Below are positions 1 to 64,000 of a stretch of 64,000 nucleotides of DNA, piece by piece. Position 1 is the first letter of the stretch; each line of letters opens with the position of its first letter. Below the pieces are notes generated by a model. It was not told the origin of the DNA, did not search any database, and saw only the letters and a program-made list of their open reading frames with translations. Both the position numbers and the translations under genes were made by a program. This DNA comes from Massilibacillus massiliensis. Its GTDB lineage: Bacteria; Bacillota; Negativicutes; FLKF01. Location: NCBI RefSeq assembly GCF_900086705.1, contig NZ_LT575483.1, positions 3,229,516-3,293,515 on the forward strand, given 5' to 3'.

Positions 1-2
1 TG

Positions 3-833
3 CCTTCGCATGATAGTTTGCAGCTACTGGCACCGGACAAATCAAAACATTCTATTTTAAAACCAATGGGATATATTCAAAATCGTATTCAAGAGAATTG
101 TACGGATCTTGTGAAGTACCGGCATGCACCTAAATTTGCGCCGGCTGGACAAAGCACGCAGATGATTATTGGTGCCACACCAGATACCGATTTGCAGATT
201 TTAAATTTAACGGAAGGTTTGTATAAGAAATATCAGCTCAAAAGAGTTTTCTTTTCAGCGTACATTCCTGTGTTAGAAAATAGTCTTTTACCTGCACTCA
301 ACACGAAACCGCCGCTTTGGCGTGAGCATCGTCTTTATCAAGCGGACTGGCTGTTGCGGTTTTATGGTTTTGCGGCAAAAGAATTACTGGATGAAGAAAA
401 TCAGAGCTTTCATCCCTACGTCGATCCAAAATGCGATTGGGCGCTTCGGCATATGGAGATTTTTCCTATGGAAGTAAATCGTGCTTCCTATACCGATTTA
501 CTGCGGGTACCGGGAATTGGGGTAAATAGTGCAATGCGGATTGTGAAAGCGCGCCGCCTGAGTACCTTAAGTTTTGATGGTTTGAAAAAACTAGGTGTCG
601 TCTTAAAACGTGCACAATACTTTATCACTTGTAAAGGGAAAAAAGCAGATGGATTGTGTTTGACAGAAAAAAATATCGTGCGTGCGCTGATGTCGGCAAA
701 ATCTTTCAAAGCTTATCAAAACGATTTTGGCAAAACGTCTGATCAAGAACAGCTTTCACTTTTTCCGGTGCATCAGGCAGAAAATGATTTTGTACAGGAG
801 GAACTTATAAGATGTCTGCAGCAGAAAATTTAG
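3..833 (+). CDS. Radical SAM DNA modification/repair protein, C-terminal part (5' end outside window)
   Basis: The reading frame is open to the left edge, so this is the C-terminal part of a longer protein; the first ATG-like codon inside the window is not the start. The segment resembles the C-terminal half of the uncharacterised 'putative DNA modification/repair radical SAM protein' family (rSAM-link-UDG type): it begins with a conserved LQLLAPDKS-like stretch and carries a helix-hairpin-helix motif, LLRVPGIGVNSAMRI, near residue 165-180, which normally contacts DNA. The radical-SAM CxxxCxxC motif would lie upstream and is not visible. The next gene overlaps by 22 bases and encodes the DUF4130 protein that almost always accompanies this family, which supports the call. 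The function is only inferred to be DNA metabolism. Confidence 0.85.
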   Translation, partial: PSHDSLQLLAPDKSKHSILKPMGYIQNRIQENCTDLVKYRHAPKFAPAGQSTQMIIGATPDTDLQILNLTEGLYKKYQLKRVFFSAYIPVLENSLLPALNTKPPLWREHRLYQADWLLRFYGFAAKELLDEENQSFHPYVDPKCDWALRHMEIFPMEVNRASYTDLLRVPGIGVNSAMRIVKARRLSTLSFDGLKKLGVVLKRAQYFITCKGKKADGLCLTEKNIVRALMSAKSFKAYQNDFGKTSDQEQLSLFPVHQAENDFVQEELIRCLQQKI

Positions 834-1615
834 TATATCAATATGATGGTACTTTTGATGGGCTTCTGTGCTGTGTATTTGAAAGCTATGAAAAAAAAGA
901 AATTCCAATAGACATTCTTCTGCCAGAAACAGCGCAAACGGTTCTGCTGCCAATAAAGCGGATTGAAACAGATTTAGAAAAAGCGAAGCGGGTACTTGTA
1001 TCCATTCCGAAAAAAATGGGACAGGAAGCGTTTCATTTTGTCAAAAGAGCTTTTTTAACTTATTATGGGCAAAAAGAAGTCTATATTTTGCTTTTTTTGC
1101 GTTTAGGATATTCTTATGGGTTTAAGGTAATGGAGCTGTTATCTCATGATGTTGTGCACACGCTTTTTAAAGCTGTACGACACTTAGAACGTGAAACACA
1201 TCTATTTAAAGGATTCATCCGTTTCTCTGATTTTCAGCATGTTTTGGTAGCACAAATTGAACCGAAAAATTATGTGTTGCCTTTGTTATTGCCCCATTTT
1301 CGTGATCGATATCCGGAAGAACGTTTTCTCATTCATGACAAGACACATAAGATGGCACTTATATATCAACCTTATCAGTCGCTTGTTGTTCCGTTAGATG
1401 AAATCGAATTGCCGCAACCGGATCAGGCAGAACAAAAGTTTCGTACACTTTGGCAGGTGTTTTACAATACAATAGAGATCAAAGAACGACATAATCCTAA
1501 GTGCCGAATGACGCTAATGCCAAAACGGTACTGGACGTATATGACAGAGCTTAGCAATGCAAAGGAGACTACAGCAGTACCAAGTATTGCAGCAGAAAAA
1601 AATTTATTGAAATAA
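812..1615 (+). CDS. DUF4130 (TIGR03915-type) putative DNA metabolism protein
   Basis: 267-residue protein matching the 'TIGR03915 family putative DNA repair protein' pattern: YDGTFDGLLCCVFESY at the N-terminus, HLERETHLFKGFIRF in the middle (residues about 125-140) and a C-terminal segment with RHNPKCRMTLMPKRYW. In other genomes it is encoded beside the radical SAM protein and is sometimes fused to a uracil-DNA-glycosylase domain, which is absent here. The start is chosen because AGGAGG lies about ten bases before ATG 812 inside the upstream gene; the 22-base overlap implies translational coupling. No terminator was seen right after it. Confidence 0.85.
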   Translation: MSAAENLVYQYDGTFDGLLCCVFESYEKKEIPIDILLPETAQTVLLPIKRIETDLEKAKRVLVSIPKKMGQEAFHFVKRAFLTYYGQKEVYILLFLRLGYSYGFKVMELLSHDVVHTLFKAVRHLERETHLFKGFIRFSDFQHVLVAQIEPKNYVLPLLLPHFRDRYPEERFLIHDKTHKMALIYQPYQSLVVPLDEIELPQPDQAEQKFRTLWQVFYNTIEIKERHNPKCRMTLMPKRYWTYMTELSNAKETTAVPSIAAEKNLLK

Positions 1616-1862
1616 TAATTCGGGTAGTCGTTTGGTATGATAGAGTTGAAACGTATGATTTAGGTGATTTTGTGATATTATATTGACATTTAAATCATTT
1701 TTGTATAACTTTACAAAAGAAGGTTCTATGATGCAGTGTTCTTGATTAAAGAATAACTTTATAGCAGATTAGAATCCTATCATATTGGACTGATTTTGAA
1801 ATGGATGGAATAAATCATGCGGAATGCTTGCTGGACAGGCAGTTATTTAGGGAGGATAGACA

Positions 1863-3299
1863 ATGAATGGATATGTCTGGGTCATTGTTTTATATGCGTT
1901 GCTGCTCATTGGCGTGGGTACTGTTATGCGAAAGCGTGTAAAGAATTCAGATGATTTTTTTGTAGGCGGAAGAAAATTTGGAACAGTGCTATTATTTATT
2001 ACTTTGGTTGCACCCAACATTGGTGCCGGTTCTACGGTTGGGGTTGCAGGACTTGGGTTTCAAGCTGGAATCTCGGCGATTTGGTGGATTGTTGCTTCTG
2101 CGCTGGGAACGTTTATTTTAGCTCTTTTTGTTGGGCCGAAAATTTGGCGTTTGGCGAAAAAACATAATTTTTATACCTTAGGAGATTATCTTGAATATCG
2201 ATATAATCGTAATTTTCGCGGTTTGATCTCTTTATTAATGGCAATCGGGTCAATTGCTATTTTTGCCGGACAGCTCATGGGGATAGCTTGGATTCTATCC
2301 GTTGTAGCTGGTGTTTCAAAAACGGTAGGAATTTTAATTGGTGCTGTAGTCGTTGTCTTGTATTTTTGTGCCGGCGGCCTGGTTTCGGCAGCTTATGTCA
2401 ATAGTATCGAAGCGGTCGTAAAACTGATCGGTTTTTTTATCGCAGTACCTTTTGTTCTTCAATTTGTCGGGGGCTTCAGTGGATTAGAAGCAAAAGTTGC
2501 TGCCAATCTAAATGCCATGGAAACTGCACAATACTTTCAAATTGATGGTATGGGAATAACAACGATTCTTGGCTTTTTTTTAATGCTTACACCGTCTTTT
2601 TTCATATCACCGGCTTTAATCGGTAAAGTATATGGTGCAAAAAATGAAAAAACTGTTATTTATAGTACGATGCTCTGCGGCGTTGTCATGCTGCTCTTTG
2701 CGGTTATCCCTGTCTTACTAGGTATGGCGGCTTCAGTTGTAGTTCCCGATTTGGCAGAACGTGATTTAGCTTTACCGATTGTGATGAAAGAATGTATGCC
2801 TTTTTGGGCATCTGCACTTGCTTTGGCGGCGATATTTTCCGCAGAAATCAGTGCGGCAGATGCGGTGCTTTATATGATTACCTCATCTTTTACAAAAGAT
2901 TTGTATCAAACATTTATCAAACCAGATATTTCTGATGCGCAATTATTGAAAACAAGTCGGATTGTTACGGTCGTTACAGGGCTGATAGGCGTAGGCATGG
3001 CGATTATACTGCCGAATGTAATTACCGCATTATCGATTTTTTATGCTTTAATGTCAGTTTCGTTGACAGCACCATTATTATTTGGCTTATTTTCTAAAAG
3101 AGCGGATACCATGGCTGCATTTGCTTCGGCTATTGTTGGCATTGGTGTGACGATTGTTCTACAATTTTGGAATGCTGGAAAGGGTATATGGATTTTGAAT
3201 GCGCAGTCAACTGCGATTTTGATCACGATTTTTATGATGATTATCATGATGTATATGCATCCGGCAAAAATTAAAATACCGCCAAGCGACGTAGAATAG
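1863..3299 (+). CDS. Sodium:solute symporter (SSS family)
   Basis: 478-residue integral membrane protein with about 13 hydrophobic segments. The early DDFFVGGRKFGT motif after the first helix and the following GAGSTVGVAGLG segment are typical of SSS-family (PutP/PanF-like) Na+-coupled symporters. The middle of the protein has SAEISAADAVLYMITSSFTKDLY, the conserved TM8 region that precedes a cytoplasmic loop. The substrate cannot be read from sequence; candidates include amino acids, carboxylates or pantothenate. A good ribosome binding site (GGGAGGA) precedes ATG 1863. It appears monocistronic, with only a short weak hairpin (about 3311-3331) downstream. Confidence 0.88.
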   Translation: MNGYVWVIVLYALLLIGVGTVMRKRVKNSDDFFVGGRKFGTVLLFITLVAPNIGAGSTVGVAGLGFQAGISAIWWIVASALGTFILALFVGPKIWRLAKKHNFYTLGDYLEYRYNRNFRGLISLLMAIGSIAIFAGQLMGIAWILSVVAGVSKTVGILIGAVVVVLYFCAGGLVSAAYVNSIEAVVKLIGFFIAVPFVLQFVGGFSGLEAKVAANLNAMETAQYFQIDGMGITTILGFFLMLTPSFFISPALIGKVYGAKNEKTVIYSTMLCGVVMLLFAVIPVLLGMAASVVVPDLAERDLALPIVMKECMPFWASALALAAIFSAEISAADAVLYMITSSFTKDLYQTFIKPDISDAQLLKTSRIVTVVTGLIGVGMAIILPNVITALSIFYALMSVSLTAPLLFGLFSKRADTMAAFASAIVGIGVTIVLQFWNAGKGIWILNAQSTAILITIFMMIIMMYMHPAKIKIPPSDVE

Positions 3300-3548
3300 G
3301 CTGGTACAAGCGCCAAAGAATTTATATCTTTGGACTTTCCAATAAAAATCAAAGATTTCATGTTTATAATGAATTTATAAGGTACAAAACTCTATGGTAA
3401 ATATATACATACTTCATCTAGTCATTGTTTCCCATTGTACCGATAAACAATTTTTGTTATAATTCCTATATATAGCGTGTCTAAACTTTACATAATATAG
3501 TGAATGGTTTAGCAAAATGAATATGAAAGTATTTAGGAGGGGTTTATT

Positions 3549-4040
3549 TTGAAAAAAAGTATTGTAACATTAGCAGCTATTTTAACGCTAACTACAGGAG
3601 CTGCTTCCGCTGCGCCAATTCATAATTTAGCAGGCGGAGAAACAGCAATTGGTGTCGGTACGAATGAAAGCTATATAGAGCATCAAGTTTCCGACGATTT
3701 TGCACTAGGATATCAAAGAGCTGATCGCGATGAGTATGGTGATCATGATGACATTTATGGTCAATTCCGTTTGAATAACAATTTACGGGCAATTGTTGGT
3801 CACAGAGATTTAAACTATGATACGAATTTCTATGCAGGTCTTGCTGCCAGCGTACCTTTAACGCCAAATATGGATGGTTATGCTTCCTTTGTAACAGGCA
3901 GTGATTTCAAAGAAACACAAATTGGTACAAATGTTTCTTTAATATCTAATGTTGAATTGAATATAAACTATCATTCTTTTAGCCCAGATCGTGGTCATAA
4001 TGAAGATGGTTTTGGTGTAGGTGCTACAGTTAGATTCTAA
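3549..4040 (+). CDS. Small outer-membrane beta-barrel protein
   Basis: 163 residues. There is a clear Sec signal peptide (MKKSIVTLAAILTLTTGAASA, predicted cleavage after ASA near residue 21). The mature part has alternating polar/hydrophobic short strands (for example NLRAIVGHRDL, FYAGLAASVPL, GTNVSLISNVELNINYH) and ends in FGVGATVRF. A C-terminal Phe in an amphipathic strand is the usual BAM-recognition signature of outer-membrane barrels. This is one of the signs that the host is a diderm. The length suggests an eight-stranded barrel. RBS AGGAGGGG precedes the ATG. A strong terminator follows at 4082-4126, so the gene is a single unit. The exact function is unknown. Confidence 0.75.
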   Translation: MKKSIVTLAAILTLTTGAASAAPIHNLAGGETAIGVGTNESYIEHQVSDDFALGYQRADRDEYGDHDDIYGQFRLNNNLRAIVGHRDLNYDTNFYAGLAASVPLTPNMDGYASFVTGSDFKETQIGTNVSLISNVELNINYHSFSPDRGHNEDGFGVGATVRF

Positions 4041-4081
4041 TTCTTATATTGTGGTATTGCCGTAATATAAAATTGATCTGA

Positions 4082-4126
4082 AATCCCCTCTTTTGAAACT
4101 TGACGTTTTGAAAGAGGGGATTTTTT
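4082..4126 (+). terminator. Rho-independent terminator of the barrel-protein gene
   Basis: Arms AATCCCCTCTTT (4082-4093) and AAAGAGGGGATT (4111-4122) are perfectly complementary and followed by a T-run. Confidence 0.9.
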
Positions 4127-4415
4127 ATAACGAAAGGACGCATTAAGACGTATAAGTATATGCGGCACTTTTGTCTTTGTGAAGTGATTTAGATACCCCT
4201 TACAAATACGGGATAAAGATATGAATCACATCTTTTTGCTGGGCAATCATTTTATAAAAATGTGCAGGATTATTATGGATTTTAAAGAACTATTACCCAT
4301 ATTGAAATTGTCCATAGCCACGCGCGATTTTATCTCCACTAAACTACGCTTGAGTTATTTCAGACTTGCTAAATGGAGATTGGATTGTAAGATTAAAAGA
4401 AGTGAGAGTTGAATC

Positions 4416-5594
4416 ATGAAAGAAATTGAAATGAAGCAGCAGAAGAATCTTTTATTGGTCATTGTAATGTTGTTTTGGTTTTCTCAATATGTGTATGTGC
4501 CTTATCAAACACCATACTTATTATCAATGCATGTTACACCGCCCTTAGTAGGTACGATCATTGGTGCGTATGGTTTTACGCAATTTGCATTTCGTATGCC
4601 AATTGGTATTCTGGCGGATATAAAAAAGCGACATAAAATATTTATTTTAATCGGTATTTTTGCTGCCGGCGTCGCATCCATTTTTCGGATCTATCTGCCC
4701 ATGGCAAATGGTTTTTTGATCGGCAATCTTTTATCTGGATTAGCCTCGGCTATGTGGATTTCTTTTATGGTTTTATATTCTAATTATTTTACAAAGGAAG
4801 AGTTACAAAAATCCATGGGGCTAATCATTGGAGCGAATAATGTAGGCGTATTAAGCGGCTTTATGATCAGTACTTTGTGTTATGAGAAATTTGGAATGCA
4901 ATTTCTTTGTATATTAAGCGTAGCGGCAGCTGTCGTGAGTTTTGGATTGGCAAGATATTTAAAAGACCCGCTTGGTTCGCTGCAAGTGTTGCCGGTTCGC
5001 GAGCTGATACAAGTTTATAAAAATAAAAGATTGATTCTTTTTTCCGTGTTGGCCTTGATACAGCAGGGCATATTGATGTCTACCTGCATGTCTTTTACGA
5101 CACAGGCGGCCAAGGAGATTGGTGCCAGTGATATGCAGATTGGTCTTTGTTTAATCGTTTATATGATAGCGGCGGTAGCGAGTTCTTACTTCTCTACATC
5201 TGCTTATGCACAGAAAAAGGGAACGAAATTTTGGATTCCGGTCATATCGCTGGGACTCTTTCTTTACTGCATCATGTTAGCAAATCTGTTTTCTGTAGAG
5301 CAGCTTTTCGCCATTCAAATTTTAGCAGGAATGTCGACGGGAATTTTGTTTTCTTATTGTACTGCAGAAGCCATGAAGGAAGTTCCGCAGCAAAAAAAAT
5401 CAACAGCGATGGGATTCCATCAAGCGATTTATGCAATTGGCATGACGGCCATGCCGATTGTTGCAGGAAATATAGTTCATACTGCCGGTTTAGCCGCTGC
5501 CTTTTACGTTGAAGGAGCAGTCGCTTTTCTTGCATTTATTATAGCGGTATATTTTTATTACTCGATTGAGAAGAAGCAAAGCCAAGGAGCATAA
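4416..5594 (+). CDS. MFS transporter
   Basis: 392-residue protein with 12 hydrophobic segments in two sixes and a central loop near residue 190-205. The loop between helices 2 and 3 has FRMPIGILADIKKRHK, matching the major facilitator signature (G-x-L-a-D-r-x-G/h-r-r/k). The family moves small solutes by proton symport or antiport; the substrate is not evident, and drug or sugar-phosphate-like compounds are both possible. The RBS upstream of ATG 4416 is weak; the next ATG, at 4431, has none, so 4416 is kept. It is followed by a hairpin and then directly by the CRISPR leader. Confidence 0.85.
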   Translation: MKEIEMKQQKNLLLVIVMLFWFSQYVYVPYQTPYLLSMHVTPPLVGTIIGAYGFTQFAFRMPIGILADIKKRHKIFILIGIFAAGVASIFRIYLPMANGFLIGNLLSGLASAMWISFMVLYSNYFTKEELQKSMGLIIGANNVGVLSGFMISTLCYEKFGMQFLCILSVAAAVVSFGLARYLKDPLGSLQVLPVRELIQVYKNKRLILFSVLALIQQGILMSTCMSFTTQAAKEIGASDMQIGLCLIVYMIAAVASSYFSTSAYAQKKGTKFWIPVISLGLFLYCIMLANLFSVEQLFAIQILAGMSTGILFSYCTAEAMKEVPQQKKSTAMGFHQAIYAIGMTAMPIVAGNIVHTAGLAAAFYVEGAVAFLAFIIAVYFYYSIEKKQSQGA

Positions 5595-5596
5595 AA

Positions 5597-5642
5597 ATCT
5601 GTCGACCTCCTAAAATGCATTTTTATAGGGGGTACGACAGAT
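5597..5642 (+). terminator. Hairpin downstream of MFS gene
   Basis: ATCTGTCG (5597-5604) pairs with CGACAGAT (5635-5642), and the adjoining ACCTCCTA/TAGGGGGT also pair apart from one wobble and a bulged A. There is no T-run, so termination is uncertain. The sequence GACCTCCTAAAAT here recurs at 8272-8284 on the other side of the CRISPR array. Confidence 0.5.
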
Positions 5643-5787
5643 ACAAAACATGCCAGGTTTTTAAAGGGATAGAGAGAGTTTTCTAAAAAAATTTGTTGCA
5701 ATTTTATATGCAAATATGTTATATAATGAGAGGTAGACAGAAACTGATGAATTTTATATTGAAAAATAAGGCTTGGTTTATAGTCAG
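5643..5787 (+). promoter_or_regulatory. CRISPR leader
   Basis: AT-rich stretch immediately before the first repeat. It holds a possible promoter, TTGCAA at 5696-5701 with TATATA/TATAAT at 5720-5727. The leader is placed on this side because the repeats at the opposite end are degenerate, as is usual for the leader-distal end. Confidence 0.65.
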
Positions 5788-8164
5788 ACTTCGAATTGAC
5801 TCATAATGAAATGTAAATTTAGCTGGATTAATCAAATGTGCTATGTGCGGTGCACTTCGAATTGACTCATAATGAAATGTAAATGAAAAACTATGAGCAA
5901 AGTCATTAACATAATCAGTAAACTTCGAATTGACTCATAATGAAATGTAAATCTGCGCGTTATTTACCATGCTTTGGTAACTTCTTTACTTCGAATTGAC
6001 TCATAATGAAATGTAAATTCCCATGCTTTTATGTAATGACCGTTTATTTTATAAACTTCGAATTGACTCATAATGAAATGTAAATGTCTATTTGCATAGA
6101 TGTTAGCAATATTAATTGCTCACTTCGAATTGACTCATAATGAAATGTAAATGGCCTTACAGAAATATCTTTTGACGCGAGACTACCTACTTCGAATTGA
6201 CTCATAATGAAATGTAAATAACGAGTGTGGGTTAAAAGATGATGACAGTATTTGCAACTTCGAATTGACTCATAATGAAATGTAAATATCTGCTTTTTAT
6301 CTAATAAGGTACATAAACGTTTATAACTTCGAATTGACTCATAATGAAATGTAAATGCTTATCAAAATGTTACTGATATGGCTAACAAATTAGAACTTCG
6401 AATTGACTCATAATGAAATGTAAATATGGTAAAAAGTACAACTTTCACTGGTGAAGGCCAAACTTCGAATTGACTCATAATGAAATGTAAATGTAAACGG
6501 TACTGAAAGTACTTTTTGGTTGCTGAAAACTTCGAATTGACTCATAATGAAATGTAAATCTGCAAAAACATCAACCTCATGGGACATGCTAGGTACACTT
6601 CGAATTGACTCATAATGAAATGTAAATCAAGAAATGTTCTTGTCTACTTCGGCTGATATTGCACTTCGAATTGACTCATAATGAAATGTAAATCTGGCGA
6701 AGCTGATTTCGAAACATATTACAGTTTGAACTTCGAATTGACTCATAATGAAATGTAAATTTAAGACATTTAAATAATTCAAATTTTTCAGCAATACTTC
6801 GAATTGACTCATAATGAAATGTAAATGCGGTAAGGAGCTTGCTTTTTTTAGTGCTTCTCGTACTTCGAATTGACTCATAATGAAATGTAAATATGGCCAT
6901 TTCCCACATATCATGATAGCGATTTTTAACTTCGAATTGACTCATAATGAAATGTAAATTGAAGCTGTACACTTTTTCGGTTTTACTCATTTCACCACTT
7001 CGAATTGACTCATAATGAAATGTAAATAAAGGTCGATATGAGGACGAAGCAGGGGCAAAGGAAACTTCGAATTGACTCATAATGAAATGTAAATCTAAAA
7101 TTACATTTACGGTTTAGCCGTCGTGTTCCAACTTCGAATTGACTCATAATGAAATGTAAATTACCAGACGGTAATTTATCAAAAGCGAAATCTTTCAACT
7201 TCGAATTGACTCATAATGAAATGTAAATTGATGGACGGTGGGTTGCCGCAATTTTTGGGATATGACTTCGAATTGACTCATAATGAAATGTAAATGCTGA
7301 ATTTTTTACTAATTCAGCAAACATTGTAAGAACTTCGAATTGACTCATAATGAAATGTAAATTAATGATTTAGGAATGTCTACACAAAATAGAGACTTAC
7401 TTCGAATTGACTCATAATGAAATGTAAATGATGAAGATGGATATAGATTTTTTGGTAGTTCCAGCACTTCGAATTGACTCATAATGAAATGTAAATCTTT
7501 TAGAAACGAAGATTATGCTTTAGGTTTTTTGGACTTCGAATTGACTCATAATGAAATGTAAATTCGGATCTATGTAAGCAGTGAATTCAATTGGCACCGA
7601 CTTCGAATTGACTCATAATGAAATGTAAATTAACACCGACATCATTCGATGTAACCACACGTGCGAACTTCGAATTGACTCATAATGAAATGTAAATTGA
7701 TTTTATTGACTTTTCGCCATACATATGCTATAACTTCGAATTGACTCATAATGAAATGTAAATGAAGAAGCGAACAATGAAGCTGTTAAGGAAAAGCATA
7801 CTTCGAATTGACTCATAATGAAATGTAAATAAAGAAGTTTTTGAGATCACAAAACAGCTAGAGAATACTTCGAATTGACTCATAATGAAATGTAAATATT
7901 GAGCTTCTATGCTTGTATCGTGTTGCTTGTCAGAACTTCGAATTGACTCATAATGAAATGTAAATGCGGTTGGCCAAGTTGGCTCTGTAGATGCTGTTGT
8001 GACTTCGAATTGACTCATAATGAAATGTAAATTGGGAAGATAGCGGGACTTGTACACTGTATCTAGAACTTCGAATTGGCTCATAATGAAATGTAAATAG
8101 ATGTACATTAGATTCTGGTGGCAATGTTACTACACTCCGAATCGGCTCATAATGAAATGTAAAT
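5788..8164 (+). CRISPR. CRISPR array, 36 repeats and 35 spacers, no cas genes in window
   Basis: A 31-base repeat beginning ACTTCGAATT and ending ATGTAAAT occurs 36 times, starting at 5788, 5854, 5922, 5988 and so on to 8068 and 8134, with a period of 66-69. Spacers are therefore 35-38 bases and all appear different. Repeats 1-34 look identical. Repeat 35 (8068) has one change (A to G at position 12), and repeat 36 (8134) has that change plus two more (T to C at positions 4 and 10). This marks the right side as the old, leader-distal end and gives + orientation. The repeat length and its 3' end, giving an 8-base handle ATGTAAAT, resemble subtype I-B repeats, but with no Cas protein in the window the type is unproven. 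Apparent minus-strand ORFs made of repeating TFHYESIRS/LHFIMSQFEV peptides are only translations of the array. Confidence 0.98.
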
Positions 8165-8271
8165 TTTTCAGTTGTCTTTTTTACATGTCTAAAAAGAGAG
8201 GATGCCTGATCGTTTTAATATGGATTCATATTGATTGGGGATTCTCACCTCCACATAGAAAAGACCTCCTA

Positions 8272-8293
8272 AAATTTGAATTTTGGAGGTTCA
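8272..8293 (+). terminator. Hairpin after the CRISPR array
   Basis: GACCTCCTAAAATT is followed by AATTTTGGAGGTTC, forming a hairpin with one bulged T. It may end array transcription. It lacks a clear T-run. Confidence 0.45.
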
Positions 8294-8339
8294 TCGAGTA
8301 TAATTTAATTGGTTGACAGCCGATGACTGACCTAGGGTT

Positions 8340-8384
8340 AATCGTCAGACCGTTTGGAAAGCGAGAGCTCCGAACGGTCGTCTT
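8340..8384 (+). terminator. GC-rich hairpin before the first peptide module
   Basis: CAGACCGTTTGGA pairs with TCCGAACGGTCGTC across a short loop. It lies directly upstream of the promoter at 8389 and would insulate the module from read-through of the array. Confidence 0.45.
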
Positions 8385-8388
8385 ATTA

Positions 8389-8417
8389 TTGTCGAAAAAA
8401 GAAAAATTTGTTATAAT
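8389..8417 (+). promoter_or_regulatory. Promoter of peptide module 1
   Basis: TTGTCG (8389-8394), a 17-base spacer and TATAAT (8412-8417). The conserved module starts at 8425, seven bases after the -10, as expected for a transcription start. Confidence 0.75.
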
Positions 8418-8495
8418 TTGTGCAGGTGCTACGATAACGATAGGCGGTTAGTTCCCATTTGCGATCCACTACGGTGGAGGAATGGGGGTGATGCC

Positions 8496-8561
8496 ATGAA
8501 TGATACAAACTTAACATTGTTATTTTTTATCATCCTGGTTTTTGCCATAAAAAAAGATTAA
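8496..8561 (+). CDS. 21-residue hydrophobic peptide, candidate type I toxin (copy 1)
   Basis: The peptide starts MNDTNLTLLFF and ends VFAIKKD: a short polar N-terminus, one 12-13-residue hydrophobic core and a Lys-Lys-Asp tail. That fits a single-span membrane peptide. The second copy, at 9778-9843, encodes exactly the same 21 residues, although two codons differ (AAC/AAT for Asn and GTT/GTC for Val), which indicates selection on the peptide. GGGGGTG lies seven bases before ATG 8496, and a tiny overlapping ATG-CCA-TGA at 8491 may couple translation. It does not resemble Hok, Fst/Ldr, TxpA/BsrG, Ibs, TisB or the known C. difficile toxins by eye. Toxicity is inferred, not shown. Confidence 0.7.
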   Translation: MNDTNLTLLFFIILVFAIKKD

Positions 8562-8640
8562 CCGCCCTGCTACCAACAATGCGATTAATCTTTTAAACGT
8601 ATAAACTTGGGAGCTAACCGTTTATCGGTAGCACCTTTTA
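8549..8640 (-). ncRNA. Antisense RNA of module 1 (candidate antitoxin)
   Basis: On the minus strand a promoter (TTGACA, 17 bases, TATGAT; 8676 to 8648) starts transcription near 8640. A perfect-looking intrinsic terminator ends it: the hairpin 8593-8553 is followed by seven T residues (complement of A 8549-8555). The product, about 92 bases, is fully complementary to the 3' part of the peptide message, including the last codons. The A-run that encodes Ile-Lys-Lys in the peptide is thus also the T-run of the antisense terminator. Confidence 0.7.
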
Positions 8641-8647
8641 TATGTTT

Positions 8648-8676
8648 ATCATAAAACATATAAATTATACTGTCAA
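8648..8676 (-). promoter_or_regulatory. Antisense promoter of module 1
   Basis: Read on the minus strand: TTGACA (8676-8671), a 17-base spacer and TATGAT (8653-8648). The same two hexamers with the same spacing recur at 9956-9928, although the spacer sequences differ. Confidence 0.75.
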
Positions 8677-8814
8677 TAACTGCGTGAATTTTTTACTCTG
8701 CCAGATAAACGAGTTTTGATAAGATCATCAGCTTTGCGCTACTTAGACTCTCGCATAATAAAACAAAAAAACATAATTTTTACGATGAAAAATCATGTTT
8801 TGGTTTAGTTTTGC
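8677..8814. other. Intergenic AT-rich stretch with one inverted repeat
   Basis: Contains an AT-rich hairpin, AAACATAATTTTTA...AAAAATCATGTTT (about 8768-8801), which could terminate transcription in either direction. No ORF is seen. Confidence 0.4.
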
Positions 8815-8847
8815 TTGCAATCGCTAAGAAATGTAATATAATTAGGA

Positions 8848-9107
8848 ATAGGTGGAAATTAAAAAAGTCGCCGTGTCCTAAGAGTGCGGGAACACTTTTA
8901 GGCACGAGCAGGTGAGTTAGCACCTACACGTAACAGCTAGCTGTCTACGACGACAATTTATTATACCGTGCTTTTTCCTTGAAAACAAGGTAGGAGTGCG
9001 TTTTGTGTGATAAATTGAAGTTTTTGGCAGAAGGGCTTAGCGTCGGCATGCAATGAGAAACGGAGCAAGCGCATGTGTAGGTAGAATAACCTCGCATGCG
9101 CTTTTTT
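8848..9107 (+). ncRNA. Candidate structured RNA, about 260 bases, between the two peptide modules
   Basis: A promoter (TTGCAA 8815-8820, 16 bases, TATAAT 8837-8842) precedes a stretch with no ORF but several stable helices. These are a long hairpin CGTG-t-CCTAAGAGTG / CACTTTTAGG-CACG (8872-8906), AGGTG/CACCT (8910-8925), the palindrome ACAGCTAGCTGT (8933-8944), an enclosing GTCG/CGAC (8867-8870 with 8951-8954) and CCTTG/CAAGG near 8978-8991. It ends in a good terminator at 9067-9107. I could not match it to 6S, SRP, tmRNA, RNase P or a riboswitch class I know. Confidence 0.55.
9067..9107 (+). terminator. Terminator of the structured RNA
   Basis: AAGCGCATG (9067-9075) pairs with CATGCGCTT (9095-9103), followed by a T-run. 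Confidence 0.85.
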
Positions 9108-9351
9108 AATTTCCCCTGAAACAAACTGTAGGTTGGTTTCTTCTAGCTGTGGTGTCAGCAGGTAGGAGAAGCCATCTGCAGGATGAGGATGGGGGAATAT
9201 AAATTGGGATCAGTCAACAGTAGCTTTAAACTGCGCCTAAGTATGTACACTGGTATGTGGCGAGACGGCATTCTCGCCGCATGCAACGGAAAAAATTCGC
9301 TCTATTTACAAGGAATGAAACATAGTTTCCCAAACAATAGGGTATTTATAA
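9108..9351 (+). other. Leader-like region before the 103-residue protein, several hairpins
   Basis: No ORF. Visible helices are GAAACAAAC/GTTGGTTTC (about 9118-9140), GCTG/CAGC inside CTTCT/GGAGAAG (about 9140-9171), CATC/GATG near 9173-9186, and GGCGAGA/TCTCGCC with ATG-flanks near 9257-9283. TTTCCCC at the left and GGGGGAA near 9191 could close a domain. It may be a long structured 5' leader or a separate RNA. Confidence 0.4.
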
Positions 9352-9663
9352 ATGTATAAAACCTATAGAACGGCGAAAGATACGATTATCGCGGCGGAAG
9401 TTGAGCACGAGGACATTACGCTGCAATTGCTCGCTGATTTAGATGGCAAAGAATATTTACTTCTTAAACGGCAAGATGAAACGACGATTTATCATCTGCC
9501 ATTGTCTGAGAAGATCAGTGAAATCGTGGACGATGTTTTATTTGAGGAATATAGAGCGATTACCTATGCAAAATTGGATCAGGAACTATTGGAACAGGGC
9601 ATTAAACCAAAAAGCTTGGAATCTTTAAAATTGTATTGGAAATATTTCGATCAAAAAGGTTAA
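9352..9663 (+). CDS. Uncharacterised 103-residue protein
   Basis: I do not recognise this protein. It is acidic and soluble-looking. The first half (about residues 10-55) reads as short beta strands (TIIAAEVEHEDITLQLLADL, EYLLLKRQDETTIYHLPL), and the second half is helical (KISEIVDDVLFEEYRAITYAK). It has no membrane segment and no Cys pairs. ATG 9352 follows an in-frame stop directly, so the start is firm, although the ribosome site (GGGTAT) is poor. Its stop is only a few bases before the promoter of peptide module 2, and a long structured stretch precedes it. Whether it belongs functionally to the two flanking peptide modules is unknown. Confidence 0.6.
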   Translation: MYKTYRTAKDTIIAAEVEHEDITLQLLADLDGKEYLLLKRQDETTIYHLPLSEKISEIVDDVLFEEYRAITYAKLDQELLEQGIKPKSLESLKLYWKYFDQKG

Positions 9664-9669
9664 TTGTCC

Positions 9670-9699
9670 TTGCTGTATTTTGACAACTTTTGCTATAAT
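9670..9699 (+). promoter_or_regulatory. Promoter of peptide module 2
   Basis: TTGCTG (9670-9675), an 18-base spacer and TATAAT (9694-9699). The conserved module begins at 9707, again seven bases after the -10. Confidence 0.7.
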
Positions 9700-9777
9700 G
9701 CAAATAGGTGCTACGATAACGATAGGCGGTTAGTTCCCATTCGCAATCCACTACGGTGGAGGAATGGGGGTGATGCC

Positions 9778-9843
9778 ATGAATGATACAAATTTAACATT
9801 GTTATTTTTTATCATCCTGGTCTTTGCCATAAAAAAAGATTAA
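9778..9843 (+). CDS. 21-residue hydrophobic peptide, candidate type I toxin (copy 2)
   Basis: Encodes the same peptide as 8496-8561, with two synonymous codon differences. It has the same GGGGGTG ribosome site inside a hairpin. See copy 1 for the composition and the limits of the toxin inference. Confidence 0.7.
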   Translation: MNDTNLTLLFFIILVFAIKKD

Positions 9844-9920
9844 CCGCCCTGCTCACAACAATGCGGTTAATCTAGTTTAATCACTTTTGGGAGCTAACCG
9901 TTTATCAGTAGCACCTTTTA
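9831..9920 (-). ncRNA. Antisense RNA of module 2 (candidate antitoxin)
   Basis: Starts near 9920 from the promoter at 9956-9928. It ends at the perfect 11-base-pair hairpin 9873-9837, followed by seven T residues on the minus strand (A-run 9831-9837). About 90 bases, fully complementary to the end of the peptide message. Confidence 0.7.
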
Positions 9921-9927
9921 TATTATT

Positions 9928-9956
9928 ATCATAATCGTAAAATTTCATACTGTCAA
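9928..9956 (-). promoter_or_regulatory. Antisense promoter of module 2
   Basis: Minus strand TTGACA (9956-9951), a 17-base spacer and TATGAT (9933-9928), the same layout as in module 1. Confidence 0.75.
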
Positions 9957-9960
9957 GTTA

Positions 9961-9994
9961 TAAGCGATTGGATTTATTTCCGGTCGCTTATTTT
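9961..9994 (+). terminator. Hairpin TAAGCGA/TCGCTTA with T-run
   Basis: Arms at 9961-9967 and 9984-9990 followed by TTTT. It lies just outside module 2. The following 300 bases up to the PTS regulator hold no ORF I would support. Confidence 0.55.
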
Positions 9995-10300
9995 AGATTG
10001 GAATGTAGTGAAAATTAGCAGAACTAAATGTTTTGCATAGATTTATTCTTCTTGGTAAGAAATAAATCGTCAGTGTATTTTTTATTTTGTTATTAGAAAA
10101 CTTGCAGAAATGAACAACTTGAAATCTTTCTGGAGAAAGGTTTGTTTTTTTGGCTTTATGTGGTATTCTTGGTAATACAATATGGATTAAATTGTGAATG
10201 AAATGTGTCATAATTATAGAGAGAAACAGTTTTCTTATCCTATTTATGACGTAGATTGTAAGCAGAAAAATATGAATTGAGGTAGCTTGAAGGCAGAGGA

Positions 10301-10341
10301 TTCAAGTACTTGAAGAGGAACTTCCACAGACTGTGGAAGTT
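10301..10341. promoter_or_regulatory. Two adjacent palindromes upstream of the PTS regulator
   Basis: TTCAAGTACTTGAA (10301-10314) is a perfect 14-base palindrome. Five bases on, AACTTCCACAG (10319-10329) and CTGTGGAAGTT (10331-10341) form a perfect 11-1-11 inverted repeat. A TATAAT follows at about 10371-10376. These are likely operators; which protein binds them is not known. Confidence 0.5.
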
Positions 10342-10404
10342 AAATGTCTAGGTAGGCAGTTATGAGACTGTTATAATGAAATTGTAGCAAGCGAGGTGTA
10401 AGTA

Positions 10405-12354
10405 TTGGAGGTTCAAAACAAGCGGGTTTTAAAAATACTGGAGTTATTTGATATCAATAAGAAAGTACTGGATAGTGCCAGTATAGCTGCTTTGATTGGT
10501 GTGAGTTCGCGTACGATTCGTAATGACATCAAAGAGTGTAATGCCTTAATTCAAAAGTATGGCGCCGAAATTCAGGCAGAACCTGGTGTCGGATATATGT
10601 TGAAAGTTTATGATGAGAAGCGTTATGAGGCGTTTAAAGACACCCAGAGCAGTGAAGGCAGAAAAGAGTACTGGCTAAAAAATCATATCATTCCTTCGGA
10701 CCATAATGATAGGATTTCCTTTATTATTGCTGAGCTTTTGCTAAATTCTTTACATGGAAGAGTCGTTACAGAGTCAGAATTAGCAGATGAACTTTTTATT
10801 AGTCTTTCGACGTTAAAAAAGTATATGAAGGATATAAAAAAAAGTTTACGGCGTTTTGGTGTGGAAATTACTGCGGATCGTATGAATGGTATTCGGATGC
10901 AGGGTGATGAAGCACAAATTCGTTATTGTATTTCAGAATACATTTTTAATAGTAACGAGTTGGTGGATTTAGCACAAAATGAATTTTACGCTAAATTATT
11001 TTCCCCAGAAGAAATTGAGAAGGTAAAACAAATTATTTTGGATGTTATCTTAAATTATAATATTCATTTAACGGATGTTGCTTTCAAAAATTTACTTGTA
11101 CATGTGATTATTACCATGAAACGAGCTGATGGGAAAAATACGACGGAGTACAGTGAAGAAGAAATGACCGCTTTAGAGAAGTCTGTATATTTTTCGGCAG
11201 CAAAAGAAATTATAGATATTATCTTAAAGCAGTTAAATGTGGATATTACGAATGAAGTGTATTATTTGACACAACATTTTGTATCAAGTAAAAAGTTGCT
11301 GGAAACGGAAGAAAATACGGAAGTTACACAGGAGTACAAAACTTTAGTGGACAGTATTTTATCAAAGATCCGCAATGACATTGGGATTGATTTATCCGGC
11401 GATGAAGAGTTAATTTCTGGATTGATGATTCATTTGGGTGCTGCAGTAAATCGGCTGAAATTTAATATGAATATTCGTAATGAGATTTTAGTTCCGATTA
11501 AAAAGAATTATCCGCTGGCTTTTGAGATGGCGGTGATTGCCAGTAAGGTACTGACCAATCAGGAAAAACTCAGAACAAATGAAAATGAGATGGGTTTTTT
11601 GGCAATTCATTTTGGGGCGGCATTGGAACGTCGGAAAAGTAATACCAGTACGGCAATGACAGCAATTATTGCTTGTGGAACAGGTCTTTCAACAGCGATG
11701 TTTGTAAAAAGTAAGTTGCAGAGAAAATTTGGCAAGCAATTGCAAATCTTGAAGGTAAGTCCGCTTTATGAAATAACAGAGGAAACGATCCAAAGTGTTG
11801 ATTTCGTTTTTACTACTGTACCGATTCGAGGAATTCATTCAGAAAAGATTATTCAAGTAGAGCCCATTTTAACTGAAGATGATTTAGGCAAAATCGAAAT
11901 CATTATTAATGGAAATTCAGCAGAATCGCAGGAACAGTTTTTTAGAGAAGATTTATTCTTTCCAAAATTAAAGGCAAATTCTAAAATCGATGTTTTAGAA
12001 AAAATGACGGATCTTATGGTAAAGAAAGGGTATATCGATCAGGCAGGAAAGAAATCGGTGTTTGCCAGAGAACAGATGGCATCGACTGAATTAGGCAGTT
12101 TGATTGCAATTCCACATGCTTTAGAGAGCCACGGTGAAGAGGCCGTGATTGCTGTAGCAGTTTTGGAAAAACCGATTTTATGGGATAAAGAAAAAGTACA
12201 AGTGGTATTTTTGTTAAGTATTCCAAAGAGTAAATGTCGTGTTTGGGAGCCCGTTTTTGAGCGGTTATATCGTTATTTTATCAGTGATTTTGGCGTGAAC
12301 ACATTAATAAAAAATGCCAAGTTTGAGGTATTAATGGAGAAACTTGGTGAGTAG
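10405..12354 (+). CDS. BglG-family PRD-domain transcriptional activator with EIIB and EIIA domains
   Basis: 649-residue PTS-controlled regulator. Domains in order: N-terminal HTH (about 8-60, SIAALIGVSSRTIRNDI), second HTH of Mga/HTH_DeoR type (about 95-160), PRD1 (about 190-290, with LLVHVIITMKRA) and PRD2 (about 300-400, with FLAIHFGAALERR). Then come a gat/mtl-type EIIB domain with phosphorylatable Cys424 (IIACGTGLSTAMF) and a C-terminal EIIA domain with His571 (AIPHALESHG). Such proteins activate the adjacent PTS operon when phosphorylation signals that the substrate is present. The start is TTG 10405 with GAGGTG nine bases upstream. The PTS genes follow directly, so it probably controls its own operon, possibly through the palindromes at 10301-10341. 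Confidence 0.92.
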   Translation: MEVQNKRVLKILELFDINKKVLDSASIAALIGVSSRTIRNDIKECNALIQKYGAEIQAEPGVGYMLKVYDEKRYEAFKDTQSSEGRKEYWLKNHIIPSDHNDRISFIIAELLLNSLHGRVVTESELADELFISLSTLKKYMKDIKKSLRRFGVEITADRMNGIRMQGDEAQIRYCISEYIFNSNELVDLAQNEFYAKLFSPEEIEKVKQIILDVILNYNIHLTDVAFKNLLVHVIITMKRADGKNTTEYSEEEMTALEKSVYFSAAKEIIDIILKQLNVDITNEVYYLTQHFVSSKKLLETEENTEVTQEYKTLVDSILSKIRNDIGIDLSGDEELISGLMIHLGAAVNRLKFNMNIRNEILVPIKKNYPLAFEMAVIASKVLTNQEKLRTNENEMGFLAIHFGAALERRKSNTSTAMTAIIACGTGLSTAMFVKSKLQRKFGKQLQILKVSPLYEITEETIQSVDFVFTTVPIRGIHSEKIIQVEPILTEDDLGKIEIIINGNSAESQEQFFREDLFFPKLKANSKIDVLEKMTDLMVKKGYIDQAGKKSVFAREQMASTELGSLIAIPHALESHGEEAVIAVAVLEKPILWDKEKVQVVFLLSIPKSKCRVWEPVFERLYRYFISDFGVNTLIKNAKFEVLMEKLGE

Positions 12355-12375
12355 GAAAAGAGGTTTTACAGTAGG

Positions 12376-12837
12376 ATGTTAATAGATTTGACGAGCGAAG
12401 AGCTTATTCGATTAAATATTGATGCAGATGATTGGGAAGATGCGATCCGGAAGTCGGCAGATGCTTTATTGCAAAATGGCAAGATAAAACCGGGATATAT
12501 TGATGCAATTATTCATACGGTAAAAGAGGTTGGTCCCTATATTGTACTGACAAAACATGTTGCTTTGCCACATGCCAGATCAGAGGCCGGCGCAATTGAA
12601 AGTGCAATTGGGATAGCGACTTTGAAAAGACCGGTTATATTCGGCAATAAGGAAAATGATCCGGTAAAATATCTGTTTTGTTTGAGCGCAAAAAATAGTG
12701 AAAGTCATTTGAGTGCTTTAGCAGATTTGACGGCGTTGCTGGAAGATCAGGCTTTTTATGATCTTTTGGATCATGCGAAAGATGCGTCCGAAGTAATACA
12801 ATATATAAAGAATTTTGATTCTGATGGGACGGTTTAA
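12376..12837 (+). CDS. PTS sugar transporter subunit IIA (ascorbate/fructose-mannitol type)
   Basis: 153-residue soluble EIIA protein with phosphorylation site His66 in LTKHVALPHARSEAG. EIIA takes the phosphate from HPr and hands it to the IIB subunit. It lies 21 bases after the regulator and before IIB, so all are one operon. The UlaA-type IIC downstream suggests an ascorbate-class (GAT/ASC family) permease rather than a fructose one. Confidence 0.9.
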   Translation: MLIDLTSEELIRLNIDADDWEDAIRKSADALLQNGKIKPGYIDAIIHTVKEVGPYIVLTKHVALPHARSEAGAIESAIGIATLKRPVIFGNKENDPVKYLFCLSAKNSESHLSALADLTALLEDQAFYDLLDHAKDASEVIQYIKNFDSDGTV

Positions 12838-12912
12838 TCCTATCTGAATCGCAATCTAACGATCCGGAGACGAGGTCATCGGATGAAATTTGATAAAAGA
12901 AGGGTGATAAAA

Positions 12913-13200
12913 ATGGAATTTAAAGGATTAGTTGCTTGTCGTGCAGGGGTAGGATCAAGTTTGATGCTCAAAATTAAATTAAATCAAGTCATTAGTGAAA
13001 ACAACCTGCCAATTAAAATTGAGCATGGTTCACTTGATACTGTATCAGGATTTAATGGTGCTTTGATCATTACTTTAAGTGATGTTGCAGAAGAATTATT
13101 GGGGAAAAAATTACCACAAAAAATTATCGGTATTGACAACATTATGGATAAAAAAGAAATTTTAACAAAATTGAATGCTTTTCTTGAAGAGGCGAAATAA
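12913..13200 (+). CDS. PTS sugar transporter subunit IIB (ascorbate class)
   Basis: About 95 residues from ATG 12913, which has AAGGGTG at the right distance and gives the family's usual N-terminus, MEFKGLVACRAGVGSS. An in-frame ATG at 12883 also has a possible ribosome site and would add ten residues. The Cys in VACRAGVGSSLM is the phosphorylation site that passes phosphate to the incoming substrate. The length fits free-standing UlaB-like IIB subunits. Confidence 0.88.
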   Translation: MEFKGLVACRAGVGSSLMLKIKLNQVISENNLPIKIEHGSLDTVSGFNGALIITLSDVAEELLGKKLPQKIIGIDNIMDKKEILTKLNAFLEEAK

Positions 13201-13219
13201 CAGGAGTTCTTGTTAAACG

Positions 13220-13274
13220 GCTCCTATGTGAACAGGTATTCCCATAAAGGTTATCGTTTGTTGTGCATAGGAGC
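13220..13274 (+). other. Hairpin between IIB and IIC genes
   Basis: GCTCCTATG (13220-13228) and CATAGGAGC (13266-13274) are perfectly complementary. The 253-base gap between IIB and IIC holds no convincing gene; the hairpin has no T-run and may stabilise or process the operon mRNA. Confidence 0.45.
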
Positions 13275-13453
13275 ACTGCTTCTAGAAGGAATATTAATTT
13301 CAGAATTTATGAAATACATTGAATTCATAAACAAAATAAATTTAATGTATGGTAGAAACTATATGGTCTTTATAGAGTTTAAAGTAAATGACGATGTTTA
13401 CCGCGATCGGTGGTAATCTGGTCAAAATATGATAGATATGGGAGGCAGAAATC

Positions 13454-14716
13454 ATGGATTTTATCGTTAGCTTATTGAGTAATCCTGCGGTCTTATTGGG
13501 TTTAGTTGCTTTTATTGGTCTTTTAGCGCAGAAAAAATCGGGAACTGAAATTATTACTGGTGCTTCAAAAACAGCGATTGGTTTCTTGGTATTTGGAATT
13601 GGTGCTGGAACGATGACTGGCGCATTACAAAACTTCAACAAAATGTTCCAGGCAGGATTTCATATCTCGGGCGTTATTGCATCGCCGGAAGCTGCTACAG
13701 CCTTGGCACAGAGCCAATATGGGTTTGTAACTTCTTCAATTTTGATTCTAGGTTTTATTATGAATCTTGTATTTGCACGTATTACACCGTTTAAAAATGT
13801 ATTTTTCACTGGCGGACATAGTTTGTTCTTCGCTTGTGTTCTCGGCTTGATTCTAAAGTTTAATGGATTTAGTGATGGAGTAGCAATTGCTACCGGGGGG
13901 GTTATTCTAGGATTTTGCTCAGCCTTTTTACCACAACTTTGTCAACCGTTTATGCGTAAAATGACGGGACATGATGAGCAGGCAATCGGACATTTCAACA
14001 TGCTTGGTTATTCTTTATCCGGTTATATTGGTAAAATCTTTTTCTCGAAATGGGGAGAAGAAACAACAGAAGACATCAAATTTCCAAAATGGTTATCTTT
14101 CTTCCGTGACTTCTTAATGGGTTGTGCGTTTGTCATGATGCTATTATTCTATATTTCTGCATTGGCAGCAGGTCCGGATTTCGTTAAGAAATTAGCGGGT
14201 TCGACACATTGGTTGGTGTTCCCTGGCTTACAGGCGTTTATGTTTACGGCTGGTATGTCCGTCTTAATGACTGGTGTACGTATGTTCTTAGGTGAAATCA
14301 CAGCTGCATTCGTTGCAATATCTGAAAGATTTATTCCTGGTTCTCGCCCTGCATTGGACGTTCCAACTGTATTCCCGTATGCACCAACTGCAGTTATCGT
14401 TGGATTCCTTTGCTCTTATACCGCTGGGCTCTTTGCGATTGTCGTAATGGTGCTTCTAAATTCTCCGGTTGTTATTATTCCAGCAGCGCATATTTGTTTC
14501 TTCTCTGGTGGGACTGCAGGGGTATTCGGCAATGTATTTGGCGGTTGGAGAGGTGCTGTAGCAGGTTCTTTCACAGTCGGTTTATTATTGGCATTCTTGC
14601 CGGTTGTATTGTACCCATTATATGGCGAAATGGGTGTACTCGGCTCAACGTTCCCAAATGTTGACTATAATGTTATGGGAATGATTCTTAATAGCTTGTT
14701 AAGTATTTTTAAATAA
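13454..14716 (+). CDS. PTS ascorbate-type transporter subunit IIC (UlaA/SgaT family)
   Basis: 420-residue membrane protein with about 11 hydrophobic segments. It starts MDFIVSLLSNPAVLLGLVAF and carries QKKSGTEIITGASKTAIGF, typical of the UlaA/EIIC-GAT family, whose member UlaA transports L-ascorbate. AHICFFSGGTAGVFGN near residue 340-355 belongs to the conserved C-terminal half. GGGAGG precedes the ATG. The downstream isomerase and aldolases are not those of ascorbate catabolism (no UlaD/E/F), so the substrate is probably another sugar acid or polyol. Confidence 0.9.
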   Translation: MDFIVSLLSNPAVLLGLVAFIGLLAQKKSGTEIITGASKTAIGFLVFGIGAGTMTGALQNFNKMFQAGFHISGVIASPEAATALAQSQYGFVTSSILILGFIMNLVFARITPFKNVFFTGGHSLFFACVLGLILKFNGFSDGVAIATGGVILGFCSAFLPQLCQPFMRKMTGHDEQAIGHFNMLGYSLSGYIGKIFFSKWGEETTEDIKFPKWLSFFRDFLMGCAFVMMLLFYISALAAGPDFVKKLAGSTHWLVFPGLQAFMFTAGMSVLMTGVRMFLGEITAAFVAISERFIPGSRPALDVPTVFPYAPTAVIVGFLCSYTAGLFAIVVMVLLNSPVVIIPAAHICFFSGGTAGVFGNVFGGWRGAVAGSFTVGLLLAFLPVVLYPLYGEMGVLGSTFPNVDYNVMGMILNSLLSIFK

Positions 14717-14788
14717 TGTTACAATAGGAATATGCTGTTGTAGAATGATAGTGTAAAAATATGTGAAACAGTATTAAGGAGAATGGAT

Positions 14789-15412
14789 ATGAGTGAACGT
14801 AATAAAGAAGCTTTGCAAAAATATGTGGTAACTTTTCTTGCAGAAATTGATAAGTTTGCTGAACAATTGGACTTTAAGAGCATCGAAGCAGCGAAAGATC
14901 TAATTTTAAACGCAGAAAAAAATAAAAATCGGGTTCATGTAACGGGGATTGGTAAACCGGGTCATGTTGCTGGATATGTTGCGTCCTTATTTTCGTCGAC
15001 AGGTACACCTACGTATGAATTACACGGTACAGAAGCTGTACATGGTTCAGCAGGACAAGTATTGCCGGGAGACGTTGTGATCGCGATTTCCAATAGCGGA
15101 GAAACAAACGAATTGAAAGCGACCGTGGAAACGCTAAAGGTAAATGGTGCAAGCATAATCTCTGTGACTGGCAATGCAGATTCTTGGCTGGCTAAAAAAG
15201 GGGATGTATTCCTTTTCGCTGGTGTCGGCGCAGAAGGTGGAGTATTAAATAAAGCACCGCGTGTATCTATTGTTGCTGAAATTATTGTTTTACAAGCACT
15301 TAGTGTTGCTTTGCAAACAGAAAAGGGCTTGACAAAAGAGCAGTATGTAAAATGGCATCCGGGTGGATCTCTTGGAAAAGGGATCAAGGATGAATTGCAG
15401 CAAAAGTCATAG
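14789..15412 (+). CDS. SIS-domain sugar-phosphate isomerase (KdsD/GutQ-like)
   Basis: 207 residues from ATG 14789, which has AAGGAG seven bases upstream. The ATG at 14783 is only one base from that site and is unlikely. It contains a single SIS domain with VTGIGKPGHVAGYVASLFSSTGTPT, the phosphosugar loop AISNSGETNEL and the C-terminal KWHPGGSLGKG. The last motif matches HPGGxLG of arabinose-5-phosphate isomerases. The CBS domains of KdsD are missing, giving a short, catabolic-type enzyme. It probably interconverts the phosphorylated PTS substrate (aldose/ketose) before aldol cleavage. Confidence 0.85.
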   Translation: MSERNKEALQKYVVTFLAEIDKFAEQLDFKSIEAAKDLILNAEKNKNRVHVTGIGKPGHVAGYVASLFSSTGTPTYELHGTEAVHGSAGQVLPGDVVIAISNSGETNELKATVETLKVNGASIISVTGNADSWLAKKGDVFLFAGVGAEGGVLNKAPRVSIVAEIIVLQALSVALQTEKGLTKEQYVKWHPGGSLGKGIKDELQQKS

Positions 15413-15443
15413 TCGCGTGGTTTCTAAAATTGGAGGAATTGGA

Positions 15444-16322
15444 ATGGATGTTAAAGGAATTATCGTAGCAATGGTTACTCCTTTTGATGAGAATCAAAAC
15501 ATTGATTTTCAGGCAACGCGCCAATTGGTAAATAAGCTGATTGATGATGGGGTATATGGGATTTTTATTCTTGGAACAAATGGAGAATTTCATGTACTGA
15601 ATAATCAAGAAAAAGTAGAGTTTGCCAAATGTGTAATTGATGAAGTAAAAAAACGCGTGCCTGTATATGTGGGAACGGGTGGAAATAGCACTGCTGAAGT
15701 CATTGCTTTATCTAAGCAGATGGAAGCGCTGGGGGCTGATGCATTATCAGTTATCACGCCGTATTTCTTAGTACCGTCTCAGGAAGAATTGATTGCGCAT
15801 TATAAAGCGGTTGCAGCTGCTGTTCATGTTCCGATTGTTTTATATAACATACCGAAGAATACAGGTATTAATATTGCTGTAGAAACAGTTGCGCAGTTAG
15901 CGAAAGTCGATAATATTGTTGGTATTAAAGACAGCAGCGGTAATATTGATAATATCGCCGGCTATATAGAAGCAGCGAAGGGCGAAAAATTCTCTGTGCT
16001 TTCAGGGTCGGATTCTCTAATCTTAAAAGCGCTTAAAATTGGCGCCGTAGGAGCGATCGCAGCAACGGCAAATCTTTTGACGAAAAATGATGTGGAGATT
16101 TATGAAAACTTTATCAACCATCGTTTAGAAGAAGCCGAAAAAGGACAGGAAAAGATTGAAGTTCTACGCAGCGTTTTAAAATTGGCTACTGTTCCGTCCG
16201 TGTTAAAAAAATCTTTGGTGTTATCAAATATGCCTGTTGGTCCTTGCAGACTTCCAGTCCAAGAGCCTAAAGCAGAAGTAATACCAAAAATCAAAGAGAT
16301 GTTAGCGTTTTATAACTTATAG
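15444..16322 (+). CDS. DHDPS/N-acetylneuraminate lyase family aldolase
   Basis: 293 residues from ATG 15444, preceded by GGAGG; a longer frame back to 15363 overlaps the isomerase gene and has no ribosome site. It belongs to the class I pyruvate-dependent aldolase family: GTNGEFHVL (residues 44-52; GTTGE in DapA), Tyr134 in VLYNIPKNTG and the Schiff-base Lys162 in GIKDSSGN. The family includes dihydrodipicolinate synthase, sialic acid lyase and 2-keto-3-deoxygluconate aldolase. In this operon a catabolic sugar-acid aldolase is more likely than lysine synthesis. Confidence 0.88.
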   Translation: MDVKGIIVAMVTPFDENQNIDFQATRQLVNKLIDDGVYGIFILGTNGEFHVLNNQEKVEFAKCVIDEVKKRVPVYVGTGGNSTAEVIALSKQMEALGADALSVITPYFLVPSQEELIAHYKAVAAAVHVPIVLYNIPKNTGINIAVETVAQLAKVDNIVGIKDSSGNIDNIAGYIEAAKGEKFSVLSGSDSLILKALKIGAVGAIAATANLLTKNDVEIYENFINHRLEEAEKGQEKIEVLRSVLKLATVPSVLKKSLVLSNMPVGPCRLPVQEPKAEVIPKIKEMLAFYNL

Positions 16323-16437
16323 AATACGTAAAACACTGGATGCTTAGATTTCATTGGCAATTCTCTTTGAAATAAGTCGCAGTTTAATTCGTTGGTTCAA
16401 GACAGTGAGCAGACGTATCAATAGAGAATCACTGTAA

Positions 16438-16480
16438 AATGCAGGTGGAAACGATTTAAACGATTCTGCCTGCATTTTTT
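16438..16480 (+). terminator. Terminator between the two aldolase genes
   Basis: AATGCAGG (16438-16445) pairs with CCTGCATT (16469-16476), then a T-run. It may be partial, letting some transcription into the second aldolase gene, or that gene may have its own promoter. Confidence 0.75.
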
Positions 16481-16518
16481 ATTAAGATAGTTTTATAGAT
16501 GATGAAGGAGTGATTAGA

Positions 16519-17163
16519 ATGTGGAAAAAAATAGAGAACTTGAAGACAATTTATGAAGGCGGTATGATTGTGATTGTCCGTGCGGATGATCCGGAAGATA
16601 CTTATAAAATTGCTGAAGCGGCCATCGCTGGTGGCGCAAGAGCTTTAGAGATCCCATTTGCAGTTCCTGATGTATTAAGTATTGTAAAAAAATTATCAGG
16701 TAAATATAGCAGCCAAGGCGTTGTTATCGGAGTAGGGACTGTTTTAGATGCGGAACATGCTGCTGCTGCACTGTTAGCTGGTGCAGAAATGTTAGTAAGT
16801 TCAAGCTTTGATGCTGGAATGATTCGTATGGCCAATCGTTATCAGGCAATTACGGTTTCTGGCGCAATGTCACCAACTGAAATTGCTGAGTCAATGGCAG
16901 CTGGTGCTGATATTATCAAATTATTCCCGGCAGATTTTTATGGAGCAAAATATGTAAAAACATTGCGGGCACCAATGCCGACTGCACCGCTTGTTCCATT
17001 CGGCGGTGTAACACCGGAAAATGTTGGTTCATGGTTCGAAGCTGGCTGCGTTGCTGTAGGCGTTGGCAGTTATATTACAAAAGCGCATAAAAAAGATGGA
17101 GACTACGGTAAAGTCACCAAAGCAGCAGAAACTTTCCTTGAAGCAATTAGAGCGGCTAGATAA
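16519..17163 (+). CDS. eda: KDPG/KHG aldolase family protein
   Basis: 214 residues from ATG 16519, which has AAGGAG eight bases upstream; a GTG at 16510 would overlap that site. Eda fold: IVRADDPEDTYKIAEA at the N-terminus, the general-base Glu in RALEIPF, IGVGTVLDAEHA, the Schiff-base Lys134 in ADIIKLFPAD and the phosphate-binding VPFGGVTPENVGSW plus VGVGSYI. It cleaves 2-keto-3-deoxy-6-phosphogluconate or 4-hydroxy-2-oxoglutarate type substrates to pyruvate. As the last member of the PTS locus it probably completes breakdown of the imported sugar acid. Confidence 0.9.
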   Translation: MWKKIENLKTIYEGGMIVIVRADDPEDTYKIAEAAIAGGARALEIPFAVPDVLSIVKKLSGKYSSQGVVIGVGTVLDAEHAAAALLAGAEMLVSSSFDAGMIRMANRYQAITVSGAMSPTEIAESMAAGADIIKLFPADFYGAKYVKTLRAPMPTAPLVPFGGVTPENVGSWFEAGCVAVGVGSYITKAHKKDGDYGKVTKAAETFLEAIRAAR

Positions 17164-17170
17164 ACTCTAT

Positions 17171-17336
17171 GGACAGATAGGCGGCGGGTCGGCGATAAGC
17201 ACCTATCTACGTCGTTGCATGAAGGTGCTGTTCGTCGACGTACACAAGTACGACTCCTTCACATCCCCTTCATGCGCGCCTAGTATCTAGGCACTTCTCA
17301 CCAACCGGCAACCTATCTTCGTACTAGTTTATAAGT
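17171..17336. repeat. Dispersed structured repeat family 1, copy 1
   Basis: Matches 60697-60861 along its length, and its right part also matches 51289-51373. It folds as a cruciform: outer GATAGG/CCTATC, an inner stem GCATGAAGG (17217-17225) with CCTTCATGC (17267-17275), and CGTAC/GTACG at the tip. In the other copy the inner stem has different bases on both sides that still pair. It lies just after the eda stop. It has no ORF. Confidence 0.8.
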
Positions 17337-17348
17337 GGAATCGATTTT

Positions 17349-17388
17349 AGCAACTCATATTCACTTTTGTGAATATGAGTTGCTTTGT
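17349..17388 (+). terminator. Terminator after repeat copy 1
   Basis: AGCAACTCATATTCAC (17349-17364) pairs perfectly with GTGAATATGAGTTGCT (17369-17384), followed by TTTGTTG. It probably ends the PTS operon. Confidence 0.8.
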
Positions 17389-17432
17389 TGTGCCATGCCA
17401 TTTTGTCGCACGTTAATGCGGCAGTTTTTGCT

Positions 17433-17620
17433 TTGTTTTCGTTCTCCCGGCCTTTTCCGGAAAAATACGTTCCGAAGGATGAAAAATGATCGGCTTACGT
17501 TAAGAAATTCGCTTGTCTGAACGAAGTGAGTTTGTGAATTTTAGTAAGCCGATCATTTTTCAAGTATTTTGGAGGTTGGAGGCCTAGCCTTTTCGTTCTT
17601 TTGGGCAATGCCAAAAGGAC
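17433..17620. repeat. Dispersed structured repeat family 2, copy 1
   Basis: Close match to 26549-26734. It contains a perfect 18-base-pair stem, GAAAAATGATCGGCTTAC (17481-17498) with GTAAGCCGATCATTTTTC (17544-17561), and ends with CTTTTGG-gcaatg-CCAAAAG (about 17598-17617). Differences between the copies within the long stem are compensatory. No ORF. The remaining 170 bases up to the next gene hold nothing recognisable beyond AT-rich sequence. Confidence 0.8.
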
Positions 17621-17793
17621 ACCCACGTCTTTATTATTACATTAGAATTTTTATAAATATCCTGATGTAATGTGTCCATTTTTTATCTGTATAAATCGAC
17701 AGGATATTTGGCAAAGCTATAATTTTGGTGTATGATTAATAATTAGAGTAAGGGTTTAATTTATTATGATTTAGAACGGGGGCGTATCGTAAA

Positions 17794-18735
17794 ATGAAAA
17801 AAATGCTAGCAATTATGCTTGTAAGTTTGACAATGTTTATTTTAGGCGGATGTGGGGCACAGAATGAATCTAAAAGTGGAAAAATGCAGGAATTGACGGT
17901 TGGGATTATGCCGGATGTCGATTCCATCCCATTTATTATTGCGCAAGAAAAAGGGTATTTTAAAGAAGAAAATGTAAATGTAACATTGAAACCATTTAAA
18001 AGTGCAATGGATCGTGATAGTGCATTGCAGAGCGGAAATTTAGATGGCGCGATTTCTGATATGCTGGCTGTGGCATTTGCTAAAGAAGGCGGGTTTGATG
18101 TAAAAATCACTTCGCTTACTAGTGGCAGTTATAAAATGGTTGTGGGAAAGAATGAAGCCGCAAATAGTCTTGCAGACTTAAAAGGAAAAGATATTGCGAT
18201 TTCGAAGAATACGATTATTGAATATGTGACTGATAAAATATTGACGGAAGCAAATATGTCGGATACGGATCTTCACAAGGTTGCAATCCCGCAAATTCCG
18301 ACTCGGCTGGAAATGCTGCAGAATGGTAAAATAGCTGCAGTCACTTTACCTGAACCGATGGCAAGTATTGCAATAAGCAATGGAGCGCGGCTAATGAACA
18401 GTTCGGATCAATTGGGTATCAATCCAGGGGTTATGATGTTTACGAATCAAGCGGCAGCTGATAAAACCAAAGAGTTGCAGGCTATGTATAGAGCGTATAA
18501 TAAAGCGATTGCGTATTTAGAAAAGGAACCACAGGAAAATTATATTGATCTTTTGATTGAAAAGGGCGGTTTTCCATCAGCGGTAAAAGGGTCTTTGGTA
18601 TTGCCTGCATATAAAAAAGCAACCGTACCGACTGAAAAAGATGTGAATGATTGTATGAAGTGGCTAAAAGACAAAAATCTTGTGAAAACATTATATTCCT
18701 ATCAAGATCTAGTGATAGAGCAATTTGTTAAGTGA
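17794..18735 (+). CDS. ABC transporter substrate-binding lipoprotein (NMT1/ThiY-like)
   Basis: 313 residues with a lipoprotein signal, MKKMLAIMLVSLTMFILGGC, lipobox LGGC with acylated Cys20. The mature part fits the NMT1/ThiY-like class II periplasmic-binding fold: LTVGIMPDVDSIPFIIAQEKGYFKEE, a mid-domain GAISDMLAVAFA and LADLKGKDIAISKNT. Family members bind sulfonates, nitrate, thiamine precursors or other small organics; the ligand is not evident and no TPP riboswitch was found upstream. ATPase and permease genes follow immediately. Confidence 0.87.
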   Translation: MKKMLAIMLVSLTMFILGGCGAQNESKSGKMQELTVGIMPDVDSIPFIIAQEKGYFKEENVNVTLKPFKSAMDRDSALQSGNLDGAISDMLAVAFAKEGGFDVKITSLTSGSYKMVVGKNEAANSLADLKGKDIAISKNTIIEYVTDKILTEANMSDTDLHKVAIPQIPTRLEMLQNGKIAAVTLPEPMASIAISNGARLMNSSDQLGINPGVMMFTNQAAADKTKELQAMYRAYNKAIAYLEKEPQENYIDLLIEKGGFPSAVKGSLVLPAYKKATVPTEKDVNDCMKWLKDKNLVKTLYSYQDLVIEQFVK

Positions 18736-18741
18736 TGCAAT

Positions 18742-19494
18742 ATGATTGAAATAAAAGATTTATCTGTAGTTTATCAATCTACTGCTGAAACCTATACTGC
18801 ACTCAAGGATATTCAGCTCGCGATTCCAACAGGCGGAACTTGTGCAATCATTGGTCCGTCTGGGTCGGGGAAGTCGACGCTTTTAAAAGTGCTGGCTGGA
18901 ATTATCACTGATTTTACAGGCAGTGTAGAAATTGATGGACAAGCAATTTCACCGAAAAAACAAAAAATCGGTTTTATTCCGCAGAATTATGGATTACTGC
19001 CTTGGAAGAATGTTTATGAAAATATTTGTTTAGGTCTGAAAATAAAGCAGCCAAGAGAAAAAATAGAACCCAGTGCCGTAGATTTCATTATGCAGCAACT
19101 TGGCATTGACGGATTGGGGAAACGTTATCCGGGCGAACTGAGTGGCGGACAGCAGCAAAGAGTAAGTTTGGCGCGCGCTTTTTTATTGAAACCTGATGTA
19201 TTGCTGATGGATGAGCCGTTTTCTGCTTTAGATGCAATAACGCGTGAAGAGATTCAAAATGTATTTTTAGAGGTTTGGAAAAAGCATGCGGTGTCTACGG
19301 TTTTTGTAACACATTATGTGGAAGAGGCTGTTTATTTAGGGCAGAAAATTGTTATTTTATCTACGAATCCGGGAAAAATCAGCAAAGTGATTGAGAATCC
19401 GCTTTTTGGTGAAGCTGGGGTTCGAAATAAACAAGAATTTTTTGAATTAAGTTTAAGACTACGTAATTTTATTAAAGAGGATTGGTCAAGTTGA
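18742..19494 (+). CDS. ABC transporter ATP-binding protein (SsuB/TauB type)
   Basis: 250-residue ATPase with Walker A GPSGSGKST (about residues 38-46), Q-loop, signature LSGGQQQR, Walker B VLLMDEPFSALD and the switch His in VFVTHYVEEAVYL. The start lies six bases after the binding-protein stop. It belongs to the nitrate/sulfonate/taurine import group. It powers the adjoining permease. Confidence 0.92.
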   Translation: MIEIKDLSVVYQSTAETYTALKDIQLAIPTGGTCAIIGPSGSGKSTLLKVLAGIITDFTGSVEIDGQAISPKKQKIGFIPQNYGLLPWKNVYENICLGLKIKQPREKIEPSAVDFIMQQLGIDGLGKRYPGELSGGQQQRVSLARAFLLKPDVLLMDEPFSALDAITREEIQNVFLEVWKKHAVSTVFVTHYVEEAVYLGQKIVILSTNPGKISKVIENPLFGEAGVRNKQEFFELSLRLRNFIKEDWSS

Positions 19495-20237
19495 TAGAGA
19501 AACGTACTTTCTTATGGTATCTTTTGGGGATCGGCATTTTTTTAGCCAGCTGGCAAGTGATTGCGCAAGTGATTCATTTACCGATTGTACCTTCGCCTTT
19601 TAGGGTTTTTGAAAATTTAGTAGATATTTTCGTACAATCAATTGCGATTCACGGTTTTTATAGTTTATGGCGTATGGTGGCTGGACTTGTCCTCGCGATT
19701 CTTGTTGGAGTGCCTATAGGAATGTGCATGGGATATTTTCCGCAATGTGATCGTTTCTTGGCACCACTTATTTATTTGACGTATCCAATTCCTAAAATTG
19801 CATTATTGCCGATTCTTATGCTGCTCTGCGGTCTTGGTGAAGTCTCAAAAATATTGATGATTTTTTTGATCATCGTATTTCAAGTGATCGTGTCGGTACG
19901 CGATGGGGTAAAGGGGATTCCAAAAGAGACCTATTACCCGTTATATTCACTAGGGGCGAGTTTTTGGAGTGTTTTTAGGGAGATTCTTTTTGCTGCTTCT
20001 ATGCCGAAGTTTCTTACCTCTGTTCGCGTTGCGATGGCGACTTCGATTTCGGTATTGTTTTTTACGGAGACGTTTGGTACGCAATATGGTATGGGGTATT
20101 TTATTATGGACGCATGGCTGCGCGTCAATTATTTAGAAATGTATTCGGGGATCGTTGTACTAAGCTTTATCGGTTTGATTTTATTTGGCATCATAGATTT
20201 TTTTGATAAGAAAATTTGTCATTGGCAGTACAAATGA
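19491..20237 (+). CDS. ABC transporter permease (SsuC/TauC type)
   Basis: About 249 residues from TTG 19491, which overlaps the ATPase stop as TTGA and has AAAGAGG ten bases upstream; a TTG at 19482 is in frame but too close to that site. Six hydrophobic segments; the cytoplasmic loop after the third or fourth has the EAA-type motif, here LYSLGASFWSVFREILFAASMPKF. It forms the membrane channel of the three-gene importer. Confidence 0.9.
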   Translation: MIEKRTFLWYLLGIGIFLASWQVIAQVIHLPIVPSPFRVFENLVDIFVQSIAIHGFYSLWRMVAGLVLAILVGVPIGMCMGYFPQCDRFLAPLIYLTYPIPKIALLPILMLLCGLGEVSKILMIFLIIVFQVIVSVRDGVKGIPKETYYPLYSLGASFWSVFREILFAASMPKFLTSVRVAMATSISVLFFTETFGTQYGMGYFIMDAWLRVNYLEMYSGIVVLSFIGLILFGIIDFFDKKICHWQYK

Positions 20238-20397
20238 GCATAAACATTTCTTTATGAAAATGATTATTATTTAATATCTATTTATGTCTACTTGTGTTAT
20301 AATAAGCAATATATAGTATAATTAGGTTTTATTAACAAATGAAATTTAATTGTAGTATAGTTTGAATTTATAATTTTTAACTAGTAGGAGGATAGCG

Positions 20398-22419
20398 ATG
20401 TTAAAGAACTTATCATTTAAGGGGAAAATGTTAGCATTCATTTTACCAATTACAATTTTGGGATTAGTGTCATTATCCCTTGTGTCATATTACTTCTTTC
20501 AATCCGTATTGGATAAGGAATTGGTAAATCAAACAGAGAAAAATGTTGCCGAAATATCAGAAAATATTGATGGGTGGCTAGAGGCACGGCTGCTGGAGAC
20601 GCAGACGGTAGCGATGAGCCCGACCTTAAAGAATATCGCCAATGATCCTGCATCAGCAAATAAGGCGAATGAATTTCGTCTGAAATTAATGACAGAGAAG
20701 GTTCCTAATACATATGACAGCGTGAGCTGGGGGCATTTTGATAATTCAGGTGTATTATCCGGGATGGCTGTTACCGGGCCGAAGATGATGGAAGTAAAAA
20801 CAAAAGCTTGGTATGCGGATACGATGACGGGTAAGAAGGATTCTTTTATGTCTTCACCTGTAATTTCACAGGCAACAGGCAAGATTATTGTAAATTGTAT
20901 TTCGTTAGTGAAAAATGAAACGAGTAAAAATATCGGAATGGTTTTAGCGGCTGTTTATGTACAGGCCGTAGAAGATAAAGTACACGAGCTTAATACCGGT
21001 GAGAGCGGGTATGGATTACTGGTCGCACAGGATGGAACCTTTGTCGTACATCCAAATAGCGAGTATGTAATGAAGAAGAAAATTACGGAAGCTGAATCAC
21101 CGCAAATACAGGCGCTTGGTAAATTGATGTTGGAAGGACAAAAAGGCATGTATCGCTTTGAGGAGCAAGGCAGTCATAAAATTGCATTTTATGATCCGAT
21201 TCCAACAGCAGGCTGGGCAGTTGCGGCAGTGCTTGACGAAGACGAATTATTGGCACCGGCAAAACAAATTTTGTGGATTCTTATGACGATTTCACTCATT
21301 GTGCTGTGCTTGTTATCTTTTGTTATTGTTTGGGCGGCAGGTCGTTTGGTCAAACCACTTGGTTTGATGGTTACTACGGTTGATGAAATGGCGGCTGGTG
21401 ATTTCAGTGAGAAAGCTGCACAAGTGGATACAAATGATGAGTTTGGTCGACTGGCAAATGCTTTGCGTAAGATGAGAAATAATGTTCGCAATTTGATGAA
21501 GCAAGTGGTTGTGTCGTCGGAAACTTTAGCTTCCTCTTCGGAAGAGTTGACAGCAACTGCAGAGCAGTCTGCACAAGCTTCAAATCAAGTTGCAAATTCA
21601 ATCACGGCAGTTGCAGGTGGGATGACAGAACAGTTAGCAGCTGTAAAAGATACGACAAATGTAGTGGAACAGATGTCAGCGGGGATTGAAGAAGTTGCTG
21701 CAAATGCGAATGTTGCTGCGGATAAGAGTGTGGAAGCTGCGAATACAGCAAAGACTGGTAGCGAATCTGTAGAGCAGGCAATCACGCAAATGAATAAGAT
21801 TGAGCAAACGACCAATGATTCTGTTAGAGTTGTAACAGTGCTTGGTGAACGATCAAAAGAAATTGGTCAGATTGTTGATACGATTTCCGGTATCGCTGGG
21901 CAGACGAATCTCCTTGCCTTGAATGCCGCAATTGAAGCTGCACGTGCTGGTGAAACTGGCAGAGGGTTTGCCGTTGTTGCGGAGGAGGTTCGTAAGCTTG
22001 CCGAGCAGTCACAATTGGCTGCGAAACAAATTTCAGAATTGATTTCAGAAATCCAAAAGGATACGGATACTGCAGTCGTGACGATGAATGAGGGCAGTCA
22101 GCAGGTTAAAATCGGAACCGAGGTCGTTGGAGCAACTGGTGATTCGTTTAAACAGATTTTACAATTTGTTATGGAAGTTTCAGCTGAAGTTAAGGGCATT
22201 TCCCACGCAATGCAGAATATGGCGGATAACAGCCAACATATTGTTGATATTGTACAACAGATGGATCGCTTAAGTATGAAGGGGGCAGACGAAGCACAGA
22301 ATGTATCTGCGGCAACGCAGCAGCAATCTGCTTCAATGCAGGAGATTGCTTTCTCAAGTCAGAATTTGGCGAAAATGGCGGAGCAATTACAAGAAGAAAT
22401 AAAGAAATTTAAAATTTAA
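20398..22419 (+). CDS. Methyl-accepting chemotaxis protein (dCache-type sensor)
   Basis: 673 residues: TM1 (about 11-33), a large extracytoplasmic dCache-like sensor (about 40-280, with [20 protein letters not shown] and [17 protein letters not shown]), TM2 (about 287-310), HAMP (about 312-365) and a long coiled-coil signalling domain. The hairpin tip reads [20 protein letters not shown], followed by [18 protein letters not shown]. It senses an external small molecule and feeds CheA/CheW; no che genes are in the window. AGGAGG precedes ATG. It stands alone between the ABC importer and a terminator at 22441-22490. Confidence 0.93.
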
Positions 22420-22440
22420 ATGATTCGTGAATAAATAACG

Positions 22441-22490
22441 AATAGGGTGCAGTTAACGAAATGAGGTTTGTTAACTGTACCCTATTTTTC
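22441..22490 (+). terminator. Terminator of the first chemoreceptor gene
   Basis: AATAGGGTGCAGTTAAC (22441-22457) pairs with GTTAACTGTACCCTATT with one mismatch, followed by TTTC. Confidence 0.85.
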
Positions 22491-22913
22491 TATACAAAAA
22501 TAGTTAGTAAATGAAGTTTATCGACGTAATTTTTAAGCTGTTTTAACGTTAAAGTATATAAATAAAAGTGTGGTTTCTATGCTTTTTTATGAATTTTTAT
22601 GCATTGAGGAAAATGTGAAAAAACCCACTTGATTCCTTATTTTACGTAAAAAATGGAAGTTGAATTTTCATAAAATTACAACTTTTTGTTTATAGATATG
22701 CTGGAAAGGATTTAGTACCTATGACATAGAATAACTGTTAAATATAATAGTATTATTGACGAATATTGCAGATTTAAAAATGTAAATCCATCACGTTTTA
22801 TGAATTTATAGTTTAAATTTTTTGATAATTTCGCATTTTGCGAGAATGGATCTAGTATTCGTTGATTTCTCCTTTTTCTGTCACTTTATTATCATGAGGG
22901 GGTATTTTATATT
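22491..22913 (+). other. AT-rich region upstream of the hydrogenase operon
   Basis: 423 bases without a gene. It must contain the hydrogenase promoter, but no hexamer pair is convincing. A short GCATTTTGC near 22833 and the strong RBS GAGGGGG before ATG 22914 are the only signals noted. Confidence 0.4.
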
Positions 22914-23411
22914 ATGGCATTCGGTACACATGAAAAAGCTTTAACAAAAGAACTTGCAAAGCAAATTGATTTAATTTTATTTGCGCATGATAACGATGGT
23001 ACTCAATTGGTTGGAATTTTATTGGATGTCCAAGCGGTCATTCCAAATCATTATATTCCAACGGAAGTCGCTTATTATCTGTCAGAGAAATTAAATATCA
23101 AGATTGCTACAGTTTACGATTGTATTACGTTTTATTCCTCGATATCGGATAAACCGAGAGCAAAATATCCGATTCAAGTTTGTAACAGTATCGTTTGCAA
23201 GATCAATCACAATACGCAATTGTTTGAAATGCTAAAAGAAATGTTGAATATTAATTTAAATGAAATTACGTATGATGGCCGTTTCACATTGGAAAGTGTT
23301 CCGTGTTTTGGCGCTTGTGATATTGCGCCGGCTGTTCGTATCAATGGCAAAGTGTATGGACATTTAACGACAAGGGACAAAATTGCCAATATGTTAAATG
23401 AATTGATTTAA
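22914..23411 (+). CDS. NuoE-like [2Fe-2S] subunit of NAD-linked hydrogenase
   Basis: 165 residues, a thioredoxin-like [2Fe-2S] protein. The four ligands are Cys in CNSIVC (x4 spacing) and CFGAC (x3 spacing), as in NuoE/HydC/HndA. The N-terminal helical part (NHYIPTEVAYYLSEKL...IATVYDCITFY) is typical. It passes electrons between the NuoF-like flavoprotein and the hydrogenase. First gene of the three-gene unit 22914-26433; gap to the next gene is 16 bases with a GGGAGAG ribosome site. Confidence 0.92.
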   Translation: MAFGTHEKALTKELAKQIDLILFAHDNDGTQLVGILLDVQAVIPNHYIPTEVAYYLSEKLNIKIATVYDCITFYSSISDKPRAKYPIQVCNSIVCKINHNTQLFEMLKEMLNINLNEITYDGRFTLESVPCFGACDIAPAVRINGKVYGHLTTRDKIANMLNELI

Positions 23412-23427
23412 GGGAGAGAAGAGCCGA

Positions 23428-24669
23428 ATGAGTAAAGCTGTGTGTTTTATGACAAAAAATTTTGGGAAATATGATGTAAAATCCATTGGTTCTTATATGG
23501 CGATTGGCGGATTTAACGCGTTAAAAAAAGCAGTTAACATGGCAGGGGAAGAGATTGCAGCAACGCTTGCAGAGGCGAAAATTAAAGGTCGTGGTGGTGC
23601 AGGCTATGATATGGGGAAAAAATGGTCACAGGCAAAAGCCGTTATTGCCGATCAAAAAGTAGTTGTTTGTAATGCAGATGAGGGAGAACCTTGTACATTT
23701 AAGGACCGTACACTGATAGAAAAAGATCCGTTTAATTTAATAGAAGGTATGATTATTGCTGGTTATACTGTAGATGCGCAAAATGGATATATCTATTTAA
23801 GGGAAGAATACAGCCATCTTAGGCCGCTGCTTCTGGATGCAATCAAGCAAGCAAAGACTTATGGATTTTTAGGTGAGAATATTCTGGGCAAAGGTTTTAA
23901 CTATGATATTCATTTGTATTCTGGTGCTGGCGCCTATGTCTGCGGCGAAGGTACTGCTCTTGTTGAATCCATTGAGGGGAAAAGTGGTCGCCCGCGTATG
24001 AAACCGCCGTTTATTAAGCAATGTGGTTTATATAATCTGCCTACTTGTGTAAATAATGTGGAAAGTTTGTCTTTGGTCTCAAGTATTTTATTAGATGATG
24101 AAAAGAAATATATGACGTATGGTACGCAAGATTCAGTGGGAACAAAATTGGTAAGTGTCGCTGGGAATGTAAAGCATCCGGGCGTTTTTGAAATCCCATT
24201 TGGTGTCACTGTGCGTGATATTGTATATGGATTAGCGGGCGGCATCGTTGATGACCGCGAAATTAAATTGATCCAATTTGGCGGTGCGTCCGGAAAAATT
24301 GCATCAAAGAGTGTTTTAGATACACCTTATACCTATGAAGATTTACGCAGAGCTGGTGTTGGTGTGGGATCAGGAGCGATCTTAGTCGTTGATGAACGCA
24401 CAAGCGTAATTGATTTTCTGAGAACTACACAAGACTTTTTTTCACATGAAAGTTGTGGACAATGTACGCCATGCAGAGAGGGCAATCGGCATGTAAAAAT
24501 GCTGTTAAGCAAAGTTGCTGCAGGATCGCACACAGAAGCTGATGTAGCGGCTATGCAGAGAATTGCAAAGATTATGGCAATGTCATCTCTATGTGGATTA
24601 GGGGAAACAGCGCAGAGTGCGTTAGTTTCTGCTATGCATTGTTTTGCGGAAGATTTTCAAATTAAATAG
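23428..24669 (+). CDS. NuoF-like NAD(H)/FMN subunit of hydrogenase
   Basis: 413 residues. The FMN/NADH site motifs are GRGGAGYDMGKKW (about 51-63), CNADEGEPCTFKDR and GAGAYVCGEGTALVESIEG. The [4Fe-4S] ligands are in CGQCTPCREG near residue 350. The protein ends about 60 residues after that motif and so lacks the C-terminal 2x[4Fe-4S] ferredoxin domain and the N-terminal [2Fe-2S] domain of larger HydB/HndC proteins; this is the compact NuoF-like form. It oxidises NADH (or reduces NAD) for the hydrogenase. Confidence 0.92.
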   Translation: MSKAVCFMTKNFGKYDVKSIGSYMAIGGFNALKKAVNMAGEEIAATLAEAKIKGRGGAGYDMGKKWSQAKAVIADQKVVVCNADEGEPCTFKDRTLIEKDPFNLIEGMIIAGYTVDAQNGYIYLREEYSHLRPLLLDAIKQAKTYGFLGENILGKGFNYDIHLYSGAGAYVCGEGTALVESIEGKSGRPRMKPPFIKQCGLYNLPTCVNNVESLSLVSSILLDDEKKYMTYGTQDSVGTKLVSVAGNVKHPGVFEIPFGVTVRDIVYGLAGGIVDDREIKLIQFGGASGKIASKSVLDTPYTYEDLRRAGVGVGSGAILVVDERTSVIDFLRTTQDFFSHESCGQCTPCREGNRHVKMLLSKVAAGSHTEADVAAMQRIAKIMAMSSLCGLGETAQSALVSAMHCFAEDFQIK

Positions 24670-24684
24670 AATGAGGTGTAGATT

Positions 24685-26433
24685 TTGAGTACAGTGAATA
24701 TAAAAATTAACAATATTCCTCTTCAAGTAGAAAAAGGAACAAAAATACTGGAAGCGGCTAAAAAAATCCATATTGATATTCCTCATCTTTGTTATCATCC
24801 CGATCAAACGATTAAAGCACATTGCCGTATTTGTACGGTCGAAGTTGTTGGCAGCCGAAGGCTTTTAGCTGCATGCTCTACAGAAGTGTGGGATGGCATG
24901 GAGATTTATACCGATACAAAACTCGTGCGTGATACACAAGTGGGGATTTTGGAACTTATTTTAGCAAATCATGAACAGAATTGTTTATCTTGTGCAAGAA
25001 ACCAAAATTGTGACTTGCAAAAACTATGCAGTCGATTTAATGTCTTAAAACCGCATCTTGAAAAAGTCAGTGAACCTAATGTGATTTATGATAAAAATCC
25101 GAGTCTCATGAGGGATTTGTCAAAGTGTGTAAAATGCGGACGTTGTGTAAAAGTTTGTAATGAGGTGCAAGGTGTAAATGCACTTACGTATTCTGGACGT
25201 TCAGAAGATTTTCAGGTGACTACGGCATATCATAAACCATTATTGGAAACGGATTGTATTCTTTGTGGACAATGCAGCTCAGTATGCCCCGTTGGTGCTA
25301 TTGTGGAACGTGATAATACACAAAAAGTTTTAAATGTGCTGCAGGATCCAAGTAAGCATGTGATTGTGCAAGTTGCGCCATCAGTTCGTGTTGCGATTGG
25401 TGATGAATTTGGTTTGCCGCAAGGGTCTATCGTTACAGGAAAAATGGTGACCGCACTTAAAATGCTCGGGTTCGATAAGGTTTTTGATACGAATTTTGCA
25501 GCCGATGTTACGATTATGGAGGAAGGCAGTGAGCTATTAGAACGGATAAAACAGCATGGAAAACTGCCTATGATTACATCCTGCAGTCCTGGCTGGGTCA
25601 ATTATATGGAAAAACACTATGGTGATTATATTGAGCATCTTTCTACGGCGAAATCTCCGCAGCAAATCTTTGGTGCAATTGCAAAATCTTATTACCCAGA
25701 AGTTTCGGGTGTAGACGTTAAGGATATTGTGACTGTCTCCATTATGCCATGCGTTGCGAAAAAATTTGAAGCAAATCGTCCGGAAATGGGACGGGATGGC
25801 AGACAAGATGTTGATATTGTTCTTACAACTAGAGAATTAAGTAAGTTAATAAAATACGTCGGTCTTGATTTTGTGAATTTAGAAGAAGGCTCTTTTGATA
25901 GCCCACTTGGTATCGGCAGCGGTGCCGGTGCTATTTTTGGAACAAGCGGTGGCGTTATGGAAGCTGCGCTTAGAACGGTAGCGGAAGTATATACAGGAAA
26001 AGAATTGAAGGAAGTCGATTTTAAAGAAGTACGCGGCTGGCAGGGAATCAAAGAAGCTACGATTGACCTTGGTGATGCTAGCATAAAAGTAGCGATTGCA
26101 CATGGCTTGCGAAATGCAGAAAAAATTATGGAAGCAATAAAAGCCGGTGATTGTGATTATACTTTTATTGAAGTGATGGCTTGCCCTGGTGGCTGTGTCG
26201 GCGGTGGTGGACAGCCAATTCAATCCACGGTGGATGTCAAAAAATTACGTATGGATGCGCTCTATGATATTGATCAAACCCATATTATTAGAAAGTCGCA
26301 TGAAAATCCAGAGGTTAAAGCGCTCTATGAAAAATATCTTGAAGCACCACTTAGCCATAAAGCACATGCACTCTTGCACACCCAGTACAAAAAGATAGAG
26401 AAACCTTACGATTTTTCTTATTTAGATAAATAA
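24685..26433 (+). CDS. hydA: [FeFe] hydrogenase catalytic subunit, group A
   Basis: 582 residues from TTG 24685 with GAGGTG upstream. Domains: plant-type [2Fe-2S] (about 1-75; IPHLCYH, CRICTVEV), a His/Cys [4Fe-4S] domain (HEQNCLSCARNQNCDLQ), two [4Fe-4S] clusters (CVKCGRCVKVC, CILCGQCSSVCP), then the H-cluster domain. The latter has L1 TSCSPGW, L2 MPCVAKKFE and L3 EVMACPGGCVGGGGQP, all intact, followed by a C-terminal small-subunit-like tail. With the NuoE- and NuoF-like partners this is an NADH-linked, possibly electron-bifurcating hydrogenase used to vent reductant as H2. The maturases HydEFG are not in the window. Confidence 0.95.
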   Translation: MSTVNIKINNIPLQVEKGTKILEAAKKIHIDIPHLCYHPDQTIKAHCRICTVEVVGSRRLLAACSTEVWDGMEIYTDTKLVRDTQVGILELILANHEQNCLSCARNQNCDLQKLCSRFNVLKPHLEKVSEPNVIYDKNPSLMRDLSKCVKCGRCVKVCNEVQGVNALTYSGRSEDFQVTTAYHKPLLETDCILCGQCSSVCPVGAIVERDNTQKVLNVLQDPSKHVIVQVAPSVRVAIGDEFGLPQGSIVTGKMVTALKMLGFDKVFDTNFAADVTIMEEGSELLERIKQHGKLPMITSCSPGWVNYMEKHYGDYIEHLSTAKSPQQIFGAIAKSYYPEVSGVDVKDIVTVSIMPCVAKKFEANRPEMGRDGRQDVDIVLTTRELSKLIKYVGLDFVNLEEGSFDSPLGIGSGAGAIFGTSGGVMEAALRTVAEVYTGKELKEVDFKEVRGWQGIKEATIDLGDASIKVAIAHGLRNAEKIMEAIKAGDCDYTFIEVMACPGGCVGGGGQPIQSTVDVKKLRMDALYDIDQTHIIRKSHENPEVKALYEKYLEAPLSHKAHALLHTQYKKIEKPYDFSYLDK

Positions 26434-26523
26434 TCAGACGACCTCTGATTTCCTCTACCATGCTTAGTCTTTAGGAGAGATCGCAACCCAACCCTATCTG
26501 TCTAGAAGTTGTTTGTGTGCTGA

Positions 26524-26563
26524 GGAGACGAACTAAAATTCAGCAACTTTTGTTTTCGTCTCC
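26524..26563 (+). terminator. Hairpin downstream of the hydrogenase operon
   Basis: GGAGACGAA (26524-26532) pairs with TTCGTCTCC (26555-26563). It abuts repeat family 2 copy 2. Termination is likely but the T-run is interrupted. Confidence 0.5.
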
Positions 26564-26734
26564 GGCCTTTTCCGGAAAAACACGTTCCGTAGGATGAAAA
26601 AAGATCGACTTACGTAAAGAAATCCGTTTGCTTGAGCGCAGTGAGTTAAGGATTTTAGTAAGTTGATCTTTTTTCAAGTGTTTTGGAGGCTTAAGGCCTA
26701 GCCTTTTCGTTCTTTTGGGCAATGCCAAAAGGAC
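26549..26734. repeat. Dispersed structured repeat family 2, copy 2
   Basis: Second copy of the element at 17433-17620. Its main stem is GAAAAAAGATCGACTTAC (26596-26613) with GTAAGTTGATCTTTTTTC (26658-26675), 18 pairs including one G-U. The end hairpin CTTTTGG-gcaatg-CCAAAAG is identical to copy 1. It lies between the hydrogenase and LysR genes; the other 270 bases before the LysR gene show no feature. Confidence 0.8.
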
Positions 26735-27003
26735 CTCTATGTATGTATGCATTAAGAGCTTCATAGGTAAAGTTTTATTGCGATATTTCTTTTTCTTGTT
26801 ATAGCAAATAGAATAAAATTTTTCTATTACCAGGGAAATATTTATAATTTTATAACAGATTTTAGCAAACTTTGATAAAGCAAACGCTATTGCAGACGGA
26901 AGATTAAGAGGTAATTTTTAGTAGCGATAAACACAGAATGATGATAAAATAAACAGGAAAATTATCTGACCAATATAGGCTGCGTGTAGTAGAAGGTGAA
27001 AAA

Positions 27004-27930
27004 ATGGAATTTCGACAATTAGAATACTTTTGCATGATTGCTAAATTAGAGAATTTTACGCGTGCAGCAGAATTCTTGCATGTATCTCAGCCCTCAGTAA
27101 CGAAAGCAATTAAATCATTGGAAGTGGAACTGAAAGTAACATTAATTGATAGAAGTCAAAAACATATCATGTTAACACCAGAAGGTAAGGCATTTTTAAT
27201 CCATGCGGAAAAAATAGTACAGGCTATGGAAGCAGCTGTTCAGGATATGAATCGATTTCAAAAGAATGAACAAGGGGAATTGAAACTTGGGATACCACCG
27301 ATGATAGAGGGGTATTTGTTTCCGGATATTTTTACAAAATTTAAAATGTTATATCCAAAGATTGAGCTGAATATTTTAGAATATGGCGCTTCAATCGAAG
27401 TGCAGACCAAGCTGGAAGAAGGGGAAATTGATCTCGGGATTATTTTAGGTGAGAATGCCAAACATAAAAATAGCCAGTTGATTATGCAAGATCAGATGAG
27501 TGTATGTGTGCATAATGCGCATGGGCTTAAAAAAGAGAGCGCAGTGAGCTTTCAGCAGCTCAAAAATGAAACTTTTATTTTACAGCAGCCAAGTACACAC
27601 CAATATAAAGAGATTTATGCGCGCTGTCAAGAATATGGTTTTGAACCTAATGTTTTACTTTCTACAGCACAGTTGAAAACGATTAAGCAGCTTGTTGCCA
27701 ATCAAGCGGGGATTTCTGTACTGCCGAATTTAGTAACGCATACGGAAACGGATTTTTCGACTGTTCAGCTTAAGCCAGCGATGATTGTGAATGTTCTACT
27801 CATTTGGAGTGGCAATAAATATTTATCACAGGCAAGTCAAAGCTTTGTGGATTTTATAAAAAACTATATAAAATCGGCTGATTTTCAAGATTTCATACAT
27901 TCCTATCGTTCAAAGAGCGATGAAAGATAA
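27004..27930 (+). CDS. LysR-family transcriptional regulator
   Basis: 308 residues. N-terminal winged HTH with MEFRQLEYFCMIAKLENFTRAAEFLHVSQPSVTKAIKSLE-type sequence (residues 1-60), then the two-lobed effector domain (about 90-295). AAGGTGA precedes ATG 27004. It is convergent with the next LysR gene and shares a 50-base palindromic terminator with it. No adjacent divergent target gene is present; the hydrogenase operon lies upstream in the same orientation. The target is unknown. Confidence 0.9.
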   Translation: MEFRQLEYFCMIAKLENFTRAAEFLHVSQPSVTKAIKSLEVELKVTLIDRSQKHIMLTPEGKAFLIHAEKIVQAMEAAVQDMNRFQKNEQGELKLGIPPMIEGYLFPDIFTKFKMLYPKIELNILEYGASIEVQTKLEEGEIDLGIILGENAKHKNSQLIMQDQMSVCVHNAHGLKKESAVSFQQLKNETFILQQPSTHQYKEIYARCQEYGFEPNVLLSTAQLKTIKQLVANQAGISVLPNLVTHTETDFSTVQLKPAMIVNVLLIWSGNKYLSQASQSFVDFIKNYIKSADFQDFIHSYRSKSDER

Positions 27931-27985
27931 ATGAACCCTATTTATAACCCTGAATTCTTAGTTATTTTAATTTGAAAGAGCGCTT

Positions 27986-28035
27986 ATAAAGCATGAAAAG
28001 AATTGATCCGCGGATCAATTCTTTTCATGCTTTAT
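27986..28035. terminator. Bidirectional terminator, perfect 50-base palindrome
   Basis: Two 25-base arms meet at 28010/28011 (centre GATCCG|CGGATC) with no loop and no mismatch; the ends are ATAAAGC/GCTTTAT. It separates two convergent LysR genes, and the stop codon of the minus-strand gene lies inside it. Confidence 0.85.
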
Positions 28036-28927
28036 TTGGATATCTGTTTTTAAAATGCTGTTTACAAAGTTTTAACCATTCACGTGTCGCGAAGGACTGA
28101 TATTTATTTTTCTTCCATATAATTGCTAAATTCCAGGGAATTGATGCGTTATTAAGTGGGATATTGATGCATTTTTTATCGTCTAATTCCTTGCAGATTG
28201 TTTCCGGGAGTAAAGCAATGCCTAAGCGGGCATTTACTGTCTCAGCGATAAAATCCCATTGTGAACTTTGGCATACGATGTTTGGGGAAAAGTTATTTTT
28301 TTGGCATTCTTTATAGATCAGTCCGTTCAGCGAAAAATCGTTACTGTAGAGAATAAAATCTTCATCTTTCAATTCAGCTAAGCTAAGAGTAGCACGATTT
28401 GCCAGTGGATGGTCTATCGGTAGTACGGCTCTTAATTCTTCTTTGACGAAAGTAAAGCTTTCAATTTCGCTTTCGGTCAGCGGCAAGGCAATTACGCCGA
28501 TATCAAGCAGCCCGTTTTTTACATCAAGTTCTACTTGCTTTGATCCCACTTCAATTAATTTTAACATAACTTGTGGATAGGCCTTTTTAAAGGCACCAAT
28601 TACACTGGGGAAAAAGCGTGAACCAACCATAGGGGGAAGTCCGATTGTAATTTCACCATGCTTAATGTTTACGACATCGTGGATTTCACTAGATAAATCA
28701 TGAAATTCACTCACGACACTTTGTGCACGTTTAAATACCGCTTTTCCCACATCCGTAAGTTCTATCTCACGCCCAAGTCGTTCAAACAGAGTTACGCCAA
28801 GCTCATTTTCCAGTGTTTTAATAACCTTACTGATCGAAGGCTGGCTGACATGCAGGAATTGTGAAGCCTTTGTGAAACTTTTTTGTCTGGCAACTTCAAT
28901 GAAATAGGTCAAATGCAAGATATCCAT
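28025..28927 (-). CDS. LysR-family regulator, divergent from lrgAB (CidR-like position)
   Basis: 300 residues: HTH (MDILHLTYFIEVARQKSFT, SQPSISKVIKTLE) and an effector-binding domain. It is divergently transcribed from lrgA with a 236-base gap that holds a perfect 12-3-12 inverted repeat at 29068-29094. A LysR regulator next to cid/lrg genes is known from CidR of Staphylococcus, so control of lrgAB is the likely role. AGGTGCC-type ribosome site on the minus strand. The last codons lie in the 50-base palindrome. Confidence 0.9.
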   Translation of the reverse strand: MDILHLTYFIEVARQKSFTKASQFLHVSQPSISKVIKTLENELGVTLFERLGREIELTDVGKAVFKRAQSVVSEFHDLSSEIHDVVNIKHGEITIGLPPMVGSRFFPSVIGAFKKAYPQVMLKLIEVGSKQVELDVKNGLLDIGVIALPLTESEIESFTFVKEELRAVLPIDHPLANRATLSLAELKDEDFILYSNDFSLNGLIYKECQKNNFSPNIVCQSSQWDFIAETVNARLGIALLPETICKELDDKKCINIPLNNASIPWNLAIIWKKNKYQSFATREWLKLCKQHFKNRYPNKA

Positions 28928-29067
28928 TTCTAAGGCACCTCATTTTTTATTTTGATATAGCTTAAACGCATACTATATATATATAACAAGTATTTTATTA
29001 TTCCTGCAAATTGTAGTAAACTATGAAACATAAAGATGAATAATAAATTTGGTTAATTTTTAATAAT

Positions 29068-29094
29068 AATTCAATTAATTATATTAATTGAATT
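29068..29094. promoter_or_regulatory. Inverted repeat between LysR and lrgA (putative operator)
   Basis: AATTCAATTAAT (29068-29079), TAT, ATTAATTGAATT (29083-29094): a perfect 12-3-12 repeat with the T-N11-A character of LysR boxes. Confidence 0.6.
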
Positions 29095-29163
29095 TTAAAT
29101 AAAAATGTCTTGGATTTTACCTGGGAAAATGTAAACTTGTAAATAGAACATGGGGTGATAGAA

Positions 29164-29535
29164 ATGAAAATCATAAGTATTTTGATGCAAATTGTAGGAT
29201 TGTGTGTGATTAGCTTTATTGGCAATATGATTGCAAGTGCTGTTCATGTTGGAATTCCTGGCAGCATTTTTGGAATTTTAATATTACTTATTATGATCCA
29301 GCAAAAATGGCTGCCGCTTGAAAAAATTGAATTAGGTGCAAATTTTTTGATTGCAGAATTACTTTTGTTTTTTATTCCATCCGCGATTGGTGTCATTCAA
29401 TTTCAAGATGTATTAAAAAATGATTGGGCACAATTGTTGTTTGCAATTGGCGGAAGTATTTGTTTTGTTGTAGTATTTGTCGGTATTATAACGGAAGGTA
29501 TTGTTCGCTTTCGTGAAAGTAGGAAAATATCATGA
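29164..29535 (+). CDS. lrgA: CidA/LrgA family membrane protein
   Basis: 123 residues from ATG 29164, which has GGGGTG six bases upstream; GTG 29155 lies inside that site. Four hydrophobic segments and the family sequence VGIPGSIFGILILLIM, followed by FFIPSAIGVIQF. LrgA/CidA proteins are holin-like and act with LrgB in autolysis control or in pyruvate uptake. The next gene overlaps by ATGA. Confidence 0.9.
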   Translation: MKIISILMQIVGLCVISFIGNMIASAVHVGIPGSIFGILILLIMIQQKWLPLEKIELGANFLIAELLLFFIPSAIGVIQFQDVLKNDWAQLLFAIGGSICFVVVFVGIITEGIVRFRESRKIS

Positions 29536-30230
29536 TGATTTTTTATTTAATTTTAACTTTAAGCATTTATTTTATAGCAAAAAAATTATATCGTAGAACC
29601 AATCATATGATATTTTCACCTTTGCTGGTTTGCCCGATTATTATCATTGGGGTATTGCTGGTGTTTCAAGTACCATATGAATCGTATGATCAAGGCGGAC
29701 AGTTATTGACTATGATGCTGCAGCCTGCAACTGTTGCGTTGGCAGTACCAATGTATAAATACCGTAAAACCGTTAAAAAGTATTTTATGGAATTGGCTGT
29801 GAGTGTAACCGGAGGCGCTATAGTAGCTATAGTAACTTCAATGGTAATCGCTAGTTTTTTAGGAATCAATTCTCAATTACTTGCGAGTCTCGCACCTCGT
29901 TCCATTACAACACCAATTGCAATGAGTGTTTCTGAACTTGTCGGAGGGAATCCTTCCATTACAGCTGTATTTGTCATTTGCACGGCATTGCTTGGTACGA
30001 TTTTGACAACTGCACTGCTCAAATATGCACCGATTAAAAGTCCGGTAACAAAAGGTGTACTGTATGGTATTTCTGCACATGGAACCGGTACTGCAAAAGC
30101 TTATGAATTGGGACAGATTGAAGGTGTGATTGCCAGTCTGGCGATGATTTTTATGGGAATTATCACTACGTTTATTGCGCCGCAGGTTGTTGCAGTATGC
30201 TTTCATTTTCTTGGTGGCGGAGTTTTCTAA
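29532..30230 (+). CDS. lrgB: LrgB family protein
   Basis: 232 residues, about seven hydrophobic segments. Family motifs are MLQPATVALAVPMYK (about 65-80), LAPRSITTPIAMSVSE (about 118-133) and GISAHGTGTAKAYELG (about 178-193). Start ATG 29532 overlaps the lrgA stop (ATGA), so the two are translationally coupled. The LrgAB pair has been tied to murein hydrolase control and, in several Firmicutes, to pyruvate transport, which would suit this fermentative host. Confidence 0.93.
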   Translation: MMIFYLILTLSIYFIAKKLYRRTNHMIFSPLLVCPIIIIGVLLVFQVPYESYDQGGQLLTMMLQPATVALAVPMYKYRKTVKKYFMELAVSVTGGAIVAIVTSMVIASFLGINSQLLASLAPRSITTPIAMSVSELVGGNPSITAVFVICTALLGTILTTALLKYAPIKSPVTKGVLYGISAHGTGTAKAYELGQIEGVIASLAMIFMGIITTFIAPQVVAVCFHFLGGGVF

Positions 30231-30262
30231 TCTGTAAAAAAATATAATTTTATAATATGAAC

Positions 30263-30303
30263 AACAATACGCTTTGCAATTTTGCAAAGCGTATTGTTAT
30301 TTT
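30263..30303. terminator. Bidirectional terminator after lrgB
   Basis: AACAATACGCTTTGCAA (30263-30279) and TTGCAAAGCGTATTGTT (30282-30298) are perfect complements, with T-runs on both strands. Confidence 0.88.
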
Positions 30304-31226
30304 TAGGTTAATTTAGCTAACTTTTTCGCGATAGTGAGTAGGGTGTGGTTCAATTCGGTTATGGATTCCAATGAATCGCAGATTGGATGATTTGTCGTGT
30401 GTTGAGAATTAAATAAGATTGGTCGCTTTGAAGAATCTTCCGTCGAAGTATCTAAAATTGCCACATCGGGAGAAACATGATTTACGACAGATTTTATGAC
30501 TGCATTTTGAATGACATCAATCGCCTTAGTGCTATAGAGTGCTAATTCATCGACTTCTTGATGAAGCTCACCGAGTTCTTTTTCAGAATGGGTAGGCGTA
30601 AGTTTTAATTTTGCTGCAATATCGGCTACGCCTTGATCGATGCATTTGTGAAAATTAGTGGCAATGCATTGCAATAATGCACAGGCAGAATGCACAGAGG
30701 CAACACGTGTACCTGGGATGATCGTTAAGTCAGGTCGAAGGTAAGAAACGTATTTTGGCGCTTGCAAGACATCGTTACCCACAAATTTATCAACACCTAT
30801 GATGTATTTTGCTTCTTTTAAGCGTGCGATCACTTCTTCTTTCGGCATCTCTTCATAAGCGATTGGTAAAAAGTTTACTTCGGTGATCCCTAGCTTTTCG
30901 CAATACTCAGCAAGGATCGTGGTGTATTCTAGTTGATTATTAAATAAATAGATTGTTTCGCCACGTGGAATTCTAGCGACTGCAATGAAAAATTTCGCAG
31001 TAGGTATTAAATCTAAAAGAACAATTTTCGTATCGGGGATTATTTTTTTCAATGATTTTAACTGTGTTTGTGCACAGATATAAATATCAGCTACCGTGTC
31101 ATTTTGTATTTCATAGGTAGAGTACGTTTTTATATCAATTTCATCGCCAACAATAAACTTGGTAGCATCGAGAATTTCGCCTGCTATCAATGGACTGCTG
31201 CCGACTGCTGCAATTTTTAACTTCAT
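30303..31226 (-). CDS. Uncharacterised 307-residue protein in a LysR operon
   Basis: I do not recognise this family with confidence. It is a soluble-looking protein with several alternating beta/alpha segments: LKIAAVGSSPLIAGEILDA at the N-terminus, ADIYICAQTQLKSL, TKIVLLDLIPTAKFFIAVAR, then LTIIPGTRVASVHSACALLQCIA near residue 190-215 and a helical C-terminus. The pattern resembles the ligand-sensing N-terminal part of some sigma-54 activators (PrpR_N-like), but no DNA-binding or AAA domain is present. It lies 49 bases downstream of a LysR gene in the same orientation, so the two are probably co-transcribed and may sense the substrate of the divergent lyase/transporter operon. Confidence 0.6.
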   Translation of the reverse strand: MKLKIAAVGSSPLIAGEILDATKFIVGDEIDIKTYSTYEIQNDTVADIYICAQTQLKSLKKIIPDTKIVLLDLIPTAKFFIAVARIPRGETIYLFNNQLEYTTILAEYCEKLGITEVNFLPIAYEEMPKEEVIARLKEAKYIIGVDKFVGNDVLQAPKYVSYLRPDLTIIPGTRVASVHSACALLQCIATNFHKCIDQGVADIAAKLKLTPTHSEKELGELHQEVDELALYSTKAIDVIQNAVIKSVVNHVSPDVAILDTSTEDSSKRPILFNSQHTTNHPICDSLESITELNHTLLTIAKKLAKLT

Positions 31227-31275
31227 GATGATTAAATTCCTTTCATCTTTCCATCCAGATCTATTTAAAATGTAC

Positions 31276-32148
31276 TTATTCAGTTAGACTGGATGTCAAA
31301 TTTAATAATGCTTGTGCTGCATGGGAGAGGTATTTGTTTTTCTTTCTGGCAATTGCGATGTTAATATGGATCGGATTTTTCAAAGGAATTGCTGCTAAAT
31401 GAGAATCATGTTCACACAAATCGCGAGGAATAATGGATAATCCGATATTGCAGGCAACTAGATTTTTGATTGTCTGAATATGATTCGATTCAAATGTTAT
31501 TTGTGGCAGCGTGTTTCGATGCTCAAATTCTGTAATGATTAGCTTTCTAAGTAAACAACCGTGTTTGAATAGAATCAATGGTTCATCGACTAAATCGGAT
31601 AGATCAATTGTCGGAAGCTGATGAAAACGATGTTCTTTCGAACAGCAAACAACAAGTTCCTGTGTGCCCAAGTGTAGATTTTCAATAAAATTATTATCTT
31701 CGCCTTGGATGATAATGCCTAAATCTATCTTATCCTCAATAAGAGCTTTTTGAACTACTGATACATTTTCTTCTAGAAAAGATATTTTAATATGAGGATA
31801 ACTTGCTCTAAAAGTTGCAAGCAATTGTGGAATTGGTGCAACTCCAGCCAATGGTGTAATCCCTAATTTTAAAATACCGGTATTTAAATTTTTTAATTCA
31901 TTGATTTCAGAAATCGTCTTAGAAACGCCATGCATTACATTTTCTACGTGATTATAGAAGACTTGTCCTTCCGTTGTCAATAATGCTTGTTTTTGACTGC
32001 GATCAAACAATAGTATGCCAAGTTCTTCTTCGAGACTGCGAATCGCATTTGTAACTGCTGGTTGAGAAACATATAATCGTTCGGCTGCTCTAGTAAAACT
32101 GTTTACTTTGCTTACCATAAGAAAGTATTCTAGCTGTCGTAATTCCAT
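31276..32148 (-). CDS. LysR-family regulator divergent from lyase/anion transporter operon
   Basis: 290 residues from ATG 32148 on the minus strand (MELRQLEYFLMVSKVNSFT). GGAG stands nine bases upstream, while a TTG three codons earlier is adjacent to that site. HTH at 1-60, effector domain about 90-285. The 400-base divergent gap contains a perfect 15-7-15 inverted repeat (32179-32215), probably its operator. It likely controls the lyase and DASS transporter and its own operon with the unknown gene. Confidence 0.9.
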   Translation of the reverse strand: MELRQLEYFLMVSKVNSFTRAAERLYVSQPAVTNAIRSLEEELGILLFDRSQKQALLTTEGQVFYNHVENVMHGVSKTISEINELKNLNTGILKLGITPLAGVAPIPQLLATFRASYPHIKISFLEENVSVVQKALIEDKIDLGIIIQGEDNNFIENLHLGTQELVVCCSKEHRFHQLPTIDLSDLVDEPLILFKHGCLLRKLIITEFEHRNTLPQITFESNHIQTIKNLVACNIGLSIIPRDLCEHDSHLAAIPLKNPIHINIAIARKKNKYLSHAAQALLNLTSSLTE

Positions 32149-32178
32149 ACTGTGCAACTCCTACTATTATCATATAAT

Positions 32179-32215
32179 CTATATTTAAATTTTAACATAG
32201 AAAATTTAAATATAG
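32179..32215. promoter_or_regulatory. Perfect 15-7-15 inverted repeat, putative LysR operator
   Basis: CTATATTTAAATTTT (32179-32193), AACATAG, AAAATTTAAATATAG (32201-32215). It lies 31 bases upstream of the LysR start. The remaining 330 bases up to the lyase hold no gene. Confidence 0.6.
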
Positions 32216-32547
32216 TGTTTAAAAGATCAATGGAAGATAGCAATATATTATCAAAATATAAGATAAAGTTATATAATTCATCTATTTTTATCGTATTACA
32301 TTTTTTGTATTAATGAAAATTATGAAAAGAGGGAATATAGCGCTTAAAAAATACAATTTATGATAAAATAATTTTTGCTTATTAAATCATAAGGTTTAGA
32401 TATTTAACGATTAATTTCATCGATGATATGATAAATGCAAGGTTAGTCCTTAACTTAAATGTGCGCACATTCGAGTAGTGAAAATTGATAAATGAAGATG
32501 ATAGCTTCCTGATAAAAGGTATTTATATTGAGAGGGGATTTTTTATA

Positions 32548-33897
32548 ATGGCATCAACAACAATCGATAGTCAAATTTTCGGCTGTTTATTCAGCACAGA
32601 TAAAATGAGAGAGATTTTCAGCGATAAAAGTATTGCACAAAAATGGTTAGATACAGAAGCTGCGCTTGCAAAAGCACAAGGGGAATTAGGAATTATTCCA
32701 AAAGAAAAAGCAGATGAAATTAATAAAAAAGCAAATGCTGCATTATTGGATATTCCACAAATCGGCGAATATTATAAAAGCTCTATTACGATTGTTCCGT
32801 TATTAAAAGCGTTTAAAGCGGTTTTAGATGACAACGCAGGTGAATATGTGCACTGGGGCGCAACTAGTCAAGACATCGTCGATACAGGCCTTGTTTTGCA
32901 AATGCGAGATGCTTATGATGTATTGCTTGAACAATTAAAAAGCTGTCAGAAATCAACGCTTAAGTTGGTTAAAGAACATAGAGATACCATCATGTGTGGT
33001 CGTACGCATGTCATTCATGCATTGCCAATTACGCTTGGTTATAAAGTTGCTGTTTGGGCAGATGAACTTGGCAGAAATATCGAACGTATGGAAGCGATGA
33101 AAGATAGAGTTTTTGTTGGGGAAATGTCTGGTGCTGTTGGTACTTTAGCATCTCATCCAGAAAAAGGACTTGAAGTACAAGCAAGAATGATGGAAATTTT
33201 AAATTTAAATGTTCCTGCAATTTCTTGGCATGTAGCACGTGATAATCAAGCTGAATTTGTCAGCACGCTCGCAATTATTGCTGGTACGATTGGCAAAATC
33301 GCAAGTGAAATTCTTTCCTTGCAAAGAACAGAAATTATTGAATTAGAAGAACCTTTCTTTATGGGAAAAGTGGGTTCATCTACAATGCCGCATAAACGCA
33401 ATCCGCAAGTAGTTGAAAATATCATTGCAGTTTGTCGCAGCGTAAGAAGTATTGCGCCTGCAATTGTAGAATCCATGGTAAGTGAAAATGAACGTGACTG
33501 GGGCTGTTTCCTTACAGAATGGGAAGCAATTCCACGCGCTTGTCATTTGTTAGGTGCAGCACTTGAAAAATCTATGGATGTCTTAGAACATTTAATTGTT
33601 TATCCTAAACACATGGAAAACAACTTAAATAAATTAAGAGGTATTATGATGAGCGAATGCGTTATGATGCATTTGGCACCTAAATTGGGTCGTATGACGG
33701 CGCATGACATCGTTTATAGAACTTGTATGAAGGCATATGAAGAAGAAGAATATATGGATGTAGCCTTAAAGGCAGAACCAAAAGTTCGTGAAGCCTTTAC
33801 AGATGAAGAAATTGCAGCAATGATTGATCCGCATAACTATATCGGATATGCGCCGCAGTTTGCAGATCGTGTTCTTGAAAAATACAATGCAAAATAA
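32548..33897 (+). CDS. Lyase of the aspartase/fumarase (adenylosuccinate lyase) superfamily
   Basis: 449 residues from ATG 32548, preceded by GAGAGGGG; a longer frame to 32485 has no ribosome site. Superfamily motifs: WGATSQDIVDTG, MCGRTHVIHALPITLGYK and the signature loop GSSTMPHKRNPQ near residue 270-285. These enzymes eliminate fumarate or run the related cycloisomerisation (for example 3-carboxymuconate cycloisomerase). As purB normally sits in purine operons, the pairing here with a dicarboxylate-type transporter and LysR control suggests a catabolic lyase for an imported amino-succinate or tricarboxylate-like compound. Confidence 0.85.
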   Translation: MASTTIDSQIFGCLFSTDKMREIFSDKSIAQKWLDTEAALAKAQGELGIIPKEKADEINKKANAALLDIPQIGEYYKSSITIVPLLKAFKAVLDDNAGEYVHWGATSQDIVDTGLVLQMRDAYDVLLEQLKSCQKSTLKLVKEHRDTIMCGRTHVIHALPITLGYKVAVWADELGRNIERMEAMKDRVFVGEMSGAVGTLASHPEKGLEVQARMMEILNLNVPAISWHVARDNQAEFVSTLAIIAGTIGKIASEILSLQRTEIIELEEPFFMGKVGSSTMPHKRNPQVVENIIAVCRSVRSIAPAIVESMVSENERDWGCFLTEWEAIPRACHLLGAALEKSMDVLEHLIVYPKHMENNLNKLRGIMMSECVMMHLAPKLGRMTAHDIVYRTCMKAYEEEEYMDVALKAEPKVREAFTDEEIAAMIDPHNYIGYAPQFADRVLEKYNAK

Positions 33898-33931
33898 GAA
33901 TGAAATAATACGAAAAGACAACGGTTAGGCT

Positions 33932-33975
33932 TTATAGGATAAGCGGTGGAGGTCGTTCCATCGCTTATCCTATAA
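33932..33975 (+). other. Strong hairpin between lyase and transporter genes
   Basis: TTATAGGATAAGCG (33932-33945) pairs with CGCTTATCCTATAA (33962-33975). There is no T-run directly after, so it may set relative expression of the two genes rather than end transcription. Confidence 0.6.
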
Positions 33976-34014
33976 TAAAAATGCTTTTTCGTAGAGTAGA
34001 AAGGTGCGAATACT

Positions 34015-35424
34015 ATGAATAAGAATAGTCGCAACGCGATGATCGTACTGGCGTTAGGTATCATTCTTTGGTTTTGTCCAGTTCCGGAAGGTTTAAAAGT
34101 AGAAGCGTGGCATTTATTTATCATCTTTGCCATGACCATTCTTGGCTTTATTCTACAGCCGCTGCCAATTGGAGCAATTGCACTGATTTCGGTTACGTTC
34201 TCAGCGTTGTCTAAAACCTTGACACTAAATCAAGCACTGGCTGGTTTTGGCAATAGTACAATTTGGCTTATTATTTGTGCATTTTTATTTGCGCGTGGTT
34301 TTATAAAAAGTGGTCTTGGCAGAAGAATTGCTTTTGTTATTATTCGTCTGATTGGCAAATCTTCTTTAACACTTGGGTATGCAATTACCTTAAGTGATTT
34401 TGTTATTTCACCGGCAACACCATCAAGTGCGGCACGGGCTGGCGGTATTATTTTCCCAATCATAAAAAGTCTGTCTTCCGCATTGGGGTCTGAACCTGGA
34501 CCGACTGCTCGTAAATTTGGCGCATATATTATGCAGGTAGAATACCATGCAAATGCAATTACTTGCGCAATGTTTTTAACGGCAATGGCAGGAAATCCGC
34601 TTTCGGTGGAATTGGCGGCAAAAACGATTGGGATAGAACTTACCTGGACGTCTTGGGCGGTTGCGGCATTCGTTCCCGGCATGATTTCCTTGATGCTTAT
34701 GCCGCTCGTTTTATATAAACTTTATCCACCGGAGATTAAAGCAATGCCTGATGCCAAAGGGTTAGCAGAGAAAGAGCTTGAAATCATGGGGCCGATGACG
34801 AAAATCGAAAAGATTGTTGCATGTGTGTTCATCGGTGCATTGACTCTTTGGGCAACTTCTGAAATTACGCAAATTAATGCGACGGTAGTTGCAATGGTTG
34901 CAGTTTGTGTTATGGTTATCTTTAATGTTCTGAGTTGGCAGGATATTTTGCAAGAAAAAGGTGCATGGGATACGATGTTTTGGATGGGGTCGTTGGTTGC
35001 ATTGGCAACGGCTCTTGCAAAATCAGGTTTTATTGCTTGGGTAGCTGACTCGGCTGGTGCGTTAATCGCAGCGGCAGGTTTGTCCTGGCTGGTAGCCTTC
35101 TCAGCCTTAATTATTATTTATGTATATGCACATTATGGTTTTGCGAGTGTTACAGCGCATATTAGTGCAATGTATGCTGCGTTCCTTGCAATTTCTGTTG
35201 CTGCTGGAGCACCACCACTTCTTGCGGCTTTAGCATTTGCATTTTTATCTAATATTATGATTCCATTAACGCATTTTGGTGGCGCTGCAGGACCGATCAT
35301 TTTTGGTGCAGGCTATGTAACACAGGGAGAATGGTGGAAATTAGGCTTTATTCTTACCACTTTAAATGTAGTTATCTGGCTAGGCATTGGCGGCGCTTGG
35401 TGGAAAGTACTAGGTTTATGGTAA
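34015..35424 (+). CDS. DASS-family sodium/anion (dicarboxylate) transporter
   Basis: 469 residues, 11-13 hydrophobic segments. The protein follows the CitT/SLC13 pattern: N-terminal PVPEGLKVEAWHLFIIFAMT, ISPATPSSAARAGGIIFPII (first substrate hairpin), AWDTMFWMGSLVALATAL and the C-terminal SNIMIPLTHFGGAAGPIIFG. Such proteins exchange or symport di- and tricarboxylates such as succinate, fumarate, malate or citrate. It is co-directional with the lyase 117 bases upstream and probably imports its substrate or exchanges it for the product. AAGGTG before ATG. Confidence 0.9.
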   Translation: MNKNSRNAMIVLALGIILWFCPVPEGLKVEAWHLFIIFAMTILGFILQPLPIGAIALISVTFSALSKTLTLNQALAGFGNSTIWLIICAFLFARGFIKSGLGRRIAFVIIRLIGKSSLTLGYAITLSDFVISPATPSSAARAGGIIFPIIKSLSSALGSEPGPTARKFGAYIMQVEYHANAITCAMFLTAMAGNPLSVELAAKTIGIELTWTSWAVAAFVPGMISLMLMPLVLYKLYPPEIKAMPDAKGLAEKELEIMGPMTKIEKIVACVFIGALTLWATSEITQINATVVAMVAVCVMVIFNVLSWQDILQEKGAWDTMFWMGSLVALATALAKSGFIAWVADSAGALIAAAGLSWLVAFSALIIIYVYAHYGFASVTAHISAMYAAFLAISVAAGAPPLLAALAFAFLSNIMIPLTHFGGAAGPIIFGAGYVTQGEWWKLGFILTTLNVVIWLGIGGAWWKVLGLW

Positions 35425-35517
35425 GCAGTAATTCCTTCAAAATGGTTTTAATAGGTAAAAACGATTAATATTGTTAATTGTTCAAAACAAAAACAATTTA
35501 TTTTAATTATAATACGC

Positions 35518-35546
35518 TTGACAAACCTATATAAAGATCCTATACT
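35518..35546 (+). promoter_or_regulatory. Consensus promoter of a short non-coding unit
   Basis: TTGACA (35518-35523), 17 bases, TATACT (35541-35546). Transcription would start near 35553. No gene follows before a terminator at 35726. Confidence 0.75.
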
Positions 35547-35552
35547 ATTTAT

Positions 35553-35726
35553 ATAGGTTATACCGAATTGGATTAATGATAAACAGAATAAATACTATTG
35601 CAATCTTAATTTTATGACCTGATGTATATCGCGTTTTGCCTTAAACGCATTCAATTACATCAAGTTACCATAAAACACCCAAAATATAATAAAAGAAAAG
35701 CTAGCAGTTATGCTAGCTTTTCTTTT
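35553..35726 (+). ncRNA. Candidate small RNA, about 175 bases
   Basis: Flanked by a consensus promoter and a strong terminator, with no ORF. It contains a two-part helix: outer TGATGTA (35620-35626) with TACATCA (35656-35662), inner GCGTTT (35631-35636) with AAACGC (35643-35648) around a TGCCTT loop. No Rfam family was recognised. Confidence 0.55.
35691..35726 (+). terminator. Terminator of the candidate small RNA
   Basis: AAAAGAAAAGCTAGC (35691-35705), loop AGTTAT, GCTAGCTTTTCTTTT (35712-35726). Perfect 15-base-pair stem. Confidence 0.88.
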
Positions 35727-35757
35727 ATGTATTATACTGGGAATCACCATTTTAGCT

Positions 35758-35868
35758 TGACAAACACATGTAAAATAGTTAACATATAAATGCAAATTAA
35801 TTAAAAATAAATTAAATTTATAATTTGTATTTGTCATAATAGCTTCGAATAATTCGATAAAATACACC
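35758..35868 (+). other. Second short promoter-terminator unit without ORF
   Basis: TTGACA (35758-35763), 17 bases, TAACAT, then about 80 AT-rich bases and the terminator at 35869-35935. The upstream box TTGACAAAC is the same as at 35518. It could be a second small RNA; no clear structure was seen in it. Confidence 0.35.
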
Positions 35869-35935
35869 TATAAAAACACAAAAAGCCGTTAACCGAGTGA
35901 GCCTACACTATGTGTTGGCTTTTTGTGTTTTTATA
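35869..35935. terminator. Bidirectional terminator before the EamA gene
   Basis: 19-base arms TATAAAAACACAAAAAGCC (35869-35887) and GGCTTTTTGTGTTTTTATA (35917-35935), perfect complements. It ends the minus-strand EamA gene and any plus-strand transcript. Confidence 0.88.
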
Positions 35936-35946
35936 GAATAATTTCA

Positions 35947-36807
35947 TCATCGTGATGGTTTACTGGAATGATATAAAATTGTACTTAAGATAATAATTGC
36001 ACCAAAAATTTCATCTAATGTAGAAAGTGTCTGAAGAACAAGAAAAGCAATTATAATTCCATAGATCGGTTCGAAATAAGCAATTAGCTCTGCAGTATTT
36101 TTACGGACATTTTTAAATCCTTGAATGAATACGGTGTGTGCAGCAATTGTGAAAATTGTCCCTAAAAGCATTAGAAATAGAATTTGATTGATGGTGAAAA
36201 TAGGTGCCTTTATAAATAAAAAAGGCAATAAAAAAGTAGTTGTAACAGCCTGCTCATAAAGAGAGATAACAAGCCCTTGATATTGTTTCACACAGGTGTG
36301 ATTGATCAAAGACAAGACTGCGTACGTACAACCAGCAATGCTTCCATACATGATCCCTTGTAATGTTGGATTATCCATAGAAATATTCGGCAAAATTAAT
36401 AAGATAGCGCAAAATACAATATTTGCGATAAAATTATCAGTAAGCTTGAGTTCTTTTTTTGCAAAGTAAGGTTCTATAGAACGAGCTAAAATGGGGAAAT
36501 TTGAAAAGGTCAACATACCAATTGCAATTGTAGAAAGTGGCACTGACTGAAAAAATACAAGCCAGTGAATAAGAAAGACGGTTCCCATCAAAGCAAGATA
36601 CATAAAATCAATTTTCTTGGAAAAGTGTTGATCCTCCTTCGTATGCTTTGAGAAAATGAAGAAAAAGCTTACAGAAGAAAAGATTCTTCCTAGTAGAATT
36701 GTGAGGGCCGGCATCGTAATTAGCGTGCCAAACAAGCTTGAAAATGCAAAGGATAAAACGACCAAGTGGATGTATAGGAAGTTTTTGCTTAACGTTTGCA
36801 TAAACAA
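35947..36807 (-). CDS. EamA/DMT-family transporter
   Basis: 286 residues with about ten hydrophobic segments in two repeats of five (EamA domains, about 8-135 and 150-280). The second repeat has the usual YAVLSLINHT and AYFEPIYGIIIAFLVLQ. DMT transporters export amino acids, metabolites or drugs; the substrate is unclear. AAGGAG is eight bases before ATG 36807 on the minus strand. It stands alone and ends at the bidirectional terminator. Confidence 0.87.
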   Translation of the reverse strand: MFMQTLSKNFLYIHLVVLSFAFSSLFGTLITMPALTILLGRIFSSVSFFFIFSKHTKEDQHFSKKIDFMYLALMGTVFLIHWLVFFQSVPLSTIAIGMLTFSNFPILARSIEPYFAKKELKLTDNFIANIVFCAILLILPNISMDNPTLQGIMYGSIAGCTYAVLSLINHTCVKQYQGLVISLYEQAVTTTFLLPFLFIKAPIFTINQILFLMLLGTIFTIAAHTVFIQGFKNVRKNTAELIAYFEPIYGIIIAFLVLQTLSTLDEIFGAIIILSTILYHSSKPSR

Positions 36808-37016
36808 TCACTCCTTAAATTAATATTGTTTATGAAATATTAGCTGTTGTTTATTCCCAGTATAGTAATTTATATTCAATAATCTTAACACAAAAAAAAG
36901 AAAAAACAATAGATATGATAAAAACTGTAAAATTCTTTATTTTAAGAAAAATCTGTATATTTAAAATTAATTATAATGAAAACCATAATAATTTTAATTT
37001 ATAAGACAAGAAATGC

Positions 37017-37045
37017 TTGACGAAATTACATAAATGGATTATAAT
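37017..37045 (+). promoter_or_regulatory. Promoter upstream of RNA element A
   Basis: TTGACG (37017-37022), 17 bases, TATAAT (37040-37045). The 200 bases between the EamA start and this promoter are AT-rich and without features. Confidence 0.75.
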
Positions 37046-37074
37046 ACATAAAAATCAATGAACAGTGTTGGTTT

Positions 37075-37135
37075 GCTGATTAGAAATCTGAAGGCAAAGA
37101 TAATGGGCTTTAGAGTCTGTTATTTTTGTCTTTTT
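37075..37135 (+). ncRNA. Paired RNA element A (leader of the 25-residue peptide)
   Basis: Starts GCTGATTAGAAATCTGAAGG, almost the same as element B at 37501. TTAG-AAAT-CTGA forms a small hairpin. Then AAGGCAAAGATAAT pairs with TTATTTTTGTCTT, followed by TTTTT, a terminator-like fold. A peptide gene with a strong ribosome site follows 20 bases later. The layout is that of a transcription attenuator or riboswitch. No known class was recognised. Confidence 0.5.
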
Positions 37136-37156
37136 ATTATCAAGGAGGTTATTTAT

Positions 37157-37234
37157 ATGAATCCAAAAGCACATTATGGAATTATGGCCATGTTGCTGGC
37201 ACTTACTTTTGTAACTGCATATATACAAAGATAA
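37157..37234 (+). CDS. 25-residue hydrophobic peptide
   Basis: Strong AGGAGG stands eight bases before ATG 37157. The peptide starts MNPKAHYGIMAML and ends VTAYIQR: a short polar start, a hydrophobic core of about 13 residues and a basic end, so probably a single-span membrane peptide. It is expressed from the promoter at 37017 and preceded by RNA element A. It is not similar to the 21-residue peptide at 8496. The role is unknown. Confidence 0.55.
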   Translation: MNPKAHYGIMAMLLALTFVTAYIQR

Positions 37235-37448
37235 TGAAAAAGTAAGAGGAATTTTGACATTTTAAGAATTGATCAGACGTTAGTGCAGCTCCATGACAAA
37301 GAAGATGTGACTGAATCTGTAGAAGATAGATACGAGAACTTTAAAATTTTGCTGGAAATAAAGCTGAATACTATAATAAAATAAGAACAAATTTATTAAA
37401 TTTTAATCATACAAGTTAAGAAGATAGAAATAAAATCACGACTTTATA

Positions 37449-37477
37449 TTGACAATTGCCCAAAAAACTAGTAAATT
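37449..37477 (+). promoter_or_regulatory. Promoter upstream of RNA element B
   Basis: TTGACA (37449-37454), 17 bases, TAAATT (37472-37477); a TATAAA at 37477 is an alternative -10. Confidence 0.55.
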
Positions 37478-37500
37478 ATAAAAATATAAATTTAATATAT

Positions 37501-37567
37501 GCTGATCAGAAAACTGAAGGCAAAAGACAACAGGTATATCGCCGGTTTCTTTTTGCCTTTTTTTAAT
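37501..37567 (+). ncRNA. Paired RNA element B with terminator
   Basis: Starts GCTGATCAGAAAACTGAAGG; TCAG-AAAA-CTGA is a perfect small hairpin (U-G in copy A becomes C-G here). AAGGCAAAAGACAAC pairs with GTTTCTTTTTGCCTT, followed by a T-run, a good terminator. No ORF between its promoter and terminator, so it is a short RNA of about 70 bases or an attenuator for the YezD gene 150 bases downstream. Confidence 0.55.
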
Positions 37568-37715
37568 TCATCCTGATTGAAACATAAAGAAGTTAGAGCA
37601 AGTAGAAAATCGAGCGGTATATTGAAATCTAAGAAGTGTATTATAATTTATAATTTAATCTTATATATTTATAGTATCTTTTGCTTTAATTAAAAATAAA
37701 GTTTTTGGTGGTGAG

Positions 37716-38063
37716 ATGAGAATGAGCATATCGGAAGAGGCTTGGAGCTTGATTGAGAATGAAGTGCTGGATACAGGTTATGGTACGGTAATTCTTACCG
37801 TACAAGACGGTTGTCTGATTCAATTTGAAAAAACGGAAAAATTTCGTTTAGACAATGCAAGCATTGGCAAGAAGAACGAAAAGAGAATCGCACCGACTAA
37901 AAAAATTCATGAAAATTTACGCAAGAAGTTGAATGGCTATTTAAAAGATATTAAATTTGGACAAATCAGTATCAACATCAAAGACTATAAAATATCACAG
38001 ATTGAAAAACTAGAAAAACATCGATTTGAGGATTTGCAGGGCTTGTATGGTGACGGTATATAA
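37716..38063 (+). CDS. YezD-family (DUF2292) protein with two tandem domains
   Basis: 115 residues. DUF2292/YezD proteins are usually about 55-60 residues with a GsvxIxVqdGxxxQiExtEKxR core. Here the core appears twice: YGTVILTVQDGCLIQFEKTE (about residues 23-42) and FGQISINIKDYKISQIEKLE (about residues 79-98), each followed by K-x-R/H-x-R/F. The second copy has lost some conserved residues. This looks like an internal duplication and fusion. The function of the family is unknown. A strong bidirectional terminator follows at 38063-38116. Confidence 0.75.
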   Translation: MRMSISEEAWSLIENEVLDTGYGTVILTVQDGCLIQFEKTEKFRLDNASIGKKNEKRIAPTKKIHENLRKKLNGYLKDIKFGQISINIKDYKISQIEKLEKHRFEDLQGLYGDGI

Positions 38064-38116
38064 AAATAAGGCAAATGTACAGTAACGATAAAATTGCTGT
38101 ACATTTGCCTTATTTT
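38063..38116. terminator. Bidirectional terminator, 20-base-pair stem
   Basis: Arms 38063-38082 and 38097-38116 are perfect complements (AAAATAAGGCAAATG.../...CATTTGCCTTATTTT). It serves the YezD gene and the convergent aminotransferase gene. Confidence 0.9.
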
Positions 38117-38125
38117 GTATGAAAA

Positions 38126-39298
38126 TTATTTTTTTAAGTCTTTTAATTTTTCTAAACGTTTTGCTGCTTCTTTTAATGTTGTATATTCTTTGCAGAAACA
38201 AAAACGCACATAGTTTTTTCCGTCAGGCATATTTTCGCGATAGAAAGTCGAACCGGGAACGACAGCAACGCCAATTTTTTCTGCAAGGAAGAAAGCAAAG
38301 TCAACGTCATCATTATAACCGAAATTTGTAATATCGGACATGATGTAATATGCACCATGCGGAACGATACATTTGAATCCGACATCGTTAAGGACTTGTA
38401 TCATGAAATCACGGCGTTCTAAATAAAAGGCACTGAGTTCATCATAATATTCTTTTCCGAATTTAAAGGCTTCAGCAATTGCCGTTTGAAGCGGCGCTGC
38501 TGCTCCGACCGTCAAGAAATCATGAACTTTACGAATCGATGATGTTAATGCAGGGGAAGCAGTGACAAATCCGATTCTCCAGCCGGTGACACTATACGTT
38601 TTGGAGACGCTGTTGACAGCAATGGTTCTTTCAAACATGTTTGGCAAAGTCCAGATCGGAATATGTTTTGTTCCATCAAATAAAATATGTTCATAAATCT
38701 CATCACTGATCGCCAATGCATCATATTTTTGACATAAGTCAGCAATAAATTGGGTTTCTTCTAAAGTAAATACTTTGCCTGTCGGATTGTTTGGCGTATT
38801 TAGAATAATAGCGCGTGTTTTTTCGTTAAAAAGGCTGGCTAATTTTTCTTTATCAAGTGCATAATCTGGTGCAGACAATGTGATATAACGAGGTGTAGCA
38901 CCGCAGAGAATCACATCAGCGCCATAGTTTTCGTAAAAAGGTTCAAAAATGATTACTTCATCGCCGGGATTGATGGTTGCGAGTAAAGTAGCGATCATAC
39001 CTTCCGTTGCACCGCAGCAAACGGTGACTTGTTTTTCAGGATCTAGCGTTGTATTGTAATCGCGTTTAATTTTGTCAACAAGTGCATCCCGAAGATCTTT
39101 TGTTCCCCAAGTGATTGCATATTGGTTATGATCGTTAAAAATTGCTTTAGCTGCCGCTATCTTTAGTGCATCAGGTGCCGGAAAGTCTGGAAACCCTTGC
39201 GCTAAATTTACAGCTTTATTTGCAGTTGCGACTCTGGACATTTCACGAATTACGGATTCAGTAAATTGTGCGGCCTTTAAAGACGTAAAATTTCTCAT
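38126..39298 (-). CDS. Class I/II PLP-dependent aminotransferase
   Basis: 390 residues. Fold-type I aminotransferase: NLAQGFPDFPAP at the N-terminus, TPNNPTGKVF (about 167-176), SDEIYEHILFDG (about 199-210), the PLP lysine in SVSKTYSVTGWRIGF (about 236) and the C-terminal VRFCFCKE arginine motif. It is closest in style to kynurenine/methionine/glutamine-type transaminases. It lies 18 bases after a 2-hydroxyacid dehydrogenase gene in the same operon, so it probably forms the 2-oxoacid that the dehydrogenase reduces. Confidence 0.9.
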   Translation of the reverse strand: MRNFTSLKAAQFTESVIREMSRVATANKAVNLAQGFPDFPAPDALKIAAAKAIFNDHNQYAITWGTKDLRDALVDKIKRDYNTTLDPEKQVTVCCGATEGMIATLLATINPGDEVIIFEPFYENYGADVILCGATPRYITLSAPDYALDKEKLASLFNEKTRAIILNTPNNPTGKVFTLEETQFIADLCQKYDALAISDEIYEHILFDGTKHIPIWTLPNMFERTIAVNSVSKTYSVTGWRIGFVTASPALTSSIRKVHDFLTVGAAAPLQTAIAEAFKFGKEYYDELSAFYLERRDFMIQVLNDVGFKCIVPHGAYYIMSDITNFGYNDDVDFAFFLAEKIGVAVVPGSTFYRENMPDGKNYVRFCFCKEYTTLKEAAKRLEKLKDLKK

Positions 39299-39316
39299 TT
39301 AAATCAACCTTTCATT

Positions 39317-40276
39317 TTATCTTACTAGATTGTTTGATTTTAAGACAGCTTTAATGCTGTTTGCACTAAAATGTAATTTTTCTATTTCTTGCTCAGAAAG
39401 CGGGATTTCAAGGACTTTCTCAACGCCAGTTTCAGTAATAATAGAAGGTAAGCTGAGGGCAACATCTTTCAAGCCATAGGCGCCTCTTAGTGTAGTGGAT
39501 ACAGGTAAGACACTTCGTTCATTCCATAGTACCGCTTTCGCTAGGCGGCAGGCACCCATTGCAATTCCATAATTTGTGTAACCTTTAAAATTTAATACAT
39601 CAAAGGCCGTTTTCACGACTTCTTCTTCTACGAATTTACGATCTAAAGGATGATTTGGGCTAAAATATGTATCTAAGCGATCGGCACTGATTCCACCAAT
39701 GGTGAGTGTACTCCAAGCAGGAAAAGCAGAATTGCCGTGTTCACCCAACATATAACCTTGCACATCTTTGGCATCAATTTGATAATGATTTGCTACAATT
39801 CTTTTAAAACGATGCGTTTCTAGTGTTGTACCAGTTCCAAATAATCTATATTCAGGATAATCAAAGGAATTGGCAGCTAGGTAAGTTGTAACATCAAGTG
39901 GATTTGTGATCATAATAATAGGTACATCTCTAGTATAGGTAGTAATACCTGTCATAACATCTTTGATGATTTCAATACTGTATTCAGCAAGTAATAATCT
40001 GTCTTTGATTAGTTTACCATTGATTGTACCAGTACCTGCGGCAATAATAATCAGGCGCGCATCTTTACAATCTTCATAGCTGCCAGCCCGCACACGAATA
40101 TTTGCACTATAATTGCAAGGGGTAGAATGTTCTGCATCTAATGCTTCGCCGATTGCTTTTTTTTCATTTGTATCAATTAGTACAATTTCAGAAGCCAGTT
40201 CAAATGCAATTGCACGATTTAGTACAGCAGAACCAACATTTCCTACGCCGATGATTACCAATCTGTTTTTACTCAT
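39317..40276 (-). CDS. L-lactate/2-hydroxyacid dehydrogenase (LDH/MDH family)
   Basis: 319 residues from ATG 40276 (MSKNRLVIIGVGNVGSAVL); the longer frame to 40357 lacks a ribosome site and family-like sequence. NAD-binding GVGNVGSA, then ITNPLDVTTYLA and the catalytic His in GEHGNSAFPAWS. The mobile loop before the specificity position differs from classical lactate dehydrogenase (GTINGKLIKDRLLL), so the substrate may be a bulkier 2-oxoacid, as in L-2-hydroxyisocaproate dehydrogenase. The adjacent aminotransferase supports a role in reductive amino-acid fermentation. Confidence 0.85.
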   Translation of the reverse strand: MSKNRLVIIGVGNVGSAVLNRAIAFELASEIVLIDTNEKKAIGEALDAEHSTPCNYSANIRVRAGSYEDCKDARLIIIAAGTGTINGKLIKDRLLLAEYSIEIIKDVMTGITTYTRDVPIIMITNPLDVTTYLAANSFDYPEYRLFGTGTTLETHRFKRIVANHYQIDAKDVQGYMLGEHGNSAFPAWSTLTIGGISADRLDTYFSPNHPLDRKFVEEEVVKTAFDVLNFKGYTNYGIAMGACRLAKAVLWNERSVLPVSTTLRGAYGLKDVALSLPSIITETGVEKVLEIPLSEQEIEKLHFSANSIKAVLKSNNLVR

Positions 40277-40545
40277 AATAAACAACAACTCCCTATAATA
40301 ATAATGAAAATGACAGCCAAGATGCTTTTTAGCTATCTTGGCTGTTAAAATACGCAAAAATTTGACCTATAACTCAAAAAGTAGTCTACACCATTACAAC
40401 TTTGATGTCAACGGTGTTTTCAAAGAATCTACAAGTGTTTATATATATATTCTTCAAGTAATAAAATATCATATTTATGAAGATACGTACATAGGATATT
40501 CAGTTATTATATTTATTATATTAATGAAAGGAATGGATAAAACGC

Positions 40546-40977
40546 TTATAGAATCGTATGAAAAAATTTTGAGCAGATATTCAAGGATTCTTGGAATTCT
40601 TTGATATCTTTATCTTCTAGTACTTCTAGTTTTTCATTTAATAATTCTATCATTAGCCGGTCATAAGACTCTAAAATTTCAATTCCGGCCGGTAAAACTG
40701 TGATGTTATTATTTCGCCGGTCAATGGGATCCTGTTCCCGTTTGATTAAACCGTTCTTGCATAATTTATCAATAATGGGTGACATTTGTTGTTTAGAAAT
40801 TAACAATTTTTCAGATAATTTGGAAATTGTCAGTGTACCGTGATCATGTAAAATAATAAGCGCCCAAAAGTGATTTGCCGGAATCGTAATGGGGATTTTA
40901 TGTACAACTTTTCTATGGAATATTCCAATGCCGTTCACAATATTTTCGGCCAAAGATTTCCTCGCAGTATGATTCAT
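40546..40977 (-). CDS. MarR-family regulator of the RND efflux operon
   Basis: About 143 residues from ATG 40977 (MNHTARKSLAENIVNG); a longer frame reaches 41055 but enters the operator region. The winged helix has LTISKLSEKLLISKQQMSPIIDKL and the basic wing DPIDRRNNNITVLP. It is divergent from the RND genes, and a perfect 12-2-12 inverted repeat (41056-41081) lies between them, consistent with autorepression and efflux control. The 300 bases between the dehydrogenase start and the end of this gene hold only AT-rich sequence. Confidence 0.88.
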   Translation of the reverse strand: MNHTARKSLAENIVNGIGIFHRKVVHKIPITIPANHFWALIILHDHGTLTISKLSEKLLISKQQMSPIIDKLCKNGLIKREQDPIDRRNNNITVLPAGIEILESYDRLMIELLNEKLEVLEDKDIKEFQESLNICSKFFHTIL

Positions 40978-41055
40978 AATGTTTAGTCTTATGGCTCCTT
41001 TCGCTATTAAAAATAGATTGACAAATATATATAAATAATATACTATAATTATCAT

Positions 41056-41081
41056 AAATAGTAAATAGTTATTTACTATTT
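41056..41081. promoter_or_regulatory. MarR-type operator between marR and RND genes
   Basis: AAATAGTAAATA (41056-41067), GT, TATTTACTATTT (41070-41081): a perfect inverted repeat. A TTGACA at about 41018 with TATACT/TACTAT directly before the repeat would place the operator at the transcription start of the pump operon. Confidence 0.7.
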
Positions 41082-41192
41082 GCTATGTTTAAGTGAATTA
41101 AAACTTGTGATAAATCATCACATGTCTTGCTGATTTTTTAGCAGGGTATGTGATTTTGTGGGTTTTAAGTATCGAAGGAGGAATCAAAAATA

Positions 41193-42353
41193 GTGTTTTC
41201 AGTAAAAAAAATGAAGGCGTATTGTTTTTGTTTGCTTGCAATCTTGATGCTATCGATCATGGCGGGATGCGGAAATAAGCAGCAAGCAGCTATGGGCGGC
41301 AAAGCAGTACCAGTTAAAGTAATGCAGGTAGTTCAAAGAGATACTCCGATGACGTATGAGTATGCCGGTCAAGTACAGGCAAAAAATGAAGTGAAAATTC
41401 AGGCGCGTGTATCCGGTAATATCGTAGAAAAATTAGTAAATGGCGGTGACATCGTACATAGAGGGCAGCCTCTTTTCAGAATTGATGCACGTCAATACGA
41501 AAGTACATTAAACTCTGCACAAGCAAATTTAGCGCAATCAGAAGCGACCTTAAGTAATACGCGTTTAGATAGAGAGCGTTATGAACAACTGGTTGAAAGT
41601 GATGCACTTGCAATGCAGACTTTAACAGCACAACAATCTGCAGAAAGACAGAATGAAGCAGCTGTTGAATACAATCGTGCAAATGTAAAAAAAGCATCCG
41701 ACGATTTACATGATACGGTGATTGTGTCGCCGGTTGATGGTCGTATGGACGTAAATGATCTTAGTGTTGGTACTTATGTAACGGCAGGTTCTACGACAAT
41801 GGCGACTGTTTCATCGACAGATCCTGTTTTTGTTCAATTCAGCATGAGTGAAAATGAATATCTGCAATTAGCAGAAAATAATCAAGGTGGAATTGGCAGT
41901 GGCTGGGGGAATAATGTTCTTTTAACCTTGAGCAATGGATCTGCTTATCCTGTATTTGGGAAAGTTGAGCAGGTAGACAGATCGCTTTCTAATAATAGCG
42001 GGACATTGACATTTAAAGCTTCTTTTGGCAATCCAGATAGTATTTTGATCCCTGGAATGTTTGGTCGAGTAAAAATTACAGGAGAAACAATTTCTGGAGC
42101 AGTTTTAGTTCCGCAGCGTGCCGTACAACAATTACTTGAGAAAACCTTTGTTACTGTTGTTGGTGAAGAAAATAAAGCTGAATCAAGAGAAGTTAAACTT
42201 GGTGCAAAAGTAGGCAGCTATTATATTGTGCAGTCCGGTGTAACCGCAGCAGATAAAATTGTTGTTGAAGGTTTAACGAAAATTCAAAATGGTGTAGCCC
42301 TTGATGTGACAGAGGTGACTCCAGAAGAGTTGCAGTTGTCCTTCAACTCGTAA
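41193..42353 (+). CDS. RND efflux periplasmic adaptor (AcrA/MexA type) lipoprotein
   Basis: 386 residues from GTG 41193 with GGAGG upstream (an in-frame ATG at 41211 is an alternative). Lipoprotein signal ending in IMAGC. Order of parts: barrel-sandwich start VKIQARVSGNIVEKLVNGGD, alpha-hairpin (about 100-170, LNSAQANLAQSEATLSNTRL), return strand VIVSPVDGRMDVNDLSVG, beta-barrel and membrane-proximal domain (VLVPQRAVQQLLEKTFV). It bridges the inner-membrane pump to an outer-membrane channel. It is the first gene of a two-gene operon. Confidence 0.93.
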   Translation: MFSVKKMKAYCFCLLAILMLSIMAGCGNKQQAAMGGKAVPVKVMQVVQRDTPMTYEYAGQVQAKNEVKIQARVSGNIVEKLVNGGDIVHRGQPLFRIDARQYESTLNSAQANLAQSEATLSNTRLDRERYEQLVESDALAMQTLTAQQSAERQNEAAVEYNRANVKKASDDLHDTVIVSPVDGRMDVNDLSVGTYVTAGSTTMATVSSTDPVFVQFSMSENEYLQLAENNQGGIGSGWGNNVLLTLSNGSAYPVFGKVEQVDRSLSNNSGTLTFKASFGNPDSILIPGMFGRVKITGETISGAVLVPQRAVQQLLEKTFVTVVGEENKAESREVKLGAKVGSYYIVQSGVTAADKIVVEGLTKIQNGVALDVTEVTPEELQLSFNS

Positions 42354-42368
42354 GGGGGCGTAGTTTAA

Positions 42369-45300
42369 GTGGCAAAATTTTTTATTGAAAGGCCGATATT
42401 TGCAATTGTAGTATCCATTATTATGGTGCTTCTAGGTGTTATATCCGCAGTGAATCTGCCAATTGCACAATATCCTCAAATACAACCGCCTACGGTTAGT
42501 GTTGCGACCAGCTACACTGGTGCAAGTGCCGATGTTGTGAATCAAACCGTAGCGCAGGTTATTGAACAACAGGTAAATGGTGTTCAAGGTATGGATTATA
42601 TGAGCAGTAACAGTGATGACAGCGGACGTTATAGTCTATCAGTTACTTTTTCATCAGATACAGATGGTGACATTGCCTCAGTAAAAACACAAAACAATGT
42701 GGCACAGGCAAATGCAAGCTTACCATCAGCTGTTCAACAGGTTGGTATTACGACCAAAAAAGCATCTTCTGATATGGCCTATTTGGTATCGCTTTATTCA
42801 CCAAATGGAACATATGATAATACATTTTTGAAAAATTATGCGGATATCTATATTTTTGATGCGATGAAACGTGTTAAAGGTGTAGGGGATATCATGATTT
42901 TCGGCTCTGACTTTTCCATGCGTATTTGGTTGAATCCAGATAAAATGGCTGAGCTGAACGTGGCAATCTCTGATGTATCTTCAGCACTAAAAGAACAAAA
43001 TATACAGGCACCGGCAGGTACGATTGGCCAAATGCCAGCAGCCTCAAATCAAGAATTTCAATATACCGGTAAAGTAAAAGGACGTCTTGTGACAGTCGAA
43101 GACTTTGAAAATGTCATCGTGCGTGCACAAAGCAATGGATCTTTCATTTACCTAAAGGATATTGCTAGAGTTGAGACAGGCGCGAAGACGACCAACATCA
43201 CAAGTAAAATGAATGATATGAATGCAGTTGCATTCGGTGTTCAACTTACAAATGATGCAAATGCATTGGAAACGGTTGACGCAGTTAAGGCAGTTTTAGC
43301 GGAAGCTAAGCAAAGTTTTCCTCCGGATATGCAGTTGGAGCCGATCGTAGATAATACGGAATATGTACGTGAATCCATCAGTGAAGTGGTACATACATTC
43401 GTAGAAGCATTAGTACTGGTTCTAATTGTAGTGTTCCTGTTCTTACAAAGCTGGCGGGCGACACTGATCCCAATGCTTGCGATCCCTGTATCCTTGATCG
43501 CGACGTTTGGTGCATTTACCTTGCTCGGTTTCTCCATTAATACATTGACTTTATTTGCTATGGTTTTGGCAATTGGGTTGGTCGTGGATGATGCGATTGT
43601 TGTTATTGAAGCAGTTGAACATAATATGCGTTATAAAGGGCTGAATCCAAAAGAAGCAACAAAGCTTGCGATGGATGAAGTTTCTGGGCCGGTTGTCGCA
43701 ATTGCGTTCGTACTGGCTTGCGTATTTATTCCGGTTGCTTTCTTTAGTGGAATGACAGGGATTTTGTATAAGCAATTTGCGTTGACAATTGCAGTATCGA
43801 TGGCATTATCGGCATTTGTTGCATTGTCTTTAACACCGGCACTTTGTGCGATGATGTTAAAACCGCATGATCCGAATGGTCATAAAGGCTGGCTCGGACG
43901 TTTCTTTGACCGGTTTAATGCTTGGTTTGAGAAAAACACTGAAATTTATGGTGATATTGTTAAAACGGTTATTCACCATGCAAGATATGCATGTTTATTC
44001 TTAGCTGTTGTCGTGATTGGTACGGTTGCTTTATTTAAAGTCGTGCCGGCTACATTTGTTCCGGATGAGGATCAAGGGTTCTTTATTGCAGCGGTTTCCT
44101 TACCGGAAGGAACGAGTTTAAATAGGACACAGGAAACAATAAAACAAGTTGCTGCTGCAATTCATCAACAGCCTGGCGTAAAAACAACCATGGAAATTAG
44201 CGGCTATGACTTATTATCCAGTTCGTCAAAATCTAATTCCGGTGTTATTTTCGCAGGATTAGAACCTTGGAGTAAACGGACGACACCAGAAACACAAATC
44301 AATGCCCAGCTCGGCATGTTGATGCAGAATACAGCTGGCATTATGAATGCAACGATTATACCGATTAATATGCCTGCACTTCCAGGGCTCGGTATGGTTG
44401 GTGGGTTCACCATGATGCTTCAGGATATGTCTGGTCATACAGATGGGGAATTAGATGAAATCACGAAAAAATTCGTTGCTGCTGCAAATCAGCGTCCTGA
44501 AATTGCAAAAGCTTACTCCACATTTAAAATAGATTCGCCAAATGTTGAATTTGAAGTGGATCGTGAAAAAGTAAAAAATCTTGGTGTAAATCTTGATGAT
44601 GTATTTACAGCATTGCAAGTTAACTTTGGTGGTTCGCAAGTAAACGATTTTAACCGTTTTGGACGTACCTACAAAGTAGTTATGCAGGCGGACAGTGGTT
44701 TCCGTAATGAAGCTGATATGACACGCTTCTTATATGTAAAATCATCTTCAGGGACGATGGTACCTTTAGATACGTTATTGAAACCAAAAACAACGACTGC
44801 TGCGGCAAGTATTTCTCGTTTTAATGGTGCACGCAGCATCCAAATTAACGGTTCGGCAGCACCGGGGTATAGTTCAGGGCAGGCTTTGACTGCGATGGAA
44901 GAAGTAGCAAAAGAAGTATTGCCTGACGGTTTCAAATATGAATGGTCTGGACAGAGTCGTGAAGAAAGAAAAGCAGGCAGCAGTACAATGATTATCTTTG
45001 CCTTGGCAATTATTTTCGTGTTCTTATGTTTGGCTGCGCTTTATGAAAGCTGGACGGTACCTTATGCGGTTCTTCTTTGTGTACCAACAGGTATTTTCGG
45101 TGCGTTACTGGCCGAATATTCACGTGACCTGGCGAACAGTGTGTATATGCAGATTGGTCTGGTCATGTTGATTGGTTTGGCAGCGAAAAATGCCATTTTG
45201 ATCGTTGAGTATGCAAAAGTCCGTGTGGATAGAGGTATGGAACCGGTCGAGGCTGCGATCGAAGCAGCAAAACTTCGTCTTCGCCCAATTATCATGACAT

Positions 45301-45524
45301 CGCTTGCTTTTATTATCGGTTGTTTACCACTTGCGCTTGCTACAGGCGCTGGAGCTGGTTCACGTAATGCGATGGGGACAGCGGTTGTCGGCGGAATGAT
45401 CGCCGCAACCATTATGGGAATTTACTTGATTCCTGTCATGTTTGTTGTGGTAGAAAAAATTTCGGATAAATTCGGTACGAGAAGAAGAAAAAAAGAACCG
45501 AAAAATGTAAATGAATTAATGTAA
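42369..45524 (+). CDS. RND multidrug efflux transporter (AcrB/HAE1 type)
   Basis: 1051 residues from GTG 42369, full length for HAE1 pumps. It starts MAKFFIERPIFAIVVSIIM. The periplasmic loops are present, and the proton-relay aspartates are in GLVVDDAIVVIEAVEHNM (TM4). ALSLTPALCAMMLKP and GLAAKNAILIVEYAK (TM10) are further family motifs. It exports drugs, bile salts or fatty acids using the proton gradient. No TolC-type channel gene follows, so one must be encoded elsewhere. Gene pair and MarR control indicate inducible efflux. Confidence 0.96.
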   Translation: MAKFFIERPIFAIVVSIIMVLLGVISAVNLPIAQYPQIQPPTVSVATSYTGASADVVNQTVAQVIEQQVNGVQGMDYMSSNSDDSGRYSLSVTFSSDTDGDIASVKTQNNVAQANASLPSAVQQVGITTKKASSDMAYLVSLYSPNGTYDNTFLKNYADIYIFDAMKRVKGVGDIMIFGSDFSMRIWLNPDKMAELNVAISDVSSALKEQNIQAPAGTIGQMPAASNQEFQYTGKVKGRLVTVEDFENVIVRAQSNGSFIYLKDIARVETGAKTTNITSKMNDMNAVAFGVQLTNDANALETVDAVKAVLAEAKQSFPPDMQLEPIVDNTEYVRESISEVVHTFVEALVLVLIVVFLFLQSWRATLIPMLAIPVSLIATFGAFTLLGFSINTLTLFAMVLAIGLVVDDAIVVIEAVEHNMRYKGLNPKEATKLAMDEVSGPVVAIAFVLACVFIPVAFFSGMTGILYKQFALTIAVSMALSAFVALSLTPALCAMMLKPHDPNGHKGWLGRFFDRFNAWFEKNTEIYGDIVKTVIHHARYACLFLAVVVIGTVALFKVVPATFVPDEDQGFFIAAVSLPEGTSLNRTQETIKQVAAAIHQQPGVKTTMEISGYDLLSSSSKSNSGVIFAGLEPWSKRTTPETQINAQLGMLMQNTAGIMNATIIPINMPALPGLGMVGGFTMMLQDMSGHTDGELDEITKKFVAAANQRPEIAKAYSTFKIDSPNVEFEVDREKVKNLGVNLDDVFTALQVNFGGSQVNDFNRFGRTYKVVMQADSGFRNEADMTRFLYVKSSSGTMVPLDTLLKPKTTTAAASISRFNGARSIQINGSAAPGYSSGQALTAMEEVAKEVLPDGFKYEWSGQSREERKAGSSTMIIFALAIIFVFLCLAALYESWTVPYAVLLCVPTGIFGALLAEYSRDLANSVYMQIGLVMLIGLAAKNAILIVEYAKVRVDRGMEPVEAAIEAAKLRLRPIIMTSLAFIIGCLPLALATGAGAGSRNAMGTAVVGGMIAATIMGIYLIPVMFVVVEKISDKFGTRRRKKEPKNVNELM

Positions 45525-45538
45525 AATGAATTACAATA

Positions 45539-45575
45539 ATAGGAGTGTCGCATTCAATGTGACACTCCTATCCTT
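45539..45575 (+). terminator. Terminator of the RND operon
   Basis: ATAGGAGTGTC (45539-45549) pairs with GACACTCCTAT (45561-45571), followed by CCTTT. Confidence 0.75.
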
Positions 45576-45757
45576 TGCATAGATAGCCTTTTTGTCCTGT
45601 GTGTGCCAAGGAGAGAAGGACACCGATGCGTCTTGTAATTCACGTAGCGTTTTATAAATAAAATCTTAGTGCAATAACGCTATAATTTCTAGTTATTTCT
45701 AGCTGAATATTATATAATAAAAGATACATCATAAAATTTTAGGAGGCGATTGAGAAG

Positions 45758-46300
45758 ATGAAAAAATATCTTTTTACAACAGTTCGTATAATGACTGCAG
45801 TTGTATTGTTTGCTGCAGCAATTATAATTATGCCAAAGACAACAGAAGCTGCCGCTTATACGTATACCAATGATACATATGGTTTTTCGATTCAATGTCC
45901 AACTGAACCGATTGGCGTTCTAGATTTAGCTAGACAGCCAGGCGGGAATAAAGGTGTCATGCTTGTTTTTGAAAATCAAGGCATGGACGTGACTTGTGGA
46001 TGGATTGTTATGACGGATGCCTTTAAGGATGAAAACATTCCTGATTTATCGAAATTGACGAAAGAGCAGGCAGATGAAGTATTAAAGGCAGTTGTAGCGG
46101 AAAATGGAATAGCGGCAATTGTAGCAGTCGAGGAAAATCCAGCGATTTATACAATTGCAAAAACAGAAGATATGGCGAAAACTTATATCAGAGGGAAAAA
46201 TGGTCAACATTATGTAGTAGCGCTGACAGCAGATAAAAATATTTTTAAAGAGCGGCTTCATGCTTATCAAGAAGGATTATTGACTTTTAAAACAAAATAA
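45758..46300 (+). CDS. Secreted protein of unknown function
   Basis: 180 residues with a long Sec signal peptide (hydrophobic core VVLFAAAIIIMP, likely cleavage after TTEAAA, about residue 33). The mature domain begins YTYTNDTYGFSIQCPTEPIG, a pattern shared by small secreted proteins of the PsbP/DUF1795-like type, and continues VMLVFENQGMDVTCGWIVMTDAF. It ends without an OMP-type Phe. I cannot name the family. AGGAGG precedes ATG. It stands alone with a terminator at 46317-46358. Confidence 0.7.
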   Translation: MKKYLFTTVRIMTAVVLFAAAIIIMPKTTEAAAYTYTNDTYGFSIQCPTEPIGVLDLARQPGGNKGVMLVFENQGMDVTCGWIVMTDAFKDENIPDLSKLTKEQADEVLKAVVAENGIAAIVAVEENPAIYTIAKTEDMAKTYIRGKNGQHYVVALTADKNIFKERLHAYQEGLLTFKTK

Positions 46301-46316
46301 AGATAGCATGTAATCT

Positions 46317-46358
46317 AAAAACTACCAAGGTTGATATAAAAACTTTGGTAGTTTTTTA
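46317..46358 (+). terminator. Terminator of the secreted-protein gene
   Basis: AAAACTACCAA pairs with TTTGGTAGTTTT, followed by TT. Confidence 0.88.
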
Positions 46359-46464
46359 TTGTGTTTTACGTCATTGCTTCATGGACAAAGAAGAAGTTAT
46401 AGCATAAAATAGATGATATCTTTTGTAATTTTATATTTGACAATTCATAGTAAAGGGTGATGAG

Positions 46465-48444
46465 ATGAATTTAAAGACGAAAATGCTGGTCATGATTTTG
46501 ATTCCAGTCATAGTTCTAGTGAGCTTATTAAGCTTATACGGATACTATACCTCTAAAAGTCAACTGGAGGGACAAATTTTAGAAACCAATCGAAACATGA
46601 TGCATTCTTATAGTGAGCAATTAAATAATGAACTGAGACAAGAAGAGAGCCAAATCAAGCATCTGGCAGTCATGATAGGACAACAAAATTTAACGCTGGA
46701 TGAAATTCAGAATTTAGCTCGTCTGACCAAAGAAGGGGCGAATAAAACAACACTCAACGTTTTTGTCGGCTTAGAAAATGGTACATATGTGAATAGTCAG
46801 CCGTATGATCTTCCCGCTGATTTCGATCCACGTCTGCGTGGGTGGTATCAAGGCAGTATAAAAGGAGATAAGCCATTTTATACGGAAGTCTATAAAGGTG
46901 CTGATGGCAATACAGTCGTAAGTATTGGACAGCGTATCGTGTCTAGTGATGGAAAAGTTAAAGGCGCTATTTGCAATGATGTGAATTTGGATGAGCTATT
47001 GAAGAAAGTACAAAGTTTAAAAGTTGGAAATTCCGGGTATGCATTTTTAGTAGCGAAGGACGGCTCCTTTATTACACATCCTAAATTTAAGAATGAAGAT
47101 AATATAAAGAAGGTTGATAATGCTGCATTAGCTGGTTTTTTTGAACAAGTTTCAAAAGGGGAAGATGTAGTAGAAAATGTGGAATTTGAAGGAATAGAGA
47201 AAATCATCGGTGGAGTACCCGTGGGAAATAGTGGCTGGGTTCTTGGCATTGCAATGGATTATAATGAAATGTTTGCCGGAATTCGTACGATGGCAATTGT
47301 TTTTGCAATTGCAACATGTGTGATCGCATTATTGCTTGGTGGTATTATTTTAGGTGTTATTTTAAAAATTACAAATGCAATGCAAGCGATGACAAAATTA
47401 TCGGAGAACCTTGCCCAAGGTGATTTTAGAGAAGCAGAAAATCAGTTAACAAGCAGTAATGATGAAATTGGCAGATTGGGCGATTCGTTGCTCAAAATGC
47501 GTACTACCTTAAGATCATTGCTCAAACAAGTAAGTCATTCGGCGGAACAAGTGGCTGCTGCCAGTGAGGAATTGACTGCAAGTACGGAACAGTCGGCGCA
47601 AGTAGCGCAGCAAGTCGCTATTTCCATTACAAATGTGGCAGAGGGGGCTGATCATCAGGTACTCGCGATTGACACTGTAACAAACGAAGTGCAAGGCATA
47701 GATAAAAATATTCGTGAATTGATCAGCAATGCTGACCAAGTGCTCATGCAAGCGGCTGGTGCAGAAGAAAAAGCTAAGTTAGGAAATCAAGCCGTTGTAG
47801 ATGCAGCACAGCAAATGAATCATATCGAATCTGTTGTGGGATTATCGGCAAACGTAGTTGAATCGCTAGGGGAGCGTTCGAAAGAAATTGGTACGATTGT
47901 AGATACGATTTCTGGGATTGCAGGACAAACAAATTTATTAGCGTTAAATGCGGCAATTGAAGCCGCACGAGCCGGAGAGCAAGGAAAGGGCTTTGCTGTT
48001 GTAGCGGAAGAAGTAAGAAAGCTTGCTGAACAGTCACAAGAAGCGGCAAAACATATCGCAGCGCTTATTCACAAGATTCAGGAGGATACAGCGCAAGCGG
48101 TCGATGCGATGCAAAGTGGTACCGATGAAGTAAAACGCGGTACCGAAATCGTAAACCATACTGGAAGTATCTTTAAAGAAATTAATGAAATGGTTGTATT
48201 GGTAAATGAGAAGGCAAAATTAGCGCAGAATTCTGTTGAAAAAATCGTCAATGGAGTTATGCAGATTGATGAATCCACTAAAAATATTCATCAGGTTAGC
48301 AGATCTACCTCAGAAGAGGCACAAAGTGTATCTGCTGCCACGGAAGAACAATCCGCTTCCGTTCACGAAATGTCTACAGCCAGTCAGTCTTTGGCAAATC
48401 TAGCACAAGAATTGCAAAATGAAGTGAATCGATTTAAAGTTTAG
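46465..48444 (+). CDS. Methyl-accepting chemotaxis protein (dCache-type sensor)
   Basis: 659 residues: TM1 (about 8-30), extracytoplasmic dCache sensor (about 35-270; [24 protein letters not shown] and [17 protein letters not shown], the conserved ligand-domain sequences), TM2 (about 275-300), HAMP (about 303-355) and signalling coiled coil. The tip reads [20 protein letters not shown], followed by [17 protein letters not shown]. It shares architecture with the receptor at 20398 but the sensor differs, so a different ligand is likely. GGGTGATGAG gives the start at 46465. Confidence 0.93.
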
Positions 48445-48456
48445 CTGAGAACGAAA

Positions 48457-48488
48457 AAGGCCTGCCGCAGTAAAATGCGGCAGGCCTT
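48457..48488 (+). terminator. Hairpin after the second chemoreceptor gene
   Basis: AAGGCCTGCCGCA (48457-48469) and TGCGGCAGGCCTT (48476-48488), perfect stem; only a short TTTT follows three bases later. Confidence 0.8.
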
Positions 48489-48584
48489 CGACTTTTAAAC
48501 AAACTAAAATAATTATATCGATAGATCAGGAAATCGCAAAATCGGTTCCTCTTATAAACGAGTACGAAGATAGGTTTTATATAA

Positions 48585-48824
48585 CTACATAAAGAAATTA
48601 ATAAAAAGTGCAGCCAAAAGAGAAATTGCAGCAAGGGTGTTCAGGATCATCATGATGGGTTTGTTGACTTTTATCAGATTGAAAATATTGGTACAAAAGA
48701 AAGCACTAGCTAAAAAGAGATTTATATAAAGTTCATTCGTTGATAAAATTTGTGCATTTAACATGGAATAGATGACTAAAAAGAGTGCAAAGCCTAACAT
48801 AATTACGGATACGCGTCTTAGCAT
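48585..48824 (-). CDS. Small membrane protein, 79 residues
   Basis: Not a recognised family. Two or three hydrophobic segments (VIMLGFALFLVIYSML; INLFLASAFFCTNIF; IMMILNTLAAISLLAALFINFFM) and few charged residues, mainly Arg/Lys at the N-terminus and in a short loop. AGGAGG lies eight bases before ATG 48824 on the minus strand, which supports it as real. It is divergent from htpG. No partner gene. Confidence 0.65.
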   Translation of the reverse strand: MLRRVSVIMLGFALFLVIYSMLNAQILSTNELYINLFLASAFFCTNIFNLIKVNKPIMMILNTLAAISLLAALFINFFM

Positions 48825-49034
48825 TGTAAAATCCTCCTGCGTGTAAGGTAGTTTTTAGATTAAACTTACTTCGTATGATTCATTATAACATAACAATGTG
48901 GAGCATGTGTTTTGTTACAAGTGTAGATCCGTATAATTTGATGAAAAAGATAGAAAAAACAAGTAGTTTTTCCGTGTTTTTGTCTTGTATTATTTAGAAT
49001 CTCGTAAAATTTATATAAAAAAACTTTATAGATA

Positions 49035-49063
49035 TTGATTTAAATACAAATTCGCGGTATTAT
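49035..49063 (+). promoter_or_regulatory. Promoter of htpG
   Basis: TTGATT (49035-49040), 17 bases, TATTAT (49058-49063). Start expected near 49070, just before the CIRCE element. Confidence 0.75.
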
Positions 49064-49074
49064 TATCAATAGAG

Positions 49075-49101
49075 TTAGCACTCAAGACAGTAGAGTGCTA
49101 A
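49075..49101. promoter_or_regulatory. CIRCE element (HrcA operator)
   Basis: TTAGCACTC (49075-49083), nine bases, GAGTGCTAA (49093-49101): an exact match to the CIRCE consensus bound by the heat-shock repressor HrcA. It overlaps the 5' end of the htpG message, so htpG is under HrcA control here. Confidence 0.97.
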
Positions 49102-49133
49102 CAATGAAATATAATAGCAAAGGGGTTTATACA

Positions 49134-51071
49134 ATGGCGAAAGAAATGCGCGAGTTTCAAGCAGAAACCAAACAGTTATTGGACCTGATGGTTCATTCTA
49201 TTTATACGAATCGGGAAATATTTTTACGTGAGTTAGTATCAAATGCATCAGATGCAATTGATAAAATTCGTTTCGAATCACTTACCAATCAAGCGTTATT
49301 AGAAGGTAATTCTAATTATGAGATATTCTTGGTTCCGGATGAAGAAAGCCATACGTTGACGATTTCTGATAACGGGATCGGTATGACGTATGATGAGGTT
49401 GTTGAAAACATCGGGACGATTGCCAAATCTGGCACAAAAGCATTTCTTGAGAGATTAAAAGAAGAAAAAGAATCTGCTTCTGATAAAGATCTGATTGGAC
49501 AGTTTGGTGTTGGTTTTTATTCGGCGTTTATGGTCGCAGAAAAAGTAACTTTGATTACACGTAAAGCCGGTGAATCAAAAGCTGTAAAATGGGAGTCTAC
49601 AGGTGATGGCAGCTATAGTATTGAGGAAGTTGAAAAGGCAGAACGCGGAACGACGATTACTTTAACGATGCTGCCAGAGTATTATGGGGATAAAGCAGAA
49701 GAAAATTTCTTACAAACTTATACATTGGAAAGTCTAATAAAAAAATATTCTGACTATGTACGTTTCCCAATTAAAATGAACTTTGAGATTGAAGAAGAAC
49801 AAAAAGATGAAGAAGGTAAACCGATTGAAGGTGCGGAAAAAATAAAGCGCAATGAAATCCGTACATTAAATTCGATGAAACCGCTTTGGACAAAGAATAA
49901 AAGTGATATCAAATCAGAAGAATACCACGAATTCTATAAAAATCTTTTCCACGAATGGGAAGATCCTATGGAAGTGATTCACTCCAAAGTTGAGGGTACA
50001 GTAGAATATACGAGCTTATTATTTATACCGACCCATGCGCCGTATAATCTCTATCATGCCGAATACAATGGAGGGATTCAGCTTTACTCTCGCCATGTAT
50101 TTATCATGGAAAAATGTCAAGAGTTATTACCGGATTACTTAAGATTCGTTCGTGGGTTAGTTGATTCACCAGATTTTTCTTTAAATATTTCCAGAGAACT
50201 GTTGCAACAAAGTCGTGAATTAAAATTGATTGGGAAAAATCTTGAAAAGAATGTTTTAAAAACTTTAGATAGAATGCTGAATAAAGACCGTGAGAAATAT
50301 GAAAAATTCTGGGGTGAATTTGGCAAATCTCTCAAAATTGGCGTTTATACAAATCCGCAGGATAATGCAAAATTGAAAGATTTATTGTTGTTTGCTTCCT
50401 CTAAAGAAGGTGCGAAGCTGATAACTTTGAAAGAATATGTAGAACGTATGCCGGAAAGTCAAAAAGTAATTTATTATGCAACTGGTAAAGATACTGCTAC
50501 AATTGATCGTTTGCCGCAGATGGAATTGCTGCGTGAAAAAGGAATTGAAGTATTATATCTGTTAGACAATGTAGATGAATTTGCGATTGAAGCATTGCGT
50601 GAATATAGTGATAAGAAATTCCATTCAGTAAGTCGTGGAGATTTAGATTTAGACGATGTAGAGTCACAAGAAGTGAAAAAAGAAACTGAAAATATCGCTA
50701 AAGATAATGAAAGCTTGATCAAGGCAATCAAGGAAACTTTGGAGAATAAAATTGCGGATGTAAAAATCAGTAATCGTTTAAAATCCAGCGCGGTATGTTT
50801 AGTTAGTGATAATAGTGGCATCAGTTTATCAATGGAACAAGTTTTTGCTGAAGCAAACAATCCGATGTTCAAAGCACGTCGCATTTTAGAAATTAATCCA
50901 CATCATGAATTGTTTGAAAGATTGAAAACGATCTTTACACAAGATGCCGGATCGGATATTTTTAAAGATTATTGTGATTTACTTTATACGCAGGCTTTAT
51001 TGATTGAAGGAATATTGCCGGAGGATCCTATTGGTTTTGCGAACAAAGTTGCAAAATTAATGGCAAAATAA
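49134..51071 (+). CDS. htpG: Molecular chaperone HtpG (Hsp90)
   Basis: 645 residues from ATG 49134 (MAKEMREFQAETKQLLDLMV) preceded by AGGGG; a longer frame begins inside the CIRCE element and cannot be translated from this message. The GHKL ATPase domain has ELVSNASDAIDKIRF, DNGIGM and GQFGVGFYSAFMV. The middle domain has LYSRHVFIMEKCQELLPDYL and the catalytic-arginine loop SLNISRELLQQS. ATP-driven chaperone of the cytosol. HrcA control of htpG is notable, since Bacillus htpG is outside the HrcA regulon. Confidence 0.97.
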   Translation: MAKEMREFQAETKQLLDLMVHSIYTNREIFLRELVSNASDAIDKIRFESLTNQALLEGNSNYEIFLVPDEESHTLTISDNGIGMTYDEVVENIGTIAKSGTKAFLERLKEEKESASDKDLIGQFGVGFYSAFMVAEKVTLITRKAGESKAVKWESTGDGSYSIEEVEKAERGTTITLTMLPEYYGDKAEENFLQTYTLESLIKKYSDYVRFPIKMNFEIEEEQKDEEGKPIEGAEKIKRNEIRTLNSMKPLWTKNKSDIKSEEYHEFYKNLFHEWEDPMEVIHSKVEGTVEYTSLLFIPTHAPYNLYHAEYNGGIQLYSRHVFIMEKCQELLPDYLRFVRGLVDSPDFSLNISRELLQQSRELKLIGKNLEKNVLKTLDRMLNKDREKYEKFWGEFGKSLKIGVYTNPQDNAKLKDLLLFASSKEGAKLITLKEYVERMPESQKVIYYATGKDTATIDRLPQMELLREKGIEVLYLLDNVDEFAIEALREYSDKKFHSVSRGDLDLDDVESQEVKKETENIAKDNESLIKAIKETLENKIADVKISNRLKSSAVCLVSDNSGISLSMEQVFAEANNPMFKARRILEINPHHELFERLKTIFTQDAGSDIFKDYCDLLYTQALLIEGILPEDPIGFANKVAKLMAK

Positions 51072-51243
51072 AATAGAAATTCTATCGATTTCAAAGAATT
51101 TTCAAAGAATGTTATTGCATAATAATAAATGTAGAGTAACTCATTTATTTCACACGCACTTCTAACCTACATATGGTTAGCGAGGACAACCTTAGTTGTC
51201 CCCAAAAACGCAACAACATCACACACCCAATTTTTCTTATTCA

Positions 51244-51284
51244 GAAGGAATGTCGCATTTTTAATGCGACATTCCTTTCTTTTT
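51244..51284 (+). terminator. Terminator downstream of htpG
   Basis: AAGGAATGTCGCAT pairs with ATGCGACATTCCTT, followed by a T-run. The 170 bases between htpG and this hairpin hold two small hairpins (CTAACC/GGTTAG and GGACAAC/GTTGTCC) and no gene. Confidence 0.85.
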
Positions 51285-51288
51285 ATAG

Positions 51289-51373
51289 ATAAACTAGTAC
51301 GAAGATAGGCCGCGGATCGGTGAGAACTTCTCACTAACCAACAGCCTATCTTCGTACTAGTTTATAAGTGGAG
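51289..51373. repeat. Dispersed repeat family 1, short hairpin variant
   Basis: Right part (from CTTCTCAC to TTATAAGTGGA) matches the right ends of 17171-17336 and 60697-60861. The left part is the exact complement: 22-base arms 51289-51310 and 51344-51365 pair perfectly (ATAAACTAGTACGAAG.../...CTTCGTACTAGTTTAT), with a smaller GTGAGAA-c-TTCTCAC hairpin inside. Confidence 0.75.
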
Positions 51374-51400
51374 CAGATGCTAATGTTGGGGATAGAAATT

Positions 51401-52675
51401 TTATTGTTTATTCGTTTTGGTAGGCAGTTTTATTGTGAAAGTAGTACCTTCACCTAGCGTACTTTTTACGTGGATGGTACCACCGTGTTTTTCGATGATC
51501 CATTTTGCCATGGACAGACCGAGCCCAGAACCGCCTTTATTACGAGATTCATCAACTTGATAGAAACGTTCAAAGATTTTATCGAGATGTTTTGCAGCAA
51601 TACCCTCACCGGTATCTGTGATGGTGATGTGAACTCTATCGTCCTTTTCATAACCACCGGCAATGATTTCTCCGTGTTCTGGTGTGTGGCGAATTGCATT
51701 ATCTAGAAGTATAGTAAGAACTTGTTTTAAACGGGCAGCATCACCTAAAGCAGTGAGCGTGGTCTTCATTTCTGTGTGAAGTGAGATGCATTTCCGTTTG
51801 GCGATGACTTCAAATGATTGCATCGTTTCTGTAATAAGTGGATTTAACGGAAAATACTCTTTTTCCAGCAATTGTTGATTCGCATCCGCCCGTGCTAAAA
51901 ATAGTAATGAATTAATGAGTTCTGTCATATTGGTTGTCTCAGCTTGTATATTGTTCAGCCATTTTTCATTGGCGGCAATTGTCTCGTGACTAGGTGCGCC
52001 TTTTATGATATCTAAATTTGTCTGGATAATCGTAATCGGTGTTCGGAGCTCATGTGAAGCATCTGAAACAAAATGTTTTTGCTGCTCGAGAGAAGCTTGA
52101 ATGGGCTTTATTGCACTTTTTGCCAAGAAATAACTAGCAAAGAAAGAAAGCAGGCTGCAAAATAAGCCTACGAGAAGCAGATGCGTCATAAATTCGTTCA
52201 TGCGTTCCGTCTGCTCTGTTTTATCATGGAAGACGATCAGTGTATAGTTTTCTTCAGGTAAAATTGTCCGCATATAGGCGAAAGGGATTGTTTCGAAAGT
52301 GAAATTTTCTGTAGTGGCAGGATTGTTTGCTATTTTCTTAAGTAATTGAGGAAGTTTGCTTTCTGGAATTGTTAAACCGTTCGAATACATGATAACATTG
52401 CCATCTATTGCGACTTTTACAAAGAAAAAGTTTGGTTTAGGCGGTGGTTTGAAACCAGCAATATTTTCAGAACTGTTCTCTGTTTTCTTATCATCCGGCA
52501 AGTCAAAGTTTTGTTTAGAGAGCACGTCATTGGTTATTTTTTGCATGACAAATAAGCTGCCTTGCTGTGAAGTCATTTTTAAAAGATAAAATAAACTGAT
52601 GCCTAAAATAATAAACAAAGTGACAATTACACTCACATTGATTAACGTCAGTTTCAACCGAAGTTTTTTAAACAT
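51401..52675 (-). CDS. Sensor histidine kinase
   Basis: 424 residues. TM1 (about 12-32), an extracytoplasmic domain of about 120 residues (with a PPPKPNFFFVKVAIDG stretch), TM2 (about 165-188), HisKA with phosphorylated His in SDASHELRTPITIIQ, HATPase N box DNAIRHTPEHG, G1 DTGEGI and G2 GSGLGLSMAKWI. All catalytic motifs are intact. It shares TAATG overlap with the response regulator, so the two form an operon (regulator first). Stimulus unknown; no target gene is adjacent. Confidence 0.93.
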   Translation of the reverse strand: MFKKLRLKLTLINVSVIVTLFIILGISLFYLLKMTSQQGSLFVMQKITNDVLSKQNFDLPDDKKTENSSENIAGFKPPPKPNFFFVKVAIDGNVIMYSNGLTIPESKLPQLLKKIANNPATTENFTFETIPFAYMRTILPEENYTLIVFHDKTEQTERMNEFMTHLLLVGLFCSLLSFFASYFLAKSAIKPIQASLEQQKHFVSDASHELRTPITIIQTNLDIIKGAPSHETIAANEKWLNNIQAETTNMTELINSLLFLARADANQQLLEKEYFPLNPLITETMQSFEVIAKRKCISLHTEMKTTLTALGDAARLKQVLTILLDNAIRHTPEHGEIIAGGYEKDDRVHITITDTGEGIAAKHLDKIFERFYQVDESRNKGGSGLGLSMAKWIIEKHGGTIHVKSTLGEGTTFTIKLPTKTNKQ

Positions 52676-53343
52676 TAACGTTCCTCCTCGAAACAGTAAC
52701 CAATGCCGCGAATTGTTCGAATGTTAGATATATTTAATTTTTTACGTAAATAATAGATATACAAATCCACATTGGCGATATTGGTTTCACTATCATATCC
52801 CCAAATTTTTTCCATGATACGTTCTTTGGTTATCACTTGTCCTTTGTTTTGCATAAGAAGTGCAAGTAATGCAGATTCTTTCACTGTTAATTGAAGTTTT
52901 TCATTATCTTTTACGACTTCACCATGTAACGTATATAAAGTTATTCCTGCAGCATCAATCACGCCTTCGGGTTGTTTCTTTTCAATACGTTTAGTTAATA
53001 CTTTAATTCTTGCCAATAATTCTTCTGTAAAAAATGGTTTAATTAAATAATCATCAGCTCCTGCTTCAAGACCTTCTACGCGTTCATTGGGGGAATCTTT
53101 TGCGGTTAAAAATAAAACCGGCGTATCAATTTTTTCTTTACGCATTTGTTTTAATACGGATAATCCATCTAAGCAAGGCAGCATGCGATCTAAAATAATA
53201 ACATCATAGTTTGCAGTTCTGATCTTTTCTAAAGCTTTCAAGCCATCGAGTGCCGTGTCAACCTGATAACCGGCACGGCTGATTAGTACAGTGAGAGATT
53301 CGCTCAGTCTCACTTCATCTTCAACTAATAATAAATTCATCAT
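52675..53343 (-). CDS. OmpR/PhoB-family response regulator
   Basis: 222 residues. Receiver domain (about 1-115) with acidic pocket EDE at the start (LLVEDEVRLSE), phosphorylated Asp in YDVIILDRMLP (about 51), Thr in VLFLTAK and Lys in DYLIKPF. C-terminal winged helix (about 125-220; VKESALLALLMQNKGQVITKE, IANVDLYIYYLRKKL). GGATTCC-type weak ribosome site upstream on the minus strand. Confidence 0.94.
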   Translation of the reverse strand: MMNLLLVEDEVRLSESLTVLISRAGYQVDTALDGLKALEKIRTANYDVIILDRMLPCLDGLSVLKQMRKEKIDTPVLFLTAKDSPNERVEGLEAGADDYLIKPFFTEELLARIKVLTKRIEKKQPEGVIDAAGITLYTLHGEVVKDNEKLQLTVKESALLALLMQNKGQVITKERIMEKIWGYDSETNIANVDLYIYYLRKKLNISNIRTIRGIGYCFEEER

Positions 53344-53465
53344 GGGAATCCTTTCATATTTTAATTAGTATAATACTATCATAGCTGATTATTCTTAGAA
53401 GTTCATTTGTTTTTTTAGAAGAATTAAACTAAAATAGAAATAGAATGAATAAAAAGAGGGTAAAT

Positions 53466-53660
53466 ATGAACGGTACAGAAAGAAAAAACATAAAATCTGG
53501 AAGTAAAGTAAAAGTTGTGCAAAAACAGCATCAACGCACAGGAGAACTTACGGAGGGCATTGTAAAAGATATTTTAACAAACAGCCATATTCATCCACGC
53601 GGAATTAAAGTTCGGCTGGCAAGTGGGATTATTGGCAGAGTACAAGAAATCGTAGAATAA
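53466..53660 (+). CDS. ywbE: YwbE family protein
   Basis: 64 residues from ATG 53466 (MNGTERKNIKSGSKVKVVQK), with AGAGGG upstream; a longer frame starts at 53445. YwbE (DUF2196) proteins are about 65 residues and share GxxVxIVxKqDQrtGxLTxGxVkdILTnSxxHPhGIKVrL, closely matched here (LTEGIVKDILTNSHIHPRGI). Predicted small beta-rich, possibly nucleic-acid-binding protein of unknown role. It lies 16 bases before a DEAD-box helicase gene, likely co-transcribed. Confidence 0.88.
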   Translation: MNGTERKNIKSGSKVKVVQKQHQRTGELTEGIVKDILTNSHIHPRGIKVRLASGIIGRVQEIVE

Positions 53661-53676
53661 TAAAGAGGTGCATTGG

Positions 53677-54990
53677 ATGGGTAAAAAATTTGTAGAACTT
53701 AAAGTTCATGAGACTTTATGTATGGTTTTAAAAGAGAATGGCATGATCGAGGCAACACCGGTGCAGGAAGCTGCTATACCTGTGATTCGCAGCGGTAAGG
53801 ATGTTTTAGTACAAGCGCAGACAGGAACGGGTAAAACGCTGGCTTTTCTGTTGCCGATTATGGAAAAAATAAAGGTAAATGCACCTGCTGTGCAGGCTTT
53901 AATCGTGACGCCAACGCGCGAGCTTGCTCTGCAGATTACAGCTGTAGCACAAAAAATCGGTGCTGCTGTGGGTGTAAGATCACTTACGGTTTACGGGGGA
54001 CAAGCCGTTGACCGTCAAATGCAAAAATTAGAACAAAAACCGCATATTATTGTTGGTACACCTGGCCGTATTTTAGATTTGGCGCGCCGGAAGACATTAC
54101 AGCTTTCCAGTGTAAATAAAGTTGTCTTGGATGAAGCGGACCAGATGCTGCATATGGGCTTTTTAGATGAAGTTGAAGACATTTTGAAGCAGACGGCAGG
54201 CGATCGTCAAACCATGTTTTTCTCAGCGACGATTCCCGAACGTATTAAGGGGATGTCGCATCGGTATATGAAATCTCCGCAGGACATTCATATTCAATCA
54301 GAAAATATTACACTGGATGAGATTGAGCAGGTTATTATTGATACGAATGAGGATACAAAATTAGATCAATTGTGTGCAATGATCAATGAATATCAACCAT
54401 ATCTTGCGATGGTTTTTTGTCATACCAAACAACGTGTTATCGATGTTACGATGGGGCTTGCGAAACGTGGTTATTTAGTAGATGAATTACATGGAGATTT
54501 AACACAAGCCAAACGAACGTTAGTCATGCGAAAATTCAGCACAGCAAAATTGCAGATTTTAGTTGCGACAGATATTGCCGCACGTGGTCTAGATGTTGAA
54601 GGTGTGACCCATGTGTTTAATTATGATATTCCGCATGACGTTGAGACTTATATTCATCGAATTGGCAGAACTGGGCGGGCTGGCGATAAAGGGAAAGCGA
54701 TTACTTTTGTCAATGCGCGGCAATATAATTATCTTAGACTCATTGAGCAGGGGATCAAGAACCGTATTCATAAACAAAAGGCAACCGTAAAAGCAAACCA
54801 AGAAAAAACTGCAGAGCCCAAAGAAAAGCAGATAAAAGAGAAAAATCCGCAAAAACAGGAGCAGGTATCTTTAAGTAGATATGCCAATCGTAAGGGTGCT
54901 AAGCATGGCGGATCAAATCATCGCAGCCGCCGCAAGCCAAAACCGACAGGGACTGTAGAGCAAAGCGGCAGGAATAAAAAAAGAAGATAA
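53677..54990 (+). CDS. DEAD-box RNA helicase
   Basis: 437 residues from ATG 53677, with AGAGG seven bases upstream; a GTG at 53668 overlaps it. Motifs in order: Q motif ATPVQEAAIP, I AQTGTGKT, Ia PTRELALQ, II DEAD in VVLDEADQML, III SAT, IV region VFCHTKQR, V ATDIAARGLDVEGV and VI HRIGRTGRAG. The C-terminal tail (about 375-437) is Lys/Arg-rich and low complexity, suited to RNA binding. CshA/DeaD-type role in RNA unwinding, ribosome assembly or cold adaptation is expected. Co-transcribed with ywbE. Confidence 0.94.
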   Translation: MGKKFVELKVHETLCMVLKENGMIEATPVQEAAIPVIRSGKDVLVQAQTGTGKTLAFLLPIMEKIKVNAPAVQALIVTPTRELALQITAVAQKIGAAVGVRSLTVYGGQAVDRQMQKLEQKPHIIVGTPGRILDLARRKTLQLSSVNKVVLDEADQMLHMGFLDEVEDILKQTAGDRQTMFFSATIPERIKGMSHRYMKSPQDIHIQSENITLDEIEQVIIDTNEDTKLDQLCAMINEYQPYLAMVFCHTKQRVIDVTMGLAKRGYLVDELHGDLTQAKRTLVMRKFSTAKLQILVATDIAARGLDVEGVTHVFNYDIPHDVETYIHRIGRTGRAGDKGKAITFVNARQYNYLRLIEQGIKNRIHKQKATVKANQEKTAEPKEKQIKEKNPQKQEQVSLSRYANRKGAKHGGSNHRSRRKPKPTGTVEQSGRNKKRR

Positions 54991-55039
54991 AAAAAGGCAA
55001 TCCGTACAATGATGTAGTTCATTGAGGATTGCCTTTTTT
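54990..55039 (+). terminator. Terminator of the helicase gene
   Basis: AAAAAAGGCAATCC pairs with GGATTGCCTTTTTT (55026-55039). Confidence 0.9.
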
Positions 55040-55075
55040 ACTAGAACTTTACTCTGTTTTTAGAACAATGGAATT

Positions 55076-55300
55076 TTATTTTGCTTCTGCCGCCGCTGCC
55101 GCTTCCTGTGCTGCAATTAAATCTTCTAATTGTTCTTTTTGACGCATAAGTTCAGCTAATGGAATTTCTCCGGCACCTTGTTGTGGTACGAGAGGTTCCG
55201 TCTGTAAAGCTGCACAACGTTCATTCATCATTTTATAACCGAATACGCCGGCAACTGCTCCTACAGCTAAACCAATCCAAAAATCACTTCTTGAAAACAT
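55076..55300 (-). CDS. Small membrane-anchored protein, last gene of the P1B-ATPase operon
   Basis: 74 residues from ATG 55300 (MFSRSDFWIGLAVGAVAGVF), which has GGAGGTG on the minus strand. One N-terminal membrane segment rich in Gly/Ala (about 8-24), a Cys in MNERCAAL, then a helical, Glu/Ala-rich tail likely to form a coiled coil. Similar small proteins (YtxH-like in shape) accompany HMA2-type ATPases in related bacteria. It starts six bases after the ATPase stop. Function unknown. Confidence 0.7.
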   Translation of the reverse strand: MFSRSDFWIGLAVGAVAGVFGYKMMNERCAALQTEPLVPQQGAGEIPLAELMRQKEQLEDLIAAQEAAAAAEAK

Positions 55301-55305
55301 GAAAA

Positions 55306-57459
55306 TCACCTCCTTTGTTGCAATTTAGGAATGAATATATTTTTATTAGGTAATAGAATACGCGCACTGTTTAAAACGACACCAATGGTTGCTGCGTTAT
55401 GAATCACTGCTGCGACTAGCGGATTGATCCTTCCTAAAGCACCAAGCAGCATAGCCATCGTATTGATGGTGATCGTCGCTGTGAAATTCTGCCGAACAAG
55501 CTGCATAGTGTCACGACCTAAATTAATGACTTCCGGCAATTTTAGCGGGTCATCGGAGTTAATTGTAACAGCCGAGGATTCTACAGCAATATCAGTACGA
55601 CGTCCTCCCATTGCTACACCGACATCTGCAAATGCAAGTGCAGGCGCATCATTGATCCCATCGCCGACCATTAAAATATGACCCCGTTTTTGCAGCTTCG
55701 TAACGAGGTTTGCTTTATCTTCAGGCAGTATCTCTGCATGTACTTCATCAATATCTAAAGTTTGTGCTACGTAATCAGCTACTGTTTTTGAATCGCCGGT
55801 TAACATGACAATTTCATCAATGCCTTGACGGCGCAGCTGATTTAAAGTTTTTTTGAAATTTGGACGAATCGGATCATTTACGATCAAAACGCCAAGTAAT
55901 TGCTCATTTCGTGCAACGTAAAGACGATTTAGTCCCGGAGAATCTGAAACACCGGTAAGTTGGTTCAAACCGCTTACATTACGTTCTTTCATAAATCGTA
56001 AGCTGCCAACGAGAATTTCGCCGCCTGTATAGTCATCCTGATCATCAATAAATCCGATCATACCGCGTCCTACAATCGTTTCAGAAGTTAAATGCGGAGG
56101 CACTTGCCAACCGGATTCCGTTACATATTGCTGGATCGCTACAGCAAGCGGATGAATCGAGTGAAGTTCTGTTGAAGCCGCAAGGAGAAGCATTTCTTTT
56201 TCACCGATGTCAGGCAGCGTATGAATCGCTGTGATTTGCGGGGTACCAACCGTGATGGTACCGGTCTTATCTAAGACGACTGTATCAATATCAGCAAGCG
56301 CTTCAATGTAATTGCCGCCCTTTACTAAGATTCCTTTTTTCGCTGCCATTGCAATCGCGGCAGAAATAGCAGTGGCGGTAGATAATTTTAACCCGCAGGA
56401 GAAATCAATGAACAACATATTTAAAACGCGTTGCCAATCACGTGTAGCGCCAAAGACTAAAGCGGCTGATAAAAAAGAAATAGGAACGAGCATGTTTGCC
56501 ATACGATCGGCAAAATTTTGTACAGGCGCTCGACGTGTTTGCGCATCTTCCACCATGTGCACAATACGGGACAAGGAAGTTTCATCACCGACTTTTTCAA
56601 CGAGGATTTCCAGCTGTCCACTCTGCACGACTGTACCAGCATAGACTTGTGCTCCAATGCTTTTTTCCGCAGGGATGGATTCTCCTGTAATCGAGGATTG
56701 GTCAACAGCAGCATGTCCAACAAGTACCTTGCCGTCTACGCAGATTTTTTCTCCGATATGAACGGCGATGCGATCACCTGCTTGGATATTTTCGATGGCA
56801 ACTTTTATTTCATGTCCGGTTGCATCTTCAATTTTCCAAGCGTATTGCTGGTCTAAACGCAAGAGTGTAGAAATATGCTTGCGTGCTCTGTCGGCAGCGT
56901 AAATTGTGAGCATTTCAGCGAAATTTGATAATGCTAAGAGGGTTAAACTGGATTCGGGTTTGCCGGAAAGCACCGAGGCTATAACGGCAGTCGCCGTTAG
57001 TGTATCAGCATTGGGCTGACGTTCAAGTACGATACTTTTGGCACCGCTGATCATAAGTTTTCGCGCAACGAGAAGAACAAATATACTGCGAAGCACTCTA
57101 AGTGATATAAATGCCTGTGGGGATACTTTTTTTAACAATTGCATGGCAACAAATCCGCTAAAAGCAAGCAACGCATCACGTCGATATACCGCGAGACTGG
57201 CATGTTCTTCTGATTGTGATACTGTTTGCACGGCACGTACCGGTTTATTGACAAACAGTGCAGCTATAGATTGCTGTACCTGCGGTAGGTTGTTCAGGTG
57301 ATTTTTAAAGTAAATCGTAGCCTGACCATTATCCTTTATGATAGCGAAAAGGATATTTGGCATAGAGCGAAACTTGATTTCAAAGCGTGTTCGCTGGCTC
57401 CTGGATAAATTGCAGGGGAGTTTGACTTGTATGTATGGATAGTTCACTTTATCACCCAA
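55306..57459 (-). CDS. Heavy-metal translocating P1B-type ATPase with SCGLKLS membrane motif
   Basis: 717 residues. Degenerate HMA-like N-terminus (about 1-75), TM helices, actuator SSITGESIPAEKS, phosphorylation site VVLDKTGTITVG, the P1B-specific HP motif (SIHPLAVAIQ) and hinge MVGDGINDAPALAFADVGVAMG. The usual CPC/CPx metal site in the sixth helix is replaced by FSCGLKLSTATAI, as in a less studied P1B group, so the metal cannot be assigned as Cu, Zn or Cd by motif. It overlaps the upstream HMA2 gene by 16 bases. Part of a four-gene minus-strand operon, 58525 to 55076. Confidence 0.9.
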   Translation of the reverse strand: MGDKVNYPYIQVKLPCNLSRSQRTRFEIKFRSMPNILFAIIKDNGQATIYFKNHLNNLPQVQQSIAALFVNKPVRAVQTVSQSEEHASLAVYRRDALLAFSGFVAMQLLKKVSPQAFISLRVLRSIFVLLVARKLMISGAKSIVLERQPNADTLTATAVIASVLSGKPESSLTLLALSNFAEMLTIYAADRARKHISTLLRLDQQYAWKIEDATGHEIKVAIENIQAGDRIAVHIGEKICVDGKVLVGHAAVDQSSITGESIPAEKSIGAQVYAGTVVQSGQLEILVEKVGDETSLSRIVHMVEDAQTRRAPVQNFADRMANMLVPISFLSAALVFGATRDWQRVLNMLFIDFSCGLKLSTATAISAAIAMAAKKGILVKGGNYIEALADIDTVVLDKTGTITVGTPQITAIHTLPDIGEKEMLLLAASTELHSIHPLAVAIQQYVTESGWQVPPHLTSETIVGRGMIGFIDDQDDYTGGEILVGSLRFMKERNVSGLNQLTGVSDSPGLNRLYVARNEQLLGVLIVNDPIRPNFKKTLNQLRRQGIDEIVMLTGDSKTVADYVAQTLDIDEVHAEILPEDKANLVTKLQKRGHILMVGDGINDAPALAFADVGVAMGGRRTDIAVESSAVTINSDDPLKLPEVINLGRDTMQLVRQNFTATITINTMAMLLGALGRINPLVAAVIHNAATIGVVLNSARILLPNKNIFIPKLQQRR

Positions 57460-58040
57460 CCTCTAAGCAAGGTGTATGCCCACCATAGCATTTGAGGGCC
57501 GGATGGATATTGTTTTAATGTGAGTACTTTGTTGATGCCTCTGGTGATAAAAATAGATGCAATCAGCGAACGCAGATCAAAATGATAGTTTGTCATTTGC
57601 TGAATAAAGCGATCTAGATTGATAAACAGATTACGAATTTGCAAACCTGCCTCACTTTGGGAGACGGAACGCGAAGGACCGAAAAATTTGTCTTCCAAGT
57701 AATCCATTAGGTTGGCAATCTGAATTGAGCTGCAGGTATAGGTTAGCAGAAGACTGCCTGTATACGAATTAATCTCCACAGAGGTAATGAAAGGCAATGC
57801 TTGCAATTTATAAAGAAATGCTGTACGCAAGCTAGTATTATGTATGAACATTGCACTTTGATAACGACGTCTGTGGGGAAGTGCATGCACTAAAGTGATT
57901 TGTTTTGAAGGCTTTGCAGCCATAAATGTCGGCTGTGAAGCTTGGCAGACCGCGTGCGAAGGAGTAGTTTTCCCGGAGAAAAGCTGATGAAGTTGCTTTC
58001 CGGCAGATAATCCAATCGCTAAACCAGATAAATATGACAT
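57444..58040 (-). CDS. HMA2-domain accessory protein
   Basis: 198 residues. N-terminal glycine-rich segment (YLSGLAIGLSAGKQLHQLF), then an HMA2-like ferredoxin fold (about 50-120): LVHALPHRRRYQSAMFIHN and ITSVEINSYTGSLLLTYTC, the pattern of heavy-metal-associated domains that have lost the CxxC. The C-terminal 70 residues are helical with possible membrane association (LIASIFITRGINKVL; MLWWAYTLLRGWV). Encoded between another HMA2 protein and the P1B-ATPase, it is probably a partner or regulator of the pump. Confidence 0.75.
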   Translation of the reverse strand: MSYLSGLAIGLSAGKQLHQLFSGKTTPSHAVCQASQPTFMAAKPSKQITLVHALPHRRRYQSAMFIHNTSLRTAFLYKLQALPFITSVEINSYTGSLLLTYTCSSIQIANLMDYLEDKFFGPSRSVSQSEAGLQIRNLFINLDRFIQQMTNYHFDLRSLIASIFITRGINKVLTLKQYPSGPQMLWWAYTLLRGWVIK

Positions 58041-58045
58041 AATTG

Positions 58046-58525
58046 TCAGCTCCTTTTATATTTCTTTAACACCATTGCTTCAATTTTTTTCAATTCAGGG
58101 TTTTTCACGATATTTTCCGGCAGATAAGTCAATAGGATAGATCCGGTTGTAGTATTTACTGAGAAATGCTCTAATTCGTTTATTTCTGAAAGTTTGTTCT
58201 GAAGTGTAGATGCTAAATTAGAATTATTGATCAAAGCAGCAGAATATAACCGAATGCGTCCTGGAGAATAATGGGAAACAGTAACCTGCTGCATGAGAAA
58301 CTCCATTTTCATAGATGGCAAAGGAAAATTTTTAAAGATATTCAAATTACATCGCTCCTTGCTAAATTCATTTTGTAATACTTTTTTATGCTTGAGCATA
58401 TGTATAGTAGACAATAAAGAAAAAATAATCCCTGCATACAAATGATAGCGTTTATTAGAAAAAATTGTGATCCATGTACACAAAAACGATAAGAACAAAG
58501 GTAAATTTAAATGAGTTTTACGCAT
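58046..58525 (-). CDS. HMA2-domain membrane protein, first gene of the operon
   Basis: 159 residues. Two N-terminal hydrophobic segments (LNLPLFLSFLCTWITIF; YHLYAGIIFSLLSTIHML), then an HMA2-like domain (about 80-150) with VTVSHYSPGRIRLYSAALIN and FSVNTTTGSILLTYLP. The SPGRIR-like sequence is the usual HMA2 counterpart of the metal-binding loop; there is no CxxC. Six bases separate it from the next gene. Minus-strand ribosome site AGGAGC before ATG 58525. Confidence 0.75.
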   Translation of the reverse strand: MRKTHLNLPLFLSFLCTWITIFSNKRYHLYAGIIFSLLSTIHMLKHKKVLQNEFSKERCNLNIFKNFPLPSMKMEFLMQQVTVSHYSPGRIRLYSAALINNSNLASTLQNKLSEINELEHFSVNTTTGSILLTYLPENIVKNPELKKIEAMVLKKYKRS

Positions 58526-58783
58526 CGTGAATCGCTCCTAAATCTTTGTATAAATTGTCAATCGTGTGTCTATTATCAATCATTTACATGATACGACATT
58601 TTTTATGAGACTGTAAAGAGAAATATTTACTTTTTAGTTAAGATGATGCAACGATATTTCTATGTAGAGCCAGTAGTTTTACTTTGTCTATAATCTCAAA
58701 CAATGGGAATTCATGTATTACATTTAGTATAGTTTAAATATACTAGAGTTTTTATAATGAATGAAAGAGATGAGGTGGCAAGC

Positions 58784-60007
58784 ATGACTTTAATGGGTAA
58801 GGCGGTAGTTGCGCAAGGCGGTGGTCCGACAGCGGTGATCAATCAAAGTTTGGTTGGTATTATTGAGGAGGCGAAAAAACACCCGGAAATTACGCAAGTT
58901 TATGGTGCCGTTAGAGGCGTTGAAGGTATTGTCAACGAAGAGTTTCTTGATTTAACGCAGGAAACGACTCGTAACTTAAGTGATGTAGCAATGACTCCAT
59001 CCTCTGCTTTGTTATCGACTCGAGTAAGACCGGATCAAGCGTATTGTCGTGAAATTCTAAAAGTTCTGCAGGCACATGAAATTCGTTATTTTTTTTATAT
59101 AGGTGGCAATGATTCATCAGACACAGTCAGAATTGTCAATGCGTATGCGGAAGCTGAAGGTTATGAGTTGAAAGCAATTCATGTTCCTAAAACAATTGAT
59201 AATGATTTAGTCGGAAATGATCATACACCTGGTTTTGGTTCAGCGGCGCGGTTTGTTATGCAGGCTTTTTCAGGGATTAATTTAGACGTGAAAGCGTTGG
59301 GCGGGATTTATATTGGCGTTATTATGGGAAGACATGCAGGGTTTTTAACGGCATCCGCAAGTGCAGCGAGAAAGTTTTTGGATGATGGCCCGCATTTAAT
59401 CTATTTACCGGAACGTCCTTTTGAGATGGAAACTTTCTTGGCGGACGTGAAACGTGTTCATGATAGACTTGGACGTTGTATTATTGCAGTATCGGAAGGT
59501 ATTGCGGATGAAGAGGGCGTACCGATTATCACCAAACATATGAAACGTTTAGAAGTGGATGCGCATGGTAATGTGAGCATGTCGGGGAATGGGACATTAG
59601 GTGATCTCCTTGTTGACAAGATTAAGGAGACTTTAAAAATAAAAAGAGTGCGGGCGGATACATTCGGTTATATTCAACGTTCTTTTTTGGGAACTGTCTC
59701 GGATATAGATCAACAGGAAGCGCGTGAAGTTGGGGAGAAGGCTGTCCAATTTGCTGTGCTAGAGCATAAATCTGGTGCTGTATGCGTGAAGCGCGTAGGT
59801 ACATATGCTGTGGAGTATGATATCGTACCGATTGAAGAAGTCGCAGGACTGACGAGAAAAATGCCGGATGCATTTATCAGTGAGGAAAACAATGATGTTA
59901 CGCCTGCATTTAAAACGTTTATCATGCCATTATTAGGAAGTTCAATTCCACAGACGGCGATCCTTAGAGCACCAAAAGTGCCGAAGTTAATACATAAAGA
60001 AGACTAA
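58784..60007 (+). CDS. pfp: Diphosphate-dependent phosphofructokinase
   Basis: 407 residues from ATG 58784 with GAGGTGG six bases upstream; a longer frame begins at 58757. PFK fold: VVAQGGGPTAVINQSLVG at the N-terminus, IGGNDSSDT and VPKTIDNDLVGNDHTPGFGSA. Asp in GGNDS (Gly in ATP enzymes) and Lys in PKTIDND (Gly in ATP enzymes) are the markers for use of pyrophosphate in place of ATP. It converts fructose 6-phosphate to fructose 1,6-bisphosphate reversibly, saving ATP in an anaerobe. Monocistronic with a strong terminator. Confidence 0.9.
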   Translation: MTLMGKAVVAQGGGPTAVINQSLVGIIEEAKKHPEITQVYGAVRGVEGIVNEEFLDLTQETTRNLSDVAMTPSSALLSTRVRPDQAYCREILKVLQAHEIRYFFYIGGNDSSDTVRIVNAYAEAEGYELKAIHVPKTIDNDLVGNDHTPGFGSAARFVMQAFSGINLDVKALGGIYIGVIMGRHAGFLTASASAARKFLDDGPHLIYLPERPFEMETFLADVKRVHDRLGRCIIAVSEGIADEEGVPIITKHMKRLEVDAHGNVSMSGNGTLGDLLVDKIKETLKIKRVRADTFGYIQRSFLGTVSDIDQQEAREVGEKAVQFAVLEHKSGAVCVKRVGTYAVEYDIVPIEEVAGLTRKMPDAFISEENNDVTPAFKTFIMPLLGSSIPQTAILRAPKVPKLIHKED

Positions 60008-60016
60008 AAGAAAGAG

Positions 60017-60062
60017 AACGCGTTAGGGGTGTTGCATTTTTATGCGACGCCCCTAACGCGTT
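60017..60062 (+). terminator. Terminator of the phosphofructokinase gene
   Basis: AACGCGTTAGGGGTGTTGCAT pairs with ATGCGACGCCCCTAACGCGTT apart from one mismatch; ends TTTG. Confidence 0.85.
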
Positions 60063-60130
60063 TGTAGACCTACGAAGTTCCTTAGTGAAGCATCTTAAAA
60101 ATGAGATTTTGCATAATAAAAGTTTATCAC

Positions 60131-60178
60131 TTGCATTATTTTGGAATTCATCTTATAATACAAATGAGCATATGCTCA
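60131..60178 (+). promoter_or_regulatory. Promoter and palindromic operator of the DUF134 gene
   Basis: TTGCAT (60131-60136), 17 bases, TATAAT (60154-60159), then the perfect palindrome TGAGCATATGCTCA (60165-60178) across the expected start site. Suggests autorepression by the encoded HTH protein. Confidence 0.7.
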
Positions 60179-60195
60179 AATAGAGGAGGCGTAGA

Positions 60196-60687
60196 ATGGT
60201 AAGATTGCGCTGCTGTGGAATTGTGGATGATTTTCCTGCGTGTAGAAAATTTTCTAGCCATATTGATAATGAAAAAGCGGTTACGCTTCATTATGAAGAG
60301 TTTGAAGCAATTCGATTAAAAGATTATAAAGGGCTAGAGCAGACAGAAGCTGCCGAAATGATGGGGTTATCCCGCCCAACTTTTCAGCGCATATTGCAAT
60401 CTGCCAAGAAAAAAATTGCGACTGCGCTGATTGAGGGACAAAACATATTAATTGAAGGGGGAAATTATAAAATGGCAAATCGTACGTTTGAATGTCAAGA
60501 ATGCAAGCATGTCTGGGAAGTGCCGCCTTGCACAGAAGGTGGAAAACATGGCTATGAGCTGGAGTGCCCTAAATGCGGGAGTATGAAAAAAATTAAATTA
60601 GAAAATGGTGTGCGCCATGTTTGCAGCGGCGGACATCATGATGAACATGGTAGCAGTGGATGTTGCGGCGGGCATCATCATGGATAA
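60196..60687 (+). CDS. DUF134 DNA-binding protein fused to a zinc-ribbon and His/Cys-rich tail
   Basis: 163 residues. N-terminal UPF0251/DUF134 domain (about 1-90): LRCCGIVDDFPACRKFSSH and the HTH LEQTEAAEMMGLSRPTFQRI. A zinc ribbon follows, CQECKHVWEVPPC and CPKCGSMKKI (about 98-133), and a tail rich in His, Gly and Cys (GGHHDEHGSSGCCGGHHHG). The His/Cys tail suggests metal sensing or storage. It is likely a metal- or redox-responsive regulator; the operator at 60165 supports self-control. GGAGG precedes ATG. No partner gene in the same unit. Confidence 0.88.
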   Translation: MVRLRCCGIVDDFPACRKFSSHIDNEKAVTLHYEEFEAIRLKDYKGLEQTEAAEMMGLSRPTFQRILQSAKKKIATALIEGQNILIEGGNYKMANRTFECQECKHVWEVPPCTEGGKHGYELECPKCGSMKKIKLENGVRHVCSGGHHDEHGSSGCCGGHHHG

Positions 60688-60696
60688 GTAAATTAG

Positions 60697-60861
60697 GGAC
60701 AGATAGGTGGCGGGTCGGCGATAAGCGCTCATCTGCGTCGTTACAGTAAGGGGTTGTTCGTCGACGTACGAATGTACGACTCCTTCACAACCCCTTACTG
60801 TGCCTAGCATCTGACCACTTCTCACCAACCGGCAACCTATCTTCGTGCTAGTTTATAAGTG
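60697..60861. repeat. Dispersed structured repeat family 1, copy 2
   Basis: Second full copy of the element at 17171-17336. The inner stem is a perfect 15-base pair helix, ACAGTAAGGGGTTGT (60743-60757) with ACAACCCCTTACTGT (60787-60801). At three positions both sides differ from copy 1 and still pair. It lies 10 bases after the DUF134 stop. Confidence 0.8.
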
Positions 60862-60866
60862 AAATG

Positions 60867-60898
60867 AATTTAACTATTTATTAATAAATAGTTAAATT
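60867..60898. terminator. Perfect 32-base AT-rich palindrome
   Basis: AATTTAACTATTTATT (60867-60882) joins directly to its complement (60883-60898). May be a terminator or operator. Confidence 0.5.
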
Positions 60899-60910
60899 GT
60901 ATACAAAGCT

Positions 60911-60950
60911 GAGACTTTTACAAATTTATGTAGAAGTCTCTTTATTTTTG
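60911..60950 (+). terminator. Terminator GAGACTTTTACA/TGTAGAAGTCTC
   Basis: Arms 60911-60922 and 60929-60940 (one G-U), then TTTATTTTT. Confidence 0.85.
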
Positions 60951-61062
60951 ATGATATATTTTAATATTTTAAAAATTTTGACAACCATGTATATACAATT
61001 GGCAGATAAAAGGTATATAATGTAAAGTGAATCATATATACTGTATACATTAAACGGTTTTA

Positions 61063-61091
61063 TTGACAAAATCTGTATCGTTCTCTATAAT
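61063..61091 (+). promoter_or_regulatory. Promoter of the DAACS symporter gene
   Basis: TTGACA (61063-61068), 17 bases, TATAAT (61086-61091): a consensus promoter 100 bases before the start codon. Several GTATAC-containing motifs upstream (about 60897-61050) might be operator sites. Confidence 0.85.
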
Positions 61092-61191
61092 AATCTACTT
61101 GTAACAAAGATTTTATATTGATGTAATTTTACGAGATTACTCAAATAGAATACAAAAATATAGAAGTGTAACTAAAAGGGGGAGAAACAGG

Positions 61192-62439
61192 TTGAAAAGA
61201 AAAATTGGACTTAGTACACAAATACTGATTGGTTTAATTATTGGGGCATTATTTGGTTATTTTTTTCCGGACATAGGTGCTAAGTTAAAACCAGTTGGTG
61301 ATGGTTTTGTTCGCATGATCAAGATGATTGTTGTTCCATTGATTTTTAGTACATTGGTTATGGGGATTGCAGGCACAGGTGACTTTAAGAAATTAGGTCG
61401 TTTAGGCGGCAAGGCGATTATTTGGTTTGAGATTGCTACGACAGTGGCGCTTGCGGTTGGTCTTATCACAGTTAATCTTATAGAGCCTGGTGTTGGCGTA
61501 AATATTCCGATACCGGCAGATGCAAGTGCACAGGCGGCAGCAACCGCTAAAAAATCAATTAATATGGTAGATTATGTTTTACATATTATTCCGACGAATA
61601 TCATAGATGCATGTGCGCGTAATGATATGTTGCAGATTATCTTCTTTACATGTTTCTTTGGTGTTGGGGTAGCGCATATCGGTAAAGATGCAGAAATTAT
61701 CGTAAATTTTTGCCGCAGTGTAGCTGAAACGATGTTTAAAGTAACGCATTATGTCATGAAGTTAGCACCAATTGGTGTTTTTGCTATGATTGCTTATACT
61801 GTAGGCAGTTTTGGTGTTGAGATGTTAATCCCATTAGGCAAGTTAATTTTATCTTTGATTGGTGCAACGGTGATTTTCTTACTTATATTAATTGCCAGTG
61901 CATCGGTTATCACAGGAATTAATTTTGTTCATGTGGTAAAAGGGATCAAAGAAGCATTGTTAATTGCATTTTCTACAGCGAGCAGTGAAGCTGCCTTGCC
62001 AATTGCTATGCAAAGATTAGAACAATTAGGTGTACCGAAAAACATTGTAACTTTTGTTATGCCTACAGGATATTCTTTTAATCTAGATGGTTCTACATTA
62101 TATAGTTCTTTAACTGTAATTTTTATTGCACAGATTTATGGAATTCCATTATCTTTAGGCGAGCAGCTATTAATCATGTTAACCTTGATGTTGTCTACAA
62201 AAGGAATTGCAGGGGTACCGGGTGCTGGGTTTATCGTTGTTGCAGCTACTGCAACGGCGTTTGGTTTGCCGGCAGATGGTGTAGCCATTGTTCTTGGTGT
62301 GGATCGTATCTTGGACATGGTTCGTACTTGTTGTAATGTGTTTGGCAACTGCATCGCTACGGTTGTCGTGGCACGTTGGGAAAAAGATTTGACTACAGAA
62401 GAGTTTAATCAAGCGTATGGAAAGAATTTTAGCGCTTAA
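61192..62439 (+). CDS. Dicarboxylate/amino acid:cation symporter (DAACS, GltP/DctA type)
   Basis: 415 residues from TTG 61192 with GGGGGAG upstream. Eight membrane helices with two re-entrant loops: FSTASSEAALPIAMQRLEQL (serine-rich HP1), FVMPTGYSFNLDGSTLYSSL (TM7 NMDGT-type motif as NLDGS), KGIAGVPGAGFIV (HP2) and GVDRILDMVRTCCNVFGNCIA (TM8). Imports glutamate, aspartate or C4-dicarboxylates with H+ or Na+. Single gene with its own promoter and terminator. Confidence 0.93.
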   Translation: MKRKIGLSTQILIGLIIGALFGYFFPDIGAKLKPVGDGFVRMIKMIVVPLIFSTLVMGIAGTGDFKKLGRLGGKAIIWFEIATTVALAVGLITVNLIEPGVGVNIPIPADASAQAAATAKKSINMVDYVLHIIPTNIIDACARNDMLQIIFFTCFFGVGVAHIGKDAEIIVNFCRSVAETMFKVTHYVMKLAPIGVFAMIAYTVGSFGVEMLIPLGKLILSLIGATVIFLLILIASASVITGINFVHVVKGIKEALLIAFSTASSEAALPIAMQRLEQLGVPKNIVTFVMPTGYSFNLDGSTLYSSLTVIFIAQIYGIPLSLGEQLLIMLTLMLSTKGIAGVPGAGFIVVAATATAFGLPADGVAIVLGVDRILDMVRTCCNVFGNCIATVVVARWEKDLTTEEFNQAYGKNFSA

Positions 62440-62452
62440 TTATAATGTATAG

Positions 62453-62505
62453 AAAATACCCTATCGATGGTGTTGCACGTTAACATTATCTATAGGGTAT
62501 TTTTA
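62453..62505 (+). terminator. Terminator of the DAACS symporter gene
   Basis: AAAATACCCTAT pairs with ATAGGGTATTTTT across a 27-base loop that holds further pairing. Confidence 0.75.
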
Positions 62506-62627
62506 TATAGTAGAATTCTTTGTACAGACAATAATTTTAGTAAAAATCGGTTTTTTATGTAGGAGTAAATCTATCCGTAATAGAACTAATCTATTATGGA
62601 TATTTTATTGTATTAGGAAGTGATAGG

Positions 62628-63878
62628 ATGCGAACGAAAAAGTATACGGCTACGCTGGCACTTATGATAAGCATGATCGGAGCTGGATTTTTTTATCCAT
62701 ATCATCTAAGCTTTGTCGGCGGGCTAATATATCATGGCTGTTTAGCTGCGATGATTGGCGGTCTTGCAGATTGGTTTGCTGTAACTGCTTTGTTTCGCAA
62801 ACCGCTGGGAATTTCTTATCGTACTGCAATTATTCCGCGAAACCGTCAACGGATTTTTAATGAGCTGGTTGAATTTGTTGGCAATGATTTATTAAGTCCC
62901 GGCAACATCATAAAAGTGATTCGCAAGTATGATACGAGTGATATGTTGGTTAAATATTTAGAAGAAAATGATGGGAAAACGAAATTAAAAGTTCTGATAA
63001 AACGGTTTAGCCATGCGATATTAGAAAATCTAGATACAGATGAAATTGGTAAACGCACGGAAAGCATTGTGCGGGATGGTTCGAAAGACGTTACATTAGC
63101 GCCGATGATAAAGCGGAGTTTACTATGGTCTATTGAACGTCATTATGATGAAACAATCGTGAATTTTATTCTAGATGAAATGATCTCAATTGTGCGCAGG
63201 GAGGAAATGAAAAAAAATTTGGCTGCGATGATTGAGAAGGTAAAGATTGATTATGAAGAAAATAATAAGCGCAGACAACTGGTCAGGTTTGTTTTAGCTA
63301 TATCGTCGCATTATCTGGCAGCAGCGGTGCAAAAAGAGATTATTGTGTATTTAGAGTCACTTCATAATCGAGAGCATAAAATGCGGCTGCAATTGAAGGA
63401 ATGGTTGAAGAATTGGGTTGAAAATTCGTTTGATGATGATGCATTTTTACAGAGATTTAGCGCCTATCAATATAGATTCATTACGGAAAAATTACATATT
63501 GATGAAAAAGTCAGCGAATACATGAAACATAGAATACAGCAATCGGAGACGGATGCGTTATCCAACAATTTCCCGCAAATAGAACATTTTATTGATGAGA
63601 AAGTAGCAAAGTTAAAGGAGGATGCTAAGCGTCAGCAAATACTGGATAAAAAATTGAAAGCTTATCTGTCAATCGTGATTCGTAAGCAGCATAAAATGGT
63701 CATAAAAATTGTGCAAGAGCGTTTACAGGAATTTTCGAATGACGATTTAGCGTTGTTCATTGAACATAAAGTTGGTGAAGATCTGCAAATGATTCGGGTG
63801 AATGGCGCGTTGATTGGCGGGGTGGTCGGAATGATTTTGTATGGTATTACCTATGCTGCAGAAAGGATTTGGTGCTAG
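62628..63878 (+). CDS. DUF445 family membrane protein (YjiN-like)
   Basis: 416 residues. Two N-terminal hydrophobic segments (about 8-24 and 28-50) include the family sequence MIGGLADWFAVTALFRKPLG, followed by IPRNRQRI; a long, charged, helical middle part follows (about 80-390), and a C-terminal hydrophobic segment (VNGALIGGVVGMILYGIT) is the usual end. DUF445 proteins are anchored in the inner membrane, and their function is unknown. GGAAGTGATAGG gives the start. The next gene starts right after the stop codon. Confidence 0.88.
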   Translation: MRTKKYTATLALMISMIGAGFFYPYHLSFVGGLIYHGCLAAMIGGLADWFAVTALFRKPLGISYRTAIIPRNRQRIFNELVEFVGNDLLSPGNIIKVIRKYDTSDMLVKYLEENDGKTKLKVLIKRFSHAILENLDTDEIGKRTESIVRDGSKDVTLAPMIKRSLLWSIERHYDETIVNFILDEMISIVRREEMKKNLAAMIEKVKIDYEENNKRRQLVRFVLAISSHYLAAAVQKEIIVYLESLHNREHKMRLQLKEWLKNWVENSFDDDAFLQRFSAYQYRFITEKLHIDEKVSEYMKHRIQQSETDALSNNFPQIEHFIDEKVAKLKEDAKRQQILDKKLKAYLSIVIRKQHKMVIKIVQERLQEFSNDDLALFIEHKVGEDLQMIRVNGALIGGVVGMILYGITYAAERIWC

Positions 63879-64000
63879 CATGAATCAATTTAACAGGGCG
63901 GATCGTTTATTGTGTGTGCTGCTGATCCTTTTTATCCTTGTATTGTTTCTAAAAGTTACACAACGCAGTCTTTTTATAGACGGCTTATTTTTCTGTATTG
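63879..64000 (+). CDS. Membrane protein, N-terminal part (continues past window)
   Basis: ATG 63879 follows the DUF445 stop directly, so the genes are coupled. The 40 residues visible have one hydrophobic segment (LLCVLLILFILVLFL), then a short loop and the beginning of another hydrophobic stretch. Too short to name. Confidence 0.6.

Follow-up and report, generated by a model that had tools for sequence, protein, structure and literature searches.

Two repeats in Massilibacillus massiliensis: apparent copies of a tiny, as yet unlisted toxin gene with an antisense off-switch

A 64,000-nucleotide stretch of the Massilibacillus massiliensis genome, hereafter the window, carries two closely similar short modules, which raise the question of what kind of gene they represent and how it might be controlled. 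According to the introduction of a 2025 paper (PMC12390103), type I toxin-antitoxin systems were known from three phyla only and many of them in less than 5% of species. Judged from sequence, the window repeats resemble a very small toxin gene, of an unlisted kind, that an antisense RNA would switch off.

Layout of the two modules

The two copies proposed in an initial annotation, at 8425-8640 (W1) and 9707-9920 (W2), are real as direct repeats: 8407-8591 and 9689-9873 are 92% identical, and 8607-8676 and 9887-9956 are 83% identical. Their features are as follows; bit scores refer to R1, a covariance model built from 14 copies.

8389..8417, + strand: W1 sense promoter, -35 TTGTCG (8389-8394), extended -10 TGTTATAAT, hexamer 8412-8417
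8425..8640, + strand: W1 predicted toxin mRNA, expected to start at 8425 and to stop at the U-tract close to 8640; 223 bits
8425..8456, + strand: W1 5′ arm GGTGCTAC...GGCGGTTAGTTCCC, complementary to the 3′ arm 8609-8635
8452..8459, + strand: W1 anti-Shine-Dalgarno TTCCCATT, predicted to pair either locally with the Shine-Dalgarno or over a long distance with the 3′ end
8484..8492, + strand: W1 Shine-Dalgarno GGGGGTGAT, GGGGG invariant in the 14 sequences compared
8496..8561, + strand: W1 toxin-like peptide MNDTNLTLLFFIILVFAIKKD
8552..8594, both strands: W1 bidirectional terminator hairpin, -11.8 kcal/mol, z -7.2
8609..8640, + strand: W1 3′ arm (8609-8635) and distal sense terminator hairpin (8609-8636), z -2.8
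8545..8636, - strand: W1 predicted antisense (antitoxin) RNA, about 90 nt, -30.5 kcal/mol, z -4.4
8648..8676, - strand: W1 antisense promoter TTGACA-17-TATGAT, from the promoter scan
9670..9699, + strand: W2 sense promoter, weak -35 TTGCTG, extended -10 TGCTATAAT, hexamer 9694-9699
9707..9920, + strand: W2 predicted toxin mRNA; 219 bits
9778..9843, + strand: W2 toxin-like peptide, protein identical to that of W1, two synonymous changes
9827..9916, - strand: W2 predicted antisense RNA, -28.1 kcal/mol, z -3.0
9928..9956, - strand: W2 antisense promoter TTGACA-17-TATGAT, from the promoter scan

The initial annotation placed a sense promoter seven bases before the conserved 5′ end of each module. 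This stands for the -10 element, as both copies have a TATAAT that finishes 7 nt ahead of GGTGCTAC, but less well for the -35 of W2, which has only 3/6 consensus matches against 4/6 in W1; the scan does not list the W2 sense promoter. Because TGnTATAAT is present in both copies and the W2 -35 is so poor, the W2 promoter is at best of the extended -10 type. Between 8000 and 10500 the scan found no promoter excess (9 against 8.9 expected), and the promoter case for the modules lies in position and conservation. The claim that hexamers are kept amid diverged flanks was borne out: over eight host-genome copies, identity is 1.00 in the sense -10 and 0.62 in the spacer, and reaches 0.96 and 1.00 in the antisense promoter hexamers.

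The antisense terminator, previously assigned to the interior of the peptide gene, sits at the end of that gene. Its stem spans 8552-8594 and its U-tract is specified by the A-run 8549-8555, in which the Lys-Lys tail of the W1 peptide is encoded. Promoter and terminator together make up, in sequence, the antisense RNA gene overlapping the toxin mRNA that is expected of type I systems. Four points go beyond the initial annotation: this hairpin faces both directions, a second sense terminator follows it, the ends of the predicted mRNA are complementary to each other, and the family occupies 15 places in the host genome. The two-way hairpin may terminate sense transcripts ahead of the 3′ arm; a T-run of at least four follows it in only 32 of the 80 scored copies.

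A family with a conserved peptide frame and paired promoters

Type I systems are usually sought through features of known toxins. Here a search with the RNA chassis detected the family in 163 of the 380 genomes from the host's class (53 of 102 genera), in 24 genomes outside it and on eight of the nine viral contigs tested, weak matches being read by sample. The forecast of many copies with a conserved peptide and paired promoters thereby came true: counts for the peptide frame, the two promoters and the terminator at the 3′ end all stand clearly above controls in a set of 102 copies. An antisense promoter with at least 10/12 matches is present in 69 copies (1% of shuffles), a sense promoter with at least 9/12 in 77 (6% of shuffles) and a U-rich 3′ end in 91 (16% of control windows). 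A hydrophobic sense-strand ORF led by a Shine-Dalgarno occurs in 91/102 copies, as compared to 6/102 on the opposite strand, 3/202 in flanks and 2.6% of shuffles, rates that make a chance origin of the modules untenable.

The 21-residue peptide is identical in W1 and W2, and the two differences between its genes are both synonymous, as had been claimed. Conservation of the peptide frame in homologues had been set as a condition beforehand and was found, with pN/pS 0.30 over 33 distinct ORFs. The short hydrophobic peptide under selection that characterizes type I systems is therefore present, while peptide sequences differ greatly among family copies. Taken together, these features indicate that each module is, in all likelihood, a convergent type I toxin-antitoxin locus.

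The W1 promoter starts about 220 nt past the last repeat of an adjoining CRISPR array, which brings to mind CreTA, a CRISPR-linked toxin guard. Such a role is hardly credible for the present modules: the loci examined around other host copies (L009-L015, L081) lack the exact repeat, which among the loci examined recurs outside the window only in L016; no array-like repeat family is found at L009-L015 (at L009, among the five largest of seven families); and the antitoxin, as predicted, is an antisense RNA with full complementarity.

Several minor observations accompany the search. L016 holds a promoter fragment of the module without the module. R1 also gives weak matches at two other places in the window, 2310-2454 (E 0.005) and 17466-17573 (E 0.007), which were taken as chance. 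Among 32 named contigs, eight bear names that we take to be those of Negativicutes (Propionispira was looked up); R1 matches seven of these, L110 being without match, and the remaining 24 (Vibrio and others) were taken as chance. Propionispira and Anaerovibrio lipolyticus are among the carriers that have a name. A viral scan with the peptide-start pattern yielded three contigs, none of which is matched by R1. By blastn, the window module occurs in none of the phage and plasmid records, and of two viral-contig modules compared with the same records one gave no match and the other a single weak partial match.

Complementary mRNA ends and a computed switch

In 85 representatives, pairing of the 5′ end with its own 3′ end amounts to -41.4 kcal/mol, compared to -30.8 kcal/mol with swapped partners (z -21.9), and the two ends co-vary, with 19 double-changed cells against 4.7 in shuffles. 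All energies given here are equilibrium predictions, and p-values overstate independence because the sequences are related. Terminal inverted repeats (GGTGCTAC/GTAGCACC), numerous copies and the transposase genes adjoining some host copies (L013, L015) could also describe a small MITE-like mobile element, whose ends would serve transposition and whose peptide would be incidental. Ends that vary among copies yet co-vary inside a copy, promoters held at a fixed distance outside the repeats though spacers diverge, and selection on the peptide make this very improbable.

Our own first reading of the complementary ends was that of a type I locus with the polarity of hok and AapA, where 5′-3′ pairing is a stored silent form, 3′ trimming activates it and the antisense RNA catches the activated mRNA. 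A very stable 5′-3′ pairing does exist, as reported in PMC6733600 for aapA1/aapA3 and hok, and the cost of opening the ribosome site in the full RNA stays high on average (11.2 kcal/mol). However, computed 3′ trimming makes the site harder, not easier, to open: over 56 representatives the mean cost is 11.4 kcal/mol in the uncut RNA, 11.9 after loss of 20 nt and 14.3 after loss of 32 nt, and none of nine trimming lengths lowers it. This polarity lost ground once truncation raised the opening cost, and we now regard it as unlikely.

We propose instead the opposite polarity, in which 5′-3′ pairing would be the ON state and the antisense RNA would keep the mRNA closed; on the strength of the computed folds, we give it an even chance. 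The local and the long-distance partner of the anti-Shine-Dalgarno exclude each other in these folds. The opening cost falls after the 3′ arm emerges, which in W1 happens between nt 180 and 195 of 216, from 14.2 to 9.0 kcal/mol in W1 and from 15.6 to 8.8 kcal/mol in W2. In the model, 5′-3′ pairing removes the anti-Shine-Dalgarno strand, and the complete mRNA opens more easily than a version with shuffled 3′ end in 50/56 representatives. Covering by the antisense RNA makes the mRNA harder to open than the full form in 73/91 copies (by at least 2 kcal/mol in 57 of these); it does not in the other 18, nine of which become easier to open by at least 2 kcal/mol.

The size of the effect varies. RNA transcribed only to start codon +6, the earliest nascent form, hardly costs more to open than the full RNA over 91 copies (mean 11.5 vs 11.2 kcal/mol), while the values are 11.9 vs 9.0 for W1 and 13.7 vs 8.8 for W2. 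Even the open state remains costly, at roughly 9 kcal/mol for W1 and W2 and a mean of 11 kcal/mol. In the full RNA, the fraction of the anti-Shine-Dalgarno paired with the 3′ end averages 0.36; it is 0.92-1.00 for W1 and W2 and 0.00 for host copy B. Across the family the Shine-Dalgarno retains an upstream partner with an average probability of 0.53. The W1 leader hairpin alone is no better than shuffles (z -1.2). As modelled, the switch effect appears strong in the window copies and partial over the family.

The best full explanation, which we consider probable, is a type I locus with a switch-folding mRNA. A short mRNA would encode the 21-residue membrane peptide, and an antisense RNA of some 90 nt, encoded in cis and transcribed from just beyond the 3′ end, would cover the mRNA's 3′ portion. 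Once emerged, the 3′ arm would zip with the 5′ end, remove the C-rich strand and make the ribosome site cheaper to open. The leader would stay closed because the antisense RNA takes the 3′ strand, and the duplex could be cut; upon loss of the antisense RNA, the completed mRNA would switch on and the peptide would act on the membrane. If the polarity is true, it offers a compact answer to how a toxin mRNA escapes translation during its synthesis, without RNase processing.

Relation to known systems

The module matches no Rfam family at the gathering score, a permissive threshold having also been tried, and the window peptide, described from the outset as unlike known toxins, is recognized by none of Pfam, NCBIfam and PHROGs. 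Searches covered 8+10+10 peptides in Pfam (26 distinct) and NCBIfam (25 distinct) and 8+10 in PHROGs. None of the 26 distinct peptides reaches a curated Pfam cut-off; matches in Pfam and NCBIfam are all below their cut-offs (e.g. PsbL, BcsF, TatA), and those in PHROGs have E 0.005 and weaker. Among the literature matches listed, no title deals with Negativicutes type I systems, T1TAdb being outside this comparison.

Among characterized systems, bsrG/SR4 and txpA/RatA of Bacillus subtilis (Hol_Tox) resemble the module in their hydrophobic peptide and in an antitoxin that pairs with the toxin mRNA at its 3′ end, which for SR4 is reported to extend Shine-Dalgarno masking (PMC6562991). The window peptide, by contrast, has 21 residues and is not scored as Hol_Tox, and the module's two predicted RNAs start nearly alike and its mRNA ends are predicted to pair. 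Long-distance 5′-3′ pairing is shared with aapA/IsoA of Helicobacter and hok/Sok; for aapA3, transient hairpins that mask the Shine-Dalgarno are described (PMC6733600). The predicted polarity is opposite, as here long-distance pairing would ease opening of the ribosome site. As described in PMC11228461, the nascent timP mRNA is silent, an internal structural change activates it and the antitoxin undoes that change, a logic predicted here too; timP/TimR, as presented there, relies on a pseudoknot and a leader-binding sRNA, whereas the module has a 5′-3′ helix and a 3′-overlapping antisense RNA. The par locus of pAD1 (Fst, RNA I/RNA II), according to PMC8167048, likewise has convergent RNAs with a common bidirectional terminator, but direct repeats at the two 5′ ends where the module has inverted-repeat ends. 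Features given for the Fst/Ldr family are a PXXXG peptide motif and direct repeats at both RNA 5′ ends (PMC8309996, PMC8167048); the window peptide has no proline and hence no such motif, and the ends of the module are inverted.

The novelty of the family was claimed too broadly in one respect. The absence of matches in Rfam and peptide databases stands, but of 30 Hol_Tox loci from the same class, 4 apparently bear the same RNA chassis, since R1 matches them across the ORF at E ≤ 3e-6; one more has E 0.003 and the other 25 no R1 match over the ORF at 0.01. The family is therefore best seen as a new branch of type I systems, not one apart from all known toxins. Neither the window peptide nor the host genome has a match to Hol_Tox (PF16935), and the peptides of L159 and L181 reach it below cut-off, with E 0.0018 and 0.01. 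One RNA chassis appears to bear very different peptides, some of them true Hol_Tox toxins.

The great variation among peptides might also suit a regulatory or structural small membrane protein that the antisense RNA merely tunes, with no toxicity. Taken jointly, a small membrane peptide, an antisense RNA gene, masking of the ribosome site, several paralogues and carriage on phages usually mark type I toxins; their combination in the family, together with four loci that apparently carry the chassis and encode Pfam Hol_Tox members, renders a non-toxic role improbable. Returning to the type I reading, what is new relative to the initial annotation is the co-varying ends, the polarity predicted to be opposite to hok/AapA and one chassis with differing peptides; transcription and toxicity are predictions as well. 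We tentatively suggest, at somewhat less than even confidence, that the RNA and not the toxin is the conserved unit: a self-timing chassis with long-distance pairing as ON switch and an antitoxin that steals the 3′ strand, spread through Negativicutes, some other Bacillota and phages as a socket for unrelated toxic peptides. If the polarity holds, R1 would be a means to find further such loci.

Finally, in eight host copies divergence is highest in the terminator loop (identity 0.60), the leader hairpin tip (identity 0.51) and the linker (identity 0.42), the pattern expected if antitoxins are kept specific, and the arms and terminator stems have identities of 0.92-0.98.

Promoters and terminators of the window modules

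As the initial annotation described, the window holds two modules of a candidate type I toxin-antitoxin family, which carry an identical 21-residue peptide:

8425-8640, module W1
8552-8594, terminator hairpin of W1, facing both strands
8609-8640, second sense terminator, 3' of that hairpin
9707-9920, module W2

Some details had to be amended. The sense promoter proposed for W2 has an extended -10 element but a poor -35 (3/6) and was absent from our promoter scan. The terminator hairpin at 8552-8594 faces both strands. Across the 102 copies of the family, a sense promoter with at least 9/12 matches was present in 77 (6% of shuffles) and an antisense promoter with at least 10/12 matches lay immediately beyond the 3' end in 69 (1% of shuffles). 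A U-rich 3' end was found in 91 of the 102 copies against 16% of control windows, although the covariance model used to find the copies covers those positions. A run of at least four A preceded the terminator stem in 55 of the 80 copies where the pattern located a stem, the other 22 being unscored; in the window modules this run doubles as Lys-Lys codons. Identity per element was measured on the eight host copies belonging to the subfamily of the window. It was highest in the promoter hexamers that were measured (0.96-1.00, with 0.62-0.71 in the spacers) and in the arms, i.e. the complementary ends of the toxin mRNA, and terminator stems (0.92-0.98), reached 0.84 in the ORF and was lowest in the terminator loop (0.60), the leader hairpin tip (0.51) and the linker (0.42).

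Spread of the family and its peptides

Fifteen matches, fragments among them, were found in the host genome by blastn. R1, a covariance model of the module RNA (the chassis) built from 14 copies, gave 18 matches that correspond to 15 places, because three are opposite-strand readings of the same places. The host copy at 3686459 is truncated, a transposase-like gene starting in place of the 3' half that it has lost, and in the copy at 3782501 the arms scarcely pair (-5.1 kcal/mol). R1 matched 163 of 380 Negativicutes genomes and 53 of 102 genera (105/234 among the better assemblies), and 31 of 398 genomes drawn from the phylum, 24 of these 31 lying outside the class; the E-values are rough and weak matches were examined as a sample. 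All five loci fetched from outside the class (L180, L181, L183, L184 and L186) matched R1 end to end and carried a correctly placed short ORF, only weakly hydrophobic in L180. The L042 locus of genome G163 is letter-identical within a record (L101) of Propionispira arboris, a member of Negativicutes, which identifies the class searched. Nine viral contigs bearing the 3' pattern were compared with R1: eight, four of which share one sequence, matched end to end, and the ninth did not match. Viral contigs L190 and L193 carry terminase and portal genes, L188 an integrase gene and L189 replication and methyltransferase genes.

An ORF preceded by a Shine-Dalgarno and encoding a hydrophobic core was present in 57 of 60 regions retrieved on the basis of model score. 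Under stricter rules the same type of ORF was found in 91 of 102 copies; the controls gave 6 of 102 for the opposite strand, 3 of 202 for flanks and 2.6% for shuffles. For the 36 of 102 copies fitting the window-subfamily pattern (33 distinct ORFs), pN/pS was 0.30 in frame, 0.57 in frame +1 and 3.34 in frame +2. In other copies the chassis carries peptides quite unlike those of the window subfamily, e.g. MTLYDFLSLVFLVAICIIAIKS, MGTMELYVLLILATGYIIAIKKN and MALEFAMALLAFGIACFSLGYTLGKDLNKQK. The window peptide and seven relatives matched no family of Pfam, NCBIfam or PHROGs at curated cut-offs.

Hol_Tox (PF16935), the toxin family of the TxpA/BsrG kind, is common in Negativicutes (50/150 genomes) and was not found in the host genome. 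R1 matched over the ORF in 4 of 30 Hol_Tox loci (E 1e-11 to 3e-6) and in a fifth, L197, at E 0.003. Because the RNA chassis is common to the window family and some Hol_Tox loci while the window-family peptide fails the Hol_Tox test, the family is best called, on sequence, a new branch of predicted type I systems. For bsrG/bsrE loci, a passage of PMC6562991 suggests that toxin genes were exchanged within a single RNA frame. Among the other Hol_Tox loci of the class that were folded, seven (L199, L201, L204, L205, L213, L215 and L220) also displayed 5'-3' pairing, judged by eye without a control and unlike R1 in sequence (in L201, AGAGCTATTAACGTGAGTTAGG with CCTAACGCC...CGTTAATAGCTCT); from these uncontrolled folds, a second chassis family among the Hol_Tox loci of the class seems likely.

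Two side observations concern the arrangement of copies. At L013:3189-3731 two modules with different peptides, MNETNVTLLLFIVLVVFLQKK and MGTLELYVLLILATGYIIAIKKR, face each other within 550 nt. At L016:3203-3252 (-) the sense promoter occurs on its own together with GGTGTTAC, the remainder of the module being absent, beside ORFs that we take to be tail-collar-like and Fic/Doc-like.

Pairing of the mRNA ends and a predicted switch

The duplex between the first and last 45 nt had an energy of -41.4 kcal/mol for 85 representatives, compared to -30.8 (permutation z -21.9) when each copy was given the 3' end of another, and to -18.6 after shuffling. The own 3' end was the best partner in 20 of 85 and within the best three in 37; copies found with R1, which includes this pairing, are biased toward keeping it. 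In the 14-sequence alignment, both-sided changes affected eight pairs (3.6 in shuffles) and 19 cells (4.7); 93% of cells were paired in register, and no more than 50% once the partners were slid by 1-3 columns. An extra helix between the Shine-Dalgarno region and the ORF (helix 2) showed no double change in this alignment. In the copy of genome G042 both ends are replaced jointly, GGCATGACGC with GCGTCATGCC.

We then calculated the energy needed to open the RNA from the Shine-Dalgarno through to the start codon; these figures have limited weight, since the sequences are related and folding was at equilibrium. If the paired ends formed a silent state as in hok/AapA, the full-length RNA would be expected to be costlier to open. 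The computed cost was instead lower, 11.2 kcal/mol against 14.3 with 32 nt lost, and was higher in full-length RNA in 12 of 91 copies. Withholding everything from the ORF end onward, as by antisense RNA, gave a predicted 13.7 kcal/mol, opening being harder in 73 of 91 copies and easier by at least 2 in 9. In a stricter set (n = 56) the full RNA cost 11.4 versus 14.2 with a shuffled 3' end and was easier to open in 50. Computed along growth, the cost went from 11.9 to 14.2 and down to 9.0 once the 3' arm appeared for W1, and from 13.7 to 17.2 to 8.8 for W2. The basis of this effect can be seen in the sequence, where a C-run in the leader is able to pair both with the Shine-Dalgarno and with the 3' G-run. 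Counted against such a switch, the earliest nascent RNA averaged 11.5, removal of the first 45 nt gave 10.8, and pairing of the anti-Shine-Dalgarno (the C-rich leader strand) with the 3' end in the full RNA averaged only 0.36; it was computed at 0.92-1.00 in the window copies.

On viral contig L189 a full module (11119-11408, -) has a further 3' half immediately downstream. This extra piece comprises a terminator, a 3' arm and the region of the antisense promoter, lacks the peptide gene and looks like a spare antitoxin gene that has been kept.

Structured RNA and CRISPR array near the modules

Other features of the window lie close to the modules:

5790-8168 (approximate), CRISPR array, period ~67 nt, degenerate toward the W1 end
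8800-9115, + strand, region of an unannotated structured RNA (about 8849-9105) between W1 and W2
9352-9663, 103-residue protein, no Pfam match

The RNA folds at -98.5 kcal/mol (z -6.0) and had no Rfam match at gathering score. It was found in 17 of 60 searched genomes, host not counted, a single genome giving as many as 15 matches when fragments are included. Of the five host copies, three are no more than about 2 kb away from toxin modules. Among 20 further fetched loci of this RNA, two of them host copies, an R1 module was present in L243 only. Look-alikes of the 103-residue protein, recognized by eye, occur ~150-245 nt downstream of the RNA in nine fetched loci (L013, L230, L231, L232, L234, L238, L239, L240 and L243), and different small ORFs follow the remaining copies. 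From this arrangement, the RNA may be a leader of the 103-residue protein gene.

None of the five proteins scanned near the CRISPR array was a cas protein; they comprise an MFS, an SSF, a PTS-type regulator and two unmatched proteins. A second array of the same repeat is present in L016, at about 1665 kb of the host genome.

What the first reader, a model, noticed from the sequence alone, without database searches (positions are those of the whole stretch)
8848..9107. Unassigned structured RNA between the two peptide modules
A 260-base unit with a promoter, five or more helices (one of 14 base pairs at 8872-8906), an enclosing helix and a strong terminator, but no ORF. It does not fit 6S, SRP, tmRNA, RNase P or a riboswitch class I know, and its position between two toxin-like modules is striking.
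Basis: partly seen in the sequence, partly recalled or inferred. Interest (0 to 1): 0.62.

Follow-up and report, generated by a model that had tools for sequence, protein, structure and literature searches.

The report
Unrecognised switch-like leader RNA, many copies
The structured RNA is the 5' leader of a small protein gene; it recurs in 5 copies in this genome and in many related bacteria, matches no known RNA family, and looks like a two-state RNA switch that can hide or free the gene's ribosome-binding site.

Summary
The structured RNA is real (fold z = -6.8) and matches no Rfam 15 family, but it is not a free-standing unit ending at 9107. It is the 5' part of a leader of about 350 nt running from a conserved promoter (8815-8842) to a Shine-Dalgarno (9191-9195). 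Behind that lie a short leader ORF (9204-9359) and an overlapping 103-aa gene (9352-9663).

The genome holds five copies. I collected 155 distinct copies from Sporomusa, Pelosinus, Propionispira, Propionispora, Anaerospora, Massilibacillus and Desulfosporosinus. They precede at least nine families of mostly small proteins: DUF6809-like, SymE-like, LytTR and TyrR-like regulators, and unknowns. The 103-aa family was found only behind this RNA (19 of 19 hits).

One strand, UUUCCYCC, can pair either with the RNA's 5' end (helix P1) or with the Shine-Dalgarno. Both pairings are supported by compensatory changes, they exclude each other, and in 92 of 116 leaders the two states lie within 5 kcal/mol.

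Best reading: an undescribed riboswitch-like cis-regulatory RNA class. The signal is unknown, and nothing here shows transcription or switching directly.

The parts
8815..8842 (+). promoter, -35 TTGCAA / -10 TATAAT
   Evidence: conserved in nearly all close copies
8849..8868 (+). 5' strand of enclosing helix P1 (U)AGGUGGAAAUUAAAAAAGU; inferred start of the transcript
8849..8966 (+). highly conserved core (model R1), including the hairpins at 8870-8909 and 8910-8925 and the invariant UAUUAUAC
   Evidence: found in 33 of 380 genomes of the class
8955..9017 (+). long hairpin, variable in sequence and length between lineages
9068..9107 (+). conserved terminator-like hairpin GCGCAUG...CAUGCGC followed by U6
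   Evidence: group II intron inserted just behind it in L043/L159
9101..9118 (+). 3' strand of helix P1, including the U-tract and UUUCCCC
9110..9116 (+). shared switching strand UUUCCCC (anti-Shine-Dalgarno): pairs with the 5' end in P1 or with 9191-9197
9119..9186 (+). hairpin between switching strand and Shine-Dalgarno (expression platform)
9191..9195 (+). Shine-Dalgarno GGGGG, 8 nt before the start codon UUG
   Evidence: the same arrangement in most copies
9204..9359 (+). ORF1, 51-codon leader ORF (start UUG); its stop overlaps the start of ORF A
9352..9663 (+). ORF A, 103-aa small protein of a family with no Pfam or NCBIfam match above cut-off
   Evidence: 19 of 19 solid hits lie behind the RNA

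Best explanation
A cis-regulatory leader RNA of an undescribed, riboswitch-like class. Transcription starts near 8849. A conserved core folds and is closed by helix P1 (8849-8868 with 9101-9118). P1 holds the UUUCCCC strand, so the Shine-Dalgarno at 9191-9195 stays free and the leader ORF and, by coupling, ORF A are translated. When P1 opens, UUUCCCC pairs with the Shine-Dalgarno and translation is off. A molecule or protein that stabilises or breaks the core would set the balance. The conserved hairpin and U-tract at 9068-9107 may add transcription attenuation and release a short RNA of about 260 nt. Shown by comparison: the conserved core, both covarying helices, their mutual exclusion, and the position before genes. 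Inferred: transcription, switching, direction (P1 = on) and the existence of a ligand.
For: 155 distinct copies by profile search; 33 of 380 genomes of the class and 14 of 74 of the order of G714, the Desulfosporosinus-type genome. Fold z -6.8. Own 5':3' strands of P1 pair better than reshuffled strands in 1000 of 1000 trials (-15.8 against -13.7 kcal/mol, z -11.8), and so do own anti-SD:SD strands (-12.7 against -11.7, z -6.0). Compensatory pairs are counted position by position. In 116 distinct leaders the two constrained states differ by a median of 0.4 kcal/mol and 92 lie within 5. Most copies have a start codon 5-12 nt after the G-run, and 139 of 146 carry a recurring downstream ORF. ORF A relatives: 19 of 19 behind the RNA. 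ORF1's stop falls at -3, +5 or +14 relative to the ORF A start in 19 of the 21 family-A copies scored, although ORF1's length and frame differ.
Against: No expression, probing or reporter data were available. The shuffled-partner test keeps base make-up but not relatedness, so its z-scores overstate the support. G-rich Shine-Dalgarnos pair easily with any C-run. Some copies (Sporomusa with the 61-aa family) have a more complex platform that my pattern did not resolve. The regulated genes are so varied that no ligand is suggested.
Confidence: 0.68

Rival explanations
1. A trans-acting small RNA that terminates at about 9107. The ORFs behind it are separate or coupled only loosely, and the core binds a protein or target RNA.
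For: Conserved promoter and a conserved hairpin with U-tract; core sequence conserved more strictly than many leaders; a group II intron (RF02003) inserted just behind the U-tract in one copy, as group IIC introns do behind terminators (general knowledge).
Against: The U-tract is the 3' strand of a covarying helix; conservation continues to the Shine-Dalgarno; start codons sit at a fixed place behind it; ORF A was found only behind this RNA.
Confidence: 0.17
2. Leader of a toxin-antitoxin-like small-protein module: the long structured 5' part keeps the mRNA inert until it is processed, as in hok or tisB mRNAs, rather than sensing a ligand.
For: Many of the proteins are small; SymE_toxin (PF08845) hits lie behind it in many loci; copies lie near peptide modules in this genome.
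Against: No antisense RNA was tested or found over these ORFs; LytTR and TyrR-like regulators also sit behind the leader; the core is far more conserved than the protein families behind it.
Confidence: 0.1
3. A mobile element whose RNA serves its spread (guide or bridge RNA type, or a MITE).
For: Dispersed copies, patchy distribution, one copy in a prophage.
Against: No transposase goes with it in the downstream ORFs; paralogues are 75-89% alike, not recent; homology ends at promoter and ORF end; G001 shares the window's downstream gene next to its copy, so that locus is inherited vertically; no plasmid or phage hits.
Confidence: 0.04

Closest known systems
Riboswitches with translational expression platforms (e.g. 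cobalamin, preQ1)
   Same: 5' leader; conserved core closed by a P1-like helix; one strand shared between P1 and sequestration of the Shine-Dalgarno; many copies before unlike genes
   Different: No Rfam class matches; core plus closing helix spans about 260-420 nt; genes are mostly small proteins of unknown function; ligand unknown
Orphan riboswitch candidates from comparative genomics (e.g. PMC2864571, PMC7266159)
   Same: Found by conservation and covariation upstream of genes
   Different: None of those held in Rfam 15 matches; restricted to Sporomusa-type Negativicutes and Desulfosporosinus and relatives in the sampled genomes
Structured type I toxin mRNAs (tisB, hok)
   Same: Long structured 5' region with a sequestered Shine-Dalgarno; SymE-like proteins downstream in many loci
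   Different: Here the same core precedes unrelated genes, including transcription regulators; no antisense RNA known

Membership tests
riboswitch | conserved structured domain in the 5' leader | tested here: met
riboswitch | expression platform mutually exclusive with the core's closing helix | tested here: met
   by sequence and energy only:
riboswitch | direct binding of a metabolite or ion without protein | not testable with these tools
   needs in-line probing
any Rfam 15 family (incl. SRP, RNase P, T-box, known riboswitches) | score at or above the gathering threshold | tested here: not met
   window and 19 loci holding copies from other lineages: none over the RNA
6S RNA | match to RF00013 | tested here: not met
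   the only 6S in this genome is at C6:2468877-2469050
tmRNA / tRNA | ARAGORN call | tested here: not met
type III toxin-antitoxin RNA | tandem repeats in the RNA | tested here: not met
type I antitoxin RNA | antisense to the toxin mRNA | tested here: not met
   the RNA is on the same strand upstream of its ORF in the copies tabulated
transposon guide or bridge RNA | adjacent transposase | tested here: inconclusive
   downstream ORF families show none; flanks were not annotated exhaustively

The most novel reading that the evidence does not exclude
The core is the sensor of a new kind of signal shared by these free-living anaerobes. In different genera it controls a whole set of small proteins and regulators, so that one RNA sensor defines a regulon of up to nine or more genes per genome.
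Probability: 0.35. Interest if true: 0.85.

Novelty: new member of a known kind. Interest (0 to 1): 0.7.

Why it matters
It would add a large, strongly conserved and multi-copy regulatory RNA class to a bacterial group with few studied RNAs. It gives a direct handle on several small-protein families of unknown function (DUF6809-like, SymE-like, the 103-aa family) by showing that they share one control element. With many natural copies and compensatory variants, structure and switching can be tested at once.

Tried and rejected
Rfam at gathering and relaxed thresholds: only chance matches to archaeal, animal and plant-virus families. 6S, tmRNA, tRNA and tandem-repeat RNA rejected. Plasmid and phage collections: no match; one prophage hit in IMG/VR. 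The model of ORF A has pLDDT 51 and was not searched further. Hypervariable hairpin loops as guides: the loops vary freely but I found no partner, so I read them as unconstrained; this was judged by eye only. Spo0E for the 61-aa Sporomusa family: suggested by eye, not supported by Pfam. Literature searches for SymE or DUF6809 leaders and for RNAs of these genera found nothing relevant; subscription journals and preprints are not held.

Full report
Observation. The stretch 8848-9107 folds at -98.5 kcal/mol against -68.9 +/- 4.4 for 200 dinucleotide shuffles. It has a sigma-70-like promoter at 8815-8842, no tRNA or tmRNA, no tandem repeats and no Rfam match at gathering level or at relaxed thresholds beyond chance hits. 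Nineteen loci with copies from other lineages give no Rfam match over the RNA either. The genome's 6S RNA is elsewhere.

Copies. The genome has five copies. A DNA search of 60 genomes found more in relatives. A covariance model of the 118-nt core found it in 33 of 380 genomes of the class, in 2 others of 398 genomes drawn from the phylum, and in 14 of 74 genomes of the order of G714, one of those two. Named hosts of an exact pattern are Sporomusa, Pelosinus, Propionispira, Propionispora, Anaerospora, Massilibacillus, Desulfosporosinus and some MAGs. Matches per genome ran from 1 to 9; the class search scored only 9 candidates per genome, so higher numbers are lower bounds. In all I worked with 155 distinct copies. 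At least one lies in a prophage. The locus of G001 (L048) shares the gene downstream of the window copy, so the copy there is inherited with its surroundings.

Extent. In close copies homology starts at about 8758-8833, near or in the promoter region, and ends at about 9571-9660, close to the end of the ORF at 9352-9663. Distant copies keep the core (8837 to about 8970) and the hairpin with U-tract (9060-9116), with a variable hairpin between. Conservation does not stop at the U-tract: the strand UUUCCYCC, a hairpin, a G-run and a start codon follow. In the tabulated copies the G-run is usually followed 5-12 nt later by AUG, UUG or GUG.

Two exclusive pairings. P1 pairs the 5' end (AGGUGGAAAUUAAAAAAG, 8850-8867) with CUUUUUUAAUUUCCCCU (9101-9117). 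Most inner positions are paired in 60-68 of 68 distinct sequences, with changes on both sides at several positions, and the length of the A-tract follows that of the U-tract. The same UUUCCYCC strand pairs with the G-run: in 77 of 87 distinct sequences the helix has 7 or more continuous pairs, with many changes on both sides at its inner end. Own strands pair better than strands dealt out anew (P1 z -11.8, anti-SD:SD z -6.0, no shuffle of 1000 as good). These shuffles ignore relatedness and overstate the support. Folding 116 distinct leaders under each constraint gives a median difference of 0.4 kcal/mol, and 92 lie within 5 kcal/mol of each other; for the window P1 gives -149.3 and Shine-Dalgarno pairing -146.6. 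This is the anatomy of a translational riboswitch.

Genes. Of 146 copies with a readable 3' part, 139 carry one of a set of recurring downstream ORFs. Named families are DUF6809 (PF20648) and SymE_toxin (PF08845). Others are the 103-aa family of the window, a 61-aa Sporomusa family, a 55-aa Desulfosporosinus family, a family whose members read LTGQWMEKGDALRDW, and a family reading MLNQALEQYVxDRVD. A TyrR-like regulator (ACT and PAS domains found) occurs in four loci, in one of them before a beta-eliminating lyase of the tryptophanase type. A response-regulator-like protein read by eye as LytTR type occurs in three. The largest cluster is single-linkage and may merge related families. Relatives of ORF A: 19 solid hits in eight genomes, all behind the RNA by coordinates.

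Window gene order. The Shine-Dalgarno at 9191-9195 serves UUG at 9204 and a 51-codon ORF1. ORF1's stop falls at -3, +5 or +14 relative to the ORF A start in 19 of the 21 family-A copies scored; the two exceptions are L030, where the first candidate start is a spurious one, and L147. ORF1's length and reading frame differ between copies. I read ORF1 as a coupling leader, not a protein of its own.

The hairpin with U-tract. In L043/L159 a group II intron (RF02003) has inserted just behind the U-tract, which fits a terminator-like site. The U-tract is at the same time part of P1, so attenuation and P1 formation may interact.

Verdict. An undescribed cis-regulatory RNA class that works like a riboswitch by its anatomy. 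Whether it is one depends on a ligand, which nothing here identifies.

Noticed in passing
8400-8680 and 9700-9960: Two near-identical modules with a 21-aa hydrophobic peptide (MNDTNLTLLFFIILVFAIKKD) and an opposing promoter, type I toxin-antitoxin-like. About 11 such modules are in the genome, 4 of them within 1.5 kb of a copy of the RNA.
   Followed up: partly
about 5800-8165 (window), also L070, L084, L101, L107, L144, L206, L214: CRISPR arrays lie within about 3 kb of seven or eight RNA copies, on the upstream side in those seen; this seems more than chance, but no background was computed.
   Followed up: partly
L043 151-288, L159 151-288: Group II intron inserted in the 3' strand of P1, just behind the U-tract.
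   Followed up: yes
8766-8801: An A/T-rich hairpin (AACATGATTTTT...AAAAATCATGTTT) just upstream of the promoter is conserved in several copies of this and related genera, perhaps the terminator of the previous unit.
   Followed up: no
8853: One U in the 5' strand of P1 is unpaired in all 67 distinct sequences scored, a conserved bulge or mismatch.
   Followed up: no
L065 402-1968 and 2177-3134 (counted from the start of the RNA copy): TyrR-like regulator behind the leader, followed by a tryptophanase or tyrosine phenol-lyase type gene.
   Followed up: partly

Follow-up and report, generated by a model that had tools for sequence, protein, structure and literature searches.

A dispersed, covarying hairpin found in about a dozen bacterial phyla is possibly mobilized in trans

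Dispersed palindromic repeats are common, and their mode of spread has been explained for few families. HEARO RNA and similar mobile-element RNAs have a structured strand and dispersed copies. IS5-group elements duplicate TNA, and arm-to-arm repair and template switching are known in quasi-palindromes. REPs tagged with GTAG or with CGTC have been described, the latter without a transposase (Di Nocera 2013, PMC3733652). In Geobacter metallireducens, 24 short RNA elements with the central palindrome GRCGTAGCGCTGCTACGCC were predicted in intergenic regions (Aklujkar 2009, PMC2700814), and they are also reported from G. sulfurreducens, G. uraniireducens, and Desulfotalea (PMC2700814, Additional file 4 Figure S1).

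The element described here was noticed in a 64,000-nucleotide stretch of the Massilibacillus massiliensis genome (the window). It is a dispersed quasi-palindrome of about 120 to 160 nt that contains no gene. One of its strands, minus in the window, forms a long hairpin; the internal loop of this hairpin, CAGATGCNAGGCG opposite CAACGACGCAGATG, is conserved, and its apex is CGTAC-N4-GTACG. An earlier note, made from the sequence, listed two full copies, and direct reading proved both of them real. Copy 1 lies at 17171-17336 (right end 17334/17336) and was also seen by BLAST and a covariance model; copy 2 lies at 60697-60861 (right end 60858/60861) and was also seen by folding and a covariance model. 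Both are on the minus strand, which for copy 1 is the best-folding strand with G-U tolerated. The note's central claim, that three pairs of the inner stem have changed on both sides and still pair, was confirmed by reading both sequences. In copy 1, GCATGAAGG (17217-17225) pairs with CCTTCATGC (17267-17275), and in copy 2, ACAGTAAGG (60743-60751) pairs with CCTTACTGT (60793-60801). From one copy to the other, G-C becomes A-T, T-A becomes G-C, and G-C becomes T-A, all of them Watson-Crick pairs. The placement directly past a stop codon also holds, with same-direction open reading frames on the plus strand ending 7 nt before copy 1 (16510-17163) and 9 nt before copy 2 (60196-60687). In single-strand folding, the energies of copies 1 and 2 have z-scores of -7.4 and -7.1, and none of 200 dinucleotide shuffles was as good.

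Two reduced forms are present in the window. Repeat search and the covariance model found an internal-deletion derivative at 51287-51380 (covariance-model match 51299-51367), with the outer arms fused and the middle gone, and a solo outer end of 39 nt lies on the minus strand at 48538-48576, 92% complementary to 17310-17348. By direct reading, copy 1 is followed on the plus strand by a perfect hairpin, AGCAACTCATATTCAC-TTTT-GTGAATATGAGTTGCT (17349-17384), and copy 2 by an A+T-rich one (60869-60896). Hairpins of the former kind follow many copies in the same genome, and their lower stem varies yet stays complementary; in those about 20 to 60 nt past the copies, the upper stem TATTCAC/GTGAATA is conserved and the lower stem is hypervariable.

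The window has other repeats. A CRISPR-like array at 5787-8170 contains about 36 copies of ACTTCGAATTGACTCATAATGAAATGTAAAT at a spacing of 66 to 69 nt, and directly past it is a duplicated block (8407-8676 and 9689-9956; 83 to 92% identical, about 1280 nt apart). Another dispersed repeat, about 190 nt long and beginning with CCGGCCTTTTCCGGAAAAA, is found at 17447-17634 and 26562-26748 (84 to 87% identical), and a similar start follows one further copy of the hairpin element in the genome (L011). A perfect 25-nt palindrome with no spacer lies at 27986-28035, at the 3' end of the open reading frame 28025-28927.

Covariance model R1 found no fewer than 55 full copies in the M. massiliensis genome, besides several internal-deletion derivatives; BLAST gave 40 scored matches there. 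A Massilibacillus-type genome (G001) has relatives of similar length, and genome G016 has relatives at 70 to 75% identity. Forty-seven of the 55 copies come after a gene pointing at them, and in 37 of these the stop codon of that gene is no more than 25 nt away; the gap on the right-hand side has a median of 179 nt. A replication-strand bias was seen that is inseparable from the gene-direction bias. On contig C6, the first 0.9 Mb is without full copies, and the element strand is mostly minus from 1.16 to 2.1 Mb and mostly plus beyond, tracking local GC skew.

A gapped exact pattern on both arms, used for the wide search, matched 102 stretches in about a dozen phyla, including one candidate phylum. 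By genome label, the matches come from Myxococcales, Desulfovibrio and other deltaproteobacteria, Rokubacteria, Bdellovibrio, Chloroflexi, Dormibacteraeota, Acidobacteria, Gemmatimonadetes, Nitrospira, Alphaproteobacteria, Roseateles (Betaproteobacteria), Kaiserbacteria, and Sporomusa/Pelosinus/Massilibacillus. Model R2, trained on the M. massiliensis family and near relatives only, recovers such loci at E-values from 1e-25 to 6e-4. With the pan model R3, 119 of 380 class genomes and 54 of 398 phylum genomes proved to contain members, and in alignments at several of these loci the internal loop and apex recur. The wide searches scored only the best candidates per genome, and copy numbers there are lower bounds. 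In several class genomes, copies (L096, L101, and L116, around position 1501) lie in the ribosomal spacer directly before the 23S rRNA gene, and a Pelosinus metagenome-assembled genome (MAG) has three copies within 1 kb (L163, 3345-4267) beside tRNA-like sequence.

The earlier note took the paired changes as a hint of a selected structure, either RNA or DNA recognized by a protein, and named extra copies without covariation as the result that would speak against it. What we found supports selection: further copies covary, in the M. massiliensis family and across phyla. When 68 copies were aligned in reverse-complement orientation (alignment A2), one long hairpin resulted, with 97.5% of pair cells paired versus 27 to 49% in slid controls. 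Changes on both sides were seen in 25 of 52 pairs and in 129 cells (22 in shuffles), and 0 of 500 shuffles reached the observed values. We also wrote a tree-aware null for this analysis, in which the tree and each column's count of changes stay fixed. Under this null, significance was reached by 2 of 7503 column pairs; both belong to the inner stem first noted, and none lies elsewhere. The three named pairs correspond to columns 60-127, 63-124, and 67-123, and the one of the three that was not significant ranks next best. The two-copy view can be extended, as covariation reaches into the outer arms and the best pairing is on the opposite strand. Across phyla, the arms of 101 sequences aligned ungapped gave 11 significant column pairs, all 11 in the helix; one arm part was excluded from this test because the search pattern fixes it. 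A structure-fitted pan alignment had 1059 two-sided cells versus 329 shuffled and 126 to 214 slid, a count biased towards structure in a way that the ungapped arm test is not. These results show that the fold is maintained by compensatory and wobble changes. In every phylum, CAGATG stands opposite CAGATG as a conserved mismatch, which we read as tandem G-A.

The strand that folds can be told from one-sided pair changes. Read on the reverse complement, these amount to 336 G-U against 34 A-C in the M. massiliensis family, and to about 162 G-U against about 28 A-C across phyla (arm pairs 2 to 17 summed). It is the reverse complement that carries the structure, and this polarity holds across phyla. 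In the pan-phylum set, neither orientation to the flanking genes prevails (23 and 22 tandem cases each way), and transcription-linked mutation bias therefore does not explain the polarity. A G-U count far above A-C fits RNA, but DNA energy parameters favor the same strand as RNA parameters do, and the energy models are therefore not decisive between RNA and single-stranded DNA.

The clearest insertion signatures come from a Bdellovibrio MAG (G380, locus L127) with 11 intact copies of 121 to 123 bp that are on average 96.9% identical. All 11 have an identical 3-mer on both sides (TAA in seven, TTA in four), a perfect 3-bp duplication, and carry the inverted ends GRGCCTATCCCAAAAC. All of them directly adjoin one or more stop codons, and 10 lie between convergent genes. 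In some of them, read from the sequence, the element supplies with its terminal G or C the missing letter of a TAG stop, and the gene is therefore unharmed. An alphaproteobacterial copy (L186) likewise has TTA on both sides. In the window lineage (M. massiliensis and G001), direct repeats between the two flanks go beyond the 99% null in 11 of 66 copies, and in 10 of these the flanking repeat is a whole hairpin at near-constant positions. Several of the duplicated hairpins are followed by Ts, like terminators, and they mostly end 11 to 21 nt before the core and start 61 to 65 nt after it. These near-constant hairpins mark a larger unit of about 245 nt, ending in TTTGTCTACAGTCTG. The duplications thus differ, 3 bp in the Bdellovibrio lineage versus a terminator hairpin in the window lineage. 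With stop-codon sites in the former and terminator sites in the latter, insertion is directed to gene ends in both. Judged from these junctions, the element moves, and the two lineages are those in which movement is shown.

The earlier note suggested looking for a transposase with matching terminal hairpins; we sought one and did not find it. No Y1_Tnp/RAYT gene is flanked by full copies, and genome G053, near-complete and copy-rich, has a fragment only. One of the four Y1_Tnp genes of M. massiliensis has an 82-nt partial copy nearby, and the 84.6 kb surrounding 26 Y1_Tnp places of other genomes contained 2 matches. The M. massiliensis Y1 transposase genes (L222, L223, and L224) are accompanied by long inverted repeats such as GGGACGAGGGGACAGGTTTACTGTCCC. 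In the Bdellovibrio MAG, whose assembly may be incomplete, no insertion sequence had the element ends with 0 to 3 mismatches, and the end sequence was intact in the copies only. A near match to the ends at C24:16771 was rejected, as it lies in a coding region and is without a paired end; DDE_Tnp_1 genes are present in this MAG but were rejected as parents, as their inverted repeats are unlike the element ends. Reverse transcriptase genes (RVT_1) are present in five of ten tested copy-bearing genomes (G000, G001, G053, G315, and G380) and gave no match in the other five (G319, G304, G322, G473, and G435). SINE-like retrotransposition was rejected on this count, though it may have acted in the past. 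None of the genomes searched, that of M. massiliensis and the Bdellovibrio MAG included, yielded an autonomous element whose ends match. IMG/VR viral contigs and plasmids gave no family match either, which is odd for an active mobile element.

Our main reading, to which we give a probability of roughly 0.55, is a non-autonomous mobile hairpin that is mobilized in trans and propagated through its folded strand. Copies would spread through an enzyme that recognizes the folded strand or the inverted ends, and only copies that fold would keep being multiplied; the structure would therefore covary in a repeat without a fixed host gene. Insertions at stop codons would survive because the target is doubled and a stop can be restored by the terminal G and C (TA|G...C|TA). 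Against this reading stand the missing partner, the two signatures in two lineages, and the restriction of observed movement to these. A broader proposal, which we put forward tentatively, is that the family may be a pan-bacterial, gene-less mobile structured nucleic acid whose folded strand is recognized, with its shape and one internal loop conserved in about a dozen phyla. It would land harmlessly at stop codons and terminators, and its mobilizer may be of a new kind.

The likeliest alternative, which we consider unlikely on the whole, is a structured RNA with a host function, such as a small RNA or an element that protects or terminates 3' ends, spread by duplication and kept as useful at gene ends. 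The excess of G-U over A-C is typical of RNA, tandem G-A opposite G-A fits it, and the copies are located at gene ends. In several lineages, both strands have the hairpin followed by CTTTTT, like a two-way terminator, but this T-run is missing from the M. massiliensis and the Chloroflexi/Dormibacteria copies. In M. massiliensis, moreover, the gene upstream of 47 of the 55 copies runs antisense to the structured strand, and the promoter of that gene would therefore not make the structured RNA. The neighboring genes of the two window copies looked unrelated, and recent near-identical copies with target duplications point to self-propagation rather than host use.

The 3-bp duplications of TAA or TTA and the inverted ends in all 11 Bdellovibrio copies, with the like signature of the alphaproteobacterial copy, would fit a MITE moved by an ordinary IS5-type insertion sequence; here the inverted ends would suffice and the inner hairpin would be passive cargo. 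We consider this account improbable. The Bdellovibrio MAG yielded no parent bearing these ends, the account leaves the strand polarity and the conservation of inner loop and apex across phyla unexplained, and the window lineage has the other signature, duplicated terminator hairpins. Least probable by far, and already disfavored, is an origin without selection, in which template switching or arm-to-arm repair homogenizes the arms and so produces two-sided changes: in 10 of the 11 Bdellovibrio copies, one terminal pair did switch as a unit, from A-T to G-C, but homogenization would erase the conserved CAGATG/CAGATG mismatches and would not give a G-U excess on one fixed strand, and simple arm-to-arm copying is therefore disfavored by these mismatches and the wobble intermediates.

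The family combines strong covariation, a defined strand, clear insertion signatures, and a range of about a dozen phyla, and its alignment and model are ready for use in finding the mobilizing enzyme. It also shows that, where a dispersed repeat carries compensatory changes, what has been selected can be its ability to be copied and not an RNA function for the host. Annotation of gene ends is affected as well, with copies directly at stop codons and terminators.

Rfam had no match in the window at the gathering score and, at relaxed thresholds, nothing convincing on the elements, which sets the family apart from the HEARO and other mobile-element RNAs included there. In the literature, exact motif queries matched unrelated primers only, and concept queries returned nothing on this family; earlier notice of it seems to be confined to Geobacter. 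The Geobacter palindrome GRCGTAGCGCTGCTACGCC resembles the apex CGTAC-N4-GTACG, and CGTAGCGCTGCTACG is present in the alphaproteobacterial copy L186. The G. metallireducens elements likely belong to this hairpin family, as compared by the central palindrome. They are reported from a few deltaproteobacteria, in a text (PMC2700814) that mentions neither covariation nor strand polarity and describes no insertion signatures or broader distribution. Like REP/REPIN sequences with their RAYT (TnpA-REP), the family is dispersed, non-autonomous, palindromic, high in copy number, and mostly 3' of genes, and the REP/REPIN mode, recognition of one folded strand, would fit its polarity. Unlike them, it is one hairpin of 120 to 160 nt rather than a unit of 20 to 40 nt and has target duplications and no link to a Y1 transposase. 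GTAG at the hairpin foot is not conserved in our alignments; with this, the unit length, and no RAYT gene flanked by repeats, we rejected membership in the GTAG superfamily. CGTC-tagged REPs share with it dispersed palindromes in several phyla and no dedicated transposase (PMC3733652), but they are units of 20 to 40 nt with the tag at one end, whereas this family has its conserved motifs inside a long hairpin. Membership there was rejected as well, CGTC lying within the arm (CTGCGTCGTT) and not unpaired at the end. In two lineages, the family has inverted ends and the 3-bp TAA/TTA duplication in common with IS5-type MITEs; it differs in a core hairpin common to phyla, lineage-specific ends, and no parent element found. 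Dispersed, non-autonomous palindromic elements are already known, and what is new here is the breadth, the strand polarity, the conserved internal loop, and the insertion at stop codons and terminators.
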